From Tamlana sp. 2_MG-2023 (lineage in GTDB: Bacteria; Bacteroidota; Bacteroidia; Flavobacteriales; Flavobacteriaceae), in contig NZ_JAUOSF010000005.1 in NCBI RefSeq assembly GCF_030548465.1, forward strand, positions 310,001 through 374,000: a stretch of 64,000 nt of DNA, given 5' to 3'. The notes below the pieces were generated by a model, which saw nothing but the letters and a program-made list of their open reading frames with translations, searched no databases and was not told where the DNA came from. The number at the start of each line of letters is the position of its first letter. Position 1 is the first letter of the stretch. This document shows positions 1 through 64,000 of this stretch, piece by piece. Made by a program: the position numbers and the translations under genes.

Positions 1-807
1 GTTGAAGATGGTAAATTATACGGCTTAGGAAGTAACGATGCCGGAGGTTGTTTGGTGTCACTTATGGCAACATTTGTGCATTTCTATAACCGAGAAGATT
101 TAAAATACAATATAGTTATTGTCGCTTCCGCGGAAGAAGAGAGCAGCGGTCCAAACGGATTAAACAGCATGCTGCCTATCATCCCGAAAGTTGATGTCGC
201 GATTGTTGGCGAACCTACTTTAATGAATCTTGCTGTTGCCGAAAAAGGCTTAGTGGTTTTTGATGCCGTTATTGAAGGGACTCCAAGTCACGCGGCGCAT
301 CCAAACGATAATAATGCCATTTATAATACTATTGAAGCTTTGCAATGGTTTAAAGATTTGAAGTTCGATAAAGGTTCTGAAGCTTTAGGTGATGTAAAAT
401 TAACGGTGACTCAAATTAAGGCAGGATCACAGCATAATGTGGTTCCTGGTCACGTAGATTTGGTTATTGATGTGCGCGTTAACGATGCGTATACCAATGC
501 TGAAATTGCACAAATATTACAAGATAATGCCCCTGTAACGCGTATTACACCGCGTAGCTTACGTTTAAATTCGTCTTCAATTCCAATGGATCATGAATTG
601 GTGAAAGAAGGTCTAGCCATGGGAAGAACCAGTTATGGTTCACCTACATTATCCGATCAAGCGGTTTTAACCTGTAAGTCATTAAAATTAGGGCCAGGCG
701 ATAGTACACGCTCACATTCGGCAGATGAATTCATTTACATCAACGAAATAGAAGAAGGTATTAAAATATATATTGAATTGTTAAACCGTGCACTAATTCC
801 TGTGTAG
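1..807 (+). CDS. argE: M20-family deacetylase, ArgE type (5' end outside window)
   Basis: The reading frame is already open at base 1, so the N-terminus lies upstream; the ATG at 52 is internal. Visible M20 metallopeptidase features are GLGSNDAGG (metal-bridging Asp), EEESSGPNG (catalytic and metal-binding Glu pair), EGTPSHAAHP in the lid domain, and a late GDSTRSHSADEF supplying the last His ligand. The family removes acyl groups from N-acyl amino acids with two metal ions in the cytoplasm. Because argH follows in the same direction 157 bp later, the enzyme most likely works in arginine synthesis, deacylating N-acyl-ornithine or N-acyl-citrulline. In Bacteroidetes the pathway can use succinyl or acetyl forms; the sequence alone does not decide which. 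A DapE-like role is less likely here. Confidence 0.85.
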   Translation, partial: VEDGKLYGLGSNDAGGCLVSLMATFVHFYNREDLKYNIVIVASAEEESSGPNGLNSMLPIIPKVDVAIVGEPTLMNLAVAEKGLVVFDAVIEGTPSHAAHPNDNNAIYNTIEALQWFKDLKFDKGSEALGDVKLTVTQIKAGSQHNVVPGHVDLVIDVRVNDAYTNAEIAQILQDNAPVTRITPRSLRLNSSSIPMDHELVKEGLAMGRTSYGSPTLSDQAVLTCKSLKLGPGDSTRSHSADEFIYINEIEEGIKIYIELLNRALIPV

Positions 808-888
808 ACAGGAATCTTTTGGTTGAGAATATTAATTATTTTTTGTTGAATTATTTAAAAATTTAACAAATCTACGACTATAAAAGGG

Positions 889-962
889 ATTCCTGCTTTC
901 GTAGGAATAACAAAAAATATTAATTAAAAAATGAAGGTAGAGATTTCTGCCTTCGCAGAAAT
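889..962. repeat. Two REP-like palindromes before argH
   Basis: Two copies of a short palindrome of the ATTCCYGCnTTCGnRGGAAT type lie at 889-908 and 943-962. The first is followed by ATAACAAAAAAT, nearly the same flank as the copy at 36470-36489. The second ends two bases before the argH start codon and would form a stable hairpin over the ribosome landing region. Related copies occur at 12750, 33013 and 36470. Confidence 0.75.
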
Positions 963-964
963 TT

Positions 965-2239
965 ATGAAACTCTGGGACAAAGGCATATCCATCGATAAA
1001 AAAATCGAACAATTTACAGTAGGAAACGATAGAGAAATAGATATTCATATCGCAAAGTATGATGTTATAGCATCACGTGCCCACGCGATCATGCTTCAAA
1101 AAATTGGTATTCTTTCTGAAATTGAATTAGAAAAATTACTTTCCGGACTTCAGGTTTTGGCTAACCAGATTGAAGATGGAACTTTTGTTATTGATGCGCA
1201 ATTTGAAGACGTACATTCTAAAATAGAGTTTGAATTAACGAAGGCTTTAGGTGATGTTGGTAAAAAAATACACACCGCACGTTCTAGAAATGACCAAGTT
1301 TTAGTAGCGCTTCATTTATATTTTAAAGAAGAATTATCGGCTGTAAAAGAAAAAACCAAAACACTTTTTGATACACTTTTAAATCAGGCTGAAACTTATA
1401 AAGATAAAGTACTTCCTGGTTATACGCATCTGCAAGTTGCCATGCCATCATCTTTCGGTTTATGGTTTTCTGCTTACGCGGAACTCATGATTGATGATGT
1501 GTTTTTACTAGATGCAGCCATTAAAACAGTAGATCAAAATCCTTTAGGTTCAGCAGCTGGTTATGGAAGTTCATTTCCAATCGACAGAGATGTGACAACT
1601 AAAGAAATGGATTTTGCAACCATGAAATACAATGTGGTTGCAGCGCAAATGGGGCGTGGTAAAAACGAACGTACTATTGCAGCAGCTTTAGGAAGTCTAG
1701 CCAATACCATGGCGCGTTTTGCTATGGATACTTGCTTGTATATGAGTCAGAATTTCGGATTTATTTCATTTCCAGATGAATTAACTACGGGAAGCAGCAT
1801 CATGCCACACAAGAAGAACCCAGATGTTTTTGAGTTAATTCGTGGTAAGTGTAATAAAATTCAAGCTTTACAAAGTGAAATGATTTTAATAACCAATAAT
1901 TTGCCAAGTGGTTACCACCGCGATTTTCAGTTGTTAAAAGAAAATATGATTGCTGCTTTCGAAGAAATAAAAGACATTCTAGATATTTTCAATTATTCTA
2001 TTCAGCAAATAATAGTGAAGGATATTGATATCAACGATGATAAATACAAATATTTATTCACTGTTGATAACATCAATACTTTAGTGGTAGAAGGACAAAC
2101 GTTTAGGGAGGCTTATCAAAAAATTGGCGGACAAGTGCAAGACGGTACTTATGTTCCAGATACTTCTAAAAAACATACCCATGCTGGAAGTATTCATAAT
2201 TTATGCTTAGATAAAATTCGTGATAAGTTTCCTAGCTAG
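965..2239 (+). CDS. argH: Argininosuccinate lyase
   Basis: This enzyme splits argininosuccinate to arginine and fumarate, the last step of arginine synthesis. The fumarase/aspartase superfamily signature GSSIMPHKKNPD, which contributes the mobile catalytic loop, is clear near residue 277. HTARSRNDQ near residue 103 and the GYTHLQ block near residue 151 are typical of ArgH. The 424 residues are slightly short of the roughly 460 usual in proteobacteria but fit Bacteroidetes members. It follows the argE-type gene in the same direction and probably shares its transcript. The start at 965 lies directly behind a palindromic repeat hairpin (943-962), so translation initiation may depend on opening that hairpin. 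Confidence 0.95.
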   Translation: MKLWDKGISIDKKIEQFTVGNDREIDIHIAKYDVIASRAHAIMLQKIGILSEIELEKLLSGLQVLANQIEDGTFVIDAQFEDVHSKIEFELTKALGDVGKKIHTARSRNDQVLVALHLYFKEELSAVKEKTKTLFDTLLNQAETYKDKVLPGYTHLQVAMPSSFGLWFSAYAELMIDDVFLLDAAIKTVDQNPLGSAAGYGSSFPIDRDVTTKEMDFATMKYNVVAAQMGRGKNERTIAAALGSLANTMARFAMDTCLYMSQNFGFISFPDELTTGSSIMPHKKNPDVFELIRGKCNKIQALQSEMILITNNLPSGYHRDFQLLKENMIAAFEEIKDILDIFNYSIQQIIVKDIDINDDKYKYLFTVDNINTLVVEGQTFREAYQKIGGQVQDGTYVPDTSKKHTHAGSIHNLCLDKIRDKFPS

Positions 2240-2256
2240 GTTAAATATTAGCGCTT

Positions 2257-2750
2257 ATGAATATCGAATTCATACCAATAAAACCGCATGAGAAGCACCT
2301 GGTACTCAAACTTTTCAAGGAAGCTGCTGAAAGGATTTCTAAGAAGCATATTGATCATTGGCAATACTGGAAAAATCCGCCACAAGAAAAAGTAAAATGG
2401 GTTGAAGAAGGTATTGGTAATAATGAGTTTTTCTTCATCAAAAATCTTGAAAGCGATTGCGTTGGAATGGTTCGTGTTCTAGAAGAAGATTTGCTCTATT
2501 GGGGTAAGCAAGATGAAAAAGCCAAACTTTAGTTGTAGTTGAACAATTGGAAGGACAAGGTATTGGTAAAATAATCTTGCAAGACATTGAAAAGGAGGCC
2601 AAAGTAGCCGGTTTTTCACGCCTAAGATTGGATGCCGATTCTAAAAATCCTAAGCTTTGTGGTTATTATGAAAATCAGGGGTTTAGGCAATTAGGAACAA
2701 AGCGATTATCAATTTCTACGTATAATTTGTACGAAAAGAAGATTAATTAG
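2257..2750 (+). pseudogene. GNAT acetyltransferase, frameshifted
   Basis: Two consecutive reading frames make up one GNAT N-acetyltransferase. Residues 1-91 (2257-2532) end at a TAG. The next frame carries LVVVEQLEGQGIGK, the acetyl-CoA pyrophosphate-binding motif A, then the C-terminal beta strand with YYENQGFR. The frames meet around 2515-2530, next to an A-rich run (GATGAAAAAGCC), so one or more bases have been lost or gained. As written, no single intact protein is made unless ribosomes shift frame. A partial second copy at 5611-5787 is also broken, which supports real decay over a sequencing error. The substrate is unknown. It starts 17 bp after argH. Confidence 0.75.
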
Positions 2751-2803
2751 AATACCTTAAAGCTAACGCTTCACATCATGTCGATAAGTTCTATCACTTT
2801 TGT

Positions 2804-2811
2804 TACCTTTG
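2804..2811 (+). promoter_or_regulatory. Possible -7 promoter element of the DUF3124 lipoprotein gene
   Basis: TACCTTTG matches the Bacteroidetes -7 consensus TAnnTTTG. It ends only four bases before the ATG at 2816, so transcription from it would give an almost leaderless mRNA. No convincing -33 TTG is visible at the usual distance, so this is tentative. The degenerate second copy of the gene has lost this element. Confidence 0.35.
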
Positions 2812-2815
2812 GTTT

Positions 2816-3325
2816 ATGAAGCAAAATCTACTAATCATAGGATTAATTTTTAGTTTAGTGGCCTGTAATGAGGAAAAGCAGATAAGCTCTTTGCATCCTG
2901 AAAATTGGTCGAAACGAACGATTGATATCAGCCAGAAGGACAGTCTTCAATCTGGTCAATCTTATCTGTCTATTTATTCTCAGATTTATAGTTTATCGGA
3001 AAATAAGACCCACAATTTAACCGCTATGGTTAGCTTAAGAAATACAAGTACAGAAGATACTGTTTATGTTGAGAACGCTAATTATTACGATACTCATGGT
3101 AAATTGGTGAGAACATATTTTGATAAAACCATTTTCTTAGCACCACTTGAAACAGCTGAAATCATAATCGATGAGGTTGATATTTCTGGAGGTACGGGTT
3201 CAAATTTTATTTTTGACTGGAAGGTCCCTCAAGACTGTTCAGAACCCCTATTTGATGGCGTTATGAATTCGACCGTCGGGCAGCAAGGTTTGTCGTTTAC
3301 AACGCAAGCTGTACGTATTAAGTAA
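2816..3325 (+). CDS. DUF3124-like lipoprotein
   Basis: Residues 1-17 form a lipoprotein signal ending in the lipobox LVAC, followed by an acidic stretch (NEEK) that in Bacteroidetes favours export to the outer-membrane surface. The mature part shows the pattern I associate with DUF3124 proteins: SLRNTS, NANYYDTHGKLVRTYF, a PLET segment, then a conserved end with MNSTVGQQGLSFTTQ. The molecular role of that family is not known to me. A 91 percent identical degenerate copy lies at 5788-6265. It sits 65 bp after the GNAT pseudogene with its own possible promoter. Confidence 0.7.
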   Translation: MKQNLLIIGLIFSLVACNEEKQISSLHPENWSKRTIDISQKDSLQSGQSYLSIYSQIYSLSENKTHNLTAMVSLRNTSTEDTVYVENANYYDTHGKLVRTYFDKTIFLAPLETAEIIIDEVDISGGTGSNFIFDWKVPQDCSEPLFDGVMNSTVGQQGLSFTTQAVRIK

Positions 3326-3390
3326 TTTATGACGATAATAGAAAACATTATTAATTGAGTTTTTAGGAAAATTAAATATCAGTTTTAGTA

Positions 3391-4029
3391 ATGAAAAATA
3401 ATATATTTAAAAATTCGTTAATAGTCTTTTTATTAGTAAATTCTTGTGTTTTTTCTCAAGATATAATTATTACAAAAAATAGAGATTCTATACTTTCAGA
3501 AGTTAAAGAAATTAGATTGAATGAAATATCGTTTCATAAGGCTAATAATCCAGATGGTCCACTATATATATTGCCAAAAAGTGAAATTTTTGAAATTATA
3601 TTCAAAAATGGAACAAGTGAGAAATACACGTCAGATCATAATAAATCAACTCTAACTAAAGAGCAAACTAAAGATTTTCTCAAAGAAAATATTGATAAAT
3701 ATTGTTATGACCGATCGGGTAAATTTCAAATTATCATTGAATTCGAAGGTGATTATATGAGGTTTTACCGAAGGGCAAAAAATACTGACGATGTACCACG
3801 AAAGCGTGAGCTATATAATTTTTCTAAATCGTGTATATTTCATAAATTATCTAAACGTAATCAAGGAATATCATATATTAATGCAGAGATTCCTAAGTTT
3901 ATGGATAATTCAAAGGGTGGGGCTTGGAAGAATTCCTTTAAACTAGTTCTTAGAGTAAATAGTCATGAAAATGGAGAGAAGATTTTAGACGCCATGAAAC
4001 ATTATCATAGTTTGCTTACTCAGAATTAA
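3391..4029 (+). CDS. Secreted protein of unknown function
   Basis: A 212-residue protein with a clear N-terminal signal peptide (KNSLIVFLLVNSCVFSQ) and cleavage expected after FSQ, typical of Flavobacteriaceae. The mature part is charged and mixed alpha/beta; I recognise no catalytic motif. The segment DIIITKNRDSILSEVKEI resembles the opening of many small exported Bacteroidetes proteins that begin with a short beta-sheet unit, but I cannot name a family. The gene lies in a stretch (3326-4367) present after the first lipoprotein copy and absent after the second, so it was either inserted here or deleted there. Base composition is more AT-rich than the neighbouring metabolic genes. Confidence 0.6.
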   Translation: MKNNIFKNSLIVFLLVNSCVFSQDIIITKNRDSILSEVKEIRLNEISFHKANNPDGPLYILPKSEIFEIIFKNGTSEKYTSDHNKSTLTKEQTKDFLKENIDKYCYDRSGKFQIIIEFEGDYMRFYRRAKNTDDVPRKRELYNFSKSCIFHKLSKRNQGISYINAEIPKFMDNSKGGAWKNSFKLVLRVNSHENGEKILDAMKHYHSLLTQN

Positions 4030-4054
4030 TAGAGTTGTTACTTTAAAAACTAAT

Positions 4055-4087
4055 GCCCCATCCCCTTGATGGGATCATAGTGGGGGC
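4055..4087. repeat. C-rich/G-rich inverted repeat, possibly a MITE-end remnant
   Basis: A GCCCC-to-GGGGGC inverted repeat with an internal CCATC/GATGG pair. It resembles the ends of the two larger repeats at 23783 and 25217 but lacks their body. It sits just before the MarC remnant. Confidence 0.35.
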
Positions 4088-4119
4088 GTCCACAATACTT
4101 TTTTAATTTTTTACAATGA

Positions 4120-4311
4120 TTGGCCACTCGTTACAAACGAACGGTAGCAGTGGGAGTAAATTGTTTGATACTTCTTGGTGCCAATCATCTTCAAAAAAGA
4201 ATTGGGGACTATGGGGTTACGGTTATTAGTAAAATCATGGGCTTAATTCTGGCAGCCTATGCCGTACAGAATATCTTAACGGGTATAAATAGCTACTTTC
4301 AAGGGGTTTAG
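4120..4311 (+). pseudogene. Remnant of a MarC-family membrane protein (C-terminal end)
   Basis: The 63-codon frame has no proper start: a TGA lies directly before the TTG at 4120. Its translation fits the last part of MarC/YhgN-type inner-membrane proteins, with VNCLILLGAN and then GVTVISKIMGLILAAYAVQN, a hydrophobic helix with the family's Gly-Leu pattern. Complete members have about 200 residues and six membrane helices, so roughly two thirds is missing. I read it as a leftover fragment. The homology call rests on the one motif and is moderate. Confidence 0.5.
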
Positions 4312-4367
4312 TTAGGTTTGGTTTCAAACATGAATTAGGACTATGAAAGCTGCATTTATCAGAAGTT

Positions 4368-4438
4368 AAGTTTTAACCAATTTCAGAATAGTGTAAAATA
4401 GGACTTCGCATACTGGTTTTTATCTGTGTTCAGTCGTT
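4368..4438 (+). repeat. Leader repeat, copy 1 (upstream of the esterase)
   Basis: About 70 bp starting AAGTTTTAACCAATTT and ending GTTCAGTCG can be aligned with 6288-6357 upstream of the GH16 gene, sharing AACCAATTT, GTAAAATAGGACTTC-like and GTTCAG blocks. Both copies follow the lipoprotein sequence and precede a polysaccharide-related gene. It may be a shared regulatory region or simply duplicated sequence. Confidence 0.5.
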
Positions 4439-4510
4439 TTTTTGAGTTAGGGGGTGTAATTATACACCTTGGTATTTTTTGTCATATAAATCATTTCTCG
4501 TATCGATTGA

Positions 4511-4539
4511 TTTGTATAAGTGACCGATAAATAAATTTG
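4511..4539 (+). promoter_or_regulatory. Likely promoter of the esterase gene
   Basis: TTTG at 4511-4514 and TAAATTTG at 4532-4539 match the Bacteroidetes -33 and -7 elements with 17 bp between them. The predicted transcript would begin near 4545, leaving a leader of about 27 bases before the ATG at 4572. Confidence 0.5.
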
Positions 4540-4571
4540 TAAATTAGTAGTCGGAATTTTAACCACACAAT

Positions 4572-5486
4572 ATGATATCAAGGTGCTTAATCGTTTTTAT
4601 TATAGGTCTAGCTATGAATAATAGTTATTCGCAAAACAATATTTTTGAAATATGGGGCGATAACATCCCAAATAGCAAAGAAACCCCCGAAATTGAAATT
4701 ACTGAAGTTACCGATATAAAAAGAATTTCATTAGTAAAAAAACCGACGCTAGAAGTTTTTCTCCCTACAAAGCAAAACGCTACAGGTAAAGCTGTAATTA
4801 TTTGTCCTGGAGGTGGGTATAAGGTCTTATGTTATGACTGGGAAGGAACAGATATTGCAAAGTGGTTTAATAGCAAAGGGGTTGCTGCATTCGTGTTAAA
4901 ATCTAGATTGCCATTGTCGAAATCATTAATTGTACCTCATGAAGCACCATTGCAGGATGCACAACGTGCTATAAGATGGGTAAGACAGCATGCAGAAGAG
5001 TATAATGTAAATCCTAATAAAATTGGAATTATGGGGTTTTCAGCGGGAGGACATTTAGCGTCAACTTTAGGTGTGCAGTTTGATACACCTAATAATTTCA
5101 AGGAGGCATCCATTGATACCATTTCCGCACGACCAGATTTTACTATTTTGATTTATCCCGTGGTTACCATGAAGGATAACTTTACACATAAAGGGTCGCA
5201 AAATAATTTGTTAGGAAAGGATGCAAGTGATGCATTGAAGAAAAAGTATTCTAATGAATTACAAGTCACAGAAAATACTCCACCAACATTTATAATACAT
5301 TCAGGAGATGATAGTGTTGTTCCTGTAGAGAATAGTTTGCAATTGTATAAAGCGCTTAAAGATAAAGGGGTTAGTTCAGAAATGCATATTTACCCATACG
5401 GTGGGCATGGTTTTGGCTTAGCCTTGGAAAATGGTTACTTGCAAACTTGGCCTGATCGATTGTTTGATTGGATGAAGAGTTTTTAG
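4572..5486 (+). CDS. Secreted alpha/beta-hydrolase, carbohydrate-esterase-like
   Basis: The 304-residue protein begins with a signal peptide (cleavage likely after NNSYSQ). It has an alpha/beta-hydrolase fold: oxyanion region ICPGGGY, nucleophile elbow GFSAGGH with Ser157, acid in SGDDSVVP (Asp246 or Asp247), and His279 in YGGHGFGL. This set is typical of the acetyl-xylan-esterase/BD-FAE group that removes acetyl or feruloyl groups from plant or algal polysaccharides. Export plus a nearby GH16 gene support a role in glycan deacylation, but no substrate can be read from sequence. The shared leader (4368-4438) and a good promoter suggest its own transcript. I prefer esterase over peptidase S9 because there is no propeller domain. 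Confidence 0.8.
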   Translation: MISRCLIVFIIGLAMNNSYSQNNIFEIWGDNIPNSKETPEIEITEVTDIKRISLVKKPTLEVFLPTKQNATGKAVIICPGGGYKVLCYDWEGTDIAKWFNSKGVAAFVLKSRLPLSKSLIVPHEAPLQDAQRAIRWVRQHAEEYNVNPNKIGIMGFSAGGHLASTLGVQFDTPNNFKEASIDTISARPDFTILIYPVVTMKDNFTHKGSQNNLLGKDASDALKKKYSNELQVTENTPPTFIIHSGDDSVVPVENSLQLYKALKDKGVSSEMHIYPYGGHGFGLALENGYLQTWPDRLFDWMKSF

Positions 5487-5549
5487 TTTTAATTTAAAGT
5501 TTATCGTTTAATTACAAACAAACATCCTTCTCCGGGGAATTGCAAGTGC

Positions 5550-5615
5550 TGCGCTTTTAAGGACTTTCTAGTTTAGTTTAATTGGTTTGTTGACTAACTC
5601 AAATAATTAAATAAT
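5550..5615. repeat. 66-bp exact copy of the leuB 3' end and half-terminator
   Basis: These 66 bases are identical to 8274-8339, which comprises the right arm of the leuB terminator, the spacer and the last codons of leuB. The left arm of the terminator is absent here. At the right edge the copy passes straight into the middle of a GNAT gene copy through a shared AAATAAT. Confidence 0.95.
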
Positions 5616-5787
5616 CTTGCAAGACATTGAAAAGGAGGCCAAATTAGCCGGTTTTTCATACCTAAGATTGGATGCCGATTCTAAAAACCGAAAGCTTTGT
5701 AGTTATTTTGAAAATCAAGGGTTTAGGTAAGTAAGAACAAAGCGATTATCGATTTCTAGGTGTAATTTGTACGAAAAGAGGATTAAT
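5611..5787 (+). pseudogene. GNAT acetyltransferase fragment, second copy
   Basis: This is a degenerate copy of 2571-2747. It starts mid-gene, without the N-terminal two thirds, and carries a nonsense mutation: the CAA of the first copy is TAA at 5728-5730. Downstream codons remain recognisable (TKRLSIS-like, then NLYEKR). It cannot encode a working acetyltransferase. Confidence 0.85.
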
Positions 5788-6265
5788 TTTTAGTTTAGTG
5801 GCGTGTAATGAGGAAAATCAGATAAGCTCTTTGCATCCTGAAAATTGGTCGAAACGAACGATTGATATCAGTCAGAAGGACAGTCTTCAATTTGGTAAAT
5901 CTTATCTGTCTATTTATTATCAGATTTATAGTTTATCGGAAAATAAGACTCACAATTTAACCGCTATGGTTAGCTTAAGGAATACAAGTGCAGAAGATAC
6001 TATTGATGTTGAGAACGCTAATTATTACCATACTCATGATGAATTGGTAAGAACATATTTTGATAAAATTATTTTCTTAGCACCACTTGAAACAGCTGAA
6101 ATCATAATCGATGAGGTTGATATTTCTGGAGGGGTGGGTTCAAATTTTATTTTTGACTGGAAGATTCCTCAAGACTGCTCAGAACCCTTATTTGATGGCG
6201 TTATGAATTCAACCGTTGGGCAGCAAGGATTATCATTTACAACACAAGCAGTACGTATTAAATAA
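5788..6265 (+). pseudogene. DUF3124-like lipoprotein, second copy lacking its start
   Basis: The mature part is intact and differs from the 2816-3325 protein at 13 of about 152 residues. Its 5' end is missing: a 100-bp segment, corresponding to 2741-2840 of the first copy, is absent, exactly between two GATTAAT direct repeats. That removes the promoter element, the ATG and the first codons of the signal peptide. Only GLIFSLVAC of the signal remains, and the first usable start is a GTG inside the lipobox. I infer a pseudogene. Slow protein-level divergence suggests it was functional for part of its history or that the duplication is fairly recent. Confidence 0.7.
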
Positions 6266-6287
6266 TATGGCAGAATATGTTAGAATT

Positions 6288-6357
6288 TAAGTTTGAACCA
6301 ATTTTAGATAAGTTTAAAGTAGGACTTCACTTATTTGCTGTCAACTTTGTTCAGTTT
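6288..6357 (+). repeat. Leader repeat, copy 2 (upstream of GH16)
   Basis: Counterpart of 4368-4438, with AACCAATTTTAG and GTAGGACTTC blocks followed by TTTGTTCAG. It begins 22 bp after the second lipoprotein copy, whereas in the first copy about 1 kb of other sequence intervenes. The rest of the gap to the GH16 gene shows no clear consensus promoter. Confidence 0.5.
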
Positions 6358-6478
6358 ATGTCTAGTTATTTGAAAGTTCCAACACGAGGTTTTAAATTAG
6401 TTTTGAAGACTATACTTAAGCAAAAATCATGTGTGTTTTTGTTTATAACGTAATTTGACTAAATTAAGATTAAATATT

Positions 6479-7711
6479 ATGGTAAAAGCAACAAAATTAT
6501 ATGGATTATTAAGTGCGATTCTATTGGTGGTTGGATGTAGTAGCGACGATGATTCTTCTACAGAAAATCCAACAATAATACCTACAACTATTTCCTCAAT
6601 TACACCGGAGAAAACATCGGTTTATTCAGAAATTATTGCTGGAGGAAAAATTACAACGGGTACAGATGATATATCCATTTCAGAAAGAGGGGTTTGTTGG
6701 AGTATATCTGATAAGCCATCAGTTAGCGATAACAAATCAATATCAGATAGTAATTCTACCGATTTTTCAGTAACCATTACCGACTTAGATGGCAGCCAAA
6801 CATATTATCTGAGCGCCTATTTCATTGCTAGTGATAAAATTGAATATGGTGAGGTAAAAGAAATTTTAACGGATGAAATGCCAAAACCTTCAGGGCCTGT
6901 TGACTTTTTGCCAAGTCCAGGAGAGGGTAAAGAATGGGTAATTCAACCTAAATTTACTAATGAGTTTAATTATGAAGGAAAAACTGCCGAGTTTACAGAT
7001 AATTGGCAGGATAAGTTTTTTAATGGTTGGACAGGACCTAAAAAATCAGGCACAGCTACAACTTCAACTGAATATACCCCCGAGAACTCATCAATAGAAG
7101 GAGGAGAGCTTGTATATAAAGCTACCATTAATGGTAACAATGTCCATACAGGTTGTGTGACCTCGAAAGAGAAGGTTGGCTATCCGTTATATATGGAAGC
7201 TCGTGTAAAAATTAGCGAGTCTTCATTGGCTACTGCAGTTTGGTTATTAAGCGATGACTCGACCCAGGAAATTGATAATTTAGAAGCCTATGGAGATAAA
7301 TCCAATACTTATTTTTCTGAACGTTTGCATTTAAGTCATCATGTTTTTATTAGAGATCCTTTTCAAGATTATCAGCCAAAAGGTGAAGAAACCTATTACG
7401 CAGATGGTAAAGGAACAAAATGGGCCGATGATTACCATGATTATGGTGTGTTATGGTTAGACCCATGGACTTTAAAATACTATGTTGATGGAGAATTGGT
7501 GAGAGAAGTACCTACAGATCAAATTGATCCTGAAAATTACACTAGTGGCACAGGCTTAAATAAAGATATGTTTTTAATTATATCTGCTGCAGCTCAACCA
7601 TGGAGAGAAACAGTTGGTCAGGTTGATGATTATACAACCGATCCTTCAGTTATTAGTTCAGAAAGGTCAACTTCGAGATTTGACTACATACGTACGTATA
7701 AACCAGAATAA
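6479..7711 (+). CDS. GH16 glycoside hydrolase lipoprotein, beta-agarase/porphyranase-like
   Basis: I choose the ATG at 6479, not the TTG at 6455, because it starts the lipoprotein signal directly (MVKATKLYG to VVGCSSDDD). The CSSDDD sequence is a flavobacterial surface-export signal, so the enzyme probably sits on the outer face of the outer membrane. Residues of about 35-130 form an Fn3-like beta domain (ERGVCWS pattern), followed by a GH16 catalytic domain of about 270 residues. The retaining catalytic motif is EIDNLE (Glu264, Asp266, Glu269). The surrounding WLLSDDSTQEIDNLEAYG resembles beta-agarases and porphyranases more than laminarinases. The exact substrate is not settled. It stands alone, without SusC/SusD genes. 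Confidence 0.85.
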   Translation: MVKATKLYGLLSAILLVVGCSSDDDSSTENPTIIPTTISSITPEKTSVYSEIIAGGKITTGTDDISISERGVCWSISDKPSVSDNKSISDSNSTDFSVTITDLDGSQTYYLSAYFIASDKIEYGEVKEILTDEMPKPSGPVDFLPSPGEGKEWVIQPKFTNEFNYEGKTAEFTDNWQDKFFNGWTGPKKSGTATTSTEYTPENSSIEGGELVYKATINGNNVHTGCVTSKEKVGYPLYMEARVKISESSLATAVWLLSDDSTQEIDNLEAYGDKSNTYFSERLHLSHHVFIRDPFQDYQPKGEETYYADGKGTKWADDYHDYGVLWLDPWTLKYYVDGELVREVPTDQIDPENYTSGTGLNKDMFLIISAAAQPWRETVGQVDDYTTDPSVISSERSTSRFDYIRTYKPE

Positions 7712-8255
7712 TTATTTGTTCGTTTATAATCTTGATATGCTTATCTCAAAATAGAACTGACCTATTAGCATGTCATGATATTTTTTAGAAATTTCCTTGC
7801 TCCAGTCTGTGACTACTACAGGCAACATAATAAGGGATAACCTATATATATGAAAAAGTAAATCGTCTAAGATAACCTCTTAGACGATTTACTTTTTATA
7901 ATTATTTCTAACTACTTGGAGGTGTTGTTTTGGATCAAGAAACATCATTAAAACTAGAGGTGTTAGTATATATGGTTACACGATTCTGGTTGGGGATGTG
8001 CGGTTACAATTAATCCAATTTCTTCTTTAATTTTATCAAGACATTCCAAATGTAGAGTAGTTCAAGTATGTGTTTTGTTTAAAATGAGCGAGAAGATGTT
8101 CGTAGACCTCAACAAGATTTTTTTCTTAAGGATTTAGTCTTTAATTGTTGAAATTAAAGTTGCATTTTATAGTACGATTATTAATAGACTCATGGTAAAG
8201 CCCTCTAATGTACTAGCCTTTTCCTCTTTTTTAGTCTATGACTATGTGAAATTAA
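7712..8255. other. Non-coding gap between GH16 and leuB
   Basis: Apart from one strong hairpin (7853-7897), I see no open reading frame, RNA family or repeat in these 544 bases. The base composition and scattered stops would fit decayed sequence left by the rearrangement described for this region, but no ancestral gene can be named. Confidence 0.5.
7853..7897 (+). terminator. Intrinsic terminator of the GH16 gene
   Basis: A perfect 19-bp stem (7853-7871 with 7879-7897) and a 7-base loop, flanked by A5 on one side and T5 on the other, so it could work in both directions. It lies 142 bp after the GH16 stop. Confidence 0.85.
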
Positions 8256-8282
8256 AAAAGCGCATCGAAGAGATGCGCTTTT
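8256..8282 (-). terminator. leuB terminator
   Basis: An 11-bp stem AAAAGCGCATC/GATGCGCTTTT with a 5-base loop, 48 bp past the leuB stop on the minus strand; the A-run at 8254-8259 gives the U-tract. Its right arm is part of the 66-bp duplicated segment. Confidence 0.85.
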
Positions 8283-8339
8283 AAGGACTTTCTAGTTTAG
8301 TTTAATTGGTTTGTTGACTAACTCAAATAATTAAATAAT
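8274..8339. repeat. Parent copy of the 66-bp duplicated segment
   Basis: Identical to 5550-5615. It includes the leuB stop codon and last two codons. Because this copy is continuous with intact leuB and a complete terminator, it is the original. Confidence 0.95.
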
Positions 8340-9449
8340 TGTGGATTGTCCTAAATGTATATTAGTAAAGTTTAGATTGGTCTCGTCTGGATTGTGAATG
8401 AAATCCTCAATAAAATCGCCAACTTTCGTTGTGCTAATATGATCGTATTTGTTGTTTAAATCTGGTGTGGTAATGTGAAGTTTCAAAGACTTGTCAACAC
8501 CTTCTCTCACACGGTTTGCTTCTTCATCTAAACCAAAATGATCTAACAGCATGGCTGCCGATAAAATAGAAGCAATAGGGTTAGCTATGCCTTTATTAGC
8601 TGCTTTGGTATAAGCACCGTGAATAGGTTCAAACATAACATGCTTATCACCTATAGAAGCTGAAGCTAATAAGCCTATCGAGCCTACAATTACACTGGCT
8701 TCTTCAGAAAGTATATCGCCAAACATGTTTTCTGTTAAAATAACATCAAACTGCCTTGGGTTGATAATTAAATCCATGGCCGCATTATCGATGTAAGTGT
8801 AATCTATTTTAACATCAGAATATTGCTTAGCTATGTCCTTAACCACACGACGCCATAGTCTTGAGCTTTCTAAAACATTCGCTTTATCAACCAAAGTTAA
8901 TTTGCGTTTTCTCGATTGTGCAGCTTTAAAAGCGGCGTGAGCGATACGCTCTATTTCAAAACGTTGGTATTCACAAACATCGGAAGCGGTGTTGCCATCT
9001 TCGCTAAGGTGTCTTTTTCCGAAGTAAATACCACCAGTTAATTCTCTATAAATAACAAGGTTTGTATCCTTTATTGCCTTTACTTTTAATGATGATTTGC
9101 TTAATAAATCTTCATAAGCAATTACAGGTCTGATGTTGGTATGTAATCCCAATGCTTTACGAAGTCCTAAAAGGCCTTGTTCTGGACGCACAGCTGCATC
9201 TGGATCTTCATCGTACTTTGTGTTACCTATCGCACCAAATAAAACAGCATCTGCTCTTTTGCAAATTTCAACCGTTTCATCAGGTAAAGCTGTGCCTGTT
9301 TTTTCAATGGCTGCGCCACCAACTAAGGCTTTTTCAAAAGTAAATACGTGATCAAATTCCATGGCTATAGCTTTCAAAACCTTAACGGCCTGAGCTGTAA
9401 CTTCTGGTCCTATACCATCTCCAGGTAATACGCCAATATTTAACTTCAT
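8331..9449 (-). CDS. leuB: 3-isopropylmalate dehydrogenase
   Basis: This NAD-dependent enzyme oxidises and decarboxylates 3-isopropylmalate in leucine synthesis. The 372-residue sequence has the isocitrate/isopropylmalate dehydrogenase pattern: GDGIGPEV at the N-terminus, the substrate loop LRKALGLHTNIRPV, RELTGGIYFG, the catalytic segment TLVDKANVLESSRLWR, and TENMFGDILSEEAS for metal and cofactor binding. It follows leuA with a 55-bp gap containing a degenerate palindrome, and the two are probably co-transcribed. leuC and leuD are not in the window. The transcript ends at the hairpin 8256-8282. Confidence 0.97.
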   Translation of the reverse strand: MKLNIGVLPGDGIGPEVTAQAVKVLKAIAMEFDHVFTFEKALVGGAAIEKTGTALPDETVEICKRADAVLFGAIGNTKYDEDPDAAVRPEQGLLGLRKALGLHTNIRPVIAYEDLLSKSSLKVKAIKDTNLVIYRELTGGIYFGKRHLSEDGNTASDVCEYQRFEIERIAHAAFKAAQSRKRKLTLVDKANVLESSRLWRRVVKDIAKQYSDVKIDYTYIDNAAMDLIINPRQFDVILTENMFGDILSEEASVIVGSIGLLASASIGDKHVMFEPIHGAYTKAANKGIANPIASILSAAMLLDHFGLDEEANRVREGVDKSLKLHITTPDLNNKYDHISTTKVGDFIEDFIHNPDETNLNFTNIHLGQSTII

Positions 9450-9504
9450 ATTTTACTTTTTTATGTGATCATTTCCGCGAAAGCGCAAAACCATCTTTTA
9501 TACC

Positions 9505-10680
9505 TTAAGCAGAAATAATTTCTTTATAAACCTTGCTGCTTGCTACAATTTCGTGGATGTCTTCATCATCAACTTCTTTTTTCTTATCTGCAAAATCTAA
9601 AAAGATGGTGTAGATTTCATCCAATTGAAGTTTTGTTAATTCGTAACCTACCTTTTTTGCTCTATATGCTAAGGCAGCTCTACCAGAACGTGCTGTTAAA
9701 ACAATAGCTGATTCGGTAACACCAACATCTTTAGGATCCATGATTTCGTAAGTTTCACGGTTTTTAATCATCCCATCTTGGTGAATTCCAGAACTGTGAG
9801 CAAAAGCATTTGCACCAACAATCGCTTTGTTTGGTTGTGTGTAAATACCCATGCTATCTGAAACCAATTGGCTTAAGCCATAAAGCATTTCAGTTTTAAT
9901 TCCTGTATCCAAGTTTAAGTAAGGGTGTTGCTTTAAGATCATGACAACTTCTTCTAAAGCTGTGTTTCCTGCGCGTTCCCCAATACCGTTAATGGTACAC
10001 TCAATTTGTCTGGCACCGTTAATAACACCTTCAATTGAATTTGCCGTTGCCAAACCTAAATCATTATGGCAGTGGCAAGATATAATGGCTTTTTCAATGC
10101 CTTTTACATTTTCTTTTAAGTACTTAATTTTAGCACCATATTCACTTGGTAAACAATAGCCTGTTGTATCAGGAATGTTTAATACCGTTGCACCTGCTTT
10201 AATGGCAGCTTCACAGATACGTGCTAAATACTCGTTATCGGTTCTTCCTGCATCTTCAGCATAAAATTCAACATCTTCTACAAAAGTCTTAGCATAAGAT
10301 ACGGCTTTTACGGCACGTTCTATAATCGCTTCTTTAGTAGAATTGAATTTATATTTTATATGAGATTCAGAAGTTCCAATTCCCGTATGAATTCGTCCGG
10401 TTTTAGCCAATTTTAAGGCTTCACCAGCTACTTTTATATCGTTCTCTACAGCACGTGTTAAACCACAAACTGTAGCATTTTTTACAATTTTTGAAATTTC
10501 TACAACCGATTTAAAATCACCAGGGCTAGACACTGGGAAACCAGCTTCAATAATGTCAACACCTAAATAATCGAGCTGTTCAGCAATGATTATTTTTTGT
10601 TCAGTATTCAGTTTACAGCCAGGGACTTGCTCGCCGTCTCTAAGGGTTGTATCAAAAATTTGGACTTTATTATCAGACAT
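9505..10680 (-). CDS. leuA: 2-isopropylmalate synthase (short form)
   Basis: The enzyme condenses acetyl-CoA with 2-ketoisovalerate, the committed step of leucine synthesis. [13 protein letters not shown] near the N-terminus and [11 protein letters not shown] are the two family signatures, with Asp and His metal ligands. At 391 residues it has the TIM barrel and connecting subdomains but lacks the C-terminal LeuA regulatory domain found in proteins of about 520 residues, so leucine feedback through that domain is not expected. Homocitrate synthase and citramalate synthase are close relatives, but the neighbouring leuB supports LeuA. The 148-bp gap to the divergent gene at 10829 must hold both promoters; I saw no Leu-rich leader peptide in it. 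Confidence 0.92.
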
Positions 10681-10828
10681 TTATTAAAATATATTTTCGT
10701 ATTGTTCTACGAATGTATATTTTGGTTTTGTAAAAATTCCATTCTACATTTGTTTTTTACGATGTTAAACACATTGATATAACGGTTAAAAAACTGTAAA
10801 ACAGAAAGTTACGTATGTTTTTATAACT

Positions 10829-12385
10829 ATGACAAGAGATCAAAAAGATAATTTATTTGTTTTAATTAAGTCCTTATCCAAATCGGAAAAGCGACAATTT
10901 AAACTTTATGTAGGGCGATTAGGAGTTAATGAAGATTCAAAATTTTTGACTTTGTTCAATATTTTGGATAAGTTAACCACTTATGATGAAGCAGTAATTT
11001 TAAAAAAGGGCATTGTTAAGAAGCAACAATTGTCTAATTTAAAGGCACATTTATATAAGCAAATCTTAATTAGTTTACGTTTAAATCCATCGCATCAAGA
11101 TGTGCGTATTCAAATTCGAGAACAGTTAGATTTCGCAACCATTCTTTATCATAAAGGATTATATAAGCAGAGTTTGAAAATTCTAGACAAAGCTAAAAAT
11201 TTGGCTATTGCTAATGAGGAGAAGAACGCGGCTTATGAAATTGTAGATCTTGAAAAAGTCATAGAATCTCAATACATAACGCGTAGTTTAAATAACAGAG
11301 CCGATCAATTATCGATTGAGGCTAAAGAATTAAGCAGACAGAATGTATTGGCCAGTAAGCTTTCAAATTTATCACTTCAGTTATACGGGCAGTTTTTAAA
11401 AACCGGTTATGTTAAAAACGAAGCGGAAACTAAGAGAATCACCGATTATTTTAATGCAAGATTACCTAAATTTCATATCAGTGAATTGGGATTTAGAGAA
11501 AAATTATGGCTTTACAAGTCCAGACTTTGGTATAGTTTTTTAACGCAAGATTTTTTAGCTTGCTATAAATTTTCTAGAAAATGGGTGGAGTTGTTTTATG
11601 AGAATAAGGATATGATTGTTTTAAATCCTGTGTTTTTCTTGAAAGGGAACAATTATTTACTAGAATCTCTGTACTACATTAGGCATTACAGAAAGTTTAA
11701 ATCTGCTTTATCTCGTTTTGAAGCCATTACCAAAGAAAAATGGTTTCCTGCTGATGATAATATTGATGGGTTAACGTTTCTGTTTATTTACAATAATAAA
11801 TTTAATCTTCATTTTATAGAAGGAAGTTTTAAGGAAGGCTTACCTTTAATTGATGAGGTTTTAGAGCGTTTAAAAAACTATAAAGATCGCATTGATGAAC
11901 ATCACATTATGGTGTTTTATTATAAGATAGCGAGCATGTATTTTGGTGCTGGTGATAATCGAAAATGTATTTATTATTTAGAAAAAATAATAAGTAATAA
12001 ATCATTGCAAATGCGGGAAGATTTATTGTGTTTTTCAAGAATTCTAAATCTTGTAGCGCACTATGAAGCCGGTTTGGATTACAACCTTGACGTTTTAATT
12101 AAGAGTACCTATAAGTTCTTAATTAAAATGGAAGATTTATATGAAGTGCAAAAGGAGTTCATTAAGTTTTTACGTGGCTTAGGCGATATTTATCCGCATG
12201 AAGTGAAAAATGAATTCATTAAGCTGCATAAAAAATTAAAGGAATTTGAAGATGACCCTTACCAAAGTCGTGCCTTTTTGTATTTAGATATTATCTCTTG
12301 GTTAGAATCTAAAATTGAAAACAAACCAATTGGCGATATTATTAGGAATAAGTTTATTTTGATGGAGAATCGCAATATATCTTAA
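10829..12385 (+). CDS. Helical-repeat protein of unknown function
   Basis: A 518-residue soluble protein with no signal peptide or membrane segment. It is rich in Leu, Lys, Glu and Tyr, and long stretches (such as HKGLYKQSLKILDKAKNLA and ENKDMIVLNPVFFLKGNNY) fit TPR-like helical hairpins. The N-terminal part LIKSLSKSEKRQFKLYV looks like a conserved opening helix. I recognise no enzymatic motif. It stands alone, divergent from leuA, and ends at a terminator, so context gives no function. A scaffolding or protein-protein contact role is only a guess from the fold. Confidence 0.65.
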   Translation: MTRDQKDNLFVLIKSLSKSEKRQFKLYVGRLGVNEDSKFLTLFNILDKLTTYDEAVILKKGIVKKQQLSNLKAHLYKQILISLRLNPSHQDVRIQIREQLDFATILYHKGLYKQSLKILDKAKNLAIANEEKNAAYEIVDLEKVIESQYITRSLNNRADQLSIEAKELSRQNVLASKLSNLSLQLYGQFLKTGYVKNEAETKRITDYFNARLPKFHISELGFREKLWLYKSRLWYSFLTQDFLACYKFSRKWVELFYENKDMIVLNPVFFLKGNNYLLESLYYIRHYRKFKSALSRFEAITKEKWFPADDNIDGLTFLFIYNNKFNLHFIEGSFKEGLPLIDEVLERLKNYKDRIDEHHIMVFYYKIASMYFGAGDNRKCIYYLEKIISNKSLQMREDLLCFSRILNLVAHYEAGLDYNLDVLIKSTYKFLIKMEDLYEVQKEFIKFLRGLGDIYPHEVKNEFIKLHKKLKEFEDDPYQSRAFLYLDIISWLESKIENKPIGDIIRNKFILMENRNIS

Positions 12386-12407
12386 GGTTTTTTCTGTGGA
12401 ATAATTA

Positions 12408-12446
12408 AAGGGTTATTGCTGAATTTATAAAATAACCCTTAAAAAA
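12408..12446 (+). terminator. Terminator after the helical-repeat gene
   Basis: A 10-bp stem AAGGGTTATT/AATAACCCTT (12408-12417, 12431-12440) is followed by AAAAAATTT. The U-tract on the plus strand is weak, so it may be a folded 3' end or serve the opposite strand. Confidence 0.55.
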
Positions 12447-12510
12447 TTTGGATATTAACTTTTTCTGAACGAATATTTGCATTCACAAAGTTCAAAAAAC
12501 TTACTGAAAT

Positions 12511-12608
12511 GTTATCAAGAAAGGCAGAGGGATTAGACCCGTTGAAGCCTTAGCAACCCTTTACCTGTAAAGAAGGTGCTAAATTCTACCCTTGATCGGA
12601 TAGATAAC
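12511..12608 (+). ncRNA. SAM-I (S-box) riboswitch upstream of metY
   Basis: The S-box core is visible in order: GTTATCAAGA, GAGGGATTAGACCCG, TTGAAGCCTTAGCAACC, AAGGTGCTAAATTC and a closing GATAAC. The outer helix P1 pairs GTTATC (12511-12516) with GATAAC (12603-12608). SAM binding should switch off expression of the methionine operon that follows. A later hairpin at 12704-12741 (CAAAGA/TCTTTG around CAGAAAA/TTTTCTG) is a candidate expression platform. The 187-base distance to metY is long. Confidence 0.95.
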
Positions 12609-12749
12609 GAAACGAAATTACCTACTGTAGTTTCTAAATTCTTTATAACATTTTTCTATTAAGCACACGGTCAATAATCGTGTATTTTGACTTTTTGGTT
12701 TCTCAAAGACCCTCAGAAAATGGTTTTTTCTGTGTTCTTTGAAATTTTC

Positions 12750-12769
12750 ATTCTCGCGAAGGCGGGAAT
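12750..12769. repeat. REP-like palindrome before metY
   Basis: ATTCTCGCGAAGGCGGGAAT, a member of the palindrome family described at 889. It lies in the 5' leader of the metY operon, 26 bases before the start codon. Read as protein it would add a basic, Arg-rich N-terminal extension to MetY, which I reject. Confidence 0.7.
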
Positions 12770-12795
12770 CATTATTAACTAAAAAAATTAGAAAA

Positions 12796-14070
12796 ATGAG
12801 TACACAAAAAATTGCAACAGACGCATTACACGCCGGACATGATTTTGCAGCCAATGGCGGAACAAGAGCCGTTCCTATTTATCAATCATCATCGTATGTT
12901 TTTAACAATTCAGACCATGCGGCGAATCTCTTTTCATTAAAAGAATTAGGGTTTATTTACACCCGATTAAACAATCCAACAAATCAAATTTTACAAGACC
13001 GCTTAGCCGCTATTGAAGGTGGTATTGGTGCGGTGGTTTTTGCTTCAGGGACTTCGGCAATTTCAACAGGCTTACTAACTTTATTAAAAGCAGGCGATCA
13101 TATTGTAGCGTCAAGCAGTTTGTATGGCGGAACTTATAATTTGTTGAGCGTGACTTTGCCTCGTTTGGGTATTACCACAACTTTTGTTGATGGTTCTAAT
13201 CCAGATGAATTTGAAGCCGCTGTAAAAGACAATACCAGAGCGTTTTTTGTAGAATCTTTAGGGAATCCGAAATTAGATGTTTTAGATATTGAAGCCATTG
13301 CGGTACATTCAAAAGCAGCAGGCGTTCCTTTTATAGTAGATAATACGGTGGCAACGCCAGCTTTACTAAATCCTATTAAGCACGGTGCGAATATCGTGAT
13401 ACACTCGTTAACGAAATATATTGGCGGACAAGGAACATCGCTTGGTGGTGCTATTATTGATGGTGGTAATTTTGACTGGGCAAACGGGAAATTTCCTGAG
13501 TTTACAGAACCTTCAGCCGGATATCATGGTTTAGTATACCACGAAGCTTTAGGTGCAGCTGCTTATACTTTTAAATTAATTTTAGAAGGTTTAAGAGATT
13601 TCGGTGGAGCTTTGAGTCCGTTTAACGCCTTTCAAATCATACAAGGCTTAGAAACTTTGCCTGTTAGAATTAAGCAACACAGTGAAAATGCATTGGAATT
13701 AGCCAAATGGTTAGAAGCGCAAGATGACATTGCTTGGGTCAATTATCCAGGTTTAGAAAGTAATAAATATAAAAAATTAGCCGATAAATACTTACCAAAA
13801 GGACAAAGTGGTATTGTGACTTTCGGCCATAAAGGCGGGTTTGATGCCGCAAAAAAGATAGCCGATAACACGAAATTGTTCTCATTATTGGCTAATATTG
13901 GCGATACAAAATCTTTAATCATTCACCCAGCAAGTACAACGCATCAGCAGTTGGATGAAGCGGAACAAAGTTCGGCAGGGGTTTCGGCAGATTTAATAAG
14001 ATTATCTGTGGGAATTGAAGATATTGAAGACTTAAAAGCAGATTTAACAGAAGCTTTTAAGACGATTTAA
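12796..14070 (+). CDS. metY: O-acetylhomoserine sulfhydrylase
   Basis: A PLP enzyme that makes homocysteine from O-acetylhomoserine and sulfide. I place the start at 12796 (MSTQKIATDALHAGHD), because the upstream extension to 12739 only translates a dispersed palindrome. Family features are QSSSYVF, YTRLNNPTNQ, FASGTSAIS for phosphate binding, and the PLP lysine in HSLTKYIGGQGTSLGG. The GGQGTS-type loop and the 424-residue length fit MetY better than cystathionine gamma-synthase. It is the first gene behind the SAM riboswitch and would use sulfide from the cys genes at 22-29 kb. Confidence 0.93.
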   Translation: MSTQKIATDALHAGHDFAANGGTRAVPIYQSSSYVFNNSDHAANLFSLKELGFIYTRLNNPTNQILQDRLAAIEGGIGAVVFASGTSAISTGLLTLLKAGDHIVASSSLYGGTYNLLSVTLPRLGITTTFVDGSNPDEFEAAVKDNTRAFFVESLGNPKLDVLDIEAIAVHSKAAGVPFIVDNTVATPALLNPIKHGANIVIHSLTKYIGGQGTSLGGAIIDGGNFDWANGKFPEFTEPSAGYHGLVYHEALGAAAYTFKLILEGLRDFGGALSPFNAFQIIQGLETLPVRIKQHSENALELAKWLEAQDDIAWVNYPGLESNKYKKLADKYLPKGQSGIVTFGHKGGFDAAKKIADNTKLFSLLANIGDTKSLIIHPASTTHQQLDEAEQSSAGVSADLIRLSVGIEDIEDLKADLTEAFKTI

Positions 14071-14101
14071 ATTAAGAACACAACGTTTTAAAATATAGCA
14101 T

Positions 14102-17100
14102 TTGGAGCAGTCATTGCAACATATTATCATAAAGGATTTCGTTACCGAAAATCAAACCGTTAATCCCGAAATCAATTTAAGTTATCAAGTTTTTGGCAAA
14201 CCTATTGGTGAGGCACCCATTGTTTTGGTCAATCATGCCCTTACCGGGAATAGTCATGTAGCCGGAAAAGGGGGCTGGTGGAGTGATTTAATTGGAGATG
14301 ACAAGGTTATCGACACCAAGCTTTACACCGTTTTAGCTTTTAATATTCCAGGAAATGGTTTTGATGGTTTCGTGATCGATAATTACAAAGATTTTGTAGC
14401 TAGAGATATTGCGAAATTATTTTTAATCGGTTTAGAAGAACTTAAAACAGGTAAATTGTTTGCTGTAGTTGGAGGTTCGCTAGGCGGTGGAATTTCTTGG
14501 GAAATGGCTGTGATAAAACCAGATTTAACGAAGCATTTGGTGGTTGTAGCAACCGATTGGAAATCTACAGATTGGCTGATTGCAAATTGCCAGATTCAAG
14601 AGCAGTTTTTACTAAATTCTAAGCACCCTGTTCATGATGCGCGCATGCACGCCATGCTGTGTTACCGCACGCCAGAGTCGTTTAAAGAACGCTTCAAACG
14701 TTCTAAAAATGACGATTTAGAGATTTTCAATGTAGAAAGTTGGCTGTTGCATCACGGCGATAAGCTGCAGGAGCGTTTTCAGCTTTCAGCTTATAAATTA
14801 ATGAATCAGCTGCTTAAAACGATTGATGTTACTAAAGGGAGAACCGAGAATTTTAATGTCTTAGAAAACATTGAAGCTAACATTCATATTGTTGGTGTGG
14901 ATTCCGATTTGTTTTTTACTGCGGAAGAAAACAGAGAAACTCAAAAACAGTTGGCATTAACACATCATAATGTCACTTATAATGAAATTAATTCAGTGCA
15001 TGGTCATGATGCCTTTTTAATGGAATATGACCAGCTAGAAAAAATAATAGAAGGCATTTTTGTGCCAAATTCTAAAAGAAAAAGAATGAAAGTATTAAAA
15101 TTTGGAGGCAAATCATTAGCAAACGGAGAAGGTTTAAACACCGTGCTTTCCATTATAGAAAATAAAGTTAGTGCAGGCGAACGTATTAGTATAGTGGTTT
15201 CTGCAAGAGGAACGGCAACCGATGATTTGGAGGAGATTTTAAACAAAGCCTTAAAAGGAAAACCTTATAAGGAAGATTTAGAAGCTTTTAAAGCCTATCA
15301 AAGTGCGCCTTCTAAAAATGTTGATTTTACAACAGAGTTTTCCACTTTAGATAAACTTTTTGAAGGGGTTAGCTTATTAGGTGATTATAGTAATAAGACT
15401 AAGGATAATATTTTGGCGCAAGGCGAATTGTTATCGGTAAAGTTAATTACAAGTATTTTAGAAGCACGTGGTATTAAAGCGCATGCTACCGATTCGCGTG
15501 AGCTTATTAAAACCGATGAGGTTTTTGGAAATGCGCAGCCTTTAGCAAAATTATCTAAAGAAAACACGCAAGCTTATTTTAAGAAGCATAAAGATACCGT
15601 GAATGTAATCACTGGTTTTATTGCATCTAATTTAAAAAATGAAACGACCACTTTAGGTAGAAACGGAAGTAATTATACAGCTGCATTAATCGCTAATTAT
15701 TTAGATGCTGAAGAGCTTCAAAACTACACACATGTTAACGGAATCTACACCGCAGATCCTAATATGGTTGCCGATGCGCAGCAAATTAGAGAGCTGTCTT
15801 TTAGCGAAGCGAATGAGTTAGCGAATTTCGGAACCTCTGTTTTACATGCGAAAACCATCATTCCTTTAGTGGAGAAAAATATCAGCCTTCGTATTTTAAA
15901 TACCTTTAATCCAGATGATGAAGGGACTTTAATTACAGCAAGACCAAGCACCAAAGAAGTAACATCTTTATCTGTTTTAGATAATGTGGCGCTTTTAAAT
16001 TTTGAAGGCCGTGGATTGCTGGGTAAAATTGGTGTAGATGCTAGAATATTTAAAGCCTTAAGTAATTACGGCATTAGTGTGAGTATCGTGTCTCAAGGTT
16101 CGTCTGAACGTGGTATCGGGTTAATTATCAATTCTGATCAAGCGACGCAAGCAGTAATTGCTTTAGAACGTGAGTTTGAAGGTGATTTCTATTCGCAAGA
16201 CGTTAATAAAATTGATGTGGTTGATGATGTGAGTGTCATCTCCATTGTAGGAATTGAGTTAAGTTCATTCCATAAACCATTCAATGCGCTTATAAAAAAT
16301 CAAATTACACCGTTGTTATTCAATAATACGGTTACTGGGAAGAACGTGAGTTTGGTGGTTAAAAAAGACCAGCTTCACAAGGCGGTAAACGTGATTCATG
16401 GTGAGGTTTTCGGAATTTCAAAAAAGATAAACATTGCTATTTTTGGACACGGTGGTGTTGGTGGTGCTTTAATTAATCAGATTTTAAAATCGAAAGGTGA
16501 TATTGAATCTCGTAAAGGTATTAACCTCAATATTTTTGCCATAGCCAATTCTAAAAAGCAACTTTTAAGTAAGAATGGCGTTGATTTAACTTGGGAAGAT
16601 GATATCAAAACAACGGATAATGCAAGTTCACTTGCTAATATTATCGCTTTCGCGAAAGCAAATCATTTAGAGAATTTGATTGCGGTTGATAATACGGCGA
16701 GTCCTAGTTTTTACGAAAACTATGTGCCTTTAATTGAAGCTGGTTTCGACTTGGTGTCTTCAAATAAAGTTGCGAATACGGTATCGCATAAATTCTACAA
16801 AGACTTACGTGTTGAGTTAAAAGAAAACAATAAAGAATATTTATACGAAACTACGGTTGGTGCAGGTTTACCGTTAATTGATACGATAAAATTATTGCAC
16901 GAGTCGGGAGAGAATATCACGAGAATTCGTGGGGTGTTTTCAGGGACTTTAAGTTATTTATTTAATAATTTTTCTGTGGAAGACAAAGCGTTTAGTGAAA
17001 TTATTCAGGAAACGATCGACAAAGGTTTTACAGAACCAGATCCGCGTGAGGATTTCTCTGGAAATGATGTGGCTAGAAAATTGTTAATTCTAGCAAGAGA

Positions 17101-17500
17101 ATTAGATTTGCATAATGAGTTTGAAGATGTTGAAGTTCAGAATTTAATTCCGGAACAATATCAAAATATTTCAGTAGATGAGTTTTTAAAACAATTGGAT
17201 GTTTTAGATGATGAATTTCAGAAGCTGAAGGCTAACCAGAAACCAGATCATGTACTACGTTATGTAGGTGATTTGTCAGGCGATTTGTCTCAAGATAAAG
17301 GAAAACTGGAAGTGAAATTGGTTTCTATTCCTGAAGACAGTACTTTAGGGCATGTTAAAGGAAGTGATGCGATTTTTGAAATATTTACAGAATCTTACGG
17401 TGAACAACCTATCGTGATTCAAGGCGCTGGAGCAGGCGCAGAAGTAACGGCGCGTGGTGTGTTTGGTGATATTTTAAGATTGTCTAAACACATTAACTAA
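14102..17500 (+). CDS. Fusion: MetX-like acyltransferase, aspartokinase, homoserine dehydrogenase
   Basis: One uninterrupted 1132-residue frame carries three enzymes. Residues 1-328 are an alpha/beta-hydrolase of the homoserine O-acyltransferase type: NHALTGNSH, nucleophile Ser126 in GGSLGG, acid in VDSDLFF, His in GHDAFL. Residues 329-about 770 are an aspartokinase (KFGGKS, TTLGRNGSNYTAA, FGTSVLHAKT, then ACT domains). Residues of about 773-1132 are homoserine dehydrogenase (FGHGGVGG nucleotide site, TVGAGLPLIDT, EPDPREDFSGNDVARK). Together they cover aspartate to acyl-homoserine apart from aspartate-semialdehyde dehydrogenase. The start is a TTG directly behind a stop. An internal ATG at 15086, preceded by a purine-rich run, marks the old gene junction. 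The aspartokinase part has unusual residues (see findings). Confidence 0.9.
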   Translation: MEQSLQHIIIKDFVTENQTVNPEINLSYQVFGKPIGEAPIVLVNHALTGNSHVAGKGGWWSDLIGDDKVIDTKLYTVLAFNIPGNGFDGFVIDNYKDFVARDIAKLFLIGLEELKTGKLFAVVGGSLGGGISWEMAVIKPDLTKHLVVVATDWKSTDWLIANCQIQEQFLLNSKHPVHDARMHAMLCYRTPESFKERFKRSKNDDLEIFNVESWLLHHGDKLQERFQLSAYKLMNQLLKTIDVTKGRTENFNVLENIEANIHIVGVDSDLFFTAEENRETQKQLALTHHNVTYNEINSVHGHDAFLMEYDQLEKIIEGIFVPNSKRKRMKVLKFGGKSLANGEGLNTVLSIIENKVSAGERISIVVSARGTATDDLEEILNKALKGKPYKEDLEAFKAYQSAPSKNVDFTTEFSTLDKLFEGVSLLGDYSNKTKDNILAQGELLSVKLITSILEARGIKAHATDSRELIKTDEVFGNAQPLAKLSKENTQAYFKKHKDTVNVITGFIASNLKNETTTLGRNGSNYTAALIANYLDAEELQNYTHVNGIYTADPNMVADAQQIRELSFSEANELANFGTSVLHAKTIIPLVEKNISLRILNTFNPDDEGTLITARPSTKEVTSLSVLDNVALLNFEGRGLLGKIGVDARIFKALSNYGISVSIVSQGSSERGIGLIINSDQATQAVIALEREFEGDFYSQDVNKIDVVDDVSVISIVGIELSSFHKPFNALIKNQITPLLFNNTVTGKNVSLVVKKDQLHKAVNVIHGEVFGISKKINIAIFGHGGVGGALINQILKSKGDIESRKGINLNIFAIANSKKQLLSKNGVDLTWEDDIKTTDNASSLANIIAFAKANHLENLIAVDNTASPSFYENYVPLIEAGFDLVSSNKVANTVSHKFYKDLRVELKENNKEYLYETTVGAGLPLIDTIKLLHESGENITRIRGVFSGTLSYLFNNFSVEDKAFSEIIQETIDKGFTEPDPREDFSGNDVARKLLILARELDLHNEFEDVEVQNLIPEQYQNISVDEFLKQLDVLDDEFQKLKANQKPDHVLRYVGDLSGDLSQDKGKLEVKLVSIPEDSTLGHVKGSDAIFEIFTESYGEQPIVIQGAGAGAEVTARGVFGDILRLSKHIN

Positions 17501-17540
17501 TAGAGACCGTCTGGTAATTTAACCAGCTTTGACGGATTAG

Positions 17541-17629
17541 GGCATTAGGGATAGAAGCGGCATCCTTTTTTGGCCTCCTAAAAGGCGAAAAAAGATATAG
17601 CGGATAGCCCGACCCGATCGGGAAATGCC
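17541..17629 (+). ncRNA. Structured intergenic element, Flavobacteriia type (possibly flavo-1)
   Basis: The element is closed by GGCATT (17541) and AATGCC (17624). Inside are TTAGGGATAGAAGCGGC, a CTTTTTTGGCC stem, GCGGATAGCCCGACCC and a CCCGATCGGG hairpin. A second copy with the same order of motifs lies at 36329-36403. Elements with AGCCCGACC are common between genes in Flavobacteriia; I suspect the flavo-1 RNA motif but cannot confirm the Rfam match from memory. It lies between the fusion gene and metZ. Confidence 0.6.
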
Positions 17630-17654
17630 AGAATAAGAATTATTAAAAAGAATT

Positions 17655-18824
17655 ATGAGTAATAACAAGAAATTTGAAACTTTAGCAATAAGAACGCAGA
17701 CAGAAACGTCTCAGTTTTCGGAACATTCAGTGCCGTTGTATTTAACATCGGGCTTTGTTTTTGACGATGCTGAGGAAATGAGAGCCTCGTTTGCAGAAGA
17801 GAAACAACGCGATTTATACAGCCGTTACAGCAACCCCAATGTCAACGAATTTGTTGATAAGGTGTGTTTGATGGAAGGGGCGGAAGCTGGTTTTGCCTTT
17901 GCTAGCGGTATGGCTGCGGTGTTTTCAACGTTTGGTACTTTGTTAGACGCTGGAGATCACGTGGTGTCTTGTAGTTCTGTTTTTGGTGCAACCCATGGTT
18001 TGTTTACTAAATATTTGCCGAAATGGAATATTGAATATTCGTATTTCAATGTGAATGAAGTTGATAAAATTGAAAGCTTAATCAAGCCTAACACCAAATT
18101 TATCTACGCTGAAACACCTACAAACCCTGGTGTGGATGTGTTGGATTTAGATTTGTTAAGTGCCATTTGTAAAAAACATGGTTTGTTGTTGGTGATCGAT
18201 AATTGCTTTGCGACGCCATATTTGCAAAACCCGATTAAACATGGAGCCGATTTGGTGATTCACTCGGCTACAAAATTAATGGATGGTCAAGGGCGTGTAC
18301 TTGGTGGTGTGACCGTAGGTAAAAAAGAATTGATTCGAGAAATTTACTTGTTTTCAAGACTTACGGGGCCGTCGATGAGTGCGTTTAACGCTTGGGTGTT
18401 ATCGAAATCTTTAGAGACTTTAGCGGTTAGAACAGATAAGCACTGTGAAAATGCTTTAAAATTGGCAACTTTTCTAGAAGGACATTCAAAAGTAAAATGG
18501 GTGAAGTATCCTTTCTTGAAATCGCACCCACAATATGAAGTGGCCAAAAAGCAGATGAAATTAGGAGGTAATATTATTGCTTTTGAAGTCGAAGGAGGAA
18601 TAGAAGGTGGTAGAACATTTTTAGATGCGATTAAAATGTGTTCGTTATCGGCCAACCTAGGTGACACGAGAACGATTGTTACGCATCCTGCTAGTACAAC
18701 GCATGCTAAGGTGGAGGCAGACGTAAAGGCTGCTGCTGGTATTTCCGATGGTATGGTGCGTGTTTCGGTTGGTTTAGAGCATGTAGATGATGTGATTGCC
18801 GATTTAGAGCAGGCTTTACAATAA
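17655..18824 (+). CDS. metZ: Gamma-family PLP enzyme, O-succinylhomoserine sulfhydrylase-like
   Basis: The 389-residue Cys/Met-metabolism PLP enzyme has YSRYSNPNV, FASGMAAVFST, the lysine-bearing HSATKLMDGQGRVLGG, and SANLGDTRT. LMDGQGRVLGG is a pattern I associate with O-succinylhomoserine sulfhydrylase (MetZ) rather than cystathionine gamma-synthase, though the family assignments overlap. It follows metY and the MetX-containing fusion under the same riboswitch, so the operon holds two homocysteine-forming enzymes of the same fold. They may differ in acyl-homoserine or sulfur donor. A terminator at 18849-18884 closes the operon. Confidence 0.82.
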   Translation: MSNNKKFETLAIRTQTETSQFSEHSVPLYLTSGFVFDDAEEMRASFAEEKQRDLYSRYSNPNVNEFVDKVCLMEGAEAGFAFASGMAAVFSTFGTLLDAGDHVVSCSSVFGATHGLFTKYLPKWNIEYSYFNVNEVDKIESLIKPNTKFIYAETPTNPGVDVLDLDLLSAICKKHGLLLVIDNCFATPYLQNPIKHGADLVIHSATKLMDGQGRVLGGVTVGKKELIREIYLFSRLTGPSMSAFNAWVLSKSLETLAVRTDKHCENALKLATFLEGHSKVKWVKYPFLKSHPQYEVAKKQMKLGGNIIAFEVEGGIEGGRTFLDAIKMCSLSANLGDTRTIVTHPASTTHAKVEADVKAAAGISDGMVRVSVGLEHVDDVIADLEQALQ

Positions 18825-18848
18825 GCTTAGATCTTATTTTAATATAAT

Positions 18849-18884
18849 AAAAATGCCTTTGCTTGATTGTGAAGGCATTTTTTT
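18849..18884 (+). terminator. Terminator of the metY operon
   Basis: Stem AAATGCCTT/AAGGCATTT (18851-18859, 18872-18880) with a U-tract at 18878-18884, 25 bp after the metZ stop. Confidence 0.85.
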
Positions 18885-18908
18885 GTGGTTTATGATTTGT
18901 CTTTGCTG

Positions 18909-19268
18909 TTACAGCTTAATATTGTTAACCTCTAATATACTTTGAATTTCATAGTTGAATAAGGTTTCGCTTAACAGCGCTTCAAATTGATTAACGCGGT
19001 CTTTTTTTATTCTGAAAACCACTTCGCTGTATGTGGTAGTGCATTTAATAGGTTGTAAATGATCTTCATTTTGACATGTCTCACAGTCGCAACAGGTTTT
19101 GCTTTTATAGGATGAAATGACTTCAAGTAAATTTTTTAATTCTGGTATGCTTAGTATAATGGCGATATCAGAGACTTGTAACTGTATTTTGTTGATTTTA
19201 GTGTCTGCTTCACTCAATATAAACGTTTGGCCTATAAAATTGCTATGTAGCGGTTCTAGGTAGTACAT
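18909..19268 (-). CDS. Small Cys-cluster protein of unknown function
   Basis: A 119-residue cytoplasmic protein. The middle carries a dense cluster CCDCETC plus one later Cys, which could bind a metal or iron-sulfur centre. The N-terminal half has an alternating hydrophobic pattern suggesting a beta-sheet (KIQLQVSDIAIILSI). I do not recognise the family. It is divergent from the flavodoxin gene and shares with it a long palindrome at 19296-19326, 28 bp before its start, so the two are probably co-regulated, most simply by iron or redox state. It ends close to the metY-operon terminator. Confidence 0.6.
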   Translation of the reverse strand: MYYLEPLHSNFIGQTFILSEADTKINKIQLQVSDIAIILSIPELKNLLEVISSYKSKTCCDCETCQNEDHLQPIKCTTTYSEVVFRIKKDRVNQFEALLSETLFNYEIQSILEVNNIKL

Positions 19269-19295
19269 GGTTTTCTGTTTTTTTTAAATATATTA

Positions 19296-19337
19296 ATTAT
19301 TTTTATTTAGAATAAATAAAAATAATAATTAACTTTG
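19296..19337. promoter_or_regulatory. Palindromic operator and flavodoxin promoter
   Basis: A perfect inverted repeat with 14-bp arms, ATTATTTTTATTTA (19296-19309) and its complement (19313-19326), is separated by GAA. A TAACTTTG -7 element at 19330-19337 follows at once, so a bound protein would block the flavodoxin promoter. Flavodoxin is classically repressed by Fur with iron, and ATTTAGAAT matches half of Bacteroidetes Fur boxes as I recall them. The Fur assignment is inference. Confidence 0.6.
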
Positions 19338-19365
19338 TGTCAGAAATCTATATAAAGAGTTTATT

Positions 19366-19897
19366 ATGAATGATAAAATAGGAGTGTTTTACGGTTCGGA
19401 TTCTGGGGTTACAGACGATATTACTCGAGATTTAATTAGCTTTTGGAATGATGATAACTTAGAGGTTATGGAAGTTGGTAGATGCTACAGTCAATGACTT
19501 AGAGCAGTATCAAATCATGCTATTTGGCTTGTCCACTTGGTATGATGGCGATTTACAAAGCGATTGGGAGGAATTTTTTGATGATTTTCAAACGATAGAT
19601 TTTAGTGATAAAGTCGTGGCTATTTATGGTCTAGGTGATCAAATTGGATATGCTGAATATTTTGTTGATGGCATAGGTATATTGGCCAAAGTGGTTTTAG
19701 AAAAAGGAGGGAAAGTTGTTGGGTATTGGCCTACGGAAGGCTGTCGATTTACCGATTCGGTAGCTATTGTAGACGGACAAAGAGATTTGTTCTATGGCCT
19801 TGCTTTAGATCATGATAATGAATCACAACTTACAGATGACCGGTTAACATCGTGGATTACTCAAGTAAAAGAAGAATTTTTAAGAGAGACTGCCTAG
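19366..19897 (+). pseudogene. Flavodoxin, single-base frameshift
   Basis: Translation from the ATG at 19366 gives the FMN-binding opening GVFYGSDSGVTDD, then hits TGA at 19495 after 43 codons. The following frame continues flawlessly as flavodoxin: LFGLSTWYDGDLQSDW, VVAIYGLGDQIGYAEYF and the long-chain signature GLALDHDNESQLTDDR. The frames join at GAAGTTGGTAGAT near 19471-19483; removing one G would give EVVDATVNDL, so a one-base insertion explains it. Flavodoxin replaces ferredoxin as electron carrier under iron limitation. Intact promoter, operator and conserved second half mean the break is recent or a sequencing error. Confidence 0.8.
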
Positions 19898-19990
19898 GCA
19901 GTAATTTTAATTTGTTAGTTTTTGTTACTAATTCAGGTTTGGCTTCGGCTCAACTCAACCAAAGGATTAAGAACGTGTTTTTAACCTTAT

Positions 19991-20028
19991 AAATACCTTT
20001 ACTATTGGTTTGTAAAGGTATTTTTTTT
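19991..20028 (+). terminator. Terminator of the flavodoxin gene
   Basis: A perfect 12-bp stem AAATACCTTTAC/GTAAAGGTATTT (19991-20002, 20012-20023) with eight Ts at the end. Confidence 0.85.
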
Positions 20029-20172
20029 GTGGTGATCCTAATTAGAATTTGATAGTAAAACTATAACCACTTTTTAATTTTAGAAACTTACATTAGTATA
20101 AAAAAACTATGTCATTATTGTGATTACATCGATAGATATTGGTTTAATTCTAACATTTAACAGAATACAGAC

Positions 20173-20202
20173 AAACTGGTTAACCAATTATTAGTACCTT
20201 AG
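20173..20202 (+). promoter_or_regulatory. FadR/UxuR-like operator with promoter of the alginate lyase
   Basis: AACTGGTTAACCAATT (20173-20188 region) contains the perfect palindrome TGGTTAACCA at 20177-20186, the classic half-site pair of GntR/FadR-type regulators, including uronate regulators such as UxuR/ExuR. A TACCTTAG element at 20195-20202 is a plausible -7 site, putting the operator over the -33 region, where binding would repress. No GntR gene is in the window. The rest of the gap from 20029 shows nothing recognisable. Confidence 0.55.
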
Positions 20203-20237
20203 CAGCGCTTTAATTTTAATTTAAAAAGCGCTATAAT

Positions 20238-21275
20238 ATGAAGAGATTACCTTATTTATTTATTATCCTATTTTTAAGTTTTGGAACCTACAACTGTAAT
20301 AGTACAAATGATGATCTTGAAGATGTAGAGCAGGAAACACCTACCGATCCAGAAGAAGATAAGGAGACTGAGGTTGATCCTGAGCCGGAACCAGAACCAG
20401 AACCAGAACCTGAAGAGGATAACGATGGAGAACTTGACCCAAATAGAGCACCTTCTGGAAATTTTGATTTATCAACTTGGAATTTGAGTATTCCTGTGAA
20501 TAGTGGGAAAGGTACAGCGCTTACAAAAACGGTGGCTGAAATAAATGCAGGTTATGAGCATGATGAATATTTTTATACCGCGGAAGATGGCGGTATGGTT
20601 TTTAAATGTCCTAATGATGGTTTTAAAACCTCTGTAAATACCTCATATACTCGTGTTGAATTACGCGAAATGTTGCGAGGAACGAATACTAGCATTAGTA
20701 CCCAAGGGGTTAATAAGAACAATTGGGTTTTTGGTACAGCGCCGGAAACACATAAAAAAGCAGCCTTTGGATATGATGGAGAAATGACCGCAACATTGGC
20801 TGTAAATCATGTGACCACTACAGGAAGTAATAGTCATATTGGTCGCGTTATTGTTGGGCAAATTCACGCCAATGATGATGAGCCAGTTCGTATTTACTAT
20901 AGAAAATTAAAAGATAACGATTTAGGATCTATCTATTTTGCTCACGAACCAACCGATGGTAATGGTGATGAGCAATGGCATGAAATGATTGGTTCCAGAA
21001 GTAACAGTGCTTCAAACCCTAGCGATGGTATCGCTTTAGATGAAAAATTTAGCTATACCATTAATGTTACAGGTGATTTGTTAACCGTTACGATTTCAAG
21101 AGAAGGGAAACCAGATGTGGTTAAAACCGTAGATATGACTAATAGTGGTTTTAATATTTCTGGACAGTACATGTATTTCAAAGCTGGTGTGTATAATCAA
21201 AATAATTCAGGTGATGCTGATGATTATGTACAAGCCACTTTTTATTCATTAGAAAAATCACATACAACCTATTAA
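20238..21275 (+). CDS. Alginate lyase, polysaccharide lyase family 7
   Basis: PL7 enzymes cleave alginate by beta-elimination. All three family blocks are present: RVELREM (from Arg139; catalytic Arg), QIH (Gln208-His210; neutralising Gln and catalytic His), and YFKAGVYNQ near the C-terminus with the catalytic Tyr. The protein begins with a hydrophobic signal ending in a Cys at residue 20 (GTYNC), a poor lipobox, so it may be a lipoprotein or simply secreted. Residues of about 28-65 are an acidic linker with a run of Pro-Glu dipeptides, placing the lyase away from the membrane. It stands alone behind a FadR-type operator, which suggests uronate-responsive induction. Confidence 0.93.
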   Translation: MKRLPYLFIILFLSFGTYNCNSTNDDLEDVEQETPTDPEEDKETEVDPEPEPEPEPEPEEDNDGELDPNRAPSGNFDLSTWNLSIPVNSGKGTALTKTVAEINAGYEHDEYFYTAEDGGMVFKCPNDGFKTSVNTSYTRVELREMLRGTNTSISTQGVNKNNWVFGTAPETHKKAAFGYDGEMTATLAVNHVTTTGSNSHIGRVIVGQIHANDDEPVRIYYRKLKDNDLGSIYFAHEPTDGNGDEQWHEMIGSRSNSASNPSDGIALDEKFSYTINVTGDLLTVTISREGKPDVVKTVDMTNSGFNISGQYMYFKAGVYNQNNSGDADDYVQATFYSLEKSHTTY

Positions 21276-21306
21276 TTACTGAATCACAGCGATTCATTAA
21301 GATACT

Positions 21307-21341
21307 AAAACACCATAGAATTCTGTTCTATGGTGTTTTTT
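21307..21341 (+). terminator. Terminator of the alginate lyase gene
   Basis: A perfect 14-bp stem AAAACACCATAGAA/TTCTATGGTGTTTT with a 5-base loop and a U-tract, 31 bp after the stop. Confidence 0.9.
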
Positions 21342-21378
21342 CGTTTTAAGGATATAATAAAATATCTATCTTAGCTGT

Positions 21379-21798
21379 ATGTTATCTAAGAAAACGAAAT
21401 ACGGATTAAAGGCACTCACCTTTATTGCCAGAAGCGAAGGTGATTTACCATTACAAGTTGCCGAAATTGCCAAACAAGAACAAATTCCTCAAAAGTTTTT
21501 AGAAAGTATCTTATTAACGCTTCGTAAAGCAGGTATTTTAGGCTCCAAAAAAGGAAAGCATGGTGGCTATTATTTAAGAGAAACCCCAGAAGACATTTTA
21601 ATGACCGATGTGATGCGTGTTTTAGAAGGCCCGATTGCTATGGTGCCCTGTGTAAGTTTGAACTACTACGAAAAGTGTGACGATTGTGTTGATGAAGATT
21701 TATGTAGTGTTAATAAATTGATGCTTCAAGTACGTGATAGCACACTTAATGTGTTCAGAAATACGACCTTAGCCGATTTGTCCCATCCAAAAGGATAA
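21379..21798 (+). CDS. Rrf2-family transcriptional regulator (CymR/CysR-like)
   Basis: The 139-residue protein has the Rrf2 winged-helix layout: KTKYGLKALTFIAR, then EIAKQEQIPQKFLESIL as recognition region and GSKKGKHGGYYL as wing. The C-terminal half holds PCVSLNYYEKCDDCVDEDLC, four Cys that could bind an iron-sulfur cluster as in IscR, although CymR-type sulfur regulators respond through a partner protein. It lies directly upstream of the sulfate assimilation genes and I infer that it controls them, probably through the inverted repeat at 21917-21942. It has 161 bp before the next gene, so it is likely a separate transcript. Confidence 0.85.
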   Translation: MLSKKTKYGLKALTFIARSEGDLPLQVAEIAKQEQIPQKFLESILLTLRKAGILGSKKGKHGGYYLRETPEDILMTDVMRVLEGPIAMVPCVSLNYYEKCDDCVDEDLCSVNKLMLQVRDSTLNVFRNTTLADLSHPKG

Positions 21799-21908
21799 GA
21801 AATTCTTAAAAAACCTTCCTTTTCCTTAAAAAAATTAAATCGTATCCCGATAAATATTCCGATATGCTAAAAAGTTTGAGAATTACTTTTATATGTTATA
21901 AAATGTAT

Positions 21909-21942
21909 TACTTTTGTAATCCCTACTAAATTGATAGGATTA
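21909..21942 (+). promoter_or_regulatory. Promoter and candidate Rrf2 operator of the sulfate operon
   Basis: TACTTTTG at 21909-21916 fits the -7 consensus TAnnTTTG. Immediately after it comes an imperfect inverted repeat, TAATCCCTA (21917-21925) and TAGGATTA (21935-21942), around CTAAATTGA. Its form (CC-TA ... AAAT ... TA-GG) resembles operators of Rrf2-type sulfur regulators such as CymR as I remember them. Position on the transcription start suits repression. Confidence 0.5.
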
Positions 21943-21959
21943 ATATAACACATCAACAA

Positions 21960-22217
21960 ATGATTGCTCAGATGTTAATTAAAAATAAAGAAAAGTCTAC
22001 ATACAAAGAGGATAGTGCAACTGAAAAGCCAATTAGAAGTGTAGTGAAATCACTTAGTTGGAGAACTATCGGTACTTTAGATACGGTTTTAATTTCGTGG
22101 TTAGTCACTGGGGAGTTAACTTTAGCGTTTTCGATAGGTTCTATCGAATTGGTCACAAAAATGGTTTTATATTTTTTCCACGAACGTGCATGGAACTCTA
22201 TTAAGTGGGGAAAATAA
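21960..22217 (+). CDS. DUF2061 small membrane protein
   Basis: An 85-residue protein with a charged N-terminus of about 25 residues and then SVVKSLSWRTIGTLDTVLISW and a second hydrophobic segment ending in YFFHERAWNSIKWG. The motif S-W-R-T-x-G-T-x-D-T and the closing HERxWN pattern are those of DUF2061 proteins, predicted two-helix inner-membrane proteins of unknown function. The ATG at 21972 is an alternative start. As the first gene of the operon, 11 bp before cysH, a role in sulfate uptake or reduction is likely by context only. Confidence 0.8.
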   Translation: MIAQMLIKNKEKSTYKEDSATEKPIRSVVKSLSWRTIGTLDTVLISWLVTGELTLAFSIGSIELVTKMVLYFFHERAWNSIKWGK

Positions 22218-22228
22218 ATAAAAGAATT

Positions 22229-22849
22229 ATGTTTACAGAAAATCAAATAGAGGAACTAAATAAAGCGTTCAAAGATGCGGCACCGGCCGATATCATTAAA
22301 AAAGCGCTTGAACTTAATAATGAAGCCGTTGTTACAACAAATTTTAGACCATACGAAGCTGTTATTTTACATGCAGTTAATGCGGTGGCGTCTGAAATTC
22401 CTGTAATATGGTGCGATACGGGGTATAACACGCCTCAAACTTATAAGCACGCAGAAGAAGTTATTAAAGATTTGGCTTTAAATGTGTTTTTATATGTTCC
22501 TAAGCAAACATCTGCACATCGCGATGTAGTTATGGGAATTCCAACGGTTGATGCTCCAGAGCACGCTTTGTTTACAGAACAAGTGAAGTTAGAGCCTTTT
22601 ACAAGAGCTATGGCAGAGCATAAACCAAAAGTGTGGTTTACAAATTTACGTCAAGGGCAAACAGCTTTTAGAAATAGTATTGGAATTTTTAGTTTAAGTA
22701 AAGATGGCGTTTTAAAGGTTAGTCCGTTTTACTTTTGGTCTGATGAAAAATTAGATGGATATTTAAAGCAAAATAATTTGCCTAACGAATTTAAATATTT
22801 CGACCCAACAAAGGCATTAGAAAATAGAGAGTGTGGTTTACACGCTTAA
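22229..22849 (+). CDS. cysH: Adenylylsulfate/phosphoadenylylsulfate reductase
   Basis: I start at the ATG at 22229 (MFTENQIEELNKAF), not the overlapping ATG at 22205. The 206-residue enzyme reduces activated sulfate to sulfite with thioredoxin. Visible are the PP-loop-type region around VIWCDTGYNTPQTY and the C-terminal catalytic ECGLH (Cys202). The Cys-Cys...Cys-x2-Cys motif that binds a 4Fe-4S cluster in APS reductases is absent: the site reads WFTNLRQGQTAFR. That normally implies PAPS as substrate, yet no APS kinase is encoded nearby and CysN lacks a CysC domain. Substrate therefore unresolved. Confidence 0.88.
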   Translation: MFTENQIEELNKAFKDAAPADIIKKALELNNEAVVTTNFRPYEAVILHAVNAVASEIPVIWCDTGYNTPQTYKHAEEVIKDLALNVFLYVPKQTSAHRDVVMGIPTVDAPEHALFTEQVKLEPFTRAMAEHKPKVWFTNLRQGQTAFRNSIGIFSLSKDGVLKVSPFYFWSDEKLDGYLKQNNLPNEFKYFDPTKALENRECGLHA

Positions 22850-22873
22850 TAATATATAGTTAAAAAGAATACG

Positions 22874-23779
22874 ATGAAAAAAGACACGTCAAATATAAAC
22901 TCGCTAGAAAACGAAGCGATATATATTATGAGAGAAGTAGCGGCACAGTTTGAAAAACCTGTGTTATTATTTTCAGGAGGAAAAGATTCGATCACGTTAG
23001 TACGTCTAGCGGTAAAAGCCTTTTACCCTGCAAAAATTCCTTTTCCATTAATGCATATCGATACGGGGCATAATTTTCCTGAAACGATTGAATTTAGAGA
23101 TCGTTTATGTGAAGAATTAGGTTTAGAATTGATCGTAAGAAATGTTCAGGATTCTATTGATGAAGGTAAAGTAAAAGAAGAGTCTGGTCGTTATGCAAGT
23201 AGAAATATGTTGCAAACCACCACGCTTTTAGATGCTATCGAAGAATTCAAGTTTGATGCTTGTATTGGAGGTGCCCGTCGTGATGAAGAAAAAGCAAGAG
23301 CGAAAGAGCGTATTTTTTCTGTGCGTGATGATTTCGGACAATGGGATGAGAAGAACCAACGTCCTGAGTTATTTGATATGTTGAATGGCGATATTGAGCA
23401 CGGTCAGAATGTACGTGTGTTCCCTATTTCAAACTGGACAGAATTAGATGTGTGGTCGTATATCGAACAAGAAAATATTGAAATTCCTTCAATCTATTTC
23501 GCTCACAAACGTAAAGTATTCTTAAGAGACGGTATGATTTGGTCTGCGGAAGATGACGTTGTTTACAGAGATGATAACGAAGAAGTGATTGAAGAAATGG
23601 TGCGTTTTAGAACCGTTGGGGATATGAGTTGTACAGCAGCAGTTTTATCTGATGCCGTTTCAATCTCTAAAGTTGTAGAGGAAATTAGAGATTCAACAAT
23701 TTCTGAACGTGGTGCACGTATCGATGATAAACGTTCGGAAGCAGCTATGGAAAAACGTAAACAACAAGGGTATTTCTAG
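22874..23779 (+). CDS. cysD: Sulfate adenylyltransferase subunit 2
   Basis: The 301-residue catalytic subunit of ATP sulfurylase forms adenylylsulfate from ATP and sulfate in complex with the GTPase CysN. The PP-loop LFSGGKDSITLVRLA (from about residue 36) binds ATP; MHIDTGHNFPETIEFRD and GGARRDEEKARAKER are family hallmarks, and the C-terminus RKQQGYF is the usual one for CysD. It follows cysH by 24 bp and precedes cysN by 176 bp; that gap holds a MITE-like repeat. Confidence 0.97.
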   Translation: MKKDTSNINSLENEAIYIMREVAAQFEKPVLLFSGGKDSITLVRLAVKAFYPAKIPFPLMHIDTGHNFPETIEFRDRLCEELGLELIVRNVQDSIDEGKVKEESGRYASRNMLQTTTLLDAIEEFKFDACIGGARRDEEKARAKERIFSVRDDFGQWDEKNQRPELFDMLNGDIEHGQNVRVFPISNWTELDVWSYIEQENIEIPSIYFAHKRKVFLRDGMIWSAEDDVVYRDDNEEVIEEMVRFRTVGDMSCTAAVLSDAVSISKVVEEIRDSTISERGARIDDKRSEAAMEKRKQQGYF

Positions 23780-23782
23780 AGA

Positions 23783-23952
23783 GAAGCCCCCTAGCCCCCG
23801 AAGGGGGAATTAGCAAGTTTGCGAATAAAAAATAAACAAAAAGCTTATAAAGACATCATTTTAAAGTGTCCATACTAAGTAAAAAATAATAACAATATTC
23901 TTACCGCGCCCGAGTAAGGATTCCTCCCCCAGGGGAGGTTAGGAGGGGCTTC
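23783..23952. repeat. MITE-like element 1, between cysD and cysN
   Basis: A 170-bp element with inverted ends: GAAGCCCCCTAGCCCCC on the left and GGTTAGGAGGGGCTTC on the right. Each end contains a small GC-rich hairpin (CCCCCGAAGGGGG and CCTCCCCCAGGGGAGG). The AT-rich centre shares ACAATATTCTT and CCCGAGTAAGGATTCC with element 2. It ends three bases before the cysN ATG, and its AGGAGG (23941-23946) stands at Shine-Dalgarno distance. Confidence 0.8.
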
Positions 23953-23955
23953 ATT

Positions 23956-25203
23956 ATGGAAGTATTAAAAATTGCAACAGCAGGAAGTGTAGATGATGGA
24001 AAAAGTACGTTAATCGGACGTATACTTTACGATACAAAATCATTGACAACAGATAAGTTAGAAGCCATTGAAAAAACAAGTAAGCAACGTGGTTACGATT
24101 ACTTAGATTTTTCTTTAGCTACTGATGGTTTAGTTGCAGAAAGAGAACAAGGGATCACCATTGATGTGGCGCATATCTATTTCTCAACTAAGAAGAAAAG
24201 TTACATTATCGCAGATACACCTGGTCACGTAGAATACACACGTAACATGGTAACTGGAGCTTCAACATCTCAAGCGTCTATTATCTTAATTGATGCTAGA
24301 AAAGGAGTGATCGAGCAAACAAATCGTCACTTTTTTATCAATAATTTATTAAGAATTAAAGATGTTGTGGTTGCGATTAACAAAATGGATTTAGTTGATT
24401 ATTCTGAAGAAACTTATAATAAAATCAAAGAAGATTTTTCAGAATTAATGAGCAAGAGAGATTACCAAGATCAGAAAATAACATTCATTCCTGTAAGTGC
24501 TTTAAAAGGTGATAACGTTGTAAACAAGACAGATAAAATGTCTTGGTATAAAGGTCAAACGTTATTAGAGCATTTAGAAGAATTAAATAAAAACGACATT
24601 TTTAACGTTGGTACACCACGTTTTCCGGTACAGTATGTAGTACGCCCTAAAACTGAAGAATTTCACGATTTTAGAGGTTATGCAGGGAAAGTTTACGGTG
24701 GGAACTTAAGTGTTGGTGATGATATAGTGGTGTTACCTTCTCAAACAAAATCGAAGATTAAAGACATTTATTTCTACGATGAGAAGTATGAAACGGCTTC
24801 AAGACGTTCTTCAGTAACCATTACTTTAGAAAATGATATCAATGTAAGTCGTGGCGACATGATTGTTAAAGCTGATGATCTTCCAACTATTGAAAAGCAA
24901 TTTACGGCTAATGTATGTTGGATGGATGCTTCTAACTTAACAACAGGAGGTAAGTACTTAGTGCAACATGGTGTGAACAAAGTGTTAGCTAAAGTTGATA
25001 AAATAAACCATAAAATACATCCAGATTATTCTGGAATCGAAGAAGGCGCTACATCTTTAGGTGTAAACGATATTGCTTCGGTAACATTTAAATTGAACAA
25101 ACCAATTTTTTACGATCAATTTAAAAATCACAGAACAAACGGTTCGTTCATTTTAATCGATCCACAATCGAATAACACGGTTGGCGCTGGATTCATCCAG
25201 TAA
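23956..25203 (+). CDS. cysN: Sulfate adenylyltransferase subunit 1 (GTPase)
   Basis: This elongation-factor-like GTPase drives the CysD reaction. GTP-binding motifs are GSVDDGKSTLIGR, DTPGHVEYTRNM and NKMD. The remaining residues form the two beta-barrel domains of the family (FPVQYVVRP, GYAGKVYGG). With 415 residues it has only the CysN part; the APS-kinase domain of CysNC fusions is missing. Translation begins directly after a MITE-like repeat, which supplies AGGAGG nine bases before the ATG. The gene lies in the cysDN-sir operon. Confidence 0.97.
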   Translation: MEVLKIATAGSVDDGKSTLIGRILYDTKSLTTDKLEAIEKTSKQRGYDYLDFSLATDGLVAEREQGITIDVAHIYFSTKKKSYIIADTPGHVEYTRNMVTGASTSQASIILIDARKGVIEQTNRHFFINNLLRIKDVVVAINKMDLVDYSEETYNKIKEDFSELMSKRDYQDQKITFIPVSALKGDNVVNKTDKMSWYKGQTLLEHLEELNKNDIFNVGTPRFPVQYVVRPKTEEFHDFRGYAGKVYGGNLSVGDDIVVLPSQTKSKIKDIYFYDEKYETASRRSSVTITLENDINVSRGDMIVKADDLPTIEKQFTANVCWMDASNLTTGGKYLVQHGVNKVLAKVDKINHKIHPDYSGIEEGATSLGVNDIASVTFKLNKPIFYDQFKNHRTNGSFILIDPQSNNTVGAGFIQ

Positions 25204-25216
25204 GAGAGAGAAAAAA

Positions 25217-25433
25217 GCCCCCTAGCCCCCATAGGGGGAATTAGCTAGGTTGCGAAAAAAACCAAACAGCTTTACAAAATTTTAAATTTTGTGAAGTGTT
25301 GAAAAATAAAACGAGTTTGCTCCTCCTGAGTAATAATTTCTCCACTATGGGGAGGTTGGGAGGGCATTTAACAACAATATTCTTGCACTACCCGAGTAAG
25401 AATTCCTCCCCTTTCGGGGAGGTTAGGAGGGGC
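25217..25433. repeat. MITE-like element 2, between cysN and sir
   Basis: Related to element 1: GCCCCCTAGCCCCCATAGGG at the left, then TTAGCTAGGTTGCGAA, and at the right CCCGAGTAAGAATTCCTCCC with GGTTAGGAGGGGC. An extra right-end-like segment (25340-25367, GGGGAGGTTGGGAGGGC) suggests one element inside or joined to another. AGGAGG at 25425-25430 lies eight bases before the sir ATG. Confidence 0.8.
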
Positions 25434-25438
25434 ATATC

Positions 25439-27526
25439 ATGCAAACATTTAGATCAGAAATAGAGAATCCAATTGTAGAAAGGGATATCATTGAATTAGC
25501 TAATAAAATTGAGCTTTTTAATAATGGTAAGATTGATGAGGAAAAATTTAGAAGTCTTCGTTTGGCTCGTGGGGTTTACGGTCAGCGTCAAGAGGGCGTG
25601 CAAATGATTCGTATTAAAGTGCCTTACGGGAAGCTTAAAAGTAATCAGTTAAGAAGAATATCTGAAGTGTCTGATGAGTATTCTCGCGGACGCCTACACA
25701 TTACCACACGTCAAGATATTCAAATTCATTATGTGGATTTGAATAGAACTCCAGAATTATGGGCCGAACTTGAAAAGGATGAGGTTACCGTGCGTGAAGC
25801 TTGTGGTAACGTGGTAAGAAACGTAACGGCTTCTGAAACTGCGGGTATTGATGTTAAGGAACCTTTTGATGTGTCTCCTTATGCAGATGCCCTTTATAAA
25901 TTCTTCTTACGTAACCCAATTTGTCAAGAAATGGGACGTAAGTTTAAAGTGTCTTTCTCTTCGACTGATGAGGATACAGGATTATCATACTTACACGATA
26001 TCGGTTATATCGCTAAAGTTCAAAATGGTGTTCGCGGCTTTAAAGTTGTTGTTGCTGGTGGATTAGGATCTCAGCCACGTCATGCCGATGTATTGTTCGA
26101 TTTCATCGAAACGGATAAAATTATTCCAATCATGGAAGGTGTTTTAAGAGTTTTCGATCGTTACGGTGAGCGTAAAAGTCGTGCTAAAGCGCGTATGAAA
26201 TTCTTATTGAAAGATATCGGTTTAGAAGCTTTCAAGGAATTAGTTGCTGAAGAACAAAAAGCAATCGAATTTAAAAGTGTAGCGATTGATGCTGATGCTT
26301 ATGTGCCTTCAAAACCAGTTTCGGTTGAAGTACCTCAAGTTGAAATAAAAGATCAAGAAGCTTTCGAATTATGGAAATCTACTAACCTTATTCCTCAAAA
26401 GCAGGAAGGTTATGTAGCGATTGGAATCAAAGTGTTATTAGGTGATTTTTACACCGATAAAGCACGTTTATTAGCTGATTTAGTAGATAAATACGCTGCT
26501 GGAGAAGTGCGTTTGACTTTACGTCAGAATATCGTGATTCCTTTTGTTAAGGAAGAATTATTACCATTATTCTACCAGGAATTAGAAAAACTAGGTTTCG
26601 TTGAAGCAGGATATAATAAAGCTGTTGATATTACAGCTTGTCCTGGAACAGATACGTGTAACTTAGGAATTGCTAGTAGTACTGGGATTGCTGATGAGTT
26701 AGAACGTGTGATTAAAGCGGAATACCCACAATATCTTAAAAACGAAGATTTAGTAATCAAGATTAGTGGTTGTATGAATGCTTGCGGACAACACAATATG
26801 GCAAATATTGGTTTCCAAGGGATGTCGGTTCGTACGCCAGATAAATTAGTGGCTCCAGCTTTACAAGTATTATTAGGTGGTGGAAATCTAGGTGATGGAA
26901 ACGGTGTTTTTGCTGATAAAGTGGTAAAAGTACCAAGTAAAAGAGGTCCAGAAGCTTTAAGACGTGTGCTTGATGATTATGAGGCTAATGCAGGTGGAAA
27001 ATCTTATGTAGATTATTATAAAGAAAAAGGACAAAAGTATTTCTACGATTTCTTACAAGACCTACAAGATGTTAGTGATTTAAAACCAGAAGATTTTATC
27101 GATTGGGGAACTAACGAAGAGTATGTTAAAGAAATTGGAGTTGGTGAATGTGCTGGTGTTGTTATTGATTTAATTGCCACTTTATTTTTAGAAAGTGAAG
27201 AAAAAATTGATAATGCTAAAGAATCATTTGAAAACAAAGTGTATTCAGGGGCTATTTATTACGCATACCAATCTTTAGTAAATTCCGCGAAAGCGTTATT
27301 ATTAGCAGAAAACAAAAAAACAAATACACATGCCGGGATCATCAAGGATTTCGATGAGCTATTTGTAGCTAGTGATAAAATTAATTTAGGTGTTTCTTTC
27401 GCTGATTTAATTTACCAAATCAATAAATTTGCTCCAACTGAAGAATTTGCAGCAAAATATATTGAAAATGCCAATGAGTTTTTAGCAAAGGTAAGAGCAT
27501 TCAGGAATTCAGAAACAGTTGCTTAA
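25439..27526 (+). CDS. sir: Sulfite reductase hemoprotein with C-terminal HEPN-like domain
   Basis: The 695-residue protein has the duplicated nitrite/sulfite-reductase fold (RLHITTRQDIQIHYVDL and VRLTLRQNIVIPFV) and both cysteine pairs for the 4Fe-4S-siroheme centre: Cys401 and Cys407 in ACPGTDTC, Cys445 and Cys449 in GCMNACG. It reduces sulfite to sulfide. Siroheme genes follow, so sulfite rather than nitrite is the likely substrate, in keeping with cysHDN upstream. Residues of about 565-695 are an all-helical extension with YSGAIYYAYQSLVNSAKALL and NTHAGIIKDF, fitting a HEPN domain; its function here is unknown. The electron donor is probably ferredoxin or flavodoxin via the reductase at 28912. 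Confidence 0.92.
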   Translation: MQTFRSEIENPIVERDIIELANKIELFNNGKIDEEKFRSLRLARGVYGQRQEGVQMIRIKVPYGKLKSNQLRRISEVSDEYSRGRLHITTRQDIQIHYVDLNRTPELWAELEKDEVTVREACGNVVRNVTASETAGIDVKEPFDVSPYADALYKFFLRNPICQEMGRKFKVSFSSTDEDTGLSYLHDIGYIAKVQNGVRGFKVVVAGGLGSQPRHADVLFDFIETDKIIPIMEGVLRVFDRYGERKSRAKARMKFLLKDIGLEAFKELVAEEQKAIEFKSVAIDADAYVPSKPVSVEVPQVEIKDQEAFELWKSTNLIPQKQEGYVAIGIKVLLGDFYTDKARLLADLVDKYAAGEVRLTLRQNIVIPFVKEELLPLFYQELEKLGFVEAGYNKAVDITACPGTDTCNLGIASSTGIADELERVIKAEYPQYLKNEDLVIKISGCMNACGQHNMANIGFQGMSVRTPDKLVAPALQVLLGGGNLGDGNGVFADKVVKVPSKRGPEALRRVLDDYEANAGGKSYVDYYKEKGQKYFYDFLQDLQDVSDLKPEDFIDWGTNEEYVKEIGVGECAGVVIDLIATLFLESEEKIDNAKESFENKVYSGAIYYAYQSLVNSAKALLLAENKKTNTHAGIIKDFDELFVASDKINLGVSFADLIYQINKFAPTEEFAAKYIENANEFLAKVRAFRNSETVA

Positions 27527-27554
27527 TTAAAGTATAGCAGAATAAAATTAATAA

Positions 27555-28316
27555 ATGAAAGTAAAAACACCCATATTAACCGTTGTAGGTGCTGGTCCAG
27601 GAGACGAAGATTTAATTACGCTTAAAGCTATAAAAGCGATTGAGTCTGCCGATGTGATCCTATACGATGCGCTTATAAACGAATCACTTCTTAAATATGC
27701 TTCAAAAGATGCGGAGCTTATTTTTGTGGGAAAACGTAAGGGGTGTTACGCGTTTCAGCAGGAACAAATTAATGATTTGATTGTTGCTAAAGCGAAGGAA
27801 AAGGGACATGTTGTCCGTTTAAAAGGAGGCGACCCATTCATTTTTGGTAGAGGTGCTGAAGAGATTGATTATGTAAGACCATTTGGTTTAGAGACCTTTG
27901 TGGTGCCAGGAATATCGTCTTCAATTGCAGCGCCTGCTTACCAAGGGATTCCATTAACAAAACGTGGGGCTTCAGAAAGTTTCTGGGTGATTACTGGAAC
28001 CACTAAAAAACACCAAATTTCTAGCGATGTGGCTCTAGCAGCCAAGTCGTCGGCAACTGTGGTGATTTTAATGGGCATGAGTAAGTTGAATGAAATTGTA
28101 GAGATTTTTTCTGCTGAAAATAAACAAGATGTATCTATAGCCATCATTCAAAACGGAACACGAGACAACCAAAATGTTGGTATCGGAACCATTGGAACCA
28201 TTCAAAAGATTGTTGCAGAAAAAGGGTTGTCTTCTCCTGCAATTATAGTCATTGGTGATGTCGTGAGAGAACGCGCGGTATTAAGTTCTATTTATTCTGA
28301 AGTTAAAGAAGAATAG
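27555..28316 (+). CDS. cobA: Uroporphyrinogen-III C-methyltransferase
   Basis: A 253-residue SUMT that uses SAM twice to turn uroporphyrinogen III into precorrin-2, the entry to siroheme. VGAGPGDEDLITLKA at the N-terminus, RLKGGDPFIFGRGAEE, VVPGISSSIAAPAYQGIPLT and TLMG-like VVILMGMS are the classical family motifs. It lies 28 bp after sir and 3 bp before the precorrin-2 dehydrogenase, so siroheme is made next to its user. The full-length CysG fusion of enterobacteria is split in two genes here. Confidence 0.96.
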   Translation: MKVKTPILTVVGAGPGDEDLITLKAIKAIESADVILYDALINESLLKYASKDAELIFVGKRKGCYAFQQEQINDLIVAKAKEKGHVVRLKGGDPFIFGRGAEEIDYVRPFGLETFVVPGISSSIAAPAYQGIPLTKRGASESFWVITGTTKKHQISSDVALAAKSSATVVILMGMSKLNEIVEIFSAENKQDVSIAIIQNGTRDNQNVGIGTIGTIQKIVAEKGLSSPAIIVIGDVVRERAVLSSIYSEVKEE

Positions 28317-28319
28317 GTT

Positions 28320-28895
28320 ATGGAAAGAAATAATTTATATCCCATTTTCCTTAAAGCGAAAAGTTTAAATATACTTATAGTTGGCGGAGGTTATGTGGCT
28401 GAAGAGAAATTAACCTTTCTTCTGAAATCAAGCCCTGATGCGAATGTCACGATGGTCTCTAAAATGTTTAGAGAAGATACCATAGCCTTAGCCAAAACGG
28501 GAAATGTTACGTTAATTGAAGATAAATACAAGAAAAAATATTTAAAAGGAAAGCATATTGTGGTTGCGACTACCAATAAGCCGAAAGTAAATATTAAAGT
28601 TCATAAACACTGTAGAGCAAAAAGTCTTTTGGTGAATGTTGCCGATAATCCGCCATATTGCGATTTTTATATGGGTGGTATCGTAACCAAAGGCAACGTG
28701 AAGGTAGCGATTTCTACAAACGGAAAATCACCTACGACAGCCAAACGTTTACGACAGTTTTTTGAAGATGTGATTCCAGAAAATGTAGATGATTTAGTGC
28801 AGAACTTGAACGAATACAGAAAAACAATAAAAGGTGATTTCGAGCAAAAGGTTGAGAAACTGAATGAATTCACCAAAGGATTAATTGAAAAATAA
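28320..28895 (+). CDS. Precorrin-2 dehydrogenase/sirohydrochlorin ferrochelatase (CysG N-terminal type)
   Basis: The 191-residue protein corresponds to the N-terminal half of CysG, or Met8/SirC. It opens with LYPIFLKAKSLNILIVGGG, an NAD-binding Rossmann motif, followed by NVADNPPYCDFYMGGI and ISTNGKSPTTAKRLR, which are conserved in this family. It oxidises precorrin-2 to sirohydrochlorin and, in Met8-like forms, also inserts iron. No separate SirB chelatase is visible nearby, so it may do both steps. It is tightly coupled to cobA (3-bp gap). Confidence 0.92.
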   Translation: MERNNLYPIFLKAKSLNILIVGGGYVAEEKLTFLLKSSPDANVTMVSKMFREDTIALAKTGNVTLIEDKYKKKYLKGKHIVVATTNKPKVNIKVHKHCRAKSLLVNVADNPPYCDFYMGGIVTKGNVKVAISTNGKSPTTAKRLRQFFEDVIPENVDDLVQNLNEYRKTIKGDFEQKVEKLNEFTKGLIEK

Positions 28896-28911
28896 GTAAA
28901 AGTACCATACA

Positions 28912-29967
28912 ATGATTGAAACAGATATACTAATAATTGGCGCGGGGCCAACAGGACTATTTACAGTATTCGAAGCTGGATTATTAAAACTGAAATGCCA
29001 TTTAATTGATGCGTTGCCACAACCTGGCGGACAGTGTTCAGAATTATATCCAAAAAAACCAATTTATGATATTCCAGGATTTCCTGAAATCTTAGCTGGA
29101 GATTTAACTAAAAACTTACTTGAGCAGGCAAAACAGTTTGAACCTGGTTTTACTTTAGGTGAACGTGCAGATACGGTTGAAAAACAAGAGGATGGTACAT
29201 TTATAGTGACTACAAATAAAGGAACAAAGCATCACGCTAAAGTGGTTGCTATTGCTAGTGGTTTAGGTAGTTTTGAGCCTAGAAAACCACAGCTTGAGAG
29301 CCTTGCTCAATTTGAAGACAAAGGTGTGGAGTATATGATTAAAGAACCAGAAGTGTATCGTGATAAAAACGTAATCATTGCTGGTGGTGGAGATTCTGCT
29401 TTAGATTGGTCTATCTTTTTAGCTGATGTAGCAAAAAGTGTGACACTTATACATAGACGTAACGAATTTAGAGGACATTTAGATTCTGTTGAAAAAGTTC
29501 AAGAATTAAAAGATGCTGGTAAAATTAATTTGATTACACCTGCTGAAGTTACTGATATTTTAGGAGATGGTAAGGTTGAAGCTATTGAAATTACAAAAAA
29601 AGGAGAAGAACCTTTTACTTTAGAAACTGATCATTTTATACCTTTATTTGGGTTATCACCTAAATTAGGACCTATAGCGAACTGGGGATTAGAAATTGAA
29701 AAAAATGCCATAAAAGTTAATAATGCTTTAGATTATCAAACGAATGTCCCAGGGATATTTGCTATTGGTGATGGTAATTTCTATCCAGGGAAATTAAAAT
29801 TAATTCTTTGTGGTTTTCATGAAGCTACTATCATGTGTCAAGCAGCATATAAAATTATACACCCAGGGAAGAAAAATATTTTAAAGTATACTACAGTTTC
29901 TGGTGTAGATGGTTTTGATGGTTCTCGTAAAGAGGCTCCAAAAGCTGTTGTACAAGCGATTAATTAA
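28912..29967 (+). CDS. Ferredoxin/flavodoxin-NADP+ reductase, thioredoxin-reductase-like
   Basis: A 351-residue flavoprotein with two dinucleotide-binding motifs: IIGAGPTGLFTVFEAG for FAD and IAGGGDSALDWSIF for NADPH. PQPGGQCSELYPKKPIYDIPG matches the YumC-type reductases. The CxxC redox pair of thioredoxin reductase is absent from the NADPH domain, so this is not TrxB. Following sir and the siroheme genes, it most likely reduces the carrier that feeds six electrons to sulfite reductase. A weak hairpin 56 bp downstream may end part of the transcript. Confidence 0.88.
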   Translation: MIETDILIIGAGPTGLFTVFEAGLLKLKCHLIDALPQPGGQCSELYPKKPIYDIPGFPEILAGDLTKNLLEQAKQFEPGFTLGERADTVEKQEDGTFIVTTNKGTKHHAKVVAIASGLGSFEPRKPQLESLAQFEDKGVEYMIKEPEVYRDKNVIIAGGGDSALDWSIFLADVAKSVTLIHRRNEFRGHLDSVEKVQELKDAGKINLITPAEVTDILGDGKVEAIEITKKGEEPFTLETDHFIPLFGLSPKLGPIANWGLEIEKNAIKVNNALDYQTNVPGIFAIGDGNFYPGKLKLILCGFHEATIMCQAAYKIIHPGKKNILKYTTVSGVDGFDGSRKEAPKAVVQAIN

Positions 29968-30022
29968 TAAGTTCAATTCAACCTTTTAGATTTGAATTTA
30001 AAAGGCTGTTAAAATAATATTC

Positions 30023-30058
30023 TAATCCTACAAAGTTTGTAAAAACCTTGTAGGATTT
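30023..30058 (+). terminator. Weak terminator-like hairpin after the reductase
   Basis: A 10-bp stem AATCCTACAA/TTGTAGGATT (30023-30032, 30047-30056) with a 14-base loop and only a poor U-tract. It may be partial termination, lowering expression of cysE-cysM relative to sir. Confidence 0.45.
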
Positions 30059-30142
30059 AGTATTTAAAATAGGAGTATTTAAAAGGATAAGTTTTACATT
30101 TATAATCTAAAATCATTAAGACTAATAAAGCATATAGCATAT

Positions 30143-30880
30143 ATGAAAAGTTATAACGTTTGCCTTAAAGACACCGCAAAAACATTTACTAAAAGATTGT
30201 TTTATTCTTTATTTGACTGTGAGCAAGAAGAAGCTCATGGTAAATATTTAGAGAAAAAATTTCTTAAAATGGTATCTAAGTTAGATATAGAGAATGGTGA
30301 GGAAATTTGGGAAAAATTTAAATCAGAACTTCCTGAAATCCGAAAAAAATTAGATTTAGACGCCATCGCTTTTGAAAGTAATGATCCGGCTTCACATAGT
30401 TTAGAGGAAATTTACATGGCTTACCCGGGGTTTCATGCCATTTCAATTTATAGGTTAAGTCACGCGCTTTATAAACTAGGTGTACACATTTTACCTCGAA
30501 TGATGAGTGAATATATTCATGGTATTACAGGGGTGGATATTCACCCAGGGGCAACTATTGGGGAGTCTTTTTACATCGATCATGGAACAGGAATTGTAAT
30601 TGGTGAAACAAGCATTATCGGTGAAAATGTTAAGATTTATCAGGGGGTAACACTTGGTGGTATTTCTGTGTCTAAAAATTTAGCATCTACAAAACGTCAC
30701 CCTACCATTGAGGATAATGTTTGCATTTATGCGAACGCTACTATTTTGGGGGGCGATATTGTCATTGGCGCAAATAGTATTATTGGAGCGAATGTTTGGA
30801 TCACAGAATCGGTTCCTAAAAATTCGTTGGTAACCTATCAAACAGAAATAAAAGTTAGACCTAAGAAGAATGGAATATAA
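30143..30880 (+). CDS. cysE: Serine O-acetyltransferase
   Basis: The 245-residue enzyme acetylates serine to O-acetylserine, the carbon skeleton for cysteine. The N-terminal helical SAT domain (residues 1-about 130, with SLEEIYMAYPGFHAISIYRL) is followed by left-handed beta-helix hexapeptide repeats: DIHPGATIGESFYIDHGTG, VIGETSIIGENVKIYQGVTLGG. The catalytic His of DHGTG is visible. Its 3' end overlaps cysM by 11 bp, implying translational coupling. A 175-bp gap separates it from the reductase gene and may hold a separate promoter. Confidence 0.95.
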   Translation: MKSYNVCLKDTAKTFTKRLFYSLFDCEQEEAHGKYLEKKFLKMVSKLDIENGEEIWEKFKSELPEIRKKLDLDAIAFESNDPASHSLEEIYMAYPGFHAISIYRLSHALYKLGVHILPRMMSEYIHGITGVDIHPGATIGESFYIDHGTGIVIGETSIIGENVKIYQGVTLGGISVSKNLASTKRHPTIEDNVCIYANATILGGDIVIGANSIIGANVWITESVPKNSLVTYQTEIKVRPKKNGI

Positions 30881-31760
30881 AAATAGCATTATTGGTCAAA
30901 TAGGGAGCACACCATTAGTTGAAGCAACACATCTAATCTCGAAAAAAGGGGTGCGTTTGTTTTTGAAGCTAGAAGGAAATAACCCGGGCGGAAGTGTAAA
31001 AGATCGTCCTGCTTTTCATATGATTAACGAAGCCTTAAAACGTGGCGACATTAAAAAAGGTGGTACTCTAGTTGAAGCTACAAGTGGAAACACAGGGATT
31101 GCCTTAGCTTTTATCGCGAAGTTATTAGGGTTAAATATGGTGTTAATTATGCCTGAAAACTCTACTGAAGAACGTGTCAAAACCATGCGTGCTTATGGTG
31201 CTGAGGTCATTTTAACGGCTTCAGATGTTGGTATTGAAGGTTCTCGCGACTTAGCTTTTAAACTTAGAGATGAAAAAGGCTATGTGTTACTCAATCAGTT
31301 TGAAAATCCAGACAACTGGAAAGCCCATTACCACACCACAGGGCCTGAAATTTGGGAAGCCACCAATCATAAAATCACACATTTTGTTTCTGCCATGGGA
31401 ACGACAGGCACCATAACCGGTGTATCTACCTTTCTTAAAGAGCAAAATAAAGATATAACCATTGTAGGCGCACAACCTGCCGACGGGGCAAAAATTCCAG
31501 GGATTAGAAAATGGTCACCAGAATATGTGCCTAAATTTTTCGACCCTAAAAGAGTGGATATCGTTGTCGATGTCTCGGAAGAAGATGCCAAACAAACCAC
31601 CATCGATCTAGCGAAAGAAGAAGGTGTATTTGCTGGAATGAGCAGTGGTGGTTCGGTGTTTTGTGCCTTAAAAATTGCCGAAACATTAGAAGAAGGTGTT
31701 ATTGTCGCCGTTATTTGTGATCGCGGCGATCGTTACTTGTCGTCAACCCTATTTGAATAG
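30870..31760 (+). CDS. cysM: Cysteine synthase B
   Basis: A 296-residue PLP enzyme that joins O-acetylserine with sulfide or thiosulfate to form cysteine or S-sulfocysteine. KLEGNNPGGSVKDRPAFHM carries the PLP lysine, EATSGNTGIALAF binds substrate, and GTTGTITGVSTFLKEQN holds the phosphate loop. The short length and the KLEGNNPGGSVKDRP sequence favour the CysM subgroup over CysK. It starts inside the cysE coding region. Sulfide comes from the sir operon directly upstream. Confidence 0.95.
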   Translation: MEYKNSIIGQIGSTPLVEATHLISKKGVRLFLKLEGNNPGGSVKDRPAFHMINEALKRGDIKKGGTLVEATSGNTGIALAFIAKLLGLNMVLIMPENSTEERVKTMRAYGAEVILTASDVGIEGSRDLAFKLRDEKGYVLLNQFENPDNWKAHYHTTGPEIWEATNHKITHFVSAMGTTGTITGVSTFLKEQNKDITIVGAQPADGAKIPGIRKWSPEYVPKFFDPKRVDIVVDVSEEDAKQTTIDLAKEEGVFAGMSSGGSVFCALKIAETLEEGVIVAVICDRGDRYLSSTLFE

Positions 31761-31869
31761 TGGTTGCAATTTTTATCAAAATCCTGTGAATAAAGGAATA
31801 TAGTTAGTATTTTTGTTCACGAAATCAATAACTATAAGAGTATTGAATTTTGTTCATTAACGTATTAAT

Positions 31870-31978
31870 GTTATCAAGAAAGGATGAGGGATTAGACCCG
31901 TTGAAGCCTTGGCAACCCTTTATCTGGTAAAGAAGGTGCTACGTTCTACTGATAATTAAAAATTATTGGAAAGATAAC
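31870..31978 (+). ncRNA. SAM-I (S-box) riboswitch upstream of metH
   Basis: A second S-box with the same core as 12511-12608: GTTATCAAGAAAGG, GAGGGATTAGACCCG, TTGAAGCCTTGGCAACC, AAGGTGCTACGTTC, closing GATAAC. P1 pairs 31870-31875 with 31973-31978. Only 55 bases separate it from the metH start, so control may act on translation initiation or an overlapping hairpin. Confidence 0.95.
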
Positions 31979-32033
31979 GAGGAGTGATTTTACTTTTCTT
32001 GATGATATTATACTTAAAAAATAATATCAAAAA

Positions 32034-33041
32034 ATGTCAAATATACAACAGGCTTTAAAAGAGCGGATTTTGGTTTTAGATGGTGCTATGGGTACCATGT
32101 TACAAGCCTATAAATTCAATGAAGATGATTTTCGTGGAGAGCGTTTTAAAGATTACCCAACACCATTGCAGGGTAATAACGATTTACTTTCTATCACGCA
32201 GCCTGAAGCCATAAAAACTATTCATGCCAAATATTTTGAAGCTGGAGCAGATATCGTAGAAACCAATACGTTTTCTGGAACGACCATCGCTATGGCCGAT
32301 TATCAAATGGAAGATTTGGTTTATGAATTAAACTATGAATCGGCTAAAATAGCCAAAGAAGTTGCCAATGAATTCACAGCTAAAGAACCACATAAACCAC
32401 GTTTTGTAGCAGGTTCAATCGGGCCAACAAATCGAACAGCAAGTATGTCACCAGATGTAAATGATCCTGGTTACAGAGCGGTAACTTTTGATGAATTGCG
32501 TATTGCCTACAAACAACAAGTAGAAGCTTTAATGGATGGTGGCGCTGATTTATTATTAGTTGAAACGGTTTTTGATACCTTAAACGCCAAAGCCGCATTA
32601 TTTGCGATTGAAGAAGTAAAGGACGAACGCAATATTGATATTCCAATCATGTTAAGTGGTACCATTACCGATGCTTCCGGAAGAACACTTTCTGGGCAAA
32701 CGGCTGAAGCTTTTTTAATTTCAGTATCTCATATTCCGTTATTATCAATTGGGTTTAATTGTGCTTTAGGAGCTAATTTGTTACAGCCACACCTAGAAGC
32801 AATCGCTAATAAAACAGATTTCGCTATTTCAGCACACCCGAATGCTGGTTTACCGAATGCTTTTGGCGAGTATGATGAATCACCAGAGGAAATGGGTGAG
32901 CAAATAGAAGAGTATTTAAAGAAGAATTTAATTAATATTATTGGAGGTTGCTGCGGCACATCGCCAGATCATATTAGCGTGATAGCGAAATTAGCAGCCA
33001 AATATAAACCAAGAATTCCTGCGGAGGCAGGAATTCTATAG
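32034..33041 (+). CDS. metH: Methionine synthase, homocysteine-binding part
   Basis: A 335-residue protein equal to the first module of cobalamin-dependent methionine synthase. [12 protein letters not shown] opens the barrel; the zinc ligands are the Cys of GFNCALG and the Cys pair of [10 protein letters not shown]. It binds homocysteine for methylation. The rest of the enzyme is encoded separately at 33400-36075, so the active enzyme must assemble from two polypeptides. The last residues, RIPAEAGIL, are encoded by a dispersed palindrome (33013-33036) and are probably not functional. Confidence 0.94.
33013..33036. repeat. REP-like palindrome inside the metH N-part gene
   Basis: A perfect palindrome with 10-bp arms, GAATTCCTGC and GCAGGAATTC, around GGAG. 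It forms the 3' end of the coding region, so the repeat has been captured as protein sequence. Confidence 0.8.
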
Positions 33042-33118
33042 CAGACGTTAATGTTGTCACTCGCTACAAATGAAGCTGAGTGAAAGCAAAACCTGAAAGG
33101 TCTATAAAAAAATAAAAA

Positions 33119-33400
33119 ATGATTCTTGAAGTAGCTATTTTAAACATAAAGAAAGGACGTTCAGCTGAATTTGAAATTAGTTTCAGACAAGCAGAAAAAA
33201 TCATTTCATCAATGAAGGGCTATGTCTCACACCAATTAAAAAAGTGTGTAGAGCAAGAAGATAAATATATATTATTAGTAAACTGGGAAACAATCGAAGA
33301 TCATGAAATCGGATTTAGGCAATCTGATGAATATCAACAATGGAAAGCGTTATTGCACCATTTTTACGAGCCCTTTCCAACAGTAGAACACTATAAATAA
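33119..33400 (+). CDS. ABM-domain protein (antibiotic biosynthesis monooxygenase-like)
   Basis: A 93-residue ferredoxin-like alpha+beta protein: [19 protein letters not shown], a helix, then [20 protein letters not shown] and a C-terminal [11 protein letters not shown] helix. These are the features of the ABM dimer family (YgiN, heme-degrading or quinol monooxygenases). No specific catalytic residue identifies the substrate. It is inserted between the two metH parts and its stop overlaps the next start (TAATG), so it is co-translated with them. A link to methionine or one-carbon metabolism is inference from position. Confidence 0.75.
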
Positions 33401-36075
33401 TGAAAATAAAACAAACCAAATACATGAAGCTGTCAGGTTTAGAACCACTAGTTCTAAACGAAAACAGCAATTTCATAAATGTAGGAGAGCGTACTAACGT
33501 TGCTGGATCTCGAAAATTTCTTCGTTTAATTAAGGAAGAAAAATACGATGAGGCTTTAGATATTGCACGTCACCAAGTAGATGGAGGAGCGCAAATAATT
33601 GATATCAATTTTGACGACGGACTAATTGATGGTAAAGAAGCCATGATTCGTTTTCTTAACTTGATTGCTGCCGAACCAGATATTTGTCGTGTGCCGATTA
33701 TGATTGATAGTTCCAAATGGGAAATTATCGAAGCCGGACTTCAAGTGGTGCAAGGGAAATGTGTGGTGAATTCTATTTCATTAAAGGAAGGGAAAGAGAA
33801 GTTCGTTCAAGAAGCGAAGCTGATAAAACGTTATGGTGCTGCTGTCATTGTGATGGCTTTTGATGAAGTTGGTCAAGCCGATAATTATGAGCGCCGTATA
33901 GAAATCGCTAAACGTTCGTATGATATTTTAGTGGATGAAGTTGGTTTTCCTTCAGAAGATATCATTTTCGATTTAAATATATTTCCTGTAGCAACAGGAA
34001 TGGATGAACACCGTAAAAATGCTATAGATTTCATTGAAGCCACACGCTGGGTTCGTGAAAACTTACCAAATGTAAGCGTGAGTGGTGGTGTGAGTAATGT
34101 ATCATTTTCATTTAGAGGAAATGATGGGGTTCGTGAAGCGATGCACTCGGTGTTTTTATATTACGCGATTCAAGCGGGAATGAATATGGGAATCGTTAAT
34201 CCTGCGCTTTTAGAAGTGTATGATGACATTCCGAAAGATTTATTAGAGCATATTGAAGATGTTATTTTAGACAGACGTGATGATGCTACCGAGCGTTTAT
34301 TAGATTTTGCTGAAACTGTAAAAGGTTCTAAAGTTGAAAAAGGTCTGGATTTATCATGGCGTGAAAACCCAATTCAAGATAGAATTACACATGCTTTAGT
34401 AAAAGGCATTGATGCTTTTATTATTGAAGATATTGAGCAAGCGAGACAAGAAGCAGAAAAACCTATTGATGTAATCGAAGGTCATTTAATGATTGGTATG
34501 AACGTGGTTGGCGATTTATTTGGTGCAGGAAAAATGTTTCTGCCTCAAGTAGTGAAATCGGCACGTGTGATGAAAAAAGCTGTAGGTTATTTAAACCCGT
34601 TTATTGAAGCTGAAAAAACAGATAAACAAGAGCCTGTTGGTAAAATTTTAATGGCGACTGTAAAAGGTGATGTTCACGATATTGGTAAAAATATTGTAAG
34701 TGTTGTTTTAGCGTGTAACAACTACGAAATTGTAGATTTAGGGGTTATGGTGCCGCCAGAAAAAATTATTGAAATGGCGATAAGTGAACGTGTTGACGCG
34801 ATTGGGTTATCAGGTTTAATTACACCGTCGCTTGATGAAATGGTGTATTTAGCAAAAGAAATGCAACGTCAGAATTTTGTATTGCCATTATTAATTGGTG
34901 GAGCAACAACGTCGAAAGCGCATACGGCTGTTAAAATAGACACACAGTATAATAATGCGGTTGTACACGTAAATGATGCTTCAAGAGCAGTAACTGTGGT
35001 TGGTGATTTGTTGAATAAGAAAACATCTCACGAATATGTGGCTAAAATGAAAGCTGATTATGATGAGTTTAGAACTAAGTTTTTAAAACGTGGTAAAGAA
35101 AAATCATATATTTCTATAGAAGAAGCGCGTAAACGAAAATATAAAATTGATTGGGAAACGTCTGAAATTGTTAAACCTAATGAGTTAGGGGTTCAGATGC
35201 TGAAACAAATTAGTTTAAAAGAATTAGTGCCGTTTATAGATTGGAGTCCGTTTTTTAGAAGCTGGGATTTACATGGTAAATTTCCAGATATTTTAACTGA
35301 TGACCTTGTTGGAGAGCAAGCCACAATCATGTATGAAGAAGCTCAAGTTATGATTCAGGAAATTATTGCTAAGCAATCGTTGAAGGCCAAAGCTGTTTTC
35401 GGATTGTTTGAAGCGAATTCGATAAACGATGATGATATTTCCATTCAGAAGAAAGGCGAAGAAATCGCTGTTTTTAGGACGTTGCGTCAGCAGTTAAAGA
35501 AACGCGAAGGTATTCCTAATCATGCCTTAGCTGATTTTATTGCTCCTAAAGATTCTGGTAAAAAAGATTATATGGGTGCTTTTTGTGTGGGTATTTTTGG
35601 CGCACAAGAATTAGCTGATAGTTATAGAGCTAAAGACGATGATTATAACGGGATTATGGCACAGGCCATCGCCGATAGATTTGCTGAAGCTTTCGCTGAA
35701 TATTTACACAAACAAATTCGCGTGAAACATTGGGGTTATGCTTCAAATGAAGATTTAACTAACGACGATTTAATTAAAGAAACTTATAAAGGTATTCGTC
35801 CGGCACCAGGTTATCCTGCTTGTCCAGATCATTTAGAAAAAGAAACCATTTGGGAGCTTTTAGATGTTGAAAAAATAATAGGAGTGACCCTTACTGAAAG
35901 TTTAGCCATGTGGCCAGCAGCAGCGGTTTCTGGTTATTATTTCGGGAATCCGGAAGCCAAGTATTTTGGTGTAGGGAAAATCACCGACGACCAAGTGACC
36001 GATTATTGTGAGCGTAAAGGGATTCCAAAGGATAAAGCTAGGAAGTGGTTGCATGCGAATATTGCTGATTCTTAA
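33400..36075 (+). CDS. metH: Methionine synthase, folate/cobalamin/activation part
   Basis: The 891-residue protein carries the remaining modules of MetH. Residues 1-about 330 are the pterin-binding barrel ([19 protein letters not shown]). A cap and Rossmann domain follow, with [12 protein letters not shown], the Asp-x-His-x-x-Gly motif whose His ligates cobalt. The SAM-dependent reactivation domain at the end has [15 protein letters not shown]. It transfers methyl from 5-methyl-tetrahydrofolate through cobalamin to homocysteine bound on the separate N-terminal protein. A cobalamin source is needed; no B12 synthesis genes are in the window. Confidence 0.95.
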
Positions 36076-36089
36076 AAAAAGAAAAAACG

Positions 36090-36335
36090 ATGAGTTTTAT
36101 AGAATTAACACTGGGGAGTTATATTATTTCTCATGGGTACGATACCAAAAAGAATAAGGAGATTTTAGAACACGTAAAATCTGATTCTTTTGCTAAAAAG
36201 TGTATTGCGGTTTCGCGAATAAAATCGCTTAGTGAAACGTATGTTCTAACCGATTATGTAGATGGCAGATGGATATACTGGGAATATGAAGAGAATTATA
36301 AAGACGTAATGCAACAACTAGTAAGTCTGCGTTAG
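36090..36335 (+). CDS. Small protein of unknown function in the metH operon
   Basis: An 81-residue soluble protein (MSFIELTLGSYIIS..., IYWEYEENYKDVMQQL) with no motif I recognise. It follows the large metH gene by 14 bp in the same direction, so it is probably translated from the same mRNA. Its stop codon TAG lies inside the structured repeat that begins at 36329. Predicted as real from spacing and coding character; no function can be given. Confidence 0.6.
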   Translation: MSFIELTLGSYIISHGYDTKKNKEILEHVKSDSFAKKCIAVSRIKSLSETYVLTDYVDGRWIYWEYEENYKDVMQQLVSLR

Positions 36336-36403
36336 GGATAGTAGTGGAAAGCCCGCAGTGCAACGAGGACTTGTAACGGATAGCCCGACCCTTGCGGTAA
36401 CGC
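36329..36403 (+). ncRNA. Structured intergenic element, second copy (possibly flavo-1)
   Basis: Closed by GCGTTA (36329-36334) and TAACGC (36398-36403), with TTAGGGATAGTAGTGG, GCCCGCAGTGC and AACGGATAGCCCGACCC inside, in the same order as the copy at 17541-17629. Loop sequences differ but the paired ends co-vary (GGCATT/AATGCC there), which argues for selection on RNA structure. It lies between the 81-residue gene and metF. Confidence 0.6.
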
Positions 36404-36469
36404 CCAATAAATACAAAGAAATCATTAGTGAATTCGTTGTAAAGGAAAATTAAAATTAATATTGATGAG

Positions 36470-36489
36470 ATTCCCACCTTCGTGGGAAT
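36470..36489. repeat. REP-like palindrome before metF
   Basis: ATTCCCACCTTCGTGGGAAT followed by GACAAAAAATA, ending 15 bases before the metF ATG. It is the cleanest member of the family, with a UUCG-type loop (CCUUCG). Confidence 0.8.
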
Positions 36490-36504
36490 GACAAAAAATA
36501 GCTG

Positions 36505-37461
36505 ATGAAAGTAACAGATCACATAAAAAAAGCAAACGGAAAAACATTATTTTCTTTTGAAGTTATTCCACCGCAAAAGGGGAAAAATATTCAAGATTTA
36601 TACAATAATATTGATCCGTTAATGGAGTTTAATCCGCCATTTATAGATGTAACAACTTCTAGAGAGGAGTTTGTTTATGTAGATAAGGGCAACGGGCTTC
36701 TAGAAAAACGCATTACACGTATGCGTCCGGGAACTGTTGGTATTTGTGCTTCTATTATGCATAAATATAAGGTGGATGCCATTCCGCACTTGCTTTGTGG
36801 CGGATTTACTAAAGAGGAAACTGAATATGTGTTAGTCGATTGTCACTATTTAGGTATTGATAATGTCGTGGCTTTACGTGGTGATGCTAGAAAAGACGAG
36901 TCATATTTTATCCCTACAAAAGATGGAAACGCTTATGCTAGTGAATTGGTTCAGCAAATTTCAAACTTGAATAAAGGTCAGTACTTACACGATGATATTA
37001 AGGTAGAACACAACTACGATTTTTGTGTGGGTGTGGCAGGATATCCAGAAAAACACATGGAATCACCGTCGTTAACTACCGATTTAAAACGCTTAAAAGC
37101 AAAAGTTGATGCTGGAGCAGATTACGTGGTGACGCAGATGTTTTTTGATAATCAGAAGTATTTCGATTTTGTTGCTAAGGCTAGAGAAATAGGGGTTACG
37201 ATTCCAATTATTCCAGGGATTAAACCTTTAGCTGTGAAGCGTCATTTACAAATTTTACCACAGGTGTTTAAAATAGATTTACCAGAGGATCTTATTGAAG
37301 CTGTAGAGGGCTGTAAAGACAATAAGGCTGTGCGTCAAGTAGGTATTGAGTTTGCTATTCAGCAATCTAAAGAACTTAGAGATGCTGGTGTGCCATTTTT
37401 ACATTATTATTCTATGGGGAAAAGTGACAACGTGCAGGCGATCGCATCGGCATTGTTTTAA
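36505..37461 (+). CDS. metF: 5,10-methylenetetrahydrofolate reductase
   Basis: The 318-residue FAD enzyme makes 5-methyl-tetrahydrofolate, the methyl donor for MetH encoded just upstream. The opening LFSFEVIPPQKG carries the catalytic Glu of the E-x-x-P-P motif; HLLCGGFTKEETEYVL, NVVALRGDARKDE and GADYVVTQMFFDNQKYFDF are typical. It follows the metH genes with a 170-bp gap containing a structured element and a palindrome, and probably belongs to the same SAM-controlled unit. Confidence 0.96.
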   Translation: MKVTDHIKKANGKTLFSFEVIPPQKGKNIQDLYNNIDPLMEFNPPFIDVTTSREEFVYVDKGNGLLEKRITRMRPGTVGICASIMHKYKVDAIPHLLCGGFTKEETEYVLVDCHYLGIDNVVALRGDARKDESYFIPTKDGNAYASELVQQISNLNKGQYLHDDIKVEHNYDFCVGVAGYPEKHMESPSLTTDLKRLKAKVDAGADYVVTQMFFDNQKYFDFVAKAREIGVTIPIIPGIKPLAVKRHLQILPQVFKIDLPEDLIEAVEGCKDNKAVRQVGIEFAIQQSKELRDAGVPFLHYYSMGKSDNVQAIASALF

Positions 37462-37494
37462 TTTCATTTACATTTGCCGAATATAAAATTGTTG

Positions 37495-38592
37495 ATGAAG
37501 TATTACCTGTTTTGTTTGTGTTGTTTATTTTGTACTCTGGGTTTTGGGCAAGATAAAAAACATACGTCTACAATAGATTTAAATTATTTCTACGGAAATA
37601 TTGCTGAACACAATCCAGATATATCTCATTTAATTACGGGCCACCCGGAAGGTTTTATGTTGAGCTGGAACCGCAAAACGTTTGGTTTTGAAGACTGGGA
37701 GCAGCGCTACAATTATCCTGATTTGGGGGTGACCTACGCCTACCAGAATATGAAAAATGAGTACTTGGGAAGCTTGGCTGCCTTGTATGCGCATTACAAT
37801 CTATACTTTTTAAATCGCCATCTCATGCTTCGTTTGGGACAAGGTATTGCATACACAGACAGCCCATATGATAAGGAGACTAATTACCGAAATGTGGCTT
37901 ATGGTTCTCATCTATTGAGCAGTACTTTTTTGATGCTTAATTATCGAAAGGAACGTATTTTCGATAGATTCGGACTTCAAGCGGGGTTAACTTTAATTCA
38001 TTATTCAAACGGAAGTTTTAAATCGCCCAATACAAGCACAAATTCTTTATTGTTAAACGTCGGACTTACGTATAATATTGATGAAGACCCTCTAGAATAT
38101 CAGTATACGTTAGCGGAAAACGATAGAAAATTCACTGAACCTTTTCGATTTAATTTTACCTTCAGTTCGGGAGTCACAGAAAGTGATGTTGTTGGTAGCG
38201 GGCAGTTTCCGTTTTACACCTTATCGGCAGCTGTAGATAAAAGGATTACGCGAAAAAGTGCGTTTCAATTAGGAACCGAAGTGTTTTTTGCCATGGCATT
38301 GAAAGAGCTTATAGAATATTATAGCGTCGCTTATCCCGAGGAAGATATTTCAGGTGATGAAGACTATAAACGTGTTGGTGTGTTTGTAGGGCATGAGCTA
38401 TTTATTAATAAGTTGTCTATAATAGGGCAACTCGGTTACTATGCCTATTACCCTTATGATTTTGAAGGTCGTGTGTATTTAAGACTGGGGATGAAGCAAT
38501 ATTTTGGAAAACGGATGTTTGGAAAAATAAGCATCAAATCACATGGTGCAAAAGCAGAAGCTGTTGAATTTGGGGTTGGAATAAGGATATGA
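37495..38592 (+). CDS. PagL-like acyloxyacyl/lipid A deacylase, outer membrane
   Basis: I prefer the ATG at 37495, which opens directly on a signal peptide (MKYYLFCLCCLFCTLGFGQ), over the TTG at 37474. The mature 365-residue-class protein has alternating hydrophobic strands of an outer-membrane barrel. HYSNGSFKSPNTSTNS matches the active-site motif H-x-S-N...P-N of PagL lipid A 3-O-deacylases, with catalytic His and Ser. It is longer than proteobacterial PagL (about 170 residues), with an extra C-terminal half of unknown role. The stop overlaps the next start by 4 bp. Confidence 0.75.
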   Translation: MKYYLFCLCCLFCTLGFGQDKKHTSTIDLNYFYGNIAEHNPDISHLITGHPEGFMLSWNRKTFGFEDWEQRYNYPDLGVTYAYQNMKNEYLGSLAALYAHYNLYFLNRHLMLRLGQGIAYTDSPYDKETNYRNVAYGSHLLSSTFLMLNYRKERIFDRFGLQAGLTLIHYSNGSFKSPNTSTNSLLLNVGLTYNIDEDPLEYQYTLAENDRKFTEPFRFNFTFSSGVTESDVVGSGQFPFYTLSAAVDKRITRKSAFQLGTEVFFAMALKELIEYYSVAYPEEDISGDEDYKRVGVFVGHELFINKLSIIGQLGYYAYYPYDFEGRVYLRLGMKQYFGKRMFGKISIKSHGAKAEAVEFGVGIRI

Positions 38593-39335
38593 AGAAATTA
38601 TTATACATATGTGTTTTAGGACTCCTTTTAGCTTGCGATAGCGAATCGGCAAACAATTGTTTTCAAACCACAGGAGACCTTATTCAAAAAGAAATCCAGT
38701 TGGATGAATTTGAAACTATTTTTGTAAATAAAGATATCGAACTCATTATTAAAGAAGGTCCTATTCAAAAAGTACTTATAGAAACAGGTAAAAATTTAAT
38801 GCCTGACGTGACAGCTACGGTTGAAAACGGCAAGTTAACTTTGATCGATAATAATAGCTGTAATTTGATTCGCGATTACGAACCGACAAGAGTATATGTC
38901 ACTTCACCAAATATTACAGAAATACGAAGTTCTACGCAACGCGATATCAAATCAGATGGTGTTTTAACCTACCCAGATTTAACCATTTTATCTGAAAATT
39001 ATGGAGCTCCTGGAACCTACACTAACGCTGATTTCTATTTGGAAGTAGATAACGAAAGATTAACGTTTGTATTTAATAACTTGTCGAATGCTTACGTTAC
39101 AGGAAATACAGAAAATTTGAGTGTGACTTTTGCAGCTGGAACCTCTCGTTTTGAAGGCCGTGAACTAATTGCACAAAAAATATGGGCTTATAATAGAAGT
39201 TCAAATGACATCATAATAAACCCGTACCAAGAACTTAAAGGAAAGATCTCGAGTACGGGTGATATTATTTCTGTTAACAAACCTCCAATTGTAGAGGTTG
39301 AAGAAGTTTACGAAGGACGATTAATTTTTGAATAA
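38589..39335 (+). CDS. Head-GIN (DUF2807) lipoprotein
   Basis: A 248-residue protein with lipobox LLLAC and then CDSESAN. The body follows the head-GIN/DUF2807 pattern: FETIFVNKDIELIIKEG, VLIETGKNLMPDVTATVENG, GKLTLIDNN and repeated beta segments predicted to form a right-handed beta solenoid. These envelope proteins are widespread in Bacteroidetes and their role is unknown. It is translationally coupled to the PagL-like gene. Its last 15 bp overlap the 3' end of ackA on the opposite strand. Confidence 0.8.
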   Translation: MKKLLYICVLGLLLACDSESANNCFQTTGDLIQKEIQLDEFETIFVNKDIELIIKEGPIQKVLIETGKNLMPDVTATVENGKLTLIDNNSCNLIRDYEPTRVYVTSPNITEIRSSTQRDIKSDGVLTYPDLTILSENYGAPGTYTNADFYLEVDNERLTFVFNNLSNAYVTGNTENLSVTFAAGTSRFEGRELIAQKIWAYNRSSNDIIINPYQELKGKISSTGDIISVNKPPIVEVEEVYEGRLIFE

Positions 39336-40508
39336 ATCTACCGATTGCTTCGCGATTTCTAACTCTTCATTCGTTGGAATGATAAGAATTTTAGTTTTTG
39401 AAGTTGGTAAACTAATCTCACGAATATCGCCAGAACGTTTTTTGTTTTCTTCTTTATTTAATTCTAATCCGAAGTAATCCATGTCTTCACAAACCATCTC
39501 ACGGATTAAATCGGAGTTTTCTCCAATACCCGCTGTAAATACTATGGCGTCAATTCCGTTTAAAACGGCAGCATAACTACCAATGTACTTTTTAATACGG
39601 TAGGTGTTCATTTCTAATGCTAACTGACATTCTTTATTGCCTTTAGCAGCTTCAGCTTGAATATCCCTTAAATCACTATAGCCTGTTAAACCTAGCATAC
39701 CACTTTTCTTCTGTAAAAGGGTATTGATATCATCAACGCTATAATCTAATTTAGAAGCCAGGTGAAATACAACCGACGGATCGATAGCTCCAGAACGTGT
39801 TCCCATGATTAAACCATCTAAAGGTGTTAACCCCATAGAGTGATCGATACTTTTTCCGTCTTTAACAGCCGTCATACTACAACCATTTCCTAAGTGAATT
39901 GTGATGATTTTTGATTCTTTTTTACCAAGAAATTCAATGGCTTTTTCAGAAACATATTTATGACTTGTTCCGTGGAAACCATATAAACGAATGTTGTGTT
40001 CGGTTACAAATTCCTTAGCAATCGCATATCTATAGGCTTGTTCTGGAATGGTTTGATGGAAAGCCGTATCAAAAACAGCCACTTGTTTCGCTTTAGAGAA
40101 AATAGTTTCAGCAACCTCTATCCCTTCAAAATTAGCAGGGTTGTGAAGTGGTGCTAAACTAAAAAGACCTTTTATTTGTTCTTTAACTTTTGGCGTGATC
40201 TCAGTTGTTTTATCAAAAAGTGACCCGCCTTGAACCACACGGTGGCCTACAATATCAATATCGTCTGCCGATTTGATAATGCCTGTTTTAGCATCTAAAA
40301 GTTGTTCAGATAGTAATGATAAACCTTCTTTATGGTTTAATATTGGTGTTTCAAGTTCAATTTTATCGTTGTCCGTTTTATAGATAAATTTGGCATCATC
40401 CATACCAATACGTTCTATAAGTCCAGAGCATAAAATAGTGGCTTCTGGCATAGAAAACAATTGAAATTTCAGTGATGAACTTCCTGAGTTTAAAATAAGT
40501 ACTTGCAT
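39321..40508 (-). CDS. ackA: Acetate kinase
   Basis: A 395-residue ASKHA-fold kinase that interconverts acetyl phosphate and acetate with ATP formation. NSGSSSLKFQLF at the N-terminus, FDTAFHQTIPEQAYRYA, RLYGFHGTSHKYV and HLGNGCSMTAVKDGKS are the acetate kinase signatures. It lies 2 bp after pta, with which it forms the overflow pathway from acetyl-CoA to acetate. Its 3' end overlaps that of the convergent head-GIN lipoprotein gene by 15 bp, so no terminator separates them. Confidence 0.97.
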   Translation of the reverse strand: MQVLILNSGSSSLKFQLFSMPEATILCSGLIERIGMDDAKFIYKTDNDKIELETPILNHKEGLSLLSEQLLDAKTGIIKSADDIDIVGHRVVQGGSLFDKTTEITPKVKEQIKGLFSLAPLHNPANFEGIEVAETIFSKAKQVAVFDTAFHQTIPEQAYRYAIAKEFVTEHNIRLYGFHGTSHKYVSEKAIEFLGKKESKIITIHLGNGCSMTAVKDGKSIDHSMGLTPLDGLIMGTRSGAIDPSVVFHLASKLDYSVDDINTLLQKKSGMLGLTGYSDLRDIQAEAAKGNKECQLALEMNTYRIKKYIGSYAAVLNGIDAIVFTAGIGENSDLIREMVCEDMDYFGLELNKEENKKRSGDIREISLPTSKTKILIIPTNEELEIAKQSVDLFKN

Positions 40509-40510
40509 TT

Positions 40511-42601
40511 TTATATATCTTGAGCTTGAATTGCTGTTATTATTACTGTACTGTAAATATCATCTGCAGTACAACCTCTACTTAAATCGTTAACCGGTTT
40601 GTTTAAACCTTGTAACATAGGGCCAATAGCTAAGGCACCAGTTTCTCTTTGTACAGCTTTGTACGTGTTGTTTCCTGTGTTTAAGTCAGGGAAAACTAAA
40701 ACACTCGCTTGTCCTGCAACTTCAGAATCTGGTAATTTGCTTTTTCCGATACGCATATCTACTGCTGCATCGTATTGAATAGGCCCTTCAATTTTCATAT
40801 GAGGCGCTTTTTCTTTAGCAATTTCAGTTGCTTTTCTTACTTTATCAACTTCTTCACCTTTTCCTGAAGAACCAGAAGAATAAGATAATAAGGCTACCTT
40901 AGGTTCTACACCAAAATCTTGAGCTGTTTGAGCAGATGAAATAGCGATTTCAGCCAGTTGTTCTGCATTAGGGTTCGGATTAATGGCACAGTCACCAAAT
41001 ATAGACACACGATCTTCTAAGCACATAAAGAATACAGAAGACACAATGTTGACACCTGGCTTCGTTTTAATAAATTGAAGTGCTGGTCTTAAGGTGTGTT
41101 GTGTAGTGTGAACAGCCCCAGAAACCATACCATCTGCATGACCTTTGTGAATCATCATGGTTGCGAAGTATGATACATCACACATGGTATCTTTAGCCAT
41201 TTGAAGGTTAACGTTTTTATGTTTTCTTAATTCGTAAAACGTATTTGCATAATCTTCATAATGCTCCGATTCTTGTGGCATCACAACATTCACATCCTTT
41301 AAATCTAAAGGAATGTCTTGTCTTGTAATAACCTCTTGAATCTTATCTTTTTCACCAATTAAGGTTAATTTAACAACGTGTGCATCAATTAATCTTGCAG
41401 CCGCTCTTAAAACACGTTCGTCGTAACCTTCTGGTAAAACAATGTGTTTTTTGTTTTTTAACGCACGTTGTAACAAGTTGTATTGAAACATTCTAGGTGT
41501 GAAAATTCCAGATTTAAAGGTGATTAAATCATTCGCCAATTTATCAGTATTCACGTGTTTTTCAAACGTTGCAATAGAAGTTTCTATTTTTTCGATGTTA
41601 TCGGCGTAAATTTTTGTTTTAATCTTACCAATTTTATTGGTTATCGAGAATGTGCCTTCTTTTGCACTAATAATTGGAACAACGCCGTTAAGACCTTCAA
41701 TTAACTTTAAAATGGTGTCTTCAGGAATTAAACCTCCTGTTAATACAATTCCGGCTACTTTAGGGTAATTTTTAGATACGTGTGCTTGTAAGCCTCCTAA
41801 AATAATATCGGCTCTATCGCCAGCAGTAATAATTAAACAGTCGTCTTTTATGTGATTTAAAAAATTACGCAATTGCATAGTCCCTAAAATAGCACTGTCC
41901 ACTTGATTATTTAGCATGTCTTTACCGAAAAGGACTTCTCCATCAACGTTTTTGATGATTTCTTTGATTGTTGGATTTGCTAAACTCGCAATCTTAGGGA
42001 TAACCGTAATATCAGTATCTCCTCCAATTCTATCCTTTAATAGGACTTTTAAATCGTTAACGTCGGAAGGAGCAACCTTATTTGCCATGATAGACAGTAC
42101 ATCTACTTCTTCTTTAAAAGTATCATAAGCCAACTGTACATTGTCTGTGATTTCTGAAATTAGTAAATTATCGCCACGAGAAACTAGAATAACTGGAAGA
42201 CTCAAGTTTTTAGCAATAAGTGTATTTATATCTAGCTCCAAACTCGAATTTTCATGAGAGAAATCAGTGCCTTCTACAAGAATAAAATCAAAACGTTCTT
42301 CTAGATGTTTATATTTTTTTATCACTTCGTCAATAACATCTCCAGCTTTGCCTTTGTTGTATAAATCGAGAACTTCACTACGCTTAAATGCGAATGTTTT
42401 TTTGTAATTGAGATCAATTTCGAAATAAGACATCACCGTATCAATGTGGTTGTCTACTTCGCCTGCTTCAGTGTCTTCAATAATAGGTCTGAAGTATCCT
42501 ACTTTCGCTGTTTTTCCTAATAGCATACGCATTAAACCAAGTACAACGACAGATTTTCCGCTGTTAGGTTCAATAGTTGCTACATAAATACCTTTACTCA
42601 T
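40511..42601 (-). CDS. pta: Phosphate acetyltransferase
   Basis: The long 696-residue form. Residues 1-about 220 are a P-loop domain related to dethiobiotin synthetase (GIYVATIEPNSGKSVVVLG), a DRTGG domain follows (AGDRADIILGG), and residues of about 370-696 are the catalytic phosphotransacetylase (LPEGYDERVLRAAARL, LSYSSGSSGKGEEVDKV, GPIQYDAAVD). It exchanges acetyl-CoA and acetyl phosphate. The first two domains are regulatory in enterobacterial Pta. ackA follows 2 bp later. Confidence 0.96.
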   Translation of the reverse strand: MSKGIYVATIEPNSGKSVVVLGLMRMLLGKTAKVGYFRPIIEDTEAGEVDNHIDTVMSYFEIDLNYKKTFAFKRSEVLDLYNKGKAGDVIDEVIKKYKHLEERFDFILVEGTDFSHENSSLELDINTLIAKNLSLPVILVSRGDNLLISEITDNVQLAYDTFKEEVDVLSIMANKVAPSDVNDLKVLLKDRIGGDTDITVIPKIASLANPTIKEIIKNVDGEVLFGKDMLNNQVDSAILGTMQLRNFLNHIKDDCLIITAGDRADIILGGLQAHVSKNYPKVAGIVLTGGLIPEDTILKLIEGLNGVVPIISAKEGTFSITNKIGKIKTKIYADNIEKIETSIATFEKHVNTDKLANDLITFKSGIFTPRMFQYNLLQRALKNKKHIVLPEGYDERVLRAAARLIDAHVVKLTLIGEKDKIQEVITRQDIPLDLKDVNVVMPQESEHYEDYANTFYELRKHKNVNLQMAKDTMCDVSYFATMMIHKGHADGMVSGAVHTTQHTLRPALQFIKTKPGVNIVSSVFFMCLEDRVSIFGDCAINPNPNAEQLAEIAISSAQTAQDFGVEPKVALLSYSSGSSGKGEEVDKVRKATEIAKEKAPHMKIEGPIQYDAAVDMRIGKSKLPDSEVAGQASVLVFPDLNTGNNTYKAVQRETGALAIGPMLQGLNKPVNDLSRGCTADDIYSTVIITAIQAQDI

Positions 42602-42754
42602 GTTGTGTTTTTTCTAATTTAACAAGATTAATTTATTTCATTTTTGACGTAAATGAATCAATTTAAGTTGCTAAAGGATTATTTTCCTTTCGCAAAATTA
42701 GTAGGTAGTTGTTTGGATAAAGATGACTTTTGTCATAATCGGAATTTAAGGTAG

Positions 42755-43651
42755 TTATTCTGAGGTTAAATTCCTAAAAAGAGATTCTAAACTGGCGTTT
42801 TTTTGATTAAGCTGAAGAATCTTTAATTCGTTGTCATGCGCAAAGTCGAAAACATGTGAGCGCATATCCTGTGTGGTTTTAAAGGTGATTTCATAAACAA
42901 AATCGTATGTATTAACAACGCTTTCCACTTTTGGTAGTTTCAGTAGGAAGGCATTTTCCACGCGGTAATCAAATTCTACGACAACCACTTGTTCGGCTTC
43001 GTTTCTAAGGTCTTTTAAGTTTTTATCGGCTACAATTTCACCTTTATTAATAATGATAACCCGATCGCACATGGCTTCAACTTCCTGCATAATATGTGTA
43101 GAAAGAAAAACCGTTTTTGTTTTCCCAATAGTTTTTATGAGGTTTCTAATGTCAATTAATTGGTTGGGATCTAACCCTGTGGTAGGTTCATCTAAAATAA
43201 GTACATCGGGATCGTGTAATAAAGCATTCGCTAAACCAACGCGCTGGCGATACCCTTTAGATAATTGTCCGATTTTTTTATGAGCTTCAGGAGTTAAGCC
43301 GGTTAGGGCAATCACCTCATTAATGCGTTGCTTGCTAATTTTGTAAACTTGGGCATTAAAATCTAGGTATTCCTTAACGTATTGTTCTAAATATAAAGGG
43401 TTGTGCTCAGGAAGATATCCCACGCTTTGCTGTACCGCTTTAGGGGTTGTAGTCACGTCGAAACCATTAACTAACGCTTGGCCGCTATTAGCCTTGATGT
43501 AGGTGGTTAGAATTTTCATTAAAGTGGATTTTCCGGCACCATTCGGACCTAAAAAACCAACAATTTCGGGCTTTCCTACATGAAATGAAATGTTATTAAG
43601 GGCTTTCTGATTTCCGTAAAGTTTTGAGACACCGAGGACTTCAATAGACAT
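42755..43651 (-). CDS. gldA: Gliding-motility-type ABC transporter ATPase
   Basis: A 298-residue ABC ATPase: Walker A GPNGAGKST, signature LSKGYRQRVGLA, Walker B VLILDEPTTGLDP and the switch His in LSTHIMQE. The start MSIEVLGVSKLYGNQKALNNISF and the RQRVGLA signature match GldA of Flavobacterium, the ATPase that works with GldF and GldG in gliding motility and type IX secretion. gldF/gldG are not in the window, as is usual in this group, so a related export ATPase cannot be fully excluded. Confidence 0.85.
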   Translation of the reverse strand: MSIEVLGVSKLYGNQKALNNISFHVGKPEIVGFLGPNGAGKSTLMKILTTYIKANSGQALVNGFDVTTTPKAVQQSVGYLPEHNPLYLEQYVKEYLDFNAQVYKISKQRINEVIALTGLTPEAHKKIGQLSKGYRQRVGLANALLHDPDVLILDEPTTGLDPNQLIDIRNLIKTIGKTKTVFLSTHIMQEVEAMCDRVIIINKGEIVADKNLKDLRNEAEQVVVVEFDYRVENAFLLKLPKVESVVNTYDFVYEITFKTTQDMRSHVFDFAHDNELKILQLNQKNASLESLFRNLTSE

Positions 43652-43757
43652 AATTAAATTTATTTATTCAAAAATAAATGAATATATAATGTAAAGGAAG
43701 TTTTACTGTAAAATCTTTAAAACTTTTAATTAAACTGTAAAAAATATTTTATTGTGT

Positions 43758-43787
43758 TTTGATTTCTCGAAATAATAATTACTTTAG
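43758..43787 (+). promoter_or_regulatory. Promoter of the aromatic amino-acid operon
   Basis: TTTG (43758-43761) and TACTTTAG (43780-43787) with 18 bp between them fit the Bacteroidetes -33/-7 pattern. Transcription would begin about 43793, only about five bases before the leader-peptide ATG at 43798. Confidence 0.55.
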
Positions 43788-43797
43788 CGCCGTAATT

Positions 43798-43875
43798 ATG
43801 ACAACAACAGTATATTATACATTTTTTAACAACTATTTCTTTTTTAGCAAAAGAAACGAGGCGTTGTATGTATAA
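43798..43875 (+). CDS. Phe/Tyr-rich leader peptide (attenuator)
   Basis: A 25-codon frame encodes MTTTVYYTFFNNYFFFSKRN followed by EALYV and TAA. Nine of 25 residues are aromatic: five Phe and four Tyr, clustered as YY, FF and YFFF. A terminator follows 25 bases later, and then pheA, an aminotransferase, tyrA and DAHP synthase. This is the classical layout of ribosome-mediated attenuation: when charged tRNA-Phe or tRNA-Tyr is scarce, the ribosome stalls on these codons and lets an antiterminator form. CGAGGC (43857-43862), within the last leader codons, can pair with GTCTCG (43902-43907) of the terminator stem. The peptide itself probably has no function after synthesis. Confidence 0.75.
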   Translation: MTTTVYYTFFNNYFFFSKRNEALYV

Positions 43876-43900
43876 TTTATAAACATAAATTAATGATATG

Positions 43901-43929
43901 AGTCTCGATGAAAATCGAGACTTTTTTTT
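43901..43929 (+). terminator. Attenuator terminator before pheA
   Basis: A perfect 9-bp stem AGTCTCGAT/ATCGAGACT (43901-43909, 43914-43922) with a GAAA tetraloop and eight Ts (43922-43929). No gene ends just upstream on this strand other than the 25-codon leader, so it can only regulate what follows. Confidence 0.9.
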
Positions 43930-43987
43930 GTCTAAAGGATTACAGAACAAAGTGCTAAAGTTTTAGAAATTAATAAAAACTGAAAAA

Positions 43988-44815
43988 TTGATTAAAACAG
44001 TTGCCATACAAGGCGTAAGAGGATCTTTTCATCATATTGTTACCCAGCAATTTTTTGATAATCCGGTAGATTCTATTGAGTGTATGACATTCGATAGGGT
44101 TGTTGATTCTTTAATCACGAAAGAAAGTGATGCTGGAGTTATGGCTTTAGAGAATTCCATTGCGGGGTCTATAATTCCTAATTACGCGCTAATTGATAAA
44201 AATGAGTTGCATATTGTTGGAGAGCATTATTTAGATATTCAACATAATTTAATGGCGCTTAAAGGGCAAAGTATTGTAGATATCAAGGAAGTGTATTCAC
44301 ATCCTATGGCTTTATTGCAGTGTAAACAATTTTTTAGAGCTTACCCTCATATAAAGTTAGTTGAAGATAAAGATACGGCCGAAGTGGCACAGCGTATTCA
44401 AGAGAATCAACTTAAAGGTATTGGTGCTATAGCAAGTGTTGCAGCGGCTCAAATTTTTGAATTAGATATTCTGGCAGAAAGTATTCAAACGATAAAAAAT
44501 AACGAAACCCGTTTCGTTATCGTGAAGCGTAAGAATTCGGCAGTTCCAGAAAGTGAAATAAATAAAGCTTCAGTAAAATTTGAAGCCAACCATAAACGCG
44601 GAAGTCTCGCGGCAATCCTAAATGTTATGAGTGATTGCCGATTGAGTTTAACAAAAATTCAATCGTTACCAATTATTGAAACACCTTGGAAATATGCTTT
44701 TTTCGTAGATGTTACTTTTGATAGTTACGAAGATTTCAAGAAAGCAAAAGCACTTATAGAAATTATGGGTGATGCTTTTAAAGTGTTAGGAGAATATAAA
44801 AATGCGAAGTTATGA
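43988..44815 (+). CDS. pheA: Prephenate dehydratase
   Basis: The monofunctional 275-residue enzyme converts prephenate to phenylpyruvate. IQGVRGSFHH, VMALENSIAGSI, the catalytic NNETRFVIVKR block and a C-terminal ACT domain (KRGSLAAILNVMSDCRLSLT, the GALA/ESRP-like Phe-binding region) are all present. No chorismate mutase is fused at its N-terminus; that activity sits on the DAHP synthase gene downstream. The start is TTG, 58 bases after the attenuator. It overlaps the aminotransferase gene by 4 bp. Confidence 0.95.
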   Translation: MIKTVAIQGVRGSFHHIVTQQFFDNPVDSIECMTFDRVVDSLITKESDAGVMALENSIAGSIIPNYALIDKNELHIVGEHYLDIQHNLMALKGQSIVDIKEVYSHPMALLQCKQFFRAYPHIKLVEDKDTAEVAQRIQENQLKGIGAIASVAAAQIFELDILAESIQTIKNNETRFVIVKRKNSAVPESEINKASVKFEANHKRGSLAAILNVMSDCRLSLTKIQSLPIIETPWKYAFFVDVTFDSYEDFKKAKALIEIMGDAFKVLGEYKNAKL

Positions 44816-45957
44816 TTGAAGTAGCAAATCGGTTACAGACGGTTGAAGAATACTACTTTTCTAAGAAATTAAGAGAAGTAGGTGCGCTCATTGCGAGCGG
44901 TAAACCAATTATCAGTTTAGGAATTGGAAGTCCAGATATGGCACCTCCGGCAGAAGTTGTGGAAGCGATTTCTGAAAGTTTTAAAAGTCCGAACGCGCAT
45001 AAATATCAAAGTTATCAAGGTTTACCAGAGCTTCGTGAAGCCATGGCTCATTTTTATAAAACACAGTTTAGCGTAACTTTAGATCCGGCAAACGAAATTC
45101 TTCCTTTAATGGGAAGCAAGGAAGGCATCATGCACATTTCTATGGCTTACTTAAATGAAGGTGATGAAGTTTTAATCCCGAATCCTGGGTATCCAACCTA
45201 TCAATCGGTTACTAATTTAGTAGGTGCTAAAGGTGTGCTGTATAATTTGGATGCTGAAAACAATTGGATGCCAGATTTTGAAGCTTTAGAAAAGTTAGAC
45301 TTGAGCAAAGTGAAGCTGATGTGGGTAAACTACCCGCACATGCCAACGGGAGCAAAACCATCGGAAACCGTATTTGAAGATTTAGTAGCTTTTGCAAAAC
45401 GTCATAATATTTTAGTTGTAAACGATAACCCGTATAGTTTCATATTAAACGATGCGCCTAAAAGTTTATTAGAAGTTGAAGGTGCTAAAGAGGTGTGTTT
45501 AGAGCTTAACTCTTTAAGTAAAACCTTCAATATGTCTGGTTGGCGTGTTGGTATGGTTATGGGATCGGCAGAACACATTAATAATATTTTAAAAGTAAAA
45601 AGTAATATGGATTCTGGTATGTTTTTCGGCATACAAAAAGGAGCCATTGAAGCTTTAAAATGTTCAGACGAATGGTATTCAGAACTGAATAAAGTATATG
45701 AGGTACGTCGTAAATTGGTGTGGCAATTAGCAGATGCCTTAAACTGTACTTACGATGAAAATGCTTCAGGATTATTCATTTGGGCTAAATTGCCAGAAGG
45801 TGTAAAATCGGAAGCTTTTATAGATAAAATTTTAATTGAAAAAAATATTTTCATCACACCTGGAACCGTTTTCGGAACTCAAGGTGAAGGATATATTAGG
45901 TTTTCATTATGTGCAACAAGTGTTGCCATTAAAGAAACCATAGCAAGAGTAAAATAA
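44812..45957 (+). CDS. Class I/II aminotransferase of aromatic synthesis
   Basis: A 381-residue fold-type I PLP enzyme. LGIGSPDMAPP, PNPGYPTYQS, VNDNPYSFIL and the PLP lysine in SLSKTFNMSGWRVGM are clear. Lying between pheA and tyrA and overlapping pheA by 4 bp, it probably transaminates prephenate, phenylpyruvate or hydroxyphenylpyruvate. Related enzymes are annotated as aspartate aminotransferases or LL-diaminopimelate-type aminotransferases, so exact specificity is uncertain. Confidence 0.9.
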   Translation: MIEVANRLQTVEEYYFSKKLREVGALIASGKPIISLGIGSPDMAPPAEVVEAISESFKSPNAHKYQSYQGLPELREAMAHFYKTQFSVTLDPANEILPLMGSKEGIMHISMAYLNEGDEVLIPNPGYPTYQSVTNLVGAKGVLYNLDAENNWMPDFEALEKLDLSKVKLMWVNYPHMPTGAKPSETVFEDLVAFAKRHNILVVNDNPYSFILNDAPKSLLEVEGAKEVCLELNSLSKTFNMSGWRVGMVMGSAEHINNILKVKSNMDSGMFFGIQKGAIEALKCSDEWYSELNKVYEVRRKLVWQLADALNCTYDENASGLFIWAKLPEGVKSEAFIDKILIEKNIFITPGTVFGTQGEGYIRFSLCATSVAIKETIARVK

Positions 45958-45959
45958 GT

Positions 45960-46811
45960 ATGAAAAATATATATGCAATAGGTGTTGGTTTAATAGGGGG
46001 AAGTCTTGCTATAGATATTAAAAAGAATAATCCAGAGGCGGTTATTCATGGTATTAGTAGAAAAGATGGCACGCTTAATAAAGCACTTGAGCTTAATATA
46101 ATTGACAAAAAAGCAACTTTAGACGATCTTGAAAATGCCGATTTGGTTATTATTTCTATTCCTGTTGATGCTACCGTAAAATTACTCCCTACAATTTTAG
46201 ATAAAATATCTGATACGACATTGGTTGTAGATGCGGGTTCAACTAAAGTAGATATTTGTAAGGCCGTAGAAGATCACCCAAGACGAAGAAATTTTCTTGC
46301 CATGCACCCCATTGCAGGTACAGAGCACTCTGGGCCAACAGCAGCATTAGCTGGTTTGTTTGTAGGGAAAACAAATATTGTTTGCGAGGTTGAAAAAACA
46401 ACGTTTAAACTTCAAGAGAAAGCTTTGAAGTTGTTCACAGATATCGGGATGCGTATTCGTTATATGAACCCTGAAGCACACGATAAACATATAGCTTATG
46501 TGTCGCACTTATCGCACATTAGCTCGTTTATGTTAGGTAAGACGGTTATTGAAAAAGAACGTAACGAACGTGATATTTTCGATATGGCGGGCAGTGGATT
46601 TGCATCTACTGTGCGTTTGGCAAAAAGTTCGCCAGAAATGTGGACGCCAATTTTTAAGCAGAATAAAACCAATGTTATTGAAACATTAGAAGAATATATT
46701 AACAACCTTACTAAATTTAAAGAATTCATGCAAAAGGATGATTTCGATGCTATTTTTAGTGAGATGGAAAGTACAAATCATATCAAAGAAATTTTAAAAG
46801 GAATTAGTTAA
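45960..46811 (+). CDS. tyrA: Prephenate dehydrogenase
   Basis: The 283-residue enzyme oxidises prephenate (or arogenate) to the tyrosine precursor. IGVGLIGGSLAIDI is the NAD(P)-binding Rossmann motif; MHPIAGTEHSGPTAA contains the catalytic His, and AYVSHLSHISSFML and GSGFASTVRLAKSSPEMW are family blocks. It lacks a C-terminal ACT domain and an N-terminal chorismate mutase. It starts 2 bp after the aminotransferase gene. Confidence 0.95.
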   Translation: MKNIYAIGVGLIGGSLAIDIKKNNPEAVIHGISRKDGTLNKALELNIIDKKATLDDLENADLVIISIPVDATVKLLPTILDKISDTTLVVDAGSTKVDICKAVEDHPRRRNFLAMHPIAGTEHSGPTAALAGLFVGKTNIVCEVEKTTFKLQEKALKLFTDIGMRIRYMNPEAHDKHIAYVSHLSHISSFMLGKTVIEKERNERDIFDMAGSGFASTVRLAKSSPEMWTPIFKQNKTNVIETLEEYINNLTKFKEFMQKDDFDAIFSEMESTNHIKEILKGIS

Positions 46812-46820
46812 GCTAAAATT

Positions 46821-47903
46821 ATGGAAAACAACAAAGAAATGAGAAAGTGGTTAGATGATTTAAATTTAGATCATCCACTAGTAATTGCAGGACCTTGTAG
46901 TGCTGAAACGGAAGAGCAAGTTTTAAAAATTGCGCATGAGTTAAAAGATACCGATGTTACTTATTTTAGAGCAGGAATCTGGAAACCAAGAACACGTCCG
47001 GGAATGTTTGAAGGTGTTGGTGCATTGGGCTTAAAATGGTTACAGAAAGTGAAAGCAGAAACAGGGATGAAAATCTGTACGGAAGTTGCAAATGCAGCGC
47101 ACGTAAAATTAGCTTTAGAACATGATGTTGATTTATTATGGATTGGCGCGCGTTCTACAGTAAGTCCTTTTATCATGCAAGAAATTGCAGATGCTTTAGA
47201 AGGAACAGATAAGCCTGTATTAATTAAGAATCCAGTAAATCCAGATTTAGCCTTATGGTTAGGTGGTATCGAAAGAATCTACGCGGCTGGAGTGAAAAAT
47301 ATTGGAGCGATTCATAGAGGTTTTTCAACTTACGAAAAAACGAAATATAGAAACAACCCAGAATGGCAATTGGCTATTGAGTTTCAAAATAAATACCCAG
47401 ACATTCCTTTAATTAACGATCCGTCGCACATTACAGGAAAAAGAGATATGATTTTTGATGTGTCTCAGTCAGCTTTAGATTTAAACTTTGACGGATTAAT
47501 GATTGAAACACATTACGATCCAGAAAATGCATGGAGTGATGCTGCACAGCAAGTGACACCTTCTACTTTAGTTCAAATTATGAGAGATTTGAAAATTAGA
47601 AAAGAAACAAATGCTGAAGCAGATTACACAAATGCTTTAGAGAACTTAAGAGCTCAAATTGACGTTGTTGATAATCAAATTATAGAATTATTAGGAAAAC
47701 GTATGAAAGCTGCCGATGGTATTGGTCAGTTGAAAAAAGATAAGAACGTTGCAGTTCTTCAATCGAAACGTTGGAATGAGATTTTAGGAAAAATGGTTAT
47801 TGAAGGAGAACAATATGGTTTAAGTGAAGAATTCATTTTAAAAATGTTCAAAGCAATTCACCAAGAATCAATTAATCACCAAGAAAAAATTCTTCAATCA
47901 TAA
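46821..47903 (+). CDS. Bifunctional DAHP synthase/chorismate mutase
   Basis: Residues 1-about 260 are a short type I DAHP synthase of the AroF/AroA-beta kind (VIAGPCSAETEEQ, GIWKPRTRPGMFEG, INDPSHITGKRD), which makes the first shikimate-pathway intermediate. Residues of about 272-360 are an AroQ chorismate mutase (LRAQIDVVDNQIIELLGKRM, KKDKNVAVLQSKRW). Chorismate or prephenate bound at the mutase part can feed back on the synthase in such fusions. It closes the operon, so entry enzyme and branch enzymes share the Phe/Tyr attenuator. aroA lies separately at 54748. Confidence 0.95.
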   Translation: MENNKEMRKWLDDLNLDHPLVIAGPCSAETEEQVLKIAHELKDTDVTYFRAGIWKPRTRPGMFEGVGALGLKWLQKVKAETGMKICTEVANAAHVKLALEHDVDLLWIGARSTVSPFIMQEIADALEGTDKPVLIKNPVNPDLALWLGGIERIYAAGVKNIGAIHRGFSTYEKTKYRNNPEWQLAIEFQNKYPDIPLINDPSHITGKRDMIFDVSQSALDLNFDGLMIETHYDPENAWSDAAQQVTPSTLVQIMRDLKIRKETNAEADYTNALENLRAQIDVVDNQIIELLGKRMKAADGIGQLKKDKNVAVLQSKRWNEILGKMVIEGEQYGLSEEFILKMFKAIHQESINHQEKILQS

Positions 47904-47925
47904 TCAATTGATGATAATACTATTT

Positions 47926-47955
47926 AAAAGGCCTTCCAATTTGGAAGGCTTTTTT
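47926..47955 (+). terminator. Terminator of the aromatic operon
   Basis: Stem GCCTTCC/GGAAGGC (47931-47937, 47943-47949), extended by AAAA/TTTT pairs and ending in a U-tract. Confidence 0.85.
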
Positions 47956-48048
47956 ATGCCCAAAGTTTATGTTTTTTTTAATTAGGCTTATTATTTCTAA
48001 GTTTTATGATTAAATTAGTTGAGCTATTTTTATCTTAAACCATGTATT

Positions 48049-48579
48049 ATGAAAAACGTTTTACTTCTCTTAATTGTTTTTTTCTTTTTTTTAGTAAAGC
48101 TTTCCGCACAGGAAAACAGCGAATTTGAAGTAAGTGAAGAGAAAAATCAAATAAACTTTGTTATTGGTTACACGCATATTCCAAGTGCTTTTGAAAACGG
48201 GAAGATGGAAGATCCTGTTTTTGTGCCAACCATAGGTATCGATTATTTTAGAAAACTAAATGAAAAATGGGTATTAGGAGCAATATTAGATTTAGAGCTT
48301 GCCGATTATTTAGTGGAATTTAATAGAGGCGATTTAGAGCGGAATAAAGCGTTTTTAATTGGTGCTGTAGCAGGTTATGAACTTTCTGAAAAATGGTCAA
48401 TTATGGCCGGTCCAGCGATTGAATTTGAAGATCATAAAAACTTGTTTGTTATGCGCCTTGCTGTAGAATATAAAATTGACATTGGAAATTCTTGGTTGTT
48501 GTTGCCTGCTCTAAATTATGATTTTAAAGAGGAGTATAGCTCTTGGGGGCTAAGTTTTGGGCTGGGGAAAAAGTTTTAA
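48049..48579 (+). CDS. Small outer-membrane barrel-like protein, unknown function
   Basis: The ATG at 48049 opens directly on a strong signal peptide with a run of Phe (MKNVLLLLIVFFFFLVKLSA), so I reject the TTG at 48019. The mature part of about 155 residues alternates hydrophobic and polar residues (INFVIGYTHIP, WVLGAILDLELADY, WSIMAGPAIEFED) and ends in Phe (LSFGLGKKF), typical of small beta-barrel outer-membrane proteins. I recognise no specific family. Confidence 0.65.
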   Translation: MKNVLLLLIVFFFFLVKLSAQENSEFEVSEEKNQINFVIGYTHIPSAFENGKMEDPVFVPTIGIDYFRKLNEKWVLGAILDLELADYLVEFNRGDLERNKAFLIGAVAGYELSEKWSIMAGPAIEFEDHKNLFVMRLAVEYKIDIGNSWLLLPALNYDFKEEYSSWGLSFGLGKKF

Positions 48580-48974
48580 CCTTTTTCAAAGGTCAGTATA
48601 CCAGTATTTTGCTTGATCAAGTTTTCTTTTGATTGTTTTCTATGTTTAAATACTTAAATTGAATTTCATAACCTATTCTATATATAAATGCTAGTCACTT
48701 TTCTGTTAAAGTTGTTTTTAAAGATATGTTATTAATTAGTGTTGTTTCGGGTTGTTTTGTTTTAAAAATTCATAAAAAACCTGTCTTTATATTTCATATT
48801 AACTAAAAAATTTAAATTTTTGTTAATATTTTTTTAGGGTTAATATCTTAATCATAAAAGTTCTTTATTTGCGGCCTAAGTACTTAGGTTTGTCATGTAG
48901 AATATTTACTTTATAAAATCTAAGAATTTTAATAGAAGATTCTAACACCCTTATTCTAATAACCATCATCACAA
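48580..48974. other. AT-rich gap before putA
   Basis: These 395 bases are very AT-rich. I see no reading frame, hairpin terminator, repeat or RNA family. The promoter of the putA-type gene must lie here, but no convincing -33/-7 pair stands out. Confidence 0.5.
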
Positions 48975-49010
48975 TTGGCCTTACAGCCCATTTTTAAATT
49001 GATAAACTAT

Positions 49011-52000
49011 ATGGATAGAACGACTGAAAACACATTGAAGCTCGCAGAGAAACTGCAGTCAAATCAAGGTTCTGCTAAGAAAAATCCTTTTGCAGATCGA
49101 CTTAAAACTATTATAGACGAACCTGAAAGCAAACACTTTTTAATCCAGATGATGGATGTTGCTTTTAGGTCTAAAAACTATAAAAAAGTGGCGGGTCACG
49201 TAATTTATTTGTTAAATACAAAAAAGAATTACGAATCCTTGTTTACGCCAGTTGAAAATGCCTTGTTAAAGTCGTTTACCGTAGTTGGAAAAGTAGTGCC
49301 TTCATTAAGTGTGTCTATCATGCTTAAAAAAATTCAGGCGACTTCAAGTGATGTGGTGTTTTTTATCAATAGTAAAAAGTTTAAAAAGCACGCGCAAAAA
49401 CGAAAAGAACAGAAGATCACCTTAAACGTAAACCTTATTGGTGAAGCTTTAATTGGTGAAGACGAGGCTCAGAAAAGAATTTTAGGCTATTTAGCCTTGC
49501 TTAACAGAAAAGATGTGAATTACATCTCAATTAAGATTTCTACCATCTTTTCTCAAATTTCATCCTTAGCGCACGAAGACACTGTTGAAAAACTTTCCAT
49601 CAGGTTGGCTATGTTCTATGATGAAATCTTAAGGATTGAAAAGGAAACTGGCGTTCAGAAGTTTGTTAACCTCGATATGGAAGAGTATAAGGATTTAGAA
49701 ATCACTTTCGATGTGTTTATTAAAACCTTATCCTTACCAGCCTATAAAAATATTAGAGCGGGAATTGTGCTACAGGCTTATATCCCTGAAATGATTCACT
49801 ATTACCGAAAGTTATATGCTTGGGCGCAAAAAAGAGTAAATAATGGCGGGTCATGTGTGAAAGTGAGATTGGTGAAAGGTGCCAATATGGAAATGGAAAT
49901 GACAGAATCCTCAATAGAAGATTGGCCATTAGCAACGTATAGCACAAAGCCTGAAACCGATGCAAATTACAAGAAAATATTATCAGAAATGCTTACTTCA
50001 GATTCGGCTAGAGTGGTGAATGTTGGCGTAGCTTCGCATAATATTTTTGATATTTCTTATGCCTTAAATTTGGTAAAAGAAAACGAATTAGAAGACTGTG
50101 TTGATTTTGAAATGCTAGAAGGTATGGCCAATCAAACCGTTGATAATTTATTAGCTGAAAAAGTACATTTATTATTATATACCCCAACTGTAAAAGAAAA
50201 CCAATACAATGCGGCCATCGCTTATCTAGTAAGAAGACTAGATGAAGGTACGCAGCCTGGAAACTTTTTAAAGGAAGGTTACGACTTAGAAGTAGGGTCT
50301 GAGAAATGGCATGAATTAAAAGATGAATTTTTGTATTCACTTTCTTTGATGCAAAATTTAGATACCACGCCTAATAGAAAACAGGATAGAAATACAGAAG
50401 TGCCTCAAATTATGGAAGGTTTCCATAATGTACCAAACACAGATTGGAACTTACCGCAGAACATTGAATGGGCTCAAAAAATTAGAACCGATTGGGAAAC
50501 GCCAGAAAATATTATCGGAAAAACAATTCCTGTTGTTGGCGATTTAGATGATATTGAAAGATACACTGTAAAAGTAAATAACTGGTCTGGTACCCCGCCA
50601 TGGGATTACGAAATGTCTTTAAAAGAAGATTACCAAAAAGCGATTGATAATCCTAGTGAATGGCAAGACTACTCGGTAGAAAAAAGAGCAGAATTATTGA
50701 AAAAGGCTGCTGTAGAAATTGAAAAAAGTAGAGCAGATTTAATAGGTGTTGCCGTAGCAGAACTTGGTAAAACCGTAAAAGAAGTTGATGTTGAGGTTTC
50801 TGAAGCCATTGATTTTGCTAACTTTTATGCTGAAAGTGCTTTAGATATTGCTAAAGAGTTTACAAGTGACGATGTGGGTGTAAATTTAGTATTATCGCCA
50901 TGGAATTTCCCTATTGCTATTCCTATTGGTGGTGCTTTAGCGTCTTTAGCCGCAGGTAAAAAGGTGATTTTAAAACCTTCTACTAATGCTTCAGCGTGCT
51001 CGTATTTAGTTTGTAAATGTTTATGGGAAGCAGGAATTCCTAAAGATGCCTTGTACTTTTTGCCTTGTGAAGAAGCTATTCTTGATGATTTTTTAAGTAC
51101 TGGGAATATTTTCGATGCTGTTATTTTAACGGGAGGAACAGATACAGCACACTTCTTATTAGAAAGAAATCCGCAGTTAAACTTATACGCAGAAACAGGC
51201 GGAAAAAATAGTACGATAGTAACCAGTTTAGCTGATAAAGAACAGGCTGCTGTCAACATTGTACAGTCTGCATTTGGTAATGCTGGGCAAAAATGTTCTG
51301 CAACGTCTTTATTGATTTTAACTGAAGATGTGTTTAACGATAAAGAGTTTAGAGCGTTATTGAAAGATGCTGCAAAAAGTAAAACTTTTGGTAATCCTTG
51401 GGATTATTCTACTGAAATTGGTCCGCTAGCCGTACAGTTATCAGAGAAATTAAAACATGTTATTCGTAATACACCGGATGACCAATGGTTAGTGAAGCCT
51501 AAATTAAACGGGAATCACATGTTAACTCCTGGGATTGTTTGGGATGTGACTACCGAAGATTATCCGTATCAAAATGAATTATTCGGACCAATACTTTCTG
51601 TAGTGAAAGCTAAAGATTTAGAAGATGCCGTAAATATTGCTAATAATGTTGATTATGGTTTAACAGCTGGTTTAGAATCTTTAGATGATAACGAAATCAA
51701 TTATTGGAACACGCATATAGAAGCTGGTAATAAATATGTTAACAGATCTACTACGGGAGCCATTGTGCAAAGGCAACCCTTTGGAGGTATTAAAGCCTCT
51801 TGCTTTGGTTTTGGTATGAAAGCCGGTGGTATCAATTATGTGCTTCAGTTTACAAATATTAACTCTAAAGTTACAGACTGGAAAGCCGATTATCAAAAAT
51901 GGTACGACGCCTTGTTTAGTAAAAAAATAGATTATGTAAACCTACGTGGTCAATCTAATATTTGCAGTTACAATACCTACAAGGAAATTTTATTATTTTA

Positions 52001-52334
52001 TGATGTACACACACCTCAAAAGCATATTGATAAAATTGAATACATCGCAGAATTTTTAAATATTCCATTAATAAAGGATACTTGTGGTAATGCATTGAAA
52101 CATCATCCTAAAGATTTTACCTGTGTTAGAACTTTGGGTGTTTTATCCGATCACTTCTTAATTAGATGTCATCAAAATGCCATTCATGTATATAAAGATG
52201 AACCAAGAAATAGCGGACGAATAGAATTGCTTAATTATTTAATTGAGCAAAGTTATTCGCATAACTACCACCGTTACGGAAACTTAATGGGTGCTGAATA
52301 TAACCCAAATGAGAAACCTAGATTTTATGAATAA
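49011..52334 (+). CDS. putA: Bifunctional proline dehydrogenase/glutamate-semialdehyde dehydrogenase
   Basis: I use the ATG at 49011 (MDRTTENTLKLAEKL), giving 1107 residues, over the TTG at 48975. The N-terminal half is an FAD proline dehydrogenase barrel (VRLVKGANMEMEM, RRLDEGTQPGNFL). From about residue 540 comes an aldehyde dehydrogenase, with LSPWNFPIAIPIG, catalytic Glu in AETGGKN, and catalytic Cys in AGQKCSA. Together they oxidise proline to glutamate. The DNA-binding ribbon-helix-helix domain of enterobacterial PutA is missing, so it does not regulate itself that way. A long C-terminal tail of about 130 residues (from about 970) is of unknown role. Confidence 0.92.
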   Translation: MDRTTENTLKLAEKLQSNQGSAKKNPFADRLKTIIDEPESKHFLIQMMDVAFRSKNYKKVAGHVIYLLNTKKNYESLFTPVENALLKSFTVVGKVVPSLSVSIMLKKIQATSSDVVFFINSKKFKKHAQKRKEQKITLNVNLIGEALIGEDEAQKRILGYLALLNRKDVNYISIKISTIFSQISSLAHEDTVEKLSIRLAMFYDEILRIEKETGVQKFVNLDMEEYKDLEITFDVFIKTLSLPAYKNIRAGIVLQAYIPEMIHYYRKLYAWAQKRVNNGGSCVKVRLVKGANMEMEMTESSIEDWPLATYSTKPETDANYKKILSEMLTSDSARVVNVGVASHNIFDISYALNLVKENELEDCVDFEMLEGMANQTVDNLLAEKVHLLLYTPTVKENQYNAAIAYLVRRLDEGTQPGNFLKEGYDLEVGSEKWHELKDEFLYSLSLMQNLDTTPNRKQDRNTEVPQIMEGFHNVPNTDWNLPQNIEWAQKIRTDWETPENIIGKTIPVVGDLDDIERYTVKVNNWSGTPPWDYEMSLKEDYQKAIDNPSEWQDYSVEKRAELLKKAAVEIEKSRADLIGVAVAELGKTVKEVDVEVSEAIDFANFYAESALDIAKEFTSDDVGVNLVLSPWNFPIAIPIGGALASLAAGKKVILKPSTNASACSYLVCKCLWEAGIPKDALYFLPCEEAILDDFLSTGNIFDAVILTGGTDTAHFLLERNPQLNLYAETGGKNSTIVTSLADKEQAAVNIVQSAFGNAGQKCSATSLLILTEDVFNDKEFRALLKDAAKSKTFGNPWDYSTEIGPLAVQLSEKLKHVIRNTPDDQWLVKPKLNGNHMLTPGIVWDVTTEDYPYQNELFGPILSVVKAKDLEDAVNIANNVDYGLTAGLESLDDNEINYWNTHIEAGNKYVNRSTTGAIVQRQPFGGIKASCFGFGMKAGGINYVLQFTNINSKVTDWKADYQKWYDALFSKKIDYVNLRGQSNICSYNTYKEILLFYDVHTPQKHIDKIEYIAEFLNIPLIKDTCGNALKHHPKDFTCVRTLGVLSDHFLIRCHQNAIHVYKDEPRNSGRIELLNYLIEQSYSHNYHRYGNLMGAEYNPNEKPRFYE

Positions 52335-52366
52335 AAAGACTTTATAATAAAGTCAAAATTTATAGT

Positions 52367-52400
52367 AAAACCTCGAAACCCTGTTTCGAGGTTTTTTTTT
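52367..52400 (+). terminator. Terminator of putA
   Basis: A 12-bp perfect stem AAACCTCGAAAC/GTTTCGAGGTTT with a 3-base loop and a long U-tract. Confidence 0.9.
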
Positions 52401-52474
52401 GAACAGCGATAAGAAAAGATTATTGTGCACTCTTAAGCTTAAAAGTTGTTAATTTGCAGTATTAGAGTTTATAA

Positions 52475-53425
52475 ATGACAGGACAAGTATACAAATCTAC
52501 AGGCAGCTGGTACACGGTAAAAAATGACTTAGGACATACCTATGAGTGTCGTATAAAAGGGAAATTCCGCTTAAAAGGTATAAAAAGTACCAACCCCATT
52601 GCAGTTGGTGATCTTGTCGATTTTGAATTAGAAACAGATAACAATCAAGAGTCTGGAGTTATTCATAATATTCATGACCGAAGTAATTATATCGTTCGAA
52701 AATCTGTAAATCTATCTAAGCAAACGCATATCATTGCGGCTAATTTAGATCAGGTTTTTTTAATGATAACCATCAATAATCCGCCTACCCTTAGTAGTTT
52801 TATAGATCGTTTTTTGGTAACTGCAGAAGCTTATTCTATAAAAACCGTTTTACTTTTCAATAAAATAGATGTATACGACCAAGAAACACTGGATGAGGTA
52901 AGATACCTAGCGCATATCTATCGAAAAATAGGATATGAATGTATTGGTGTTTCAGCGATAACAGGCAAGAATATCGATAAGGTTAAGGCGCTTATGAAGG
53001 ATAAGGTAAGCATGTTTTCTGGGCATTCTGGTGTAGGTAAATCGACACTTGTAAATGCTATAGAACCAACATTAAATATTAAAACAAAAGCCATTTCCTC
53101 TCAGCACATGCAAGGACAACATACAACGACTTTTGCTGAAATGTTCGACTTAGATTTTGGAGCTAAAATTATAGATACGCCGGGAATTAAAGGTTTTGGT
53201 GTTGTTGATATGGAAAAGGAAGAAGTTGGTGATTACTTCCCTGAAATATTCAAGCTAAAACAAGACTGTAAGTTTAATAACTGCCTTCACGTTAAAGAAC
53301 CGCATTGTGCCGTAAAAAAAGCACTAGATAACGATGAAATAGAGTATTCACGTTATCGTAGTTATTTACAAATTATTGAAGGTGAAGACGAGCATTACAG
53401 AACAGATATTTGGGATAAGGAATGA
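52475..53425 (+). CDS. rsgA: Ribosome-maturation GTPase RsgA
   Basis: A 316-residue circularly permuted GTPase: the G4 motif LFNKIDVYD precedes the P-loop GHSGVGKSTLVNAI and G3 DTPGIKGFG. An N-terminal OB fold (YECRIKGKFRLKG) binds RNA, and a C-terminal zinc site uses Cys and His of CKFNNCLHVKEPHC. It tests late 30S subunit assembly. Its stop overlaps the dtd start by 4 bp, leading a chain of coupled small genes (dtd, ydjM-like, mazG-like, aroA). Confidence 0.96.
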   Translation: MTGQVYKSTGSWYTVKNDLGHTYECRIKGKFRLKGIKSTNPIAVGDLVDFELETDNNQESGVIHNIHDRSNYIVRKSVNLSKQTHIIAANLDQVFLMITINNPPTLSSFIDRFLVTAEAYSIKTVLLFNKIDVYDQETLDEVRYLAHIYRKIGYECIGVSAITGKNIDKVKALMKDKVSMFSGHSGVGKSTLVNAIEPTLNIKTKAISSQHMQGQHTTTFAEMFDLDFGAKIIDTPGIKGFGVVDMEKEEVGDYFPEIFKLKQDCKFNNCLHVKEPHCAVKKALDNDEIEYSRYRSYLQIIEGEDEHYRTDIWDKE

Positions 53426-53874
53426 AAATAGTTATTCAACGTGTTTCTAAGGCGAGTGTAACGATTGAAGGAGAGAAAGTTGCAAGTATCAATCAGGGAC
53501 TTCTAATCCTTTTAGGGATTGTTGCTGAAGACACTTCTGAAGACATCAAATGGCTAACCAATAAAATAGTGAATCTTCGTGTTTTTGAAGATGATCATGG
53601 TGTTATGAATAATTCGCTTAAAGCTTTAAATGGCGATGTTATTGTGGTAAGTCAGTTTACTTTACATGCAGGTACAAAAAAAGGAAACCGTCCAAGTTAT
53701 ATAAAAGCAGCAAAGCCAGATGTGGCTATTCCATTGTACAATGACTTCGTAAAACAACTTCAACAAGATTTAGGGAAACCTGTGCAAACCGGTCAGTTTG
53801 GCGCCGACATGAAAGTCGAACTACTAAACGACGGACCAGTAACCATTATCATAGATTCTAAAAACCGAGAATAA
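53422..53874 (+). CDS. dtd: D-aminoacyl-tRNA deacylase
   Basis: A 150-residue DTD that removes D-amino acids (and glycine) from mischarged tRNAs. The N-terminus MKIVIQRVSKASVTIEGE, the SQFTLHAGTKKGNRPS substrate motif and the GPVTIIIDS end (the Gly-cisPro motif) are diagnostic. It overlaps rsgA by 4 bp and the next gene by 1 bp, so it is translated from a polycistronic mRNA. Confidence 0.96.
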   Translation: MKIVIQRVSKASVTIEGEKVASINQGLLILLGIVAEDTSEDIKWLTNKIVNLRVFEDDHGVMNNSLKALNGDVIVVSQFTLHAGTKKGNRPSYIKAAKPDVAIPLYNDFVKQLQQDLGKPVQTGQFGADMKVELLNDGPVTIIIDSKNRE

Positions 53875-54419
53875 TGGCATCTATATTTGGTCATGGTGTT
53901 GTGGGATATGCATTAACAAAATTAGTAGATCAGAAGGATCTAAAATGGTTGCTTTTTGCAGCTATATTTTCAACTGTTTTGCCTGATTTTGATGTTGTCG
54001 CTTTCCGTTTAGGAATTCCTTATGAGCATGCTTTAGGGCATCGCGGACTTACGCATTCTATTTCATTTGCCTTTTTTTGGGCACTGTTTCTCATGTTAAC
54101 TTTAGGAAGGAAAAATAAAATCATTTGGTTTTTTGTTGTTTTATGTTCTACACTTTCTCACGGGGTTTTAGACGCTATGACATCTGGCGGAAAAGGGGTT
54201 GGGTTCTTTATTCCTTTTGATAATTCACGCTATTTTTTTCCGTTCCGACCTATAAAAGTATCACCAATTGGAGTAGATCGCTTTTTTTCAGAATGGGGAT
54301 TGAAAGTGCTTTATAGTGAATTTGTTTATATTGGACTCCCATGTATTATAGTTTTAGTAATTTTATATGCTTATAAAAAATATAATGGACATAAAAAACG
54401 CACAATTAATAGTAGATGA
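53874..54419 (+). CDS. YdjM/DUF457-type membrane-bound metal-dependent hydrolase
   Basis: A 181-residue protein with about four membrane helices. The His and Asp set DFDVVA, HRGLTHS and SHGVLDAMTSGG is the pattern of the YdjM/LexA-regulated membrane hydrolase family (DUF457), thought to bind metal at the membrane face. The substrate is not known. It overlaps dtd by 1 bp, and the following mazG-like gene starts inside it. Confidence 0.85.
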   Translation: MASIFGHGVVGYALTKLVDQKDLKWLLFAAIFSTVLPDFDVVAFRLGIPYEHALGHRGLTHSISFAFFWALFLMLTLGRKNKIIWFFVVLCSTLSHGVLDAMTSGGKGVGFFIPFDNSRYFFPFRPIKVSPIGVDRFFSEWGLKVLYSEFVYIGLPCIIVLVILYAYKKYNGHKKRTINSR

Positions 54420-54711
54420 ATGGATTAACGAGCACGGTGTTCGTTACTTTAATGAACTTACAAATATGGCGCAACTTACCGAAGAGGTAGGAGAGGTGGC
54501 GCGTATTATTGCTAGACGCTATGGCGAACAGAGTGAAAAGGAAAGTGACAAGGGTAAAGATTTAGGCGAAGAATTAGCCGATGTTTTATTCGTAGTGCTG
54601 TGTCTAGCCAATCAAACAGGAGTAGATTTGCAAGGAGCATTCGATAAAAGAATGGACAAGAAAGCAAAACGAGACCATGATAGGCATCATAATAACGAAA
54701 AATTAAAGTAA
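54385..54711 (+). CDS. MazG-like nucleotide pyrophosphohydrolase
   Basis: I start at the ATG at 54385 (MDIKNAQLIVDEW), giving 108 residues; the upstream ATG at 54367 adds six. Helical motifs LTEEVGEVARIIARRYGEQ and GEELADVLFVVLCLANQTGVD are the metal-binding E-E-x-x-E and E-x-x-D pairs of MazG/dUTPase-like enzymes, which hydrolyse (d)NTPs to monophosphates. The single domain is typical of the short family. It overlaps the previous gene by 35 bp and precedes aroA by 36 bp. Confidence 0.88.
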   Translation: MDIKNAQLIVDEWINEHGVRYFNELTNMAQLTEEVGEVARIIARRYGEQSEKESDKGKDLGEELADVLFVVLCLANQTGVDLQGAFDKRMDKKAKRDHDRHHNNEKLK

Positions 54712-54747
54712 ATTTACCGCTTCTTTAAAAAAGAAATTTTCTCGAAT

Positions 54748-55971
54748 ATGCACTTTACACTTCAAAAATCTAAAATAGCAAAACAATCATCTGTTCAAAT
54801 TACTGGTTCTAAAAGTGAATCAAATCGATTGTTATTGCTTCAAGCTTTATATCCAGAATTTAAACTGGAAAATGTTTCAAATTCAGATGATAGTAACTTA
54901 ATGACAGATGCTTTAAGTTCATCTGAAACTGTCGTTGATATTCATCACGCAGGAACCGCTATGCGTTTTTTAACGGCATATTTCTCCATTCAAGAAGGTC
55001 GTGAAACCGTAATTACGGGATCGAAGCGTATGAAGGAGCGTCCAATTAAAATATTGGTAAGTGCTTTAAAAGACTTAGGAGCTAAAATTAGTTATGTTGA
55101 AAACAAAGGTTTTCCTCCTATAAAGATCAAGGGTAAAAAGCTCTTGAACAATAAGGTGTCTTTAAAGGCCAATGTAAGTAGTCAATATATTTCAGCTTTG
55201 TTGTTAATTGCTTCAAAACTTGAAAACGGTATAGAGTTAACTTTAGAAGGTGAAATTACTTCAGTACCTTATATTAAAATGACTTTAGCTTTATTAGATG
55301 AAATTGGTGTTAAATCATCATTTGAAGGTAACGTGATCACGGTAAAACCAAATACAGAAAAATTAACTCCCAAAACCTTAACGGTAGAATCCGATTGGTC
55401 TTCGGCCTCTTATTACTTCAGTATCGTTGCTTTAAGCGATATTGGTACAGAAGTTACAATATCATCTTATAAAGAAAATTCATTACAAGGCGATTCAGCT
55501 TTAATTGAAATTTATAAAAACTTTGGTGTTTTTGCTACTTTTAATGGAAACGCTTTAACGATAAAAAAGGAAAGAGTAGGTGAAGAACGTTTGCATTTAG
55601 ATTTAAGAAATGCACCAGATATCGCGCAAACGATCGCAGTGTCTTGTTTTGCCCTAGGAATGCCATGCTATTTAACAGGATTACATACTTTAAAAATTAA
55701 GGAAACCGATAGATTGGTAGCCTTAAAAACTGAAATTGAAAAATTAGGTGGAGAGGTAAGAATTACTGATGAATCTTTACATTTAAAGGCATCAAAAGAT
55801 TTTAATAGTTTAGTGCCTATTGCAACGTATAACGACCATAGAATGGCTATGGCATTTGCACCAATGGCTTTAAAAGTGCCAATTATTATTGAAGATGCGA
55901 TGGTGGTTTCAAAGTCATACCCAACGTTTTGGGAAGACCTTGAGGCTATAGGGTTTCAAATAACTAAATAA
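54748..55971 (+). CDS. aroA: 3-phosphoshikimate 1-carboxyvinyltransferase (EPSP synthase)
   Basis: The 407-residue enzyme joins shikimate 3-phosphate and PEP. GSKSESNRLL, HHAGTAMRFLTAYF (corresponding to the glyphosate-site loop), SQYISALLL, LKIKETDRLVALKTE and the C-terminal TYNDHRMAMAFAP are present in order. Several motif residues differ from the E. coli form, as is common in Bacteroidetes. It ends a chain of tightly packed genes beginning at rsgA, though the 36-bp gap could hold a start. Confidence 0.93.
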   Translation: MHFTLQKSKIAKQSSVQITGSKSESNRLLLLQALYPEFKLENVSNSDDSNLMTDALSSSETVVDIHHAGTAMRFLTAYFSIQEGRETVITGSKRMKERPIKILVSALKDLGAKISYVENKGFPPIKIKGKKLLNNKVSLKANVSSQYISALLLIASKLENGIELTLEGEITSVPYIKMTLALLDEIGVKSSFEGNVITVKPNTEKLTPKTLTVESDWSSASYYFSIVALSDIGTEVTISSYKENSLQGDSALIEIYKNFGVFATFNGNALTIKKERVGEERLHLDLRNAPDIAQTIAVSCFALGMPCYLTGLHTLKIKETDRLVALKTEIEKLGGEVRITDESLHLKASKDFNSLVPIATYNDHRMAMAFAPMALKVPIIIEDAMVVSKSYPTFWEDLEAIGFQITK

Positions 55972-55986
55972 TAATCACGTATTTAC

Positions 55987-56018
55987 TTGACAAGGCCTAT
56001 TCTCAGATTGTATATTTG
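55987..56018 (+). promoter_or_regulatory. Promoter of queA
   Basis: TTG (55987-55989) and TATATTTG (56011-56018) with 21 bp between them are a near-perfect Bacteroidetes housekeeping promoter. The predicted start near 56024 leaves a leader of about 27 bases. Confidence 0.7.
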
Positions 56019-56050
56019 CAGCTTTCTCATAAAAATAATAAACAACACCT

Positions 56051-57100
56051 ATGAAATTATCAAACTTCGGTTTCGAATTACCTGATGAATTATTAGCAGA
56101 ATTTCCTGCTGAAAATAGAGATGAATCTCGTTTAATGGTTTTAAATAGAAAAGAGCAAACTATTGAACATAAAATGTTTAAAGATTTAATCGACTATTTT
56201 AAAGAGGATGATGTTTTAATTCTGAATAACACTAAAGTTTTTCCAGCGCGTTTATATGGTAATAAAGAAAAAACTGGAGCGAGAATTGAGGTTTTCTTAT
56301 TAAGAGAATTAAATGAAGAGCAACGCCTTTGGGATGTTTTGGTAGATCCGGCACGTAAAATAAGAATTGGTAACAAGCTTTATTTTGGTGATGATGATAC
56401 CTTAGTTGCTGAGGTTATTGATAACACCACATCAAGAGGACGTACTTTGCGTTTCTTATATGATGGGTCTTACAGAGAGTTCCGTTTAAAATTAAATGAA
56501 CTAGGAGAAACACCACTTCCTAAATATATTAAAAGAGATGTGCAACCAGAAGATGAAGAGCGTTACCAAACGATTTTCGCTAAAAATGAAGGCGCTGTAG
56601 CAGCACCAACTGCTGGTCTTCACTTTTCAAAACACTTATTAAAACGTTTAGAAATTAAAGGTGTTAATTTTGCTGAAGTGACTTTACACGTTGGTTTAGG
56701 GACTTTTAATCCAGTTGAGGTTGAAGATTTATCGAAACACAAAATGGATAGCGAAGAACTTAAAATTGATGAAAAAGCGGTAGGTATCGTTAATAAAGGA
56801 ATTGAAGAAAAACGTCGTGTTTGTGCTGTAGGTACAACCGCTATGCGTGCTATTGAAAGTGCGGTGTCTTCAAGTGGTCGCTTAAATGAAATTGAAGGGT
56901 GGACCAATAAATTTATCTTTCCTCCATATGAATTTAGCATCGCTAACAGTATGATTACAAACTTTCATACGCCAAAATCAACATTATTAATGATGGTTTC
57001 TGCATTTGCTGGTCACGATTTTATGAAACGTGCTTACGACGAAGCTGTAAAAGAAGGTTATAAATTCTATAGTTATGGTGATGCGATGTTAATCATCTAA
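56051..57100 (+). CDS. queA: tRNA preQ1 ribosyltransferase-isomerase
   Basis: The 349-residue enzyme transfers and isomerises the ribose of SAM to preQ1 in tRNA on the way to queuosine. [24 protein letters not shown], the [10 protein letters not shown] block, PTAGLHF and [11 protein letters not shown](N)PVEVED are family signatures, and [18 protein letters not shown] closes the protein. It has a strong promoter of its own and a terminator, so it is monocistronic. Confidence 0.97.
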
Positions 57101-57124
57101 TTTGGAAAAACGTTAAAATATAAT

Positions 57125-57155
57125 AAGAGCCTCTTTTTTAGGGGCTCTTTTTTTT
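57125..57155 (+). terminator. Terminator of queA
   Basis: Stem AAGAGCC/GGCTCTT (57125-57131, 57143-57149) followed by a U-tract of eight or more. Confidence 0.85.
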
Positions 57156-57221
57156 GTACACGATGAATGTATTCATTTCAAATCTGTATTCTAATTTGCT
57201 TTCACTATTTTTGCAACTCTT

Positions 57222-58262
57222 ATGGCAACAGGAAAAAAAGACATACGCGCATTAACTAAAGAACAACTTCGAGATTTCTTTGTAAAGGGAGGTGATAAAG
57301 CCTTTCGTGGCAATCAAGTTTACGAGTGGTTGTGGCAAAAAGCAGCACATACTTTTGACGATATGACGAATATTTCAAAAGCAACACGTGATATGCTTGA
57401 AGCAAATTTCGTTATCAACCACATTGAAGTGGACACCATGCAACGCAGTAACGATGGTACCGTAAAAAATGCAGTACGATTACATGATGGATTAATCGTA
57501 GAATCCGTTTTAATCCCAACAGCTACGCGTACTACGGCTTGTGTTTCCAGTCAGGTGGGCTGTAGTTTAGATTGTAAATTTTGTGCAACAGCGCGTTTAA
57601 AACGCATGCGGAACCTCAATCCAGATGAAATTTACGATCAGGTGGTTGCTATTGACAATGAAAGTAGATTGTATCATAACCGACCTTTAAGTAATATTGT
57701 TTTTATGGGTATGGGAGAACCACTCATGAACTATAACAATGTAATTAAAGCCATTGATAAAATTACCTCTGAAGAAGGTCTTGGCATGTCCCCAAAGCGT
57801 ATCACGGTTTCAACTTCTGGAGTGCCAAAGATGATTAGAAAGATGGCCGATGATGAGGTGAAATTCAATTTAGCCGTGTCATTACACTCGGCTATTGACG
57901 AAGTGCGTACATCTATTATGCCTTTCAATGAAACCTTTCCTTTAGAAGATTTACGAGAAGCTTTAGAGTATTGGTACTTAAAAACCAAACGTAAAATAAG
58001 TTATGAATATGTCGTTTGGAACGGTATTAATGACAGCCAAAAAGATATTGATGCCTTTGTTAAGTTTTGTAAATACGTGCCATGTAAAGTCAATATCATT
58101 GAATATAACCCTATTGATGATGGAGAATTTCAACAAGCTACCAATGAGGCCTTAGAAAATTATATTTCAACTTTAGAAAAAAATAGAATTGTGGTGAATG
58201 TGCGTCGCAGTCGCGGAAAAGATATTGATGCGGCATGCGGACAATTAGCGAATAAAACGTAA
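57222..58262 (+). CDS. rlmN: 23S rRNA/tRNA adenine-C2 methyltransferase
   Basis: A 346-residue radical-SAM enzyme that methylates A2503 of 23S rRNA and some tRNAs. The cluster motif is C-SLD-C-KF-C in GCSLDCKFCATARLKRM. The N-terminal part (FRGNQVYEWLWQKAAHTFDDM) is the usual RNA-binding accessory domain, and a late Cys in GKDIDAACGQL is the methyl-carrying residue. A TATTTTTG element at 57206-57213 just upstream is a possible -7 promoter. The next gene follows after 47 bp. Confidence 0.96.
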   Translation: MATGKKDIRALTKEQLRDFFVKGGDKAFRGNQVYEWLWQKAAHTFDDMTNISKATRDMLEANFVINHIEVDTMQRSNDGTVKNAVRLHDGLIVESVLIPTATRTTACVSSQVGCSLDCKFCATARLKRMRNLNPDEIYDQVVAIDNESRLYHNRPLSNIVFMGMGEPLMNYNNVIKAIDKITSEEGLGMSPKRITVSTSGVPKMIRKMADDEVKFNLAVSLHSAIDEVRTSIMPFNETFPLEDLREALEYWYLKTKRKISYEYVVWNGINDSQKDIDAFVKFCKYVPCKVNIIEYNPIDDGEFQQATNEALENYISTLEKNRIVVNVRRSRGKDIDAACGQLANKT

Positions 58263-58309
58263 AAAATTATTTTCTATCACTTATATTTGAATACTCATAA
58301 TTCCAGCGT

Positions 58310-59287
58310 TTGAAAATAGTAGAGCAAATTAAACAACCTATAGCCTTTGAAATGGAACTTTTCGAACAAAAGTTTCTGTTGTCAATGTCTAGTAAAGTCG
58401 CTTTGCTTAACCGAATTACCACCTACATTGTAAATAGAAAAGGGAAGCAAATGCGCCCAATGTTTGTGTTTTTAGTGGCTAAAATGGTGTCCAATGGGGA
58501 AGTAAGCGAACGTACTTATCGTGGGGCTTCAGTTATCGAACTCATTCACACCGCTACTTTAGTGCATGACGATGTGGTGGATGATAGCAACCGTCGTCGC
58601 GGCTTTTTCTCTGTAAATGCGCTTTGGAAAAATAAAATTGCTGTTTTAATTGGTGATTTCCTGCTTTCAAAAGGGCTCCTTTTATCTATTGATAATAACG
58701 ATTTTGATTTACTGAAAATCATATCGATTGCTGTTCGCGAAATGAGTGAAGGTGAATTGCTTCAAATTGAAAAAGCACGTAAACTTGATATTACTGAAGC
58801 TGTTTACTACGAAATTATTCGTCAGAAAACAGCAACCCTAATTGCAGCATGTTGTAGTTTGGGAGCCGCTTCCGTAAAGCCAGATTCAACTCATGTTGAA
58901 ACCATGCGTAAATTTGGGGAACTTATTGGTATGGCCTTCCAAATAAAAGATGATTTATTTGATTACGGGAGTGCCAAAATAGGAAAGCCTACCGGTATTG
59001 ATATCAAAGAGCAAAAAATGACCTTGCCTTTAATTTATGTGCTCAACCATGCTTCTAAAGCAGATAAAAAATGGTTAATCAACTCCATTAAAAATCATAA
59101 TAAAGACACGAAACGTGTTAAAGAAGTGATTGCTTTTGTGAAGGAAAACGGGGGTCTAGACTATGCTGTTGAAAAAATGAAGCAGTTTCAAAATGAGGCG
59201 CTTCAGCTGTTAAATACTTACCCAAGTTCCGAATTTAAATCTTCGCTAGAACTTATGGTCAACTACGTGATCGACAGGAAGAAGTAG
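58310..59287 (+). CDS. Polyprenyl diphosphate synthase, long chain
   Basis: The 325-residue trans-prenyltransferase has both Asp-rich motifs: HDDVVDDSNRRRG (first) and FQIKDDLFDYG (second), plus KGKQMRPMFVFL for substrate phosphates. It elongates farnesyl or geranylgeranyl diphosphate to the side chain of menaquinone; octaprenyl/heptaprenyl chain length cannot be read with certainty. The start is TTG (MKIVEQIKQPIAFEMELFE). It follows rlmN and may share its transcript. Confidence 0.92.
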   Translation: MKIVEQIKQPIAFEMELFEQKFLLSMSSKVALLNRITTYIVNRKGKQMRPMFVFLVAKMVSNGEVSERTYRGASVIELIHTATLVHDDVVDDSNRRRGFFSVNALWKNKIAVLIGDFLLSKGLLLSIDNNDFDLLKIISIAVREMSEGELLQIEKARKLDITEAVYYEIIRQKTATLIAACCSLGAASVKPDSTHVETMRKFGELIGMAFQIKDDLFDYGSAKIGKPTGIDIKEQKMTLPLIYVLNHASKADKKWLINSIKNHNKDTKRVKEVIAFVKENGGLDYAVEKMKQFQNEALQLLNTYPSSEFKSSLELMVNYVIDRKK

Positions 59288-59373
59288 CGATAGAATCTTG
59301 TCGTATCAATAAATTGCGTAAATTCATAATTGGTGTTTTGTAAATTTTCGTATCTAATTGTGTTCCAAAAACT

Positions 59374-60627
59374 ATGAAAAACAAACTTATTATTTTTATC
59401 CGTAGAATTCGAGAGCATTTATGGTTCAGGCCATTACTGTTTTGTTTGTTGTCGGTAGCTGCGGCTTTATTTGCACATCAAGCGGATGAAACGCCTCTAA
59501 ATGATTTGGTTCCAGAAATACAAACAGCATCTATAGAAGATCTTTTAGATATTTTGTCGGCGAGCATGTTGGTGATCGCCATATTTGCTGTAGGATCCAT
59601 GCTTTCAGCTTATTCGGCTGCAGGTAGAACCGCAACGCCAAGATCATTTAGAATTGTTATTACCGATGATGTTTCTCAATATGCACTTTCAACTTTTATA
59701 GGAGCATTTATATTTAGTATTGTGGCTACAGTAGCCTTAGAAAATGGTTATTATAATAAGGCTGGAAAGTTTATACTCTTTATCATCACTTTAGTGTTTT
59801 TTACAGCAGTAATTCTCGTTTTTTTAAGATGGGTAGATCGTATTTCACGATTAGGAAGATTAGAACACACCATTTTACAAGTTGAAGAAGTTGCTATAGA
59901 ATCGTTATCAAATTATATTAAAAATCCGCTACGAAAAGGGGTACCCATAATTGATGACTTTAAAAATGGAAAACCTGTGTTTGCCCATTCTACGGGATAT
60001 CTTCAAAACATAAACATGGAGCGTTTGCAGGAATTGGCAGAAACGTTCGATTTAAGAGTTCGATTAAATTGTTTACCAGGTAAATTTGTAAATGAAAATT
60101 TAGAAATCGCCTTTGTGAGTTCAAATAGTAAAATAGATATTTCTGAAGTATCTAAAAAGATAAACGAAGCTATTGAAATTGGGCATACAAGGTTGTTTGA
60201 TGAGGATCCAAGGTTCGGATTAATTACCTTAACGGAAATTGCCAGTAGGGCTTTATCACCTGGCATTAATGACCCTGGAACAGCCATTCAGATTATTGGT
60301 AGCCATGAACGACTCTTTTTTCTGTGGAATGATAGAAATGAGGAAAAATTAGAAAATAAAGTGGTTTACGACCGTGTAGAAGTTCCTGAAATAGAGATGA
60401 ACGATTTCTTTGATGATGCTTTTAAACCTATTTCTAGGGATGGTTCTGGATTTATAGAAGTGATGTTGCGTATGCAAAAGGTATTCTCGTCATTAGATAC
60501 TATAAATCATTCCGAGATTAAATCGGCTTCAAAAAAACATTCTAAATATGCATTTACTAGGGCAGTAGCCTCTATTAACGTGGAAGATGATCTTAAAATT
60601 TTAAAAAAAGTAGCTTTGTTTAAATAA
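59374..60627 (+). CDS. DUF2254 membrane protein
   Basis: A 417-residue inner-membrane protein with a basic start, then about four hydrophobic segments within the first 160 residues (FRPLLFCLLSVAAALFA, SASMLVIAIFAVGSMLSAY, TFIGAFIFSIVATVAL, FILFIITLVFFTAVILVFL), and a soluble C-terminal part with ALSPGINDPGTAIQI. The sequence SAYSAAGRTATPRSFRIVI and that C-terminal motif match DUF2254, whose function is unknown to me. It is convergent with the transglutaminase gene. Confidence 0.85.
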   Translation: MKNKLIIFIRRIREHLWFRPLLFCLLSVAAALFAHQADETPLNDLVPEIQTASIEDLLDILSASMLVIAIFAVGSMLSAYSAAGRTATPRSFRIVITDDVSQYALSTFIGAFIFSIVATVALENGYYNKAGKFILFIITLVFFTAVILVFLRWVDRISRLGRLEHTILQVEEVAIESLSNYIKNPLRKGVPIIDDFKNGKPVFAHSTGYLQNINMERLQELAETFDLRVRLNCLPGKFVNENLEIAFVSSNSKIDISEVSKKINEAIEIGHTRLFDEDPRFGLITLTEIASRALSPGINDPGTAIQIIGSHERLFFLWNDRNEEKLENKVVYDRVEVPEIEMNDFFDDAFKPISRDGSGFIEVMLRMQKVFSSLDTINHSEIKSASKKHSKYAFTRAVASINVEDDLKILKKVALFK

Positions 60628-60663
60628 TAAATATTCCTTTAGAAAACCATAAACGTTAAAGGT

Positions 60664-61620
60664 TTATTGCTGTTGTTGCTGGTTTGGTATGTTTTGAAGA
60701 CTTTGCCTATAGCTATTGCGGTGTGTAACGTGTTCGCCTTCATTAGAAGGGTAAGACTTGTTGTTACCAATGCTTTTCGTGGTATTAATTTCAACTTTTA
60801 CAAATAGGTCTTCTTCAGATTGACCTGAGTAAACGCCTTTTACAGGTGTACAATCTTTAAAATTTCTGCCAACAGCAAGTCGTACATGGTATTGGTTAGC
60901 TATAATATTATTTGTAGGGTCGAGTCCTAGCCAACCATAAAATGGAATGTAAACTTCTACCCAAGCATGTGTAGCACCTTCACCTCTAGAGTTATCATCA
61001 TTAGGACAGATATAACCACTAACATAGCGTGCAGGAATGTCTAGCATTCTAACCAATTGAATGAGTAAAATGGTGAAGTCTTGGCAAACACCCGCTTTTA
61101 AAGTCCATATGTCATTGAGATTTGAATCCACATTCGTTATGCCTTGAATGTATTTAAAGTTGTTAAACACATAATCACAAAGCGCCATAGTGGCTTTAAA
61201 CGGCGTCAAGCGACGTAAATCATGGGAATCTATAAGATTAGAAATTTCATGAGTGCCGTCAAAAGGTTTATGGTTTAAAAAATCCATAAACAGTGGACTA
61301 TATTTTAACTGCTTGTAAGTATCCCATTGTTGTTCCAACGGTGCTTGATCCTCAGGAAGTGCTTTTTCAAAAGTTACGGCTTCAACTTCAGAGATGATAG
61401 ATAATTGATTGTGTGGTTCAATAATCATGAACGTGCCAACGGTATTGCCATAGAAATCCTTGCGGGTCTCAATGGTAGGGTTATTTGTAATACTTAGGGT
61501 ATGCGATGGAATATTTTGATACTCATCTTGAATGGGATGAAGCATCATTTGACTAGCGGCATCATAAACTGAATCACTATAGTTGTATTCTGTAATGTGT
61601 TTTATATAAAATGTTGGCAT
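60664..61620 (-). CDS. Transglutaminase-like cysteine peptidase family protein
   Basis: A 318-residue protein with an N-terminal beta domain (transglutaminase N-terminal type, HITEYNYSDSVYDAASQM) and a core with the Cys-His-Asp triad: Cys in GVCQDFTILL, His in ATHAWVEVYI, Asp in WLGLDPTNN. No signal peptide is evident. A Gln-rich tail ends the protein. It is third in a row after an ATP-grasp and an alpha-E gene, a conserved partnership proposed to make or process peptide tags. The substrate is unknown. Confidence 0.88.
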   Translation of the reverse strand: MPTFYIKHITEYNYSDSVYDAASQMMLHPIQDEYQNIPSHTLSITNNPTIETRKDFYGNTVGTFMIIEPHNQLSIISEVEAVTFEKALPEDQAPLEQQWDTYKQLKYSPLFMDFLNHKPFDGTHEISNLIDSHDLRRLTPFKATMALCDYVFNNFKYIQGITNVDSNLNDIWTLKAGVCQDFTILLIQLVRMLDIPARYVSGYICPNDDNSRGEGATHAWVEVYIPFYGWLGLDPTNNIIANQYHVRLAVGRNFKDCTPVKGVYSGQSEEDLFVKVEINTTKSIGNNKSYPSNEGEHVTHRNSYRQSLQNIPNQQQQQ

Positions 61621-61626
61621 AATTGT

Positions 61627-62553
61627 TTAGGTTATTTCTGAAAAATAAATCTTGTTTATACTCTTTGATATGTCATGAATATCCTGTTTAATTTCGTTTA
61701 TAAAATGCTCGAGACCTTGTTTGTTAATGCTTTCTATGGTTGTGTATTTAATGGTGCTTTCAAGTTTTCCTAAAGAAAATTCAATGTAATTTTTGTCAAG
61801 CTGACCGCCTTCAATAAGTTTACCTACACTAAGGTTTAATTTGTTCACACAGTAATACAATGACCTTGGAAATAGTTTTTCTTGAAATACCATGGAAATA
61901 ATATGGTCCTCCTTAAAAGCTGATTTATATTTTTTTAAATATAACTGATAGCCTCCCATAGATAGTAGCAGGTTTTTCCAATAAAAACTTTGCTCTAATT
62001 TATCTGTTGTTTTTGCTATTTCAGTAAGTTTAAGTTCTGTGAAATCTGAAACTAAAATCATACGTTCTAGAAACTTTCCTAAATTCAGGAAATAATAGGG
62101 AGCACCACGTTCTTGCGTGATATCCATAATACCGTAAAACATCAAATGGTAGTTTCTAAGGTTGTCTAGAAACTCAATAGGGTCTTCGTTTTTAAGTTTT
62201 TTACGTAAACCTTTTTTGGTTAAAAATAGATAATAATTGTTAACACAAATCCATAGCTCTCTAGATATATGCTCTTGAACACTTCTGGCATTTTCTCTTG
62301 CTCTTGTAACAATGTTTAAAATCGAATTGGCATTATCTCTATTGAATATCATGAAATCTAAACATTCTACAGTATTTTCAGTGTAAAATGTGTTGTTGTA
62401 ATCGGTGTAGTTTTTAATAATTGGTGTCCACGGAAAAAGCTCGGGCGAGTCTTGATTGGCATAAAAATTTACCTTAAGTAAACTCAATATGCCATTACCA
62501 CGCTCCATGTACCGTTCTAACCAAATTAAATTATTTGCTACTCTGCTAAGCAT
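61627..62553 (-). CDS. Alpha-E domain protein
   Basis: A 308-residue all-helical protein beginning MLSRVANNLIWLERYMERG, the hallmark of the alpha-E family (the E of the WxERYxER pattern gives the name). Further helices include RENARSVQEHISRELW and FYGIMDITQERGAPYYF. Function is unproven; it accompanies circularly permuted ATP-grasp and transglutaminase genes almost everywhere, as here, with gaps of 6 and 14 bp, so the three form one operon. Confidence 0.9.
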   Translation of the reverse strand: MLSRVANNLIWLERYMERGNGILSLLKVNFYANQDSPELFPWTPIIKNYTDYNNTFYTENTVECLDFMIFNRDNANSILNIVTRARENARSVQEHISRELWICVNNYYLFLTKKGLRKKLKNEDPIEFLDNLRNYHLMFYGIMDITQERGAPYYFLNLGKFLERMILVSDFTELKLTEIAKTTDKLEQSFYWKNLLLSMGGYQLYLKKYKSAFKEDHIISMVFQEKLFPRSLYYCVNKLNLSVGKLIEGGQLDKNYIEFSLGKLESTIKYTTIESINKQGLEHFINEIKQDIHDISKSINKIYFSEIT

Positions 62554-62567
62554 ATTTTATGTTTTAA

Positions 62568-64000
62568 TTATTGAATAACCCAGGTGTCCTTGCTGCCACC
62601 ACCCTGCGAACTGTTTACAACCAACGAGCCTTCTTTTAAGGCAACTCTAGTTAAACCACCCGGGGTAATATCTATGCCATCTGGGCCTGTTAATGCAAAT
62701 GGTCTTAAATCAATGCACCTAGGAGATAATACGCCATTAATACAGCAGGGTGCTGTGGATAAGCTTAATATGGGTTGCGCAATGAAATTTTCAGGTTTTT
62801 TATTAACGGTATCGATGTAATCTGCGATTTCTTCATCTGATGCTTCGTGCCCCATAAGCATGCCGTAACCGCCACTACCATCAGTTTTTTTTAACACCAT
62901 TTTTTTTATGTTTTCTACAACATAAGCATAGTCTTCAGAATTGGCTAACTGATATGTTTTTATGCTCTTTAAAATAGGTTCTTCATTTAAATAGTAACGA
63001 ATCATGTCTGGCACATAAATATAAATGGCTTTATCGTCTGCAATTCCGGTTCCTGGCGCATTTACAATATTAACATTGCCCTTTCTATAGGCAGCCATAA
63101 TCCCAGCGACACCCAACGCGCTAGAGGCGTTAAATTCTAAAGGGTCTAGGAAATCATCATCAACGCGTCGGTAAATCACATCCACGCGTTTTAGGCCGCT
63201 TGTGGTCTTCATGTACACCACGTGATCTTGAACAACTAAATCACTACCTTCTACAAGTTCAATACCCATAAGTCTCGCCAAAGTGGTGTGTTCATAATAT
63301 GCTGAATTGTAAATTCCTGGTGTTAAAAGCACAATGTTTGGGTCGCTATGATTCGACAGTGCTTTAAGCTTCTTGTATAATAAATTAGGATAGTCTGATA
63401 CTGGTCTGATACCATTTTTAGGCAATATGCCAGGAAAAATACGTTTTGAGATTTCTCTATTTTCAAGCATGTAACTCACACCCGAAGGGGTTCGTAAATT
63501 ATCTTCGAGCACGTAAAATTCACCATCGCTGTTTCGTATTAAATCGACACCAGCAATATGCACATAAATATCATGTGGCACTTTTACACCTTTCATTTCG
63601 CGAAGAAAATATGGGCAGGAATAAATGAGTTCCGCAGGGATAATGCCATCTTTAATGATAAACTGATCGTGGTAAATATCCTTAATAAATAAGTTTAACG
63701 CTTTTAAACGTTGCTTAATCCCTATATCGATGTGTTCCCATTCGGAAGCTGTTATAATTCTTGGAACAATATCAAAAGGAAAAATCTTCTCGACACCTTC
63801 ATTGTCATTATAAACTGTAAAAGTGACACCCTGACTCATAAATAATTGCCTAGATAATTCTTCCTTTTTGTATAATACTTTGGTAGAGGTGTTTCTTAAG
63901 TAATTGTTTATGATTTCGTATTGAGAGCGAATGTTGGATGTTTCGCTGTACATTTCATCCCAAGTGTTTGGAAGTAATTGGTATGAAGAAAATAATTGTT
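62568..64000 (-). CDS. Circularly permuted ATP-grasp protein (5' end outside window)
   Basis: The minus-strand frame stays open to the window edge, and upstream of the internal ATG at 63953 it reads LLPNTWDEMYSETSNIR, the usual opening region of this family (Y/W-D-E-M). The true start is therefore beyond 64000. Within the window, PFDIVPRIITASEW, IYHDQFIIKDGIIPAELI, GVDLIRNSDGEFYVLEDNLRTPSG and the late KKTDGSGGYGMLMG are family features; the glycine-rich loop binds ATP. Such enzymes are predicted amide ligases acting with alpha-E and transglutaminase proteins. Confidence 0.9.
   Translation of the reverse strand, partial: QLFSSYQLLPNTWDEMYSETSNIRSQYEIINNYLRNTSTKVLYKKEELSRQLFMSQGVTFTVYNDNEGVEKIFPFDIVPRIITASEWEHIDIGIKQRLKALNLFIKDIYHDQFIIKDGIIPAELIYSCPYFLREMKGVKVPHDIYVHIAGVDLIRNSDGEFYVLEDNLRTPSGVSYMLENREISKRIFPGILPKNGIRPVSDYPNLLYKKLKALSNHSDPNIVLLTPGIYNSAYYEHTTLARLMGIELVEGSDLVVQDHVVYMKTTSGLKRVDVIYRRVDDDFLDPLEFNASSALGVAGIMAAYRKGNVNIVNAPGTGIADDKAIYIYVPDMIRYYLNEEPILKSIKTYQLANSEDYAYVVENIKKMVLKKTDGSGGYGMLMGHEASDEEIADYIDTVNKKPENFIAQPILSLSTAPCCINGVLSPRCIDLRPFALTGPDGIDITPGGLTRVALKEGSLVVNSSQGGGSKDTWVIQ

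Follow-up and report, generated by a model that had tools for sequence, protein, structure and literature searches.

A predicted leader-peptide attenuator with Phe and Tyr codons upstream of the pheA operon in Flavobacteriaceae and other Bacteroidia

The forward strand of the window (the whole stretch of 64,000 nt that was analysed) carries a pheA operon, which starts with pheA itself, predicted to encode prephenate dehydratase from a TTG start (43988-44815). It is followed by a gene for a PLP aminotransferase, probably an aromatic aminotransferase by context (44812-45957), by tyrA, encoding prephenate dehydrogenase (45960-46811), and by a gene for a DAHP synthase with a C-terminal chorismate mutase domain (46821-47903). 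The gene names rest on profile matches and, among the matches listed, only the prephenate dehydrogenase and the neighbouring gldA passed a curated cut-off. Most of the 100 wider loci described below likewise have a relative of the PLP aminotransferase gene after pheA. In the 80 close relatives, the first matched residue of PheA corresponded to ATG in 48, TTG in 27, GTG in 2 and AAA in 3 cases.

Upstream of pheA we found the promoter-like pair that the first-pass annotation had placed at 43758-43787, consisting of TTTG (43758-43761) and TACTTTAG (43780-43787) on the forward strand. We take this pair to resemble the TTTG / TAnnTTTG promoter type of Bacteroidota; it was absent from the output of a sigma-70 scan of the window. 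The downstream box is also kept in relatives, as a match to at least five of its six fixed bases was present in 153 of 160 distinct upstream regions versus 899 of 1600 shuffled ones, and in 106 of these 153 a TTG or TTTG begins 22 nt ahead of the box. The box ends 10 nt before the ATG of a short open reading frame, and a very short 5' UTR is therefore predicted, so that translation of the leader would begin almost at the 5' end of the transcript. A Shine-Dalgarno-like motif preceded the leader in 4 of the 160 upstream regions, as rarely as in shuffled sequences (40 of 1600). Bacteroidota rarely use Shine-Dalgarno signals and have a promoter type of their own.

The short frame (MTTTVYYTFFNNYFFFSKRNEALYV, 43798-43875, forward strand) has 25 codons, including five Phe and four Tyr codons, and on this point reading the sequence agreed with the first-pass annotation. 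Based on a codon profile of 157 distinct loci, the candidate sensing codons are Y6 Y7, F9 F10 and Y13 F14 F15 F16 (43813-43845). Among the 989 short ATG frames of the window, this leader alone has at least eight aromatic codons within 12 codons, and four other frames have seven.

An intrinsic terminator, GAGTCTCGAT-GAAA-ATCGAGACTT (43900-43923), is located between the leader and pheA, and its T tract (TTTTTTTT, 43922-43929) ends 58 nt from the pheA start. The GAAA loop and the eight Us had been described correctly before, whereas the stem has ten pairs instead of the nine given. The 5' arm of the terminator (strand 3, 43900-43909) contains the core GTCTCG (43902-43907), and strand 4 (43914-43929) comprises the 3' arm and the T tract, as read from the sequence and a terminator scan. 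The same core can form six pairs, one of them G-U, with CGAGGC at 43857-43862 (strand 2), giving a mutually exclusive antiterminator that shares the 5' arm of the terminator; this is the pairing proposed earlier. In addition, strand 1 (43814-43822) is predicted to act as a protector by pairing with 43868-43876, a segment that extends over the last leader codons and the stop. This 1:2 hairpin appeared in the minimum-energy folds of both the full leader and the RNA ending at 43898. In the fold of the window sequence it pairs only two of the six bases of strand 2, which it encloses without pairing most of it.

We determined how well these helices are kept in an alignment of 76 of the 77 distinct close sequences, L043 having been left out as over-long. 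The terminator cells were paired in 99.6% and those of the 2:3 antiterminator in 98.5%, with A-U and G-U pairs alternating in the latter. The GTCTCG core was identical in all 76 sequences. No two-sided changes in 2:3 or 3:4 were found among these 76, as is expected if strand 3 has to satisfy two partners, and the covariation of these two cores thus rests on the wider set. The protector helix (43814-43822 with 43868-43876) was paired in 93.3% of cells, with 15 two-sided cells, a number not reached in any of 500 shuffles, and with two-sided changes at three pairs, which was reached in 80 of 500. A different protector, ACAAC (43801-43805) with GTTGT (43863-43867), had been suggested by the first-pass annotation. 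Both motifs are present in the window and they covary, the number of two-sided cells (14) being higher than in any of 500 shuffles. Variation of the start codon and rows with gaps (13 rows at three of the five pairs) blur the columns of this helix. However, this helix was less often paired (80.2% versus 93.3%), and it was absent from the folds made. Judging from the aligned sequences, the protector appears better placed at 43814-43822 with 43868-43876, with ACAAC:GTTGT as a possible pairing.

The fold of the full leader RNA was more stable than that of any of 200 shuffled sequences (z = -4.4). The transcript cut at 43906 had an unexceptional fold (z = -1.1, with 31 of 200 shuffles as stable). 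When the growing RNA was folded, 1:2 was obtained up to 43898, 2:3 with the end at 43906, and 1:2 together with 3:4 at full length. The 2:3 helix hence wins at 43906 in a fold without any ribosome, which counts against attenuation by a ribosome.

To describe the distribution of the element we used 181 pheA loci, consisting of the window, 80 named close relatives (the best 80 of 554 PheA relatives, with Tamlana in the top two places) and 100 wider loci; independence cannot be assumed for these loci, and least of all for the 80 close ones. The class sampled is presumably Bacteroidia, the window belonging to Flavobacteriaceae as its nearest named relatives suggest. From a search of the family, 59 of the 70 matched genomes were taken, leaving out the own genome and ten with a PheA identity of at least 81%, similar to that of the named relatives. 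A search of the phylum matched 172 genomes, of which 41 were taken first (16 more from the same family, 23 from the class and 2 from beyond it), and a further 20 were added later. Passed over were two genomes from the same order and one from the class that had weak matches. A script that required at least six aromatic codons in 12 codons and a terminator score of at least 15 found a leader with a terminator in 168 of the 181 loci, all 168 passing the same terminator score. When 179 upstream regions were shuffled with their dinucleotides kept, 1 of 1790 shuffles passed both requirements. The real clusters hold 7-10 aromatic codons in 12. The first-pass annotation had predicted that the aromatic cluster and the terminator would be conserved in relatives while other bases drift, and this is the pattern that the alignment of relatives gave; an aromatic-rich frame is indeed a regular part of these loci.

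The 13 loci not recognized by the script were read individually. Five of them have a leader and a terminator. In L172 and L174 both are present and the script had picked another frame, and in L079, L091 and L113 they are located 457-646 nt upstream, behind extra sequence (the leader of L079 lies 539 nt upstream of pheA). Hundreds of bases separate the leader and terminator from pheA in these last three loci, and in L079 this sequence contains a repeated motif. Contig ends cut two further loci, leaving the leader end and the terminator in L060 and the tail and the terminator in L066. The element was absent from the remaining six (L122, L130 with 373 nt upstream examined, L157-L159 and L181). 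Sorted by kinship, the element was present in 73 of 75 wider loci of the same family and in 20 of 23 from five other families of the class (f3, f4, f5, f8, f9), the three misses coming from one genus. Outside the class, one of two wider loci had it (L160 and not L181), as did three (L190-L192) of 20 further regions, with 17 lacking it and L208 being doubtful. The PheA proteins of L190-L192 are 42-44% identical to that of the window and the most similar to it among those 20 regions.

The position of the aromatic codons relative to strand 2 was uniform in the 157 distinct loci. The aromatic share was 100% at 21 nt from strand 2, 99% at 18 nt and 95% at 15 nt, and decreased to 42% at 12 nt, 6% at 9 nt and 0-1% from 6 to -3 nt, so that the aromatic codons end 12-15 nt ahead of strand 2, approximately the distance that the leading edge of a stalled ribosome would cover. 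In the window the Phe run ends with F16, whose first base lies 14 nt ahead of strand 2. The spacing of the codons matches that of a ribosome stalled with aromatic codons in its A site and with its edge just short of strand 2, and stalling at these control codons would leave strand 2 free. However, of the 116 loci that extend far enough, 49% keep a late Tyr codon approximately 9 nt beyond the first base of strand 2 (Tyr24 in the window). A stall at this codon should cover strand 2, and this counts against a simple attenuator reading. In the window the codon is part of the 3' segment that pairs with strand 1, a possible reason for its conservation.

These data also bear on a rival reading in which the hairpin would serve as a constitutive terminator or as a riboswitch for a metabolite, the reading frame being an accident of AT-rich, T-rich sequence. 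Phe codons are cheap in T-rich DNA, and at least six aromatic codons in 12 were indeed obtained in 193 of 1790 shuffles, but eight in 12 were reached in 7 of 1790 shuffles versus 160 of 170 real clusters. An accident would also be at odds with the fixed distance of the cluster from strand 2 and with the presence of Trp codons (TGG) in 99 of the 168 scripted leaders, the leader of the window having none. As for a riboswitch, no Rfam family matched the element at its gathering score; with a permissive threshold, eight matches were obtained in 43700-44000, all under the gathering scores of their families. We therefore regard this explanation as very unlikely. Phe and Tyr are both present in all 168 scripted leaders, and a mixed aromatic signal would be sensible as the DAHP synthase of the operon is needed for all three amino acids.

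Between lineages strand 3 varies (GTCTCG, GTCCCG, ATCCCG, ATCCTG, GTCCTG, GCCTCG and GCCTTG, and GAGTTCTC in more distant loci), and strand 2 in the leader tail changes to match these variants; this tally, and no other, omits 9 of the 168 arms, which lay outside a register of six bases. When 66 distinct arms were paired with their own tails, the summed 2:3 energy was -775 kcal/mol, compared to -532 (sd 18.5) and at the lowest -604 after 20000 re-assignments of the tails. Similarly, the protector helix 1:2 gave a sum of -2075 versus -1559 (sd 31) on re-assignment. Both comparisons keep phylogeny in, as the members of the wider set are related. With shuffles of each locus's own tail, 2:3 was among the best 5% in 137 of 157 distinct loci and 1:2 in 100 of 157. 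For the window, none of 100 own shuffles matched its 2:3 and 11 of 100 matched its 1:2, the latter being not exceptional. L167 has a poor 2:3 pairing (-3.0). The sequence and these comparisons show the parts of the element with their order and spacing, and they show that strand 2 has coevolved with the terminator and the two sides of the 1:2 helix with each other.

The leader stop falls before or within strand 2 in 32 of the 168 loci, which, like the lack of the element in six loci, the unexceptional 1:2 of the window and the poor 2:3 of L167, counts against a leader-peptide attenuator. In L008, L019, L020, L055 and L064 it comes right after FFFS, ahead of strand 2, and the RNA of the pairing tail is kept. 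Alternatively, the nascent peptide itself might sense a ligand and arrest the ribosome, as in TnaC, instead of decoding being slowed by a scarce tRNA. The wide conservation of FYFFFS and of the tail E.LYV in close relatives would suit such a peptide, but beyond the close relatives the RNA pairing persists with other residues in the tail, and F, Y and W occur in varying order. Such a pattern fits a role for codon identity and RNA structure, and peptide-mediated arrest seems highly improbable. Equally improbable is a mainly translational control in which the hairpin hides the pheA start. It would suit the 64 of 168 loci in which the T tract ends at most 6 nt from that start, but the tract ends more than 30 nt away in 58 of 168, including the window, and hundreds of bases away in three loci; the T tract itself is weak evidence against it, as the scan required one.

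Taken together, we consider it very probable from these sequence features that the element is a ribosome-mediated transcription attenuator of a joint Phe/Tyr operon. RNA polymerase would start just ahead of the leader frame, with a ribosome following. A shortage of charged tRNA-Phe or tRNA-Tyr would make it stall in the aromatic run at codons 6-16. The stalled ribosome would disrupt strand 1 and leave strand 2 (CGAGGC) free to pair with strand 3 (GTCTCG). Formation of 2:3 would block the terminator 3:4, and the genes for PheA, the aminotransferase, TyrA and the DAHP synthase would be transcribed. With plentiful charged tRNAs the ribosome would reach the stop codon and cover strand 2, so that 3:4 could form and transcription would end in the T tract. 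If there is no ribosome, the 1:2 hairpin could form first and enclose strand 2, which would favour termination. Coupling, stalling and read-through are what we infer from the arrangement, as are the amino acids that count: most likely Phe, likely Tyr, and Trp in the relatives that code for it.

Other leaders were observed in the genome to which the window belongs. A His-rich leader (MTFIHLHHHFKICNQAK) with a terminator lies just before hisG (L182:1187-1310), an Ile/Val-rich leader (MKKQIIQVVSIIVIVIISQG) of the Ile/Val/Leu type with a terminator lies before ilvD (L183:1074-1200), and a Trp leader (MKTILNNSWWWCFRN) with a terminator lies before trpE on the minus strand of L187 and matches the Rfam family RF01692 (Bacteroid-trp). 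Attenuation by peptide leaders hence looks like a common control of amino-acid synthesis in this genome. No leader was found at the homoserine dehydrogenase loci, where the flanks may fall short of the gene start. Near the ilvD leader, on the other strand, there is a match to the SAM-II riboswitch (L183 885-967), and the window itself contains two SAM riboswitches and one Flavo-1 RNA (12509-12610, 31868-31980 and 17517-17618; Rfam). RF01692 was absent over its gathering score at the pheA element of the window and at nine other pheA loci scanned.

Predicted attenuators were reportedly described by Vitreschak (2004) and Lopatovskaya (2010), and such attenuators may have been predicted earlier in Bacteroidetes. 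Leader-peptide attenuation is textbook knowledge for pheA, the pheL leader of Escherichia coli sensing Phe. It has the same three-strand logic, Phe codons and pheA as its target, whereas the leaders of the window and its relatives have Phe, Tyr and often Trp codons, with tyrA and the DAHP synthase gene in the operon. The E. coli pheA attenuator with its pheL leader is also named in a review (PMC11802643), according to which AroR, a Phe-Tyr-Phe leader before a DAHP synthase operon of Corynebacterium glutamicum, reportedly senses Phe but not Tyr. AroR resembles the leader of the window in its mixed Phe/Tyr codons before an operon of the entry enzyme, but it belongs to another phylum and another operon.

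Closer to the window, a structured 5' element conserved in other genera was reported in 2021 before pheA in Flavobacterium psychrophilum, together with strong indications of attenuation by leader peptides ahead of amino-acid operons (PMC9723704). The gene and the family, Flavobacteriaceae, are the same as here, and the relevant passages of that report describe the element without its amino acids, strands, spacing or reach beyond the family. Bacteroid-trp (RF01692) was described as a leader RNA with a peptide leader in Bacteroidetes (Weinberg 2010, PMC2864571); by its name it is specific for Trp, and it had no match to the pheA elements scanned. Small ORFs reminiscent of leader peptides are mentioned for Bacteroides (PMC7366714). 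According to the authors of a study from 2010, to their knowledge and apart from one atypical case, no example from beyond Proteobacteria and Actinobacteria had been demonstrated (PMC2965389). Among the literature matches listed, from a search outside of which most subscription journals lay, no attenuator of this type had been studied experimentally in Bacteroidota. A pheA attenuator in Flavobacteriaceae was thus partly anticipated, as far as these accounts go, by PMC9723704 and by the Bacteroid-trp family of Rfam. Our analysis adds that the element extends to five further families of the class, that its strands coevolve and that its coding is mixed for Phe and Tyr, often with Trp.

To our knowledge, it has been little tested whether the ribosomes of Bacteroidota trail RNA polymerase closely enough for classic attenuation. 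Tentatively, and with somewhat less than even confidence, we suggest that one leader might sense any of three amino acids, Phe, Tyr and, if its codons are present, Trp, setting the entry enzyme and the enzymes of both branches across much of Bacteroidia, with ribosomes that need no Shine-Dalgarno signal to load on an almost leaderless transcript. An attenuator that depends on coupling and is kept in the family and in five others would be indirect evidence of coupling in these bacteria, and it offers an assay for it. The mixed coding for Phe, Tyr and Trp would likewise provide a testable case of a single leader that integrates several amino acids for a shared pathway.
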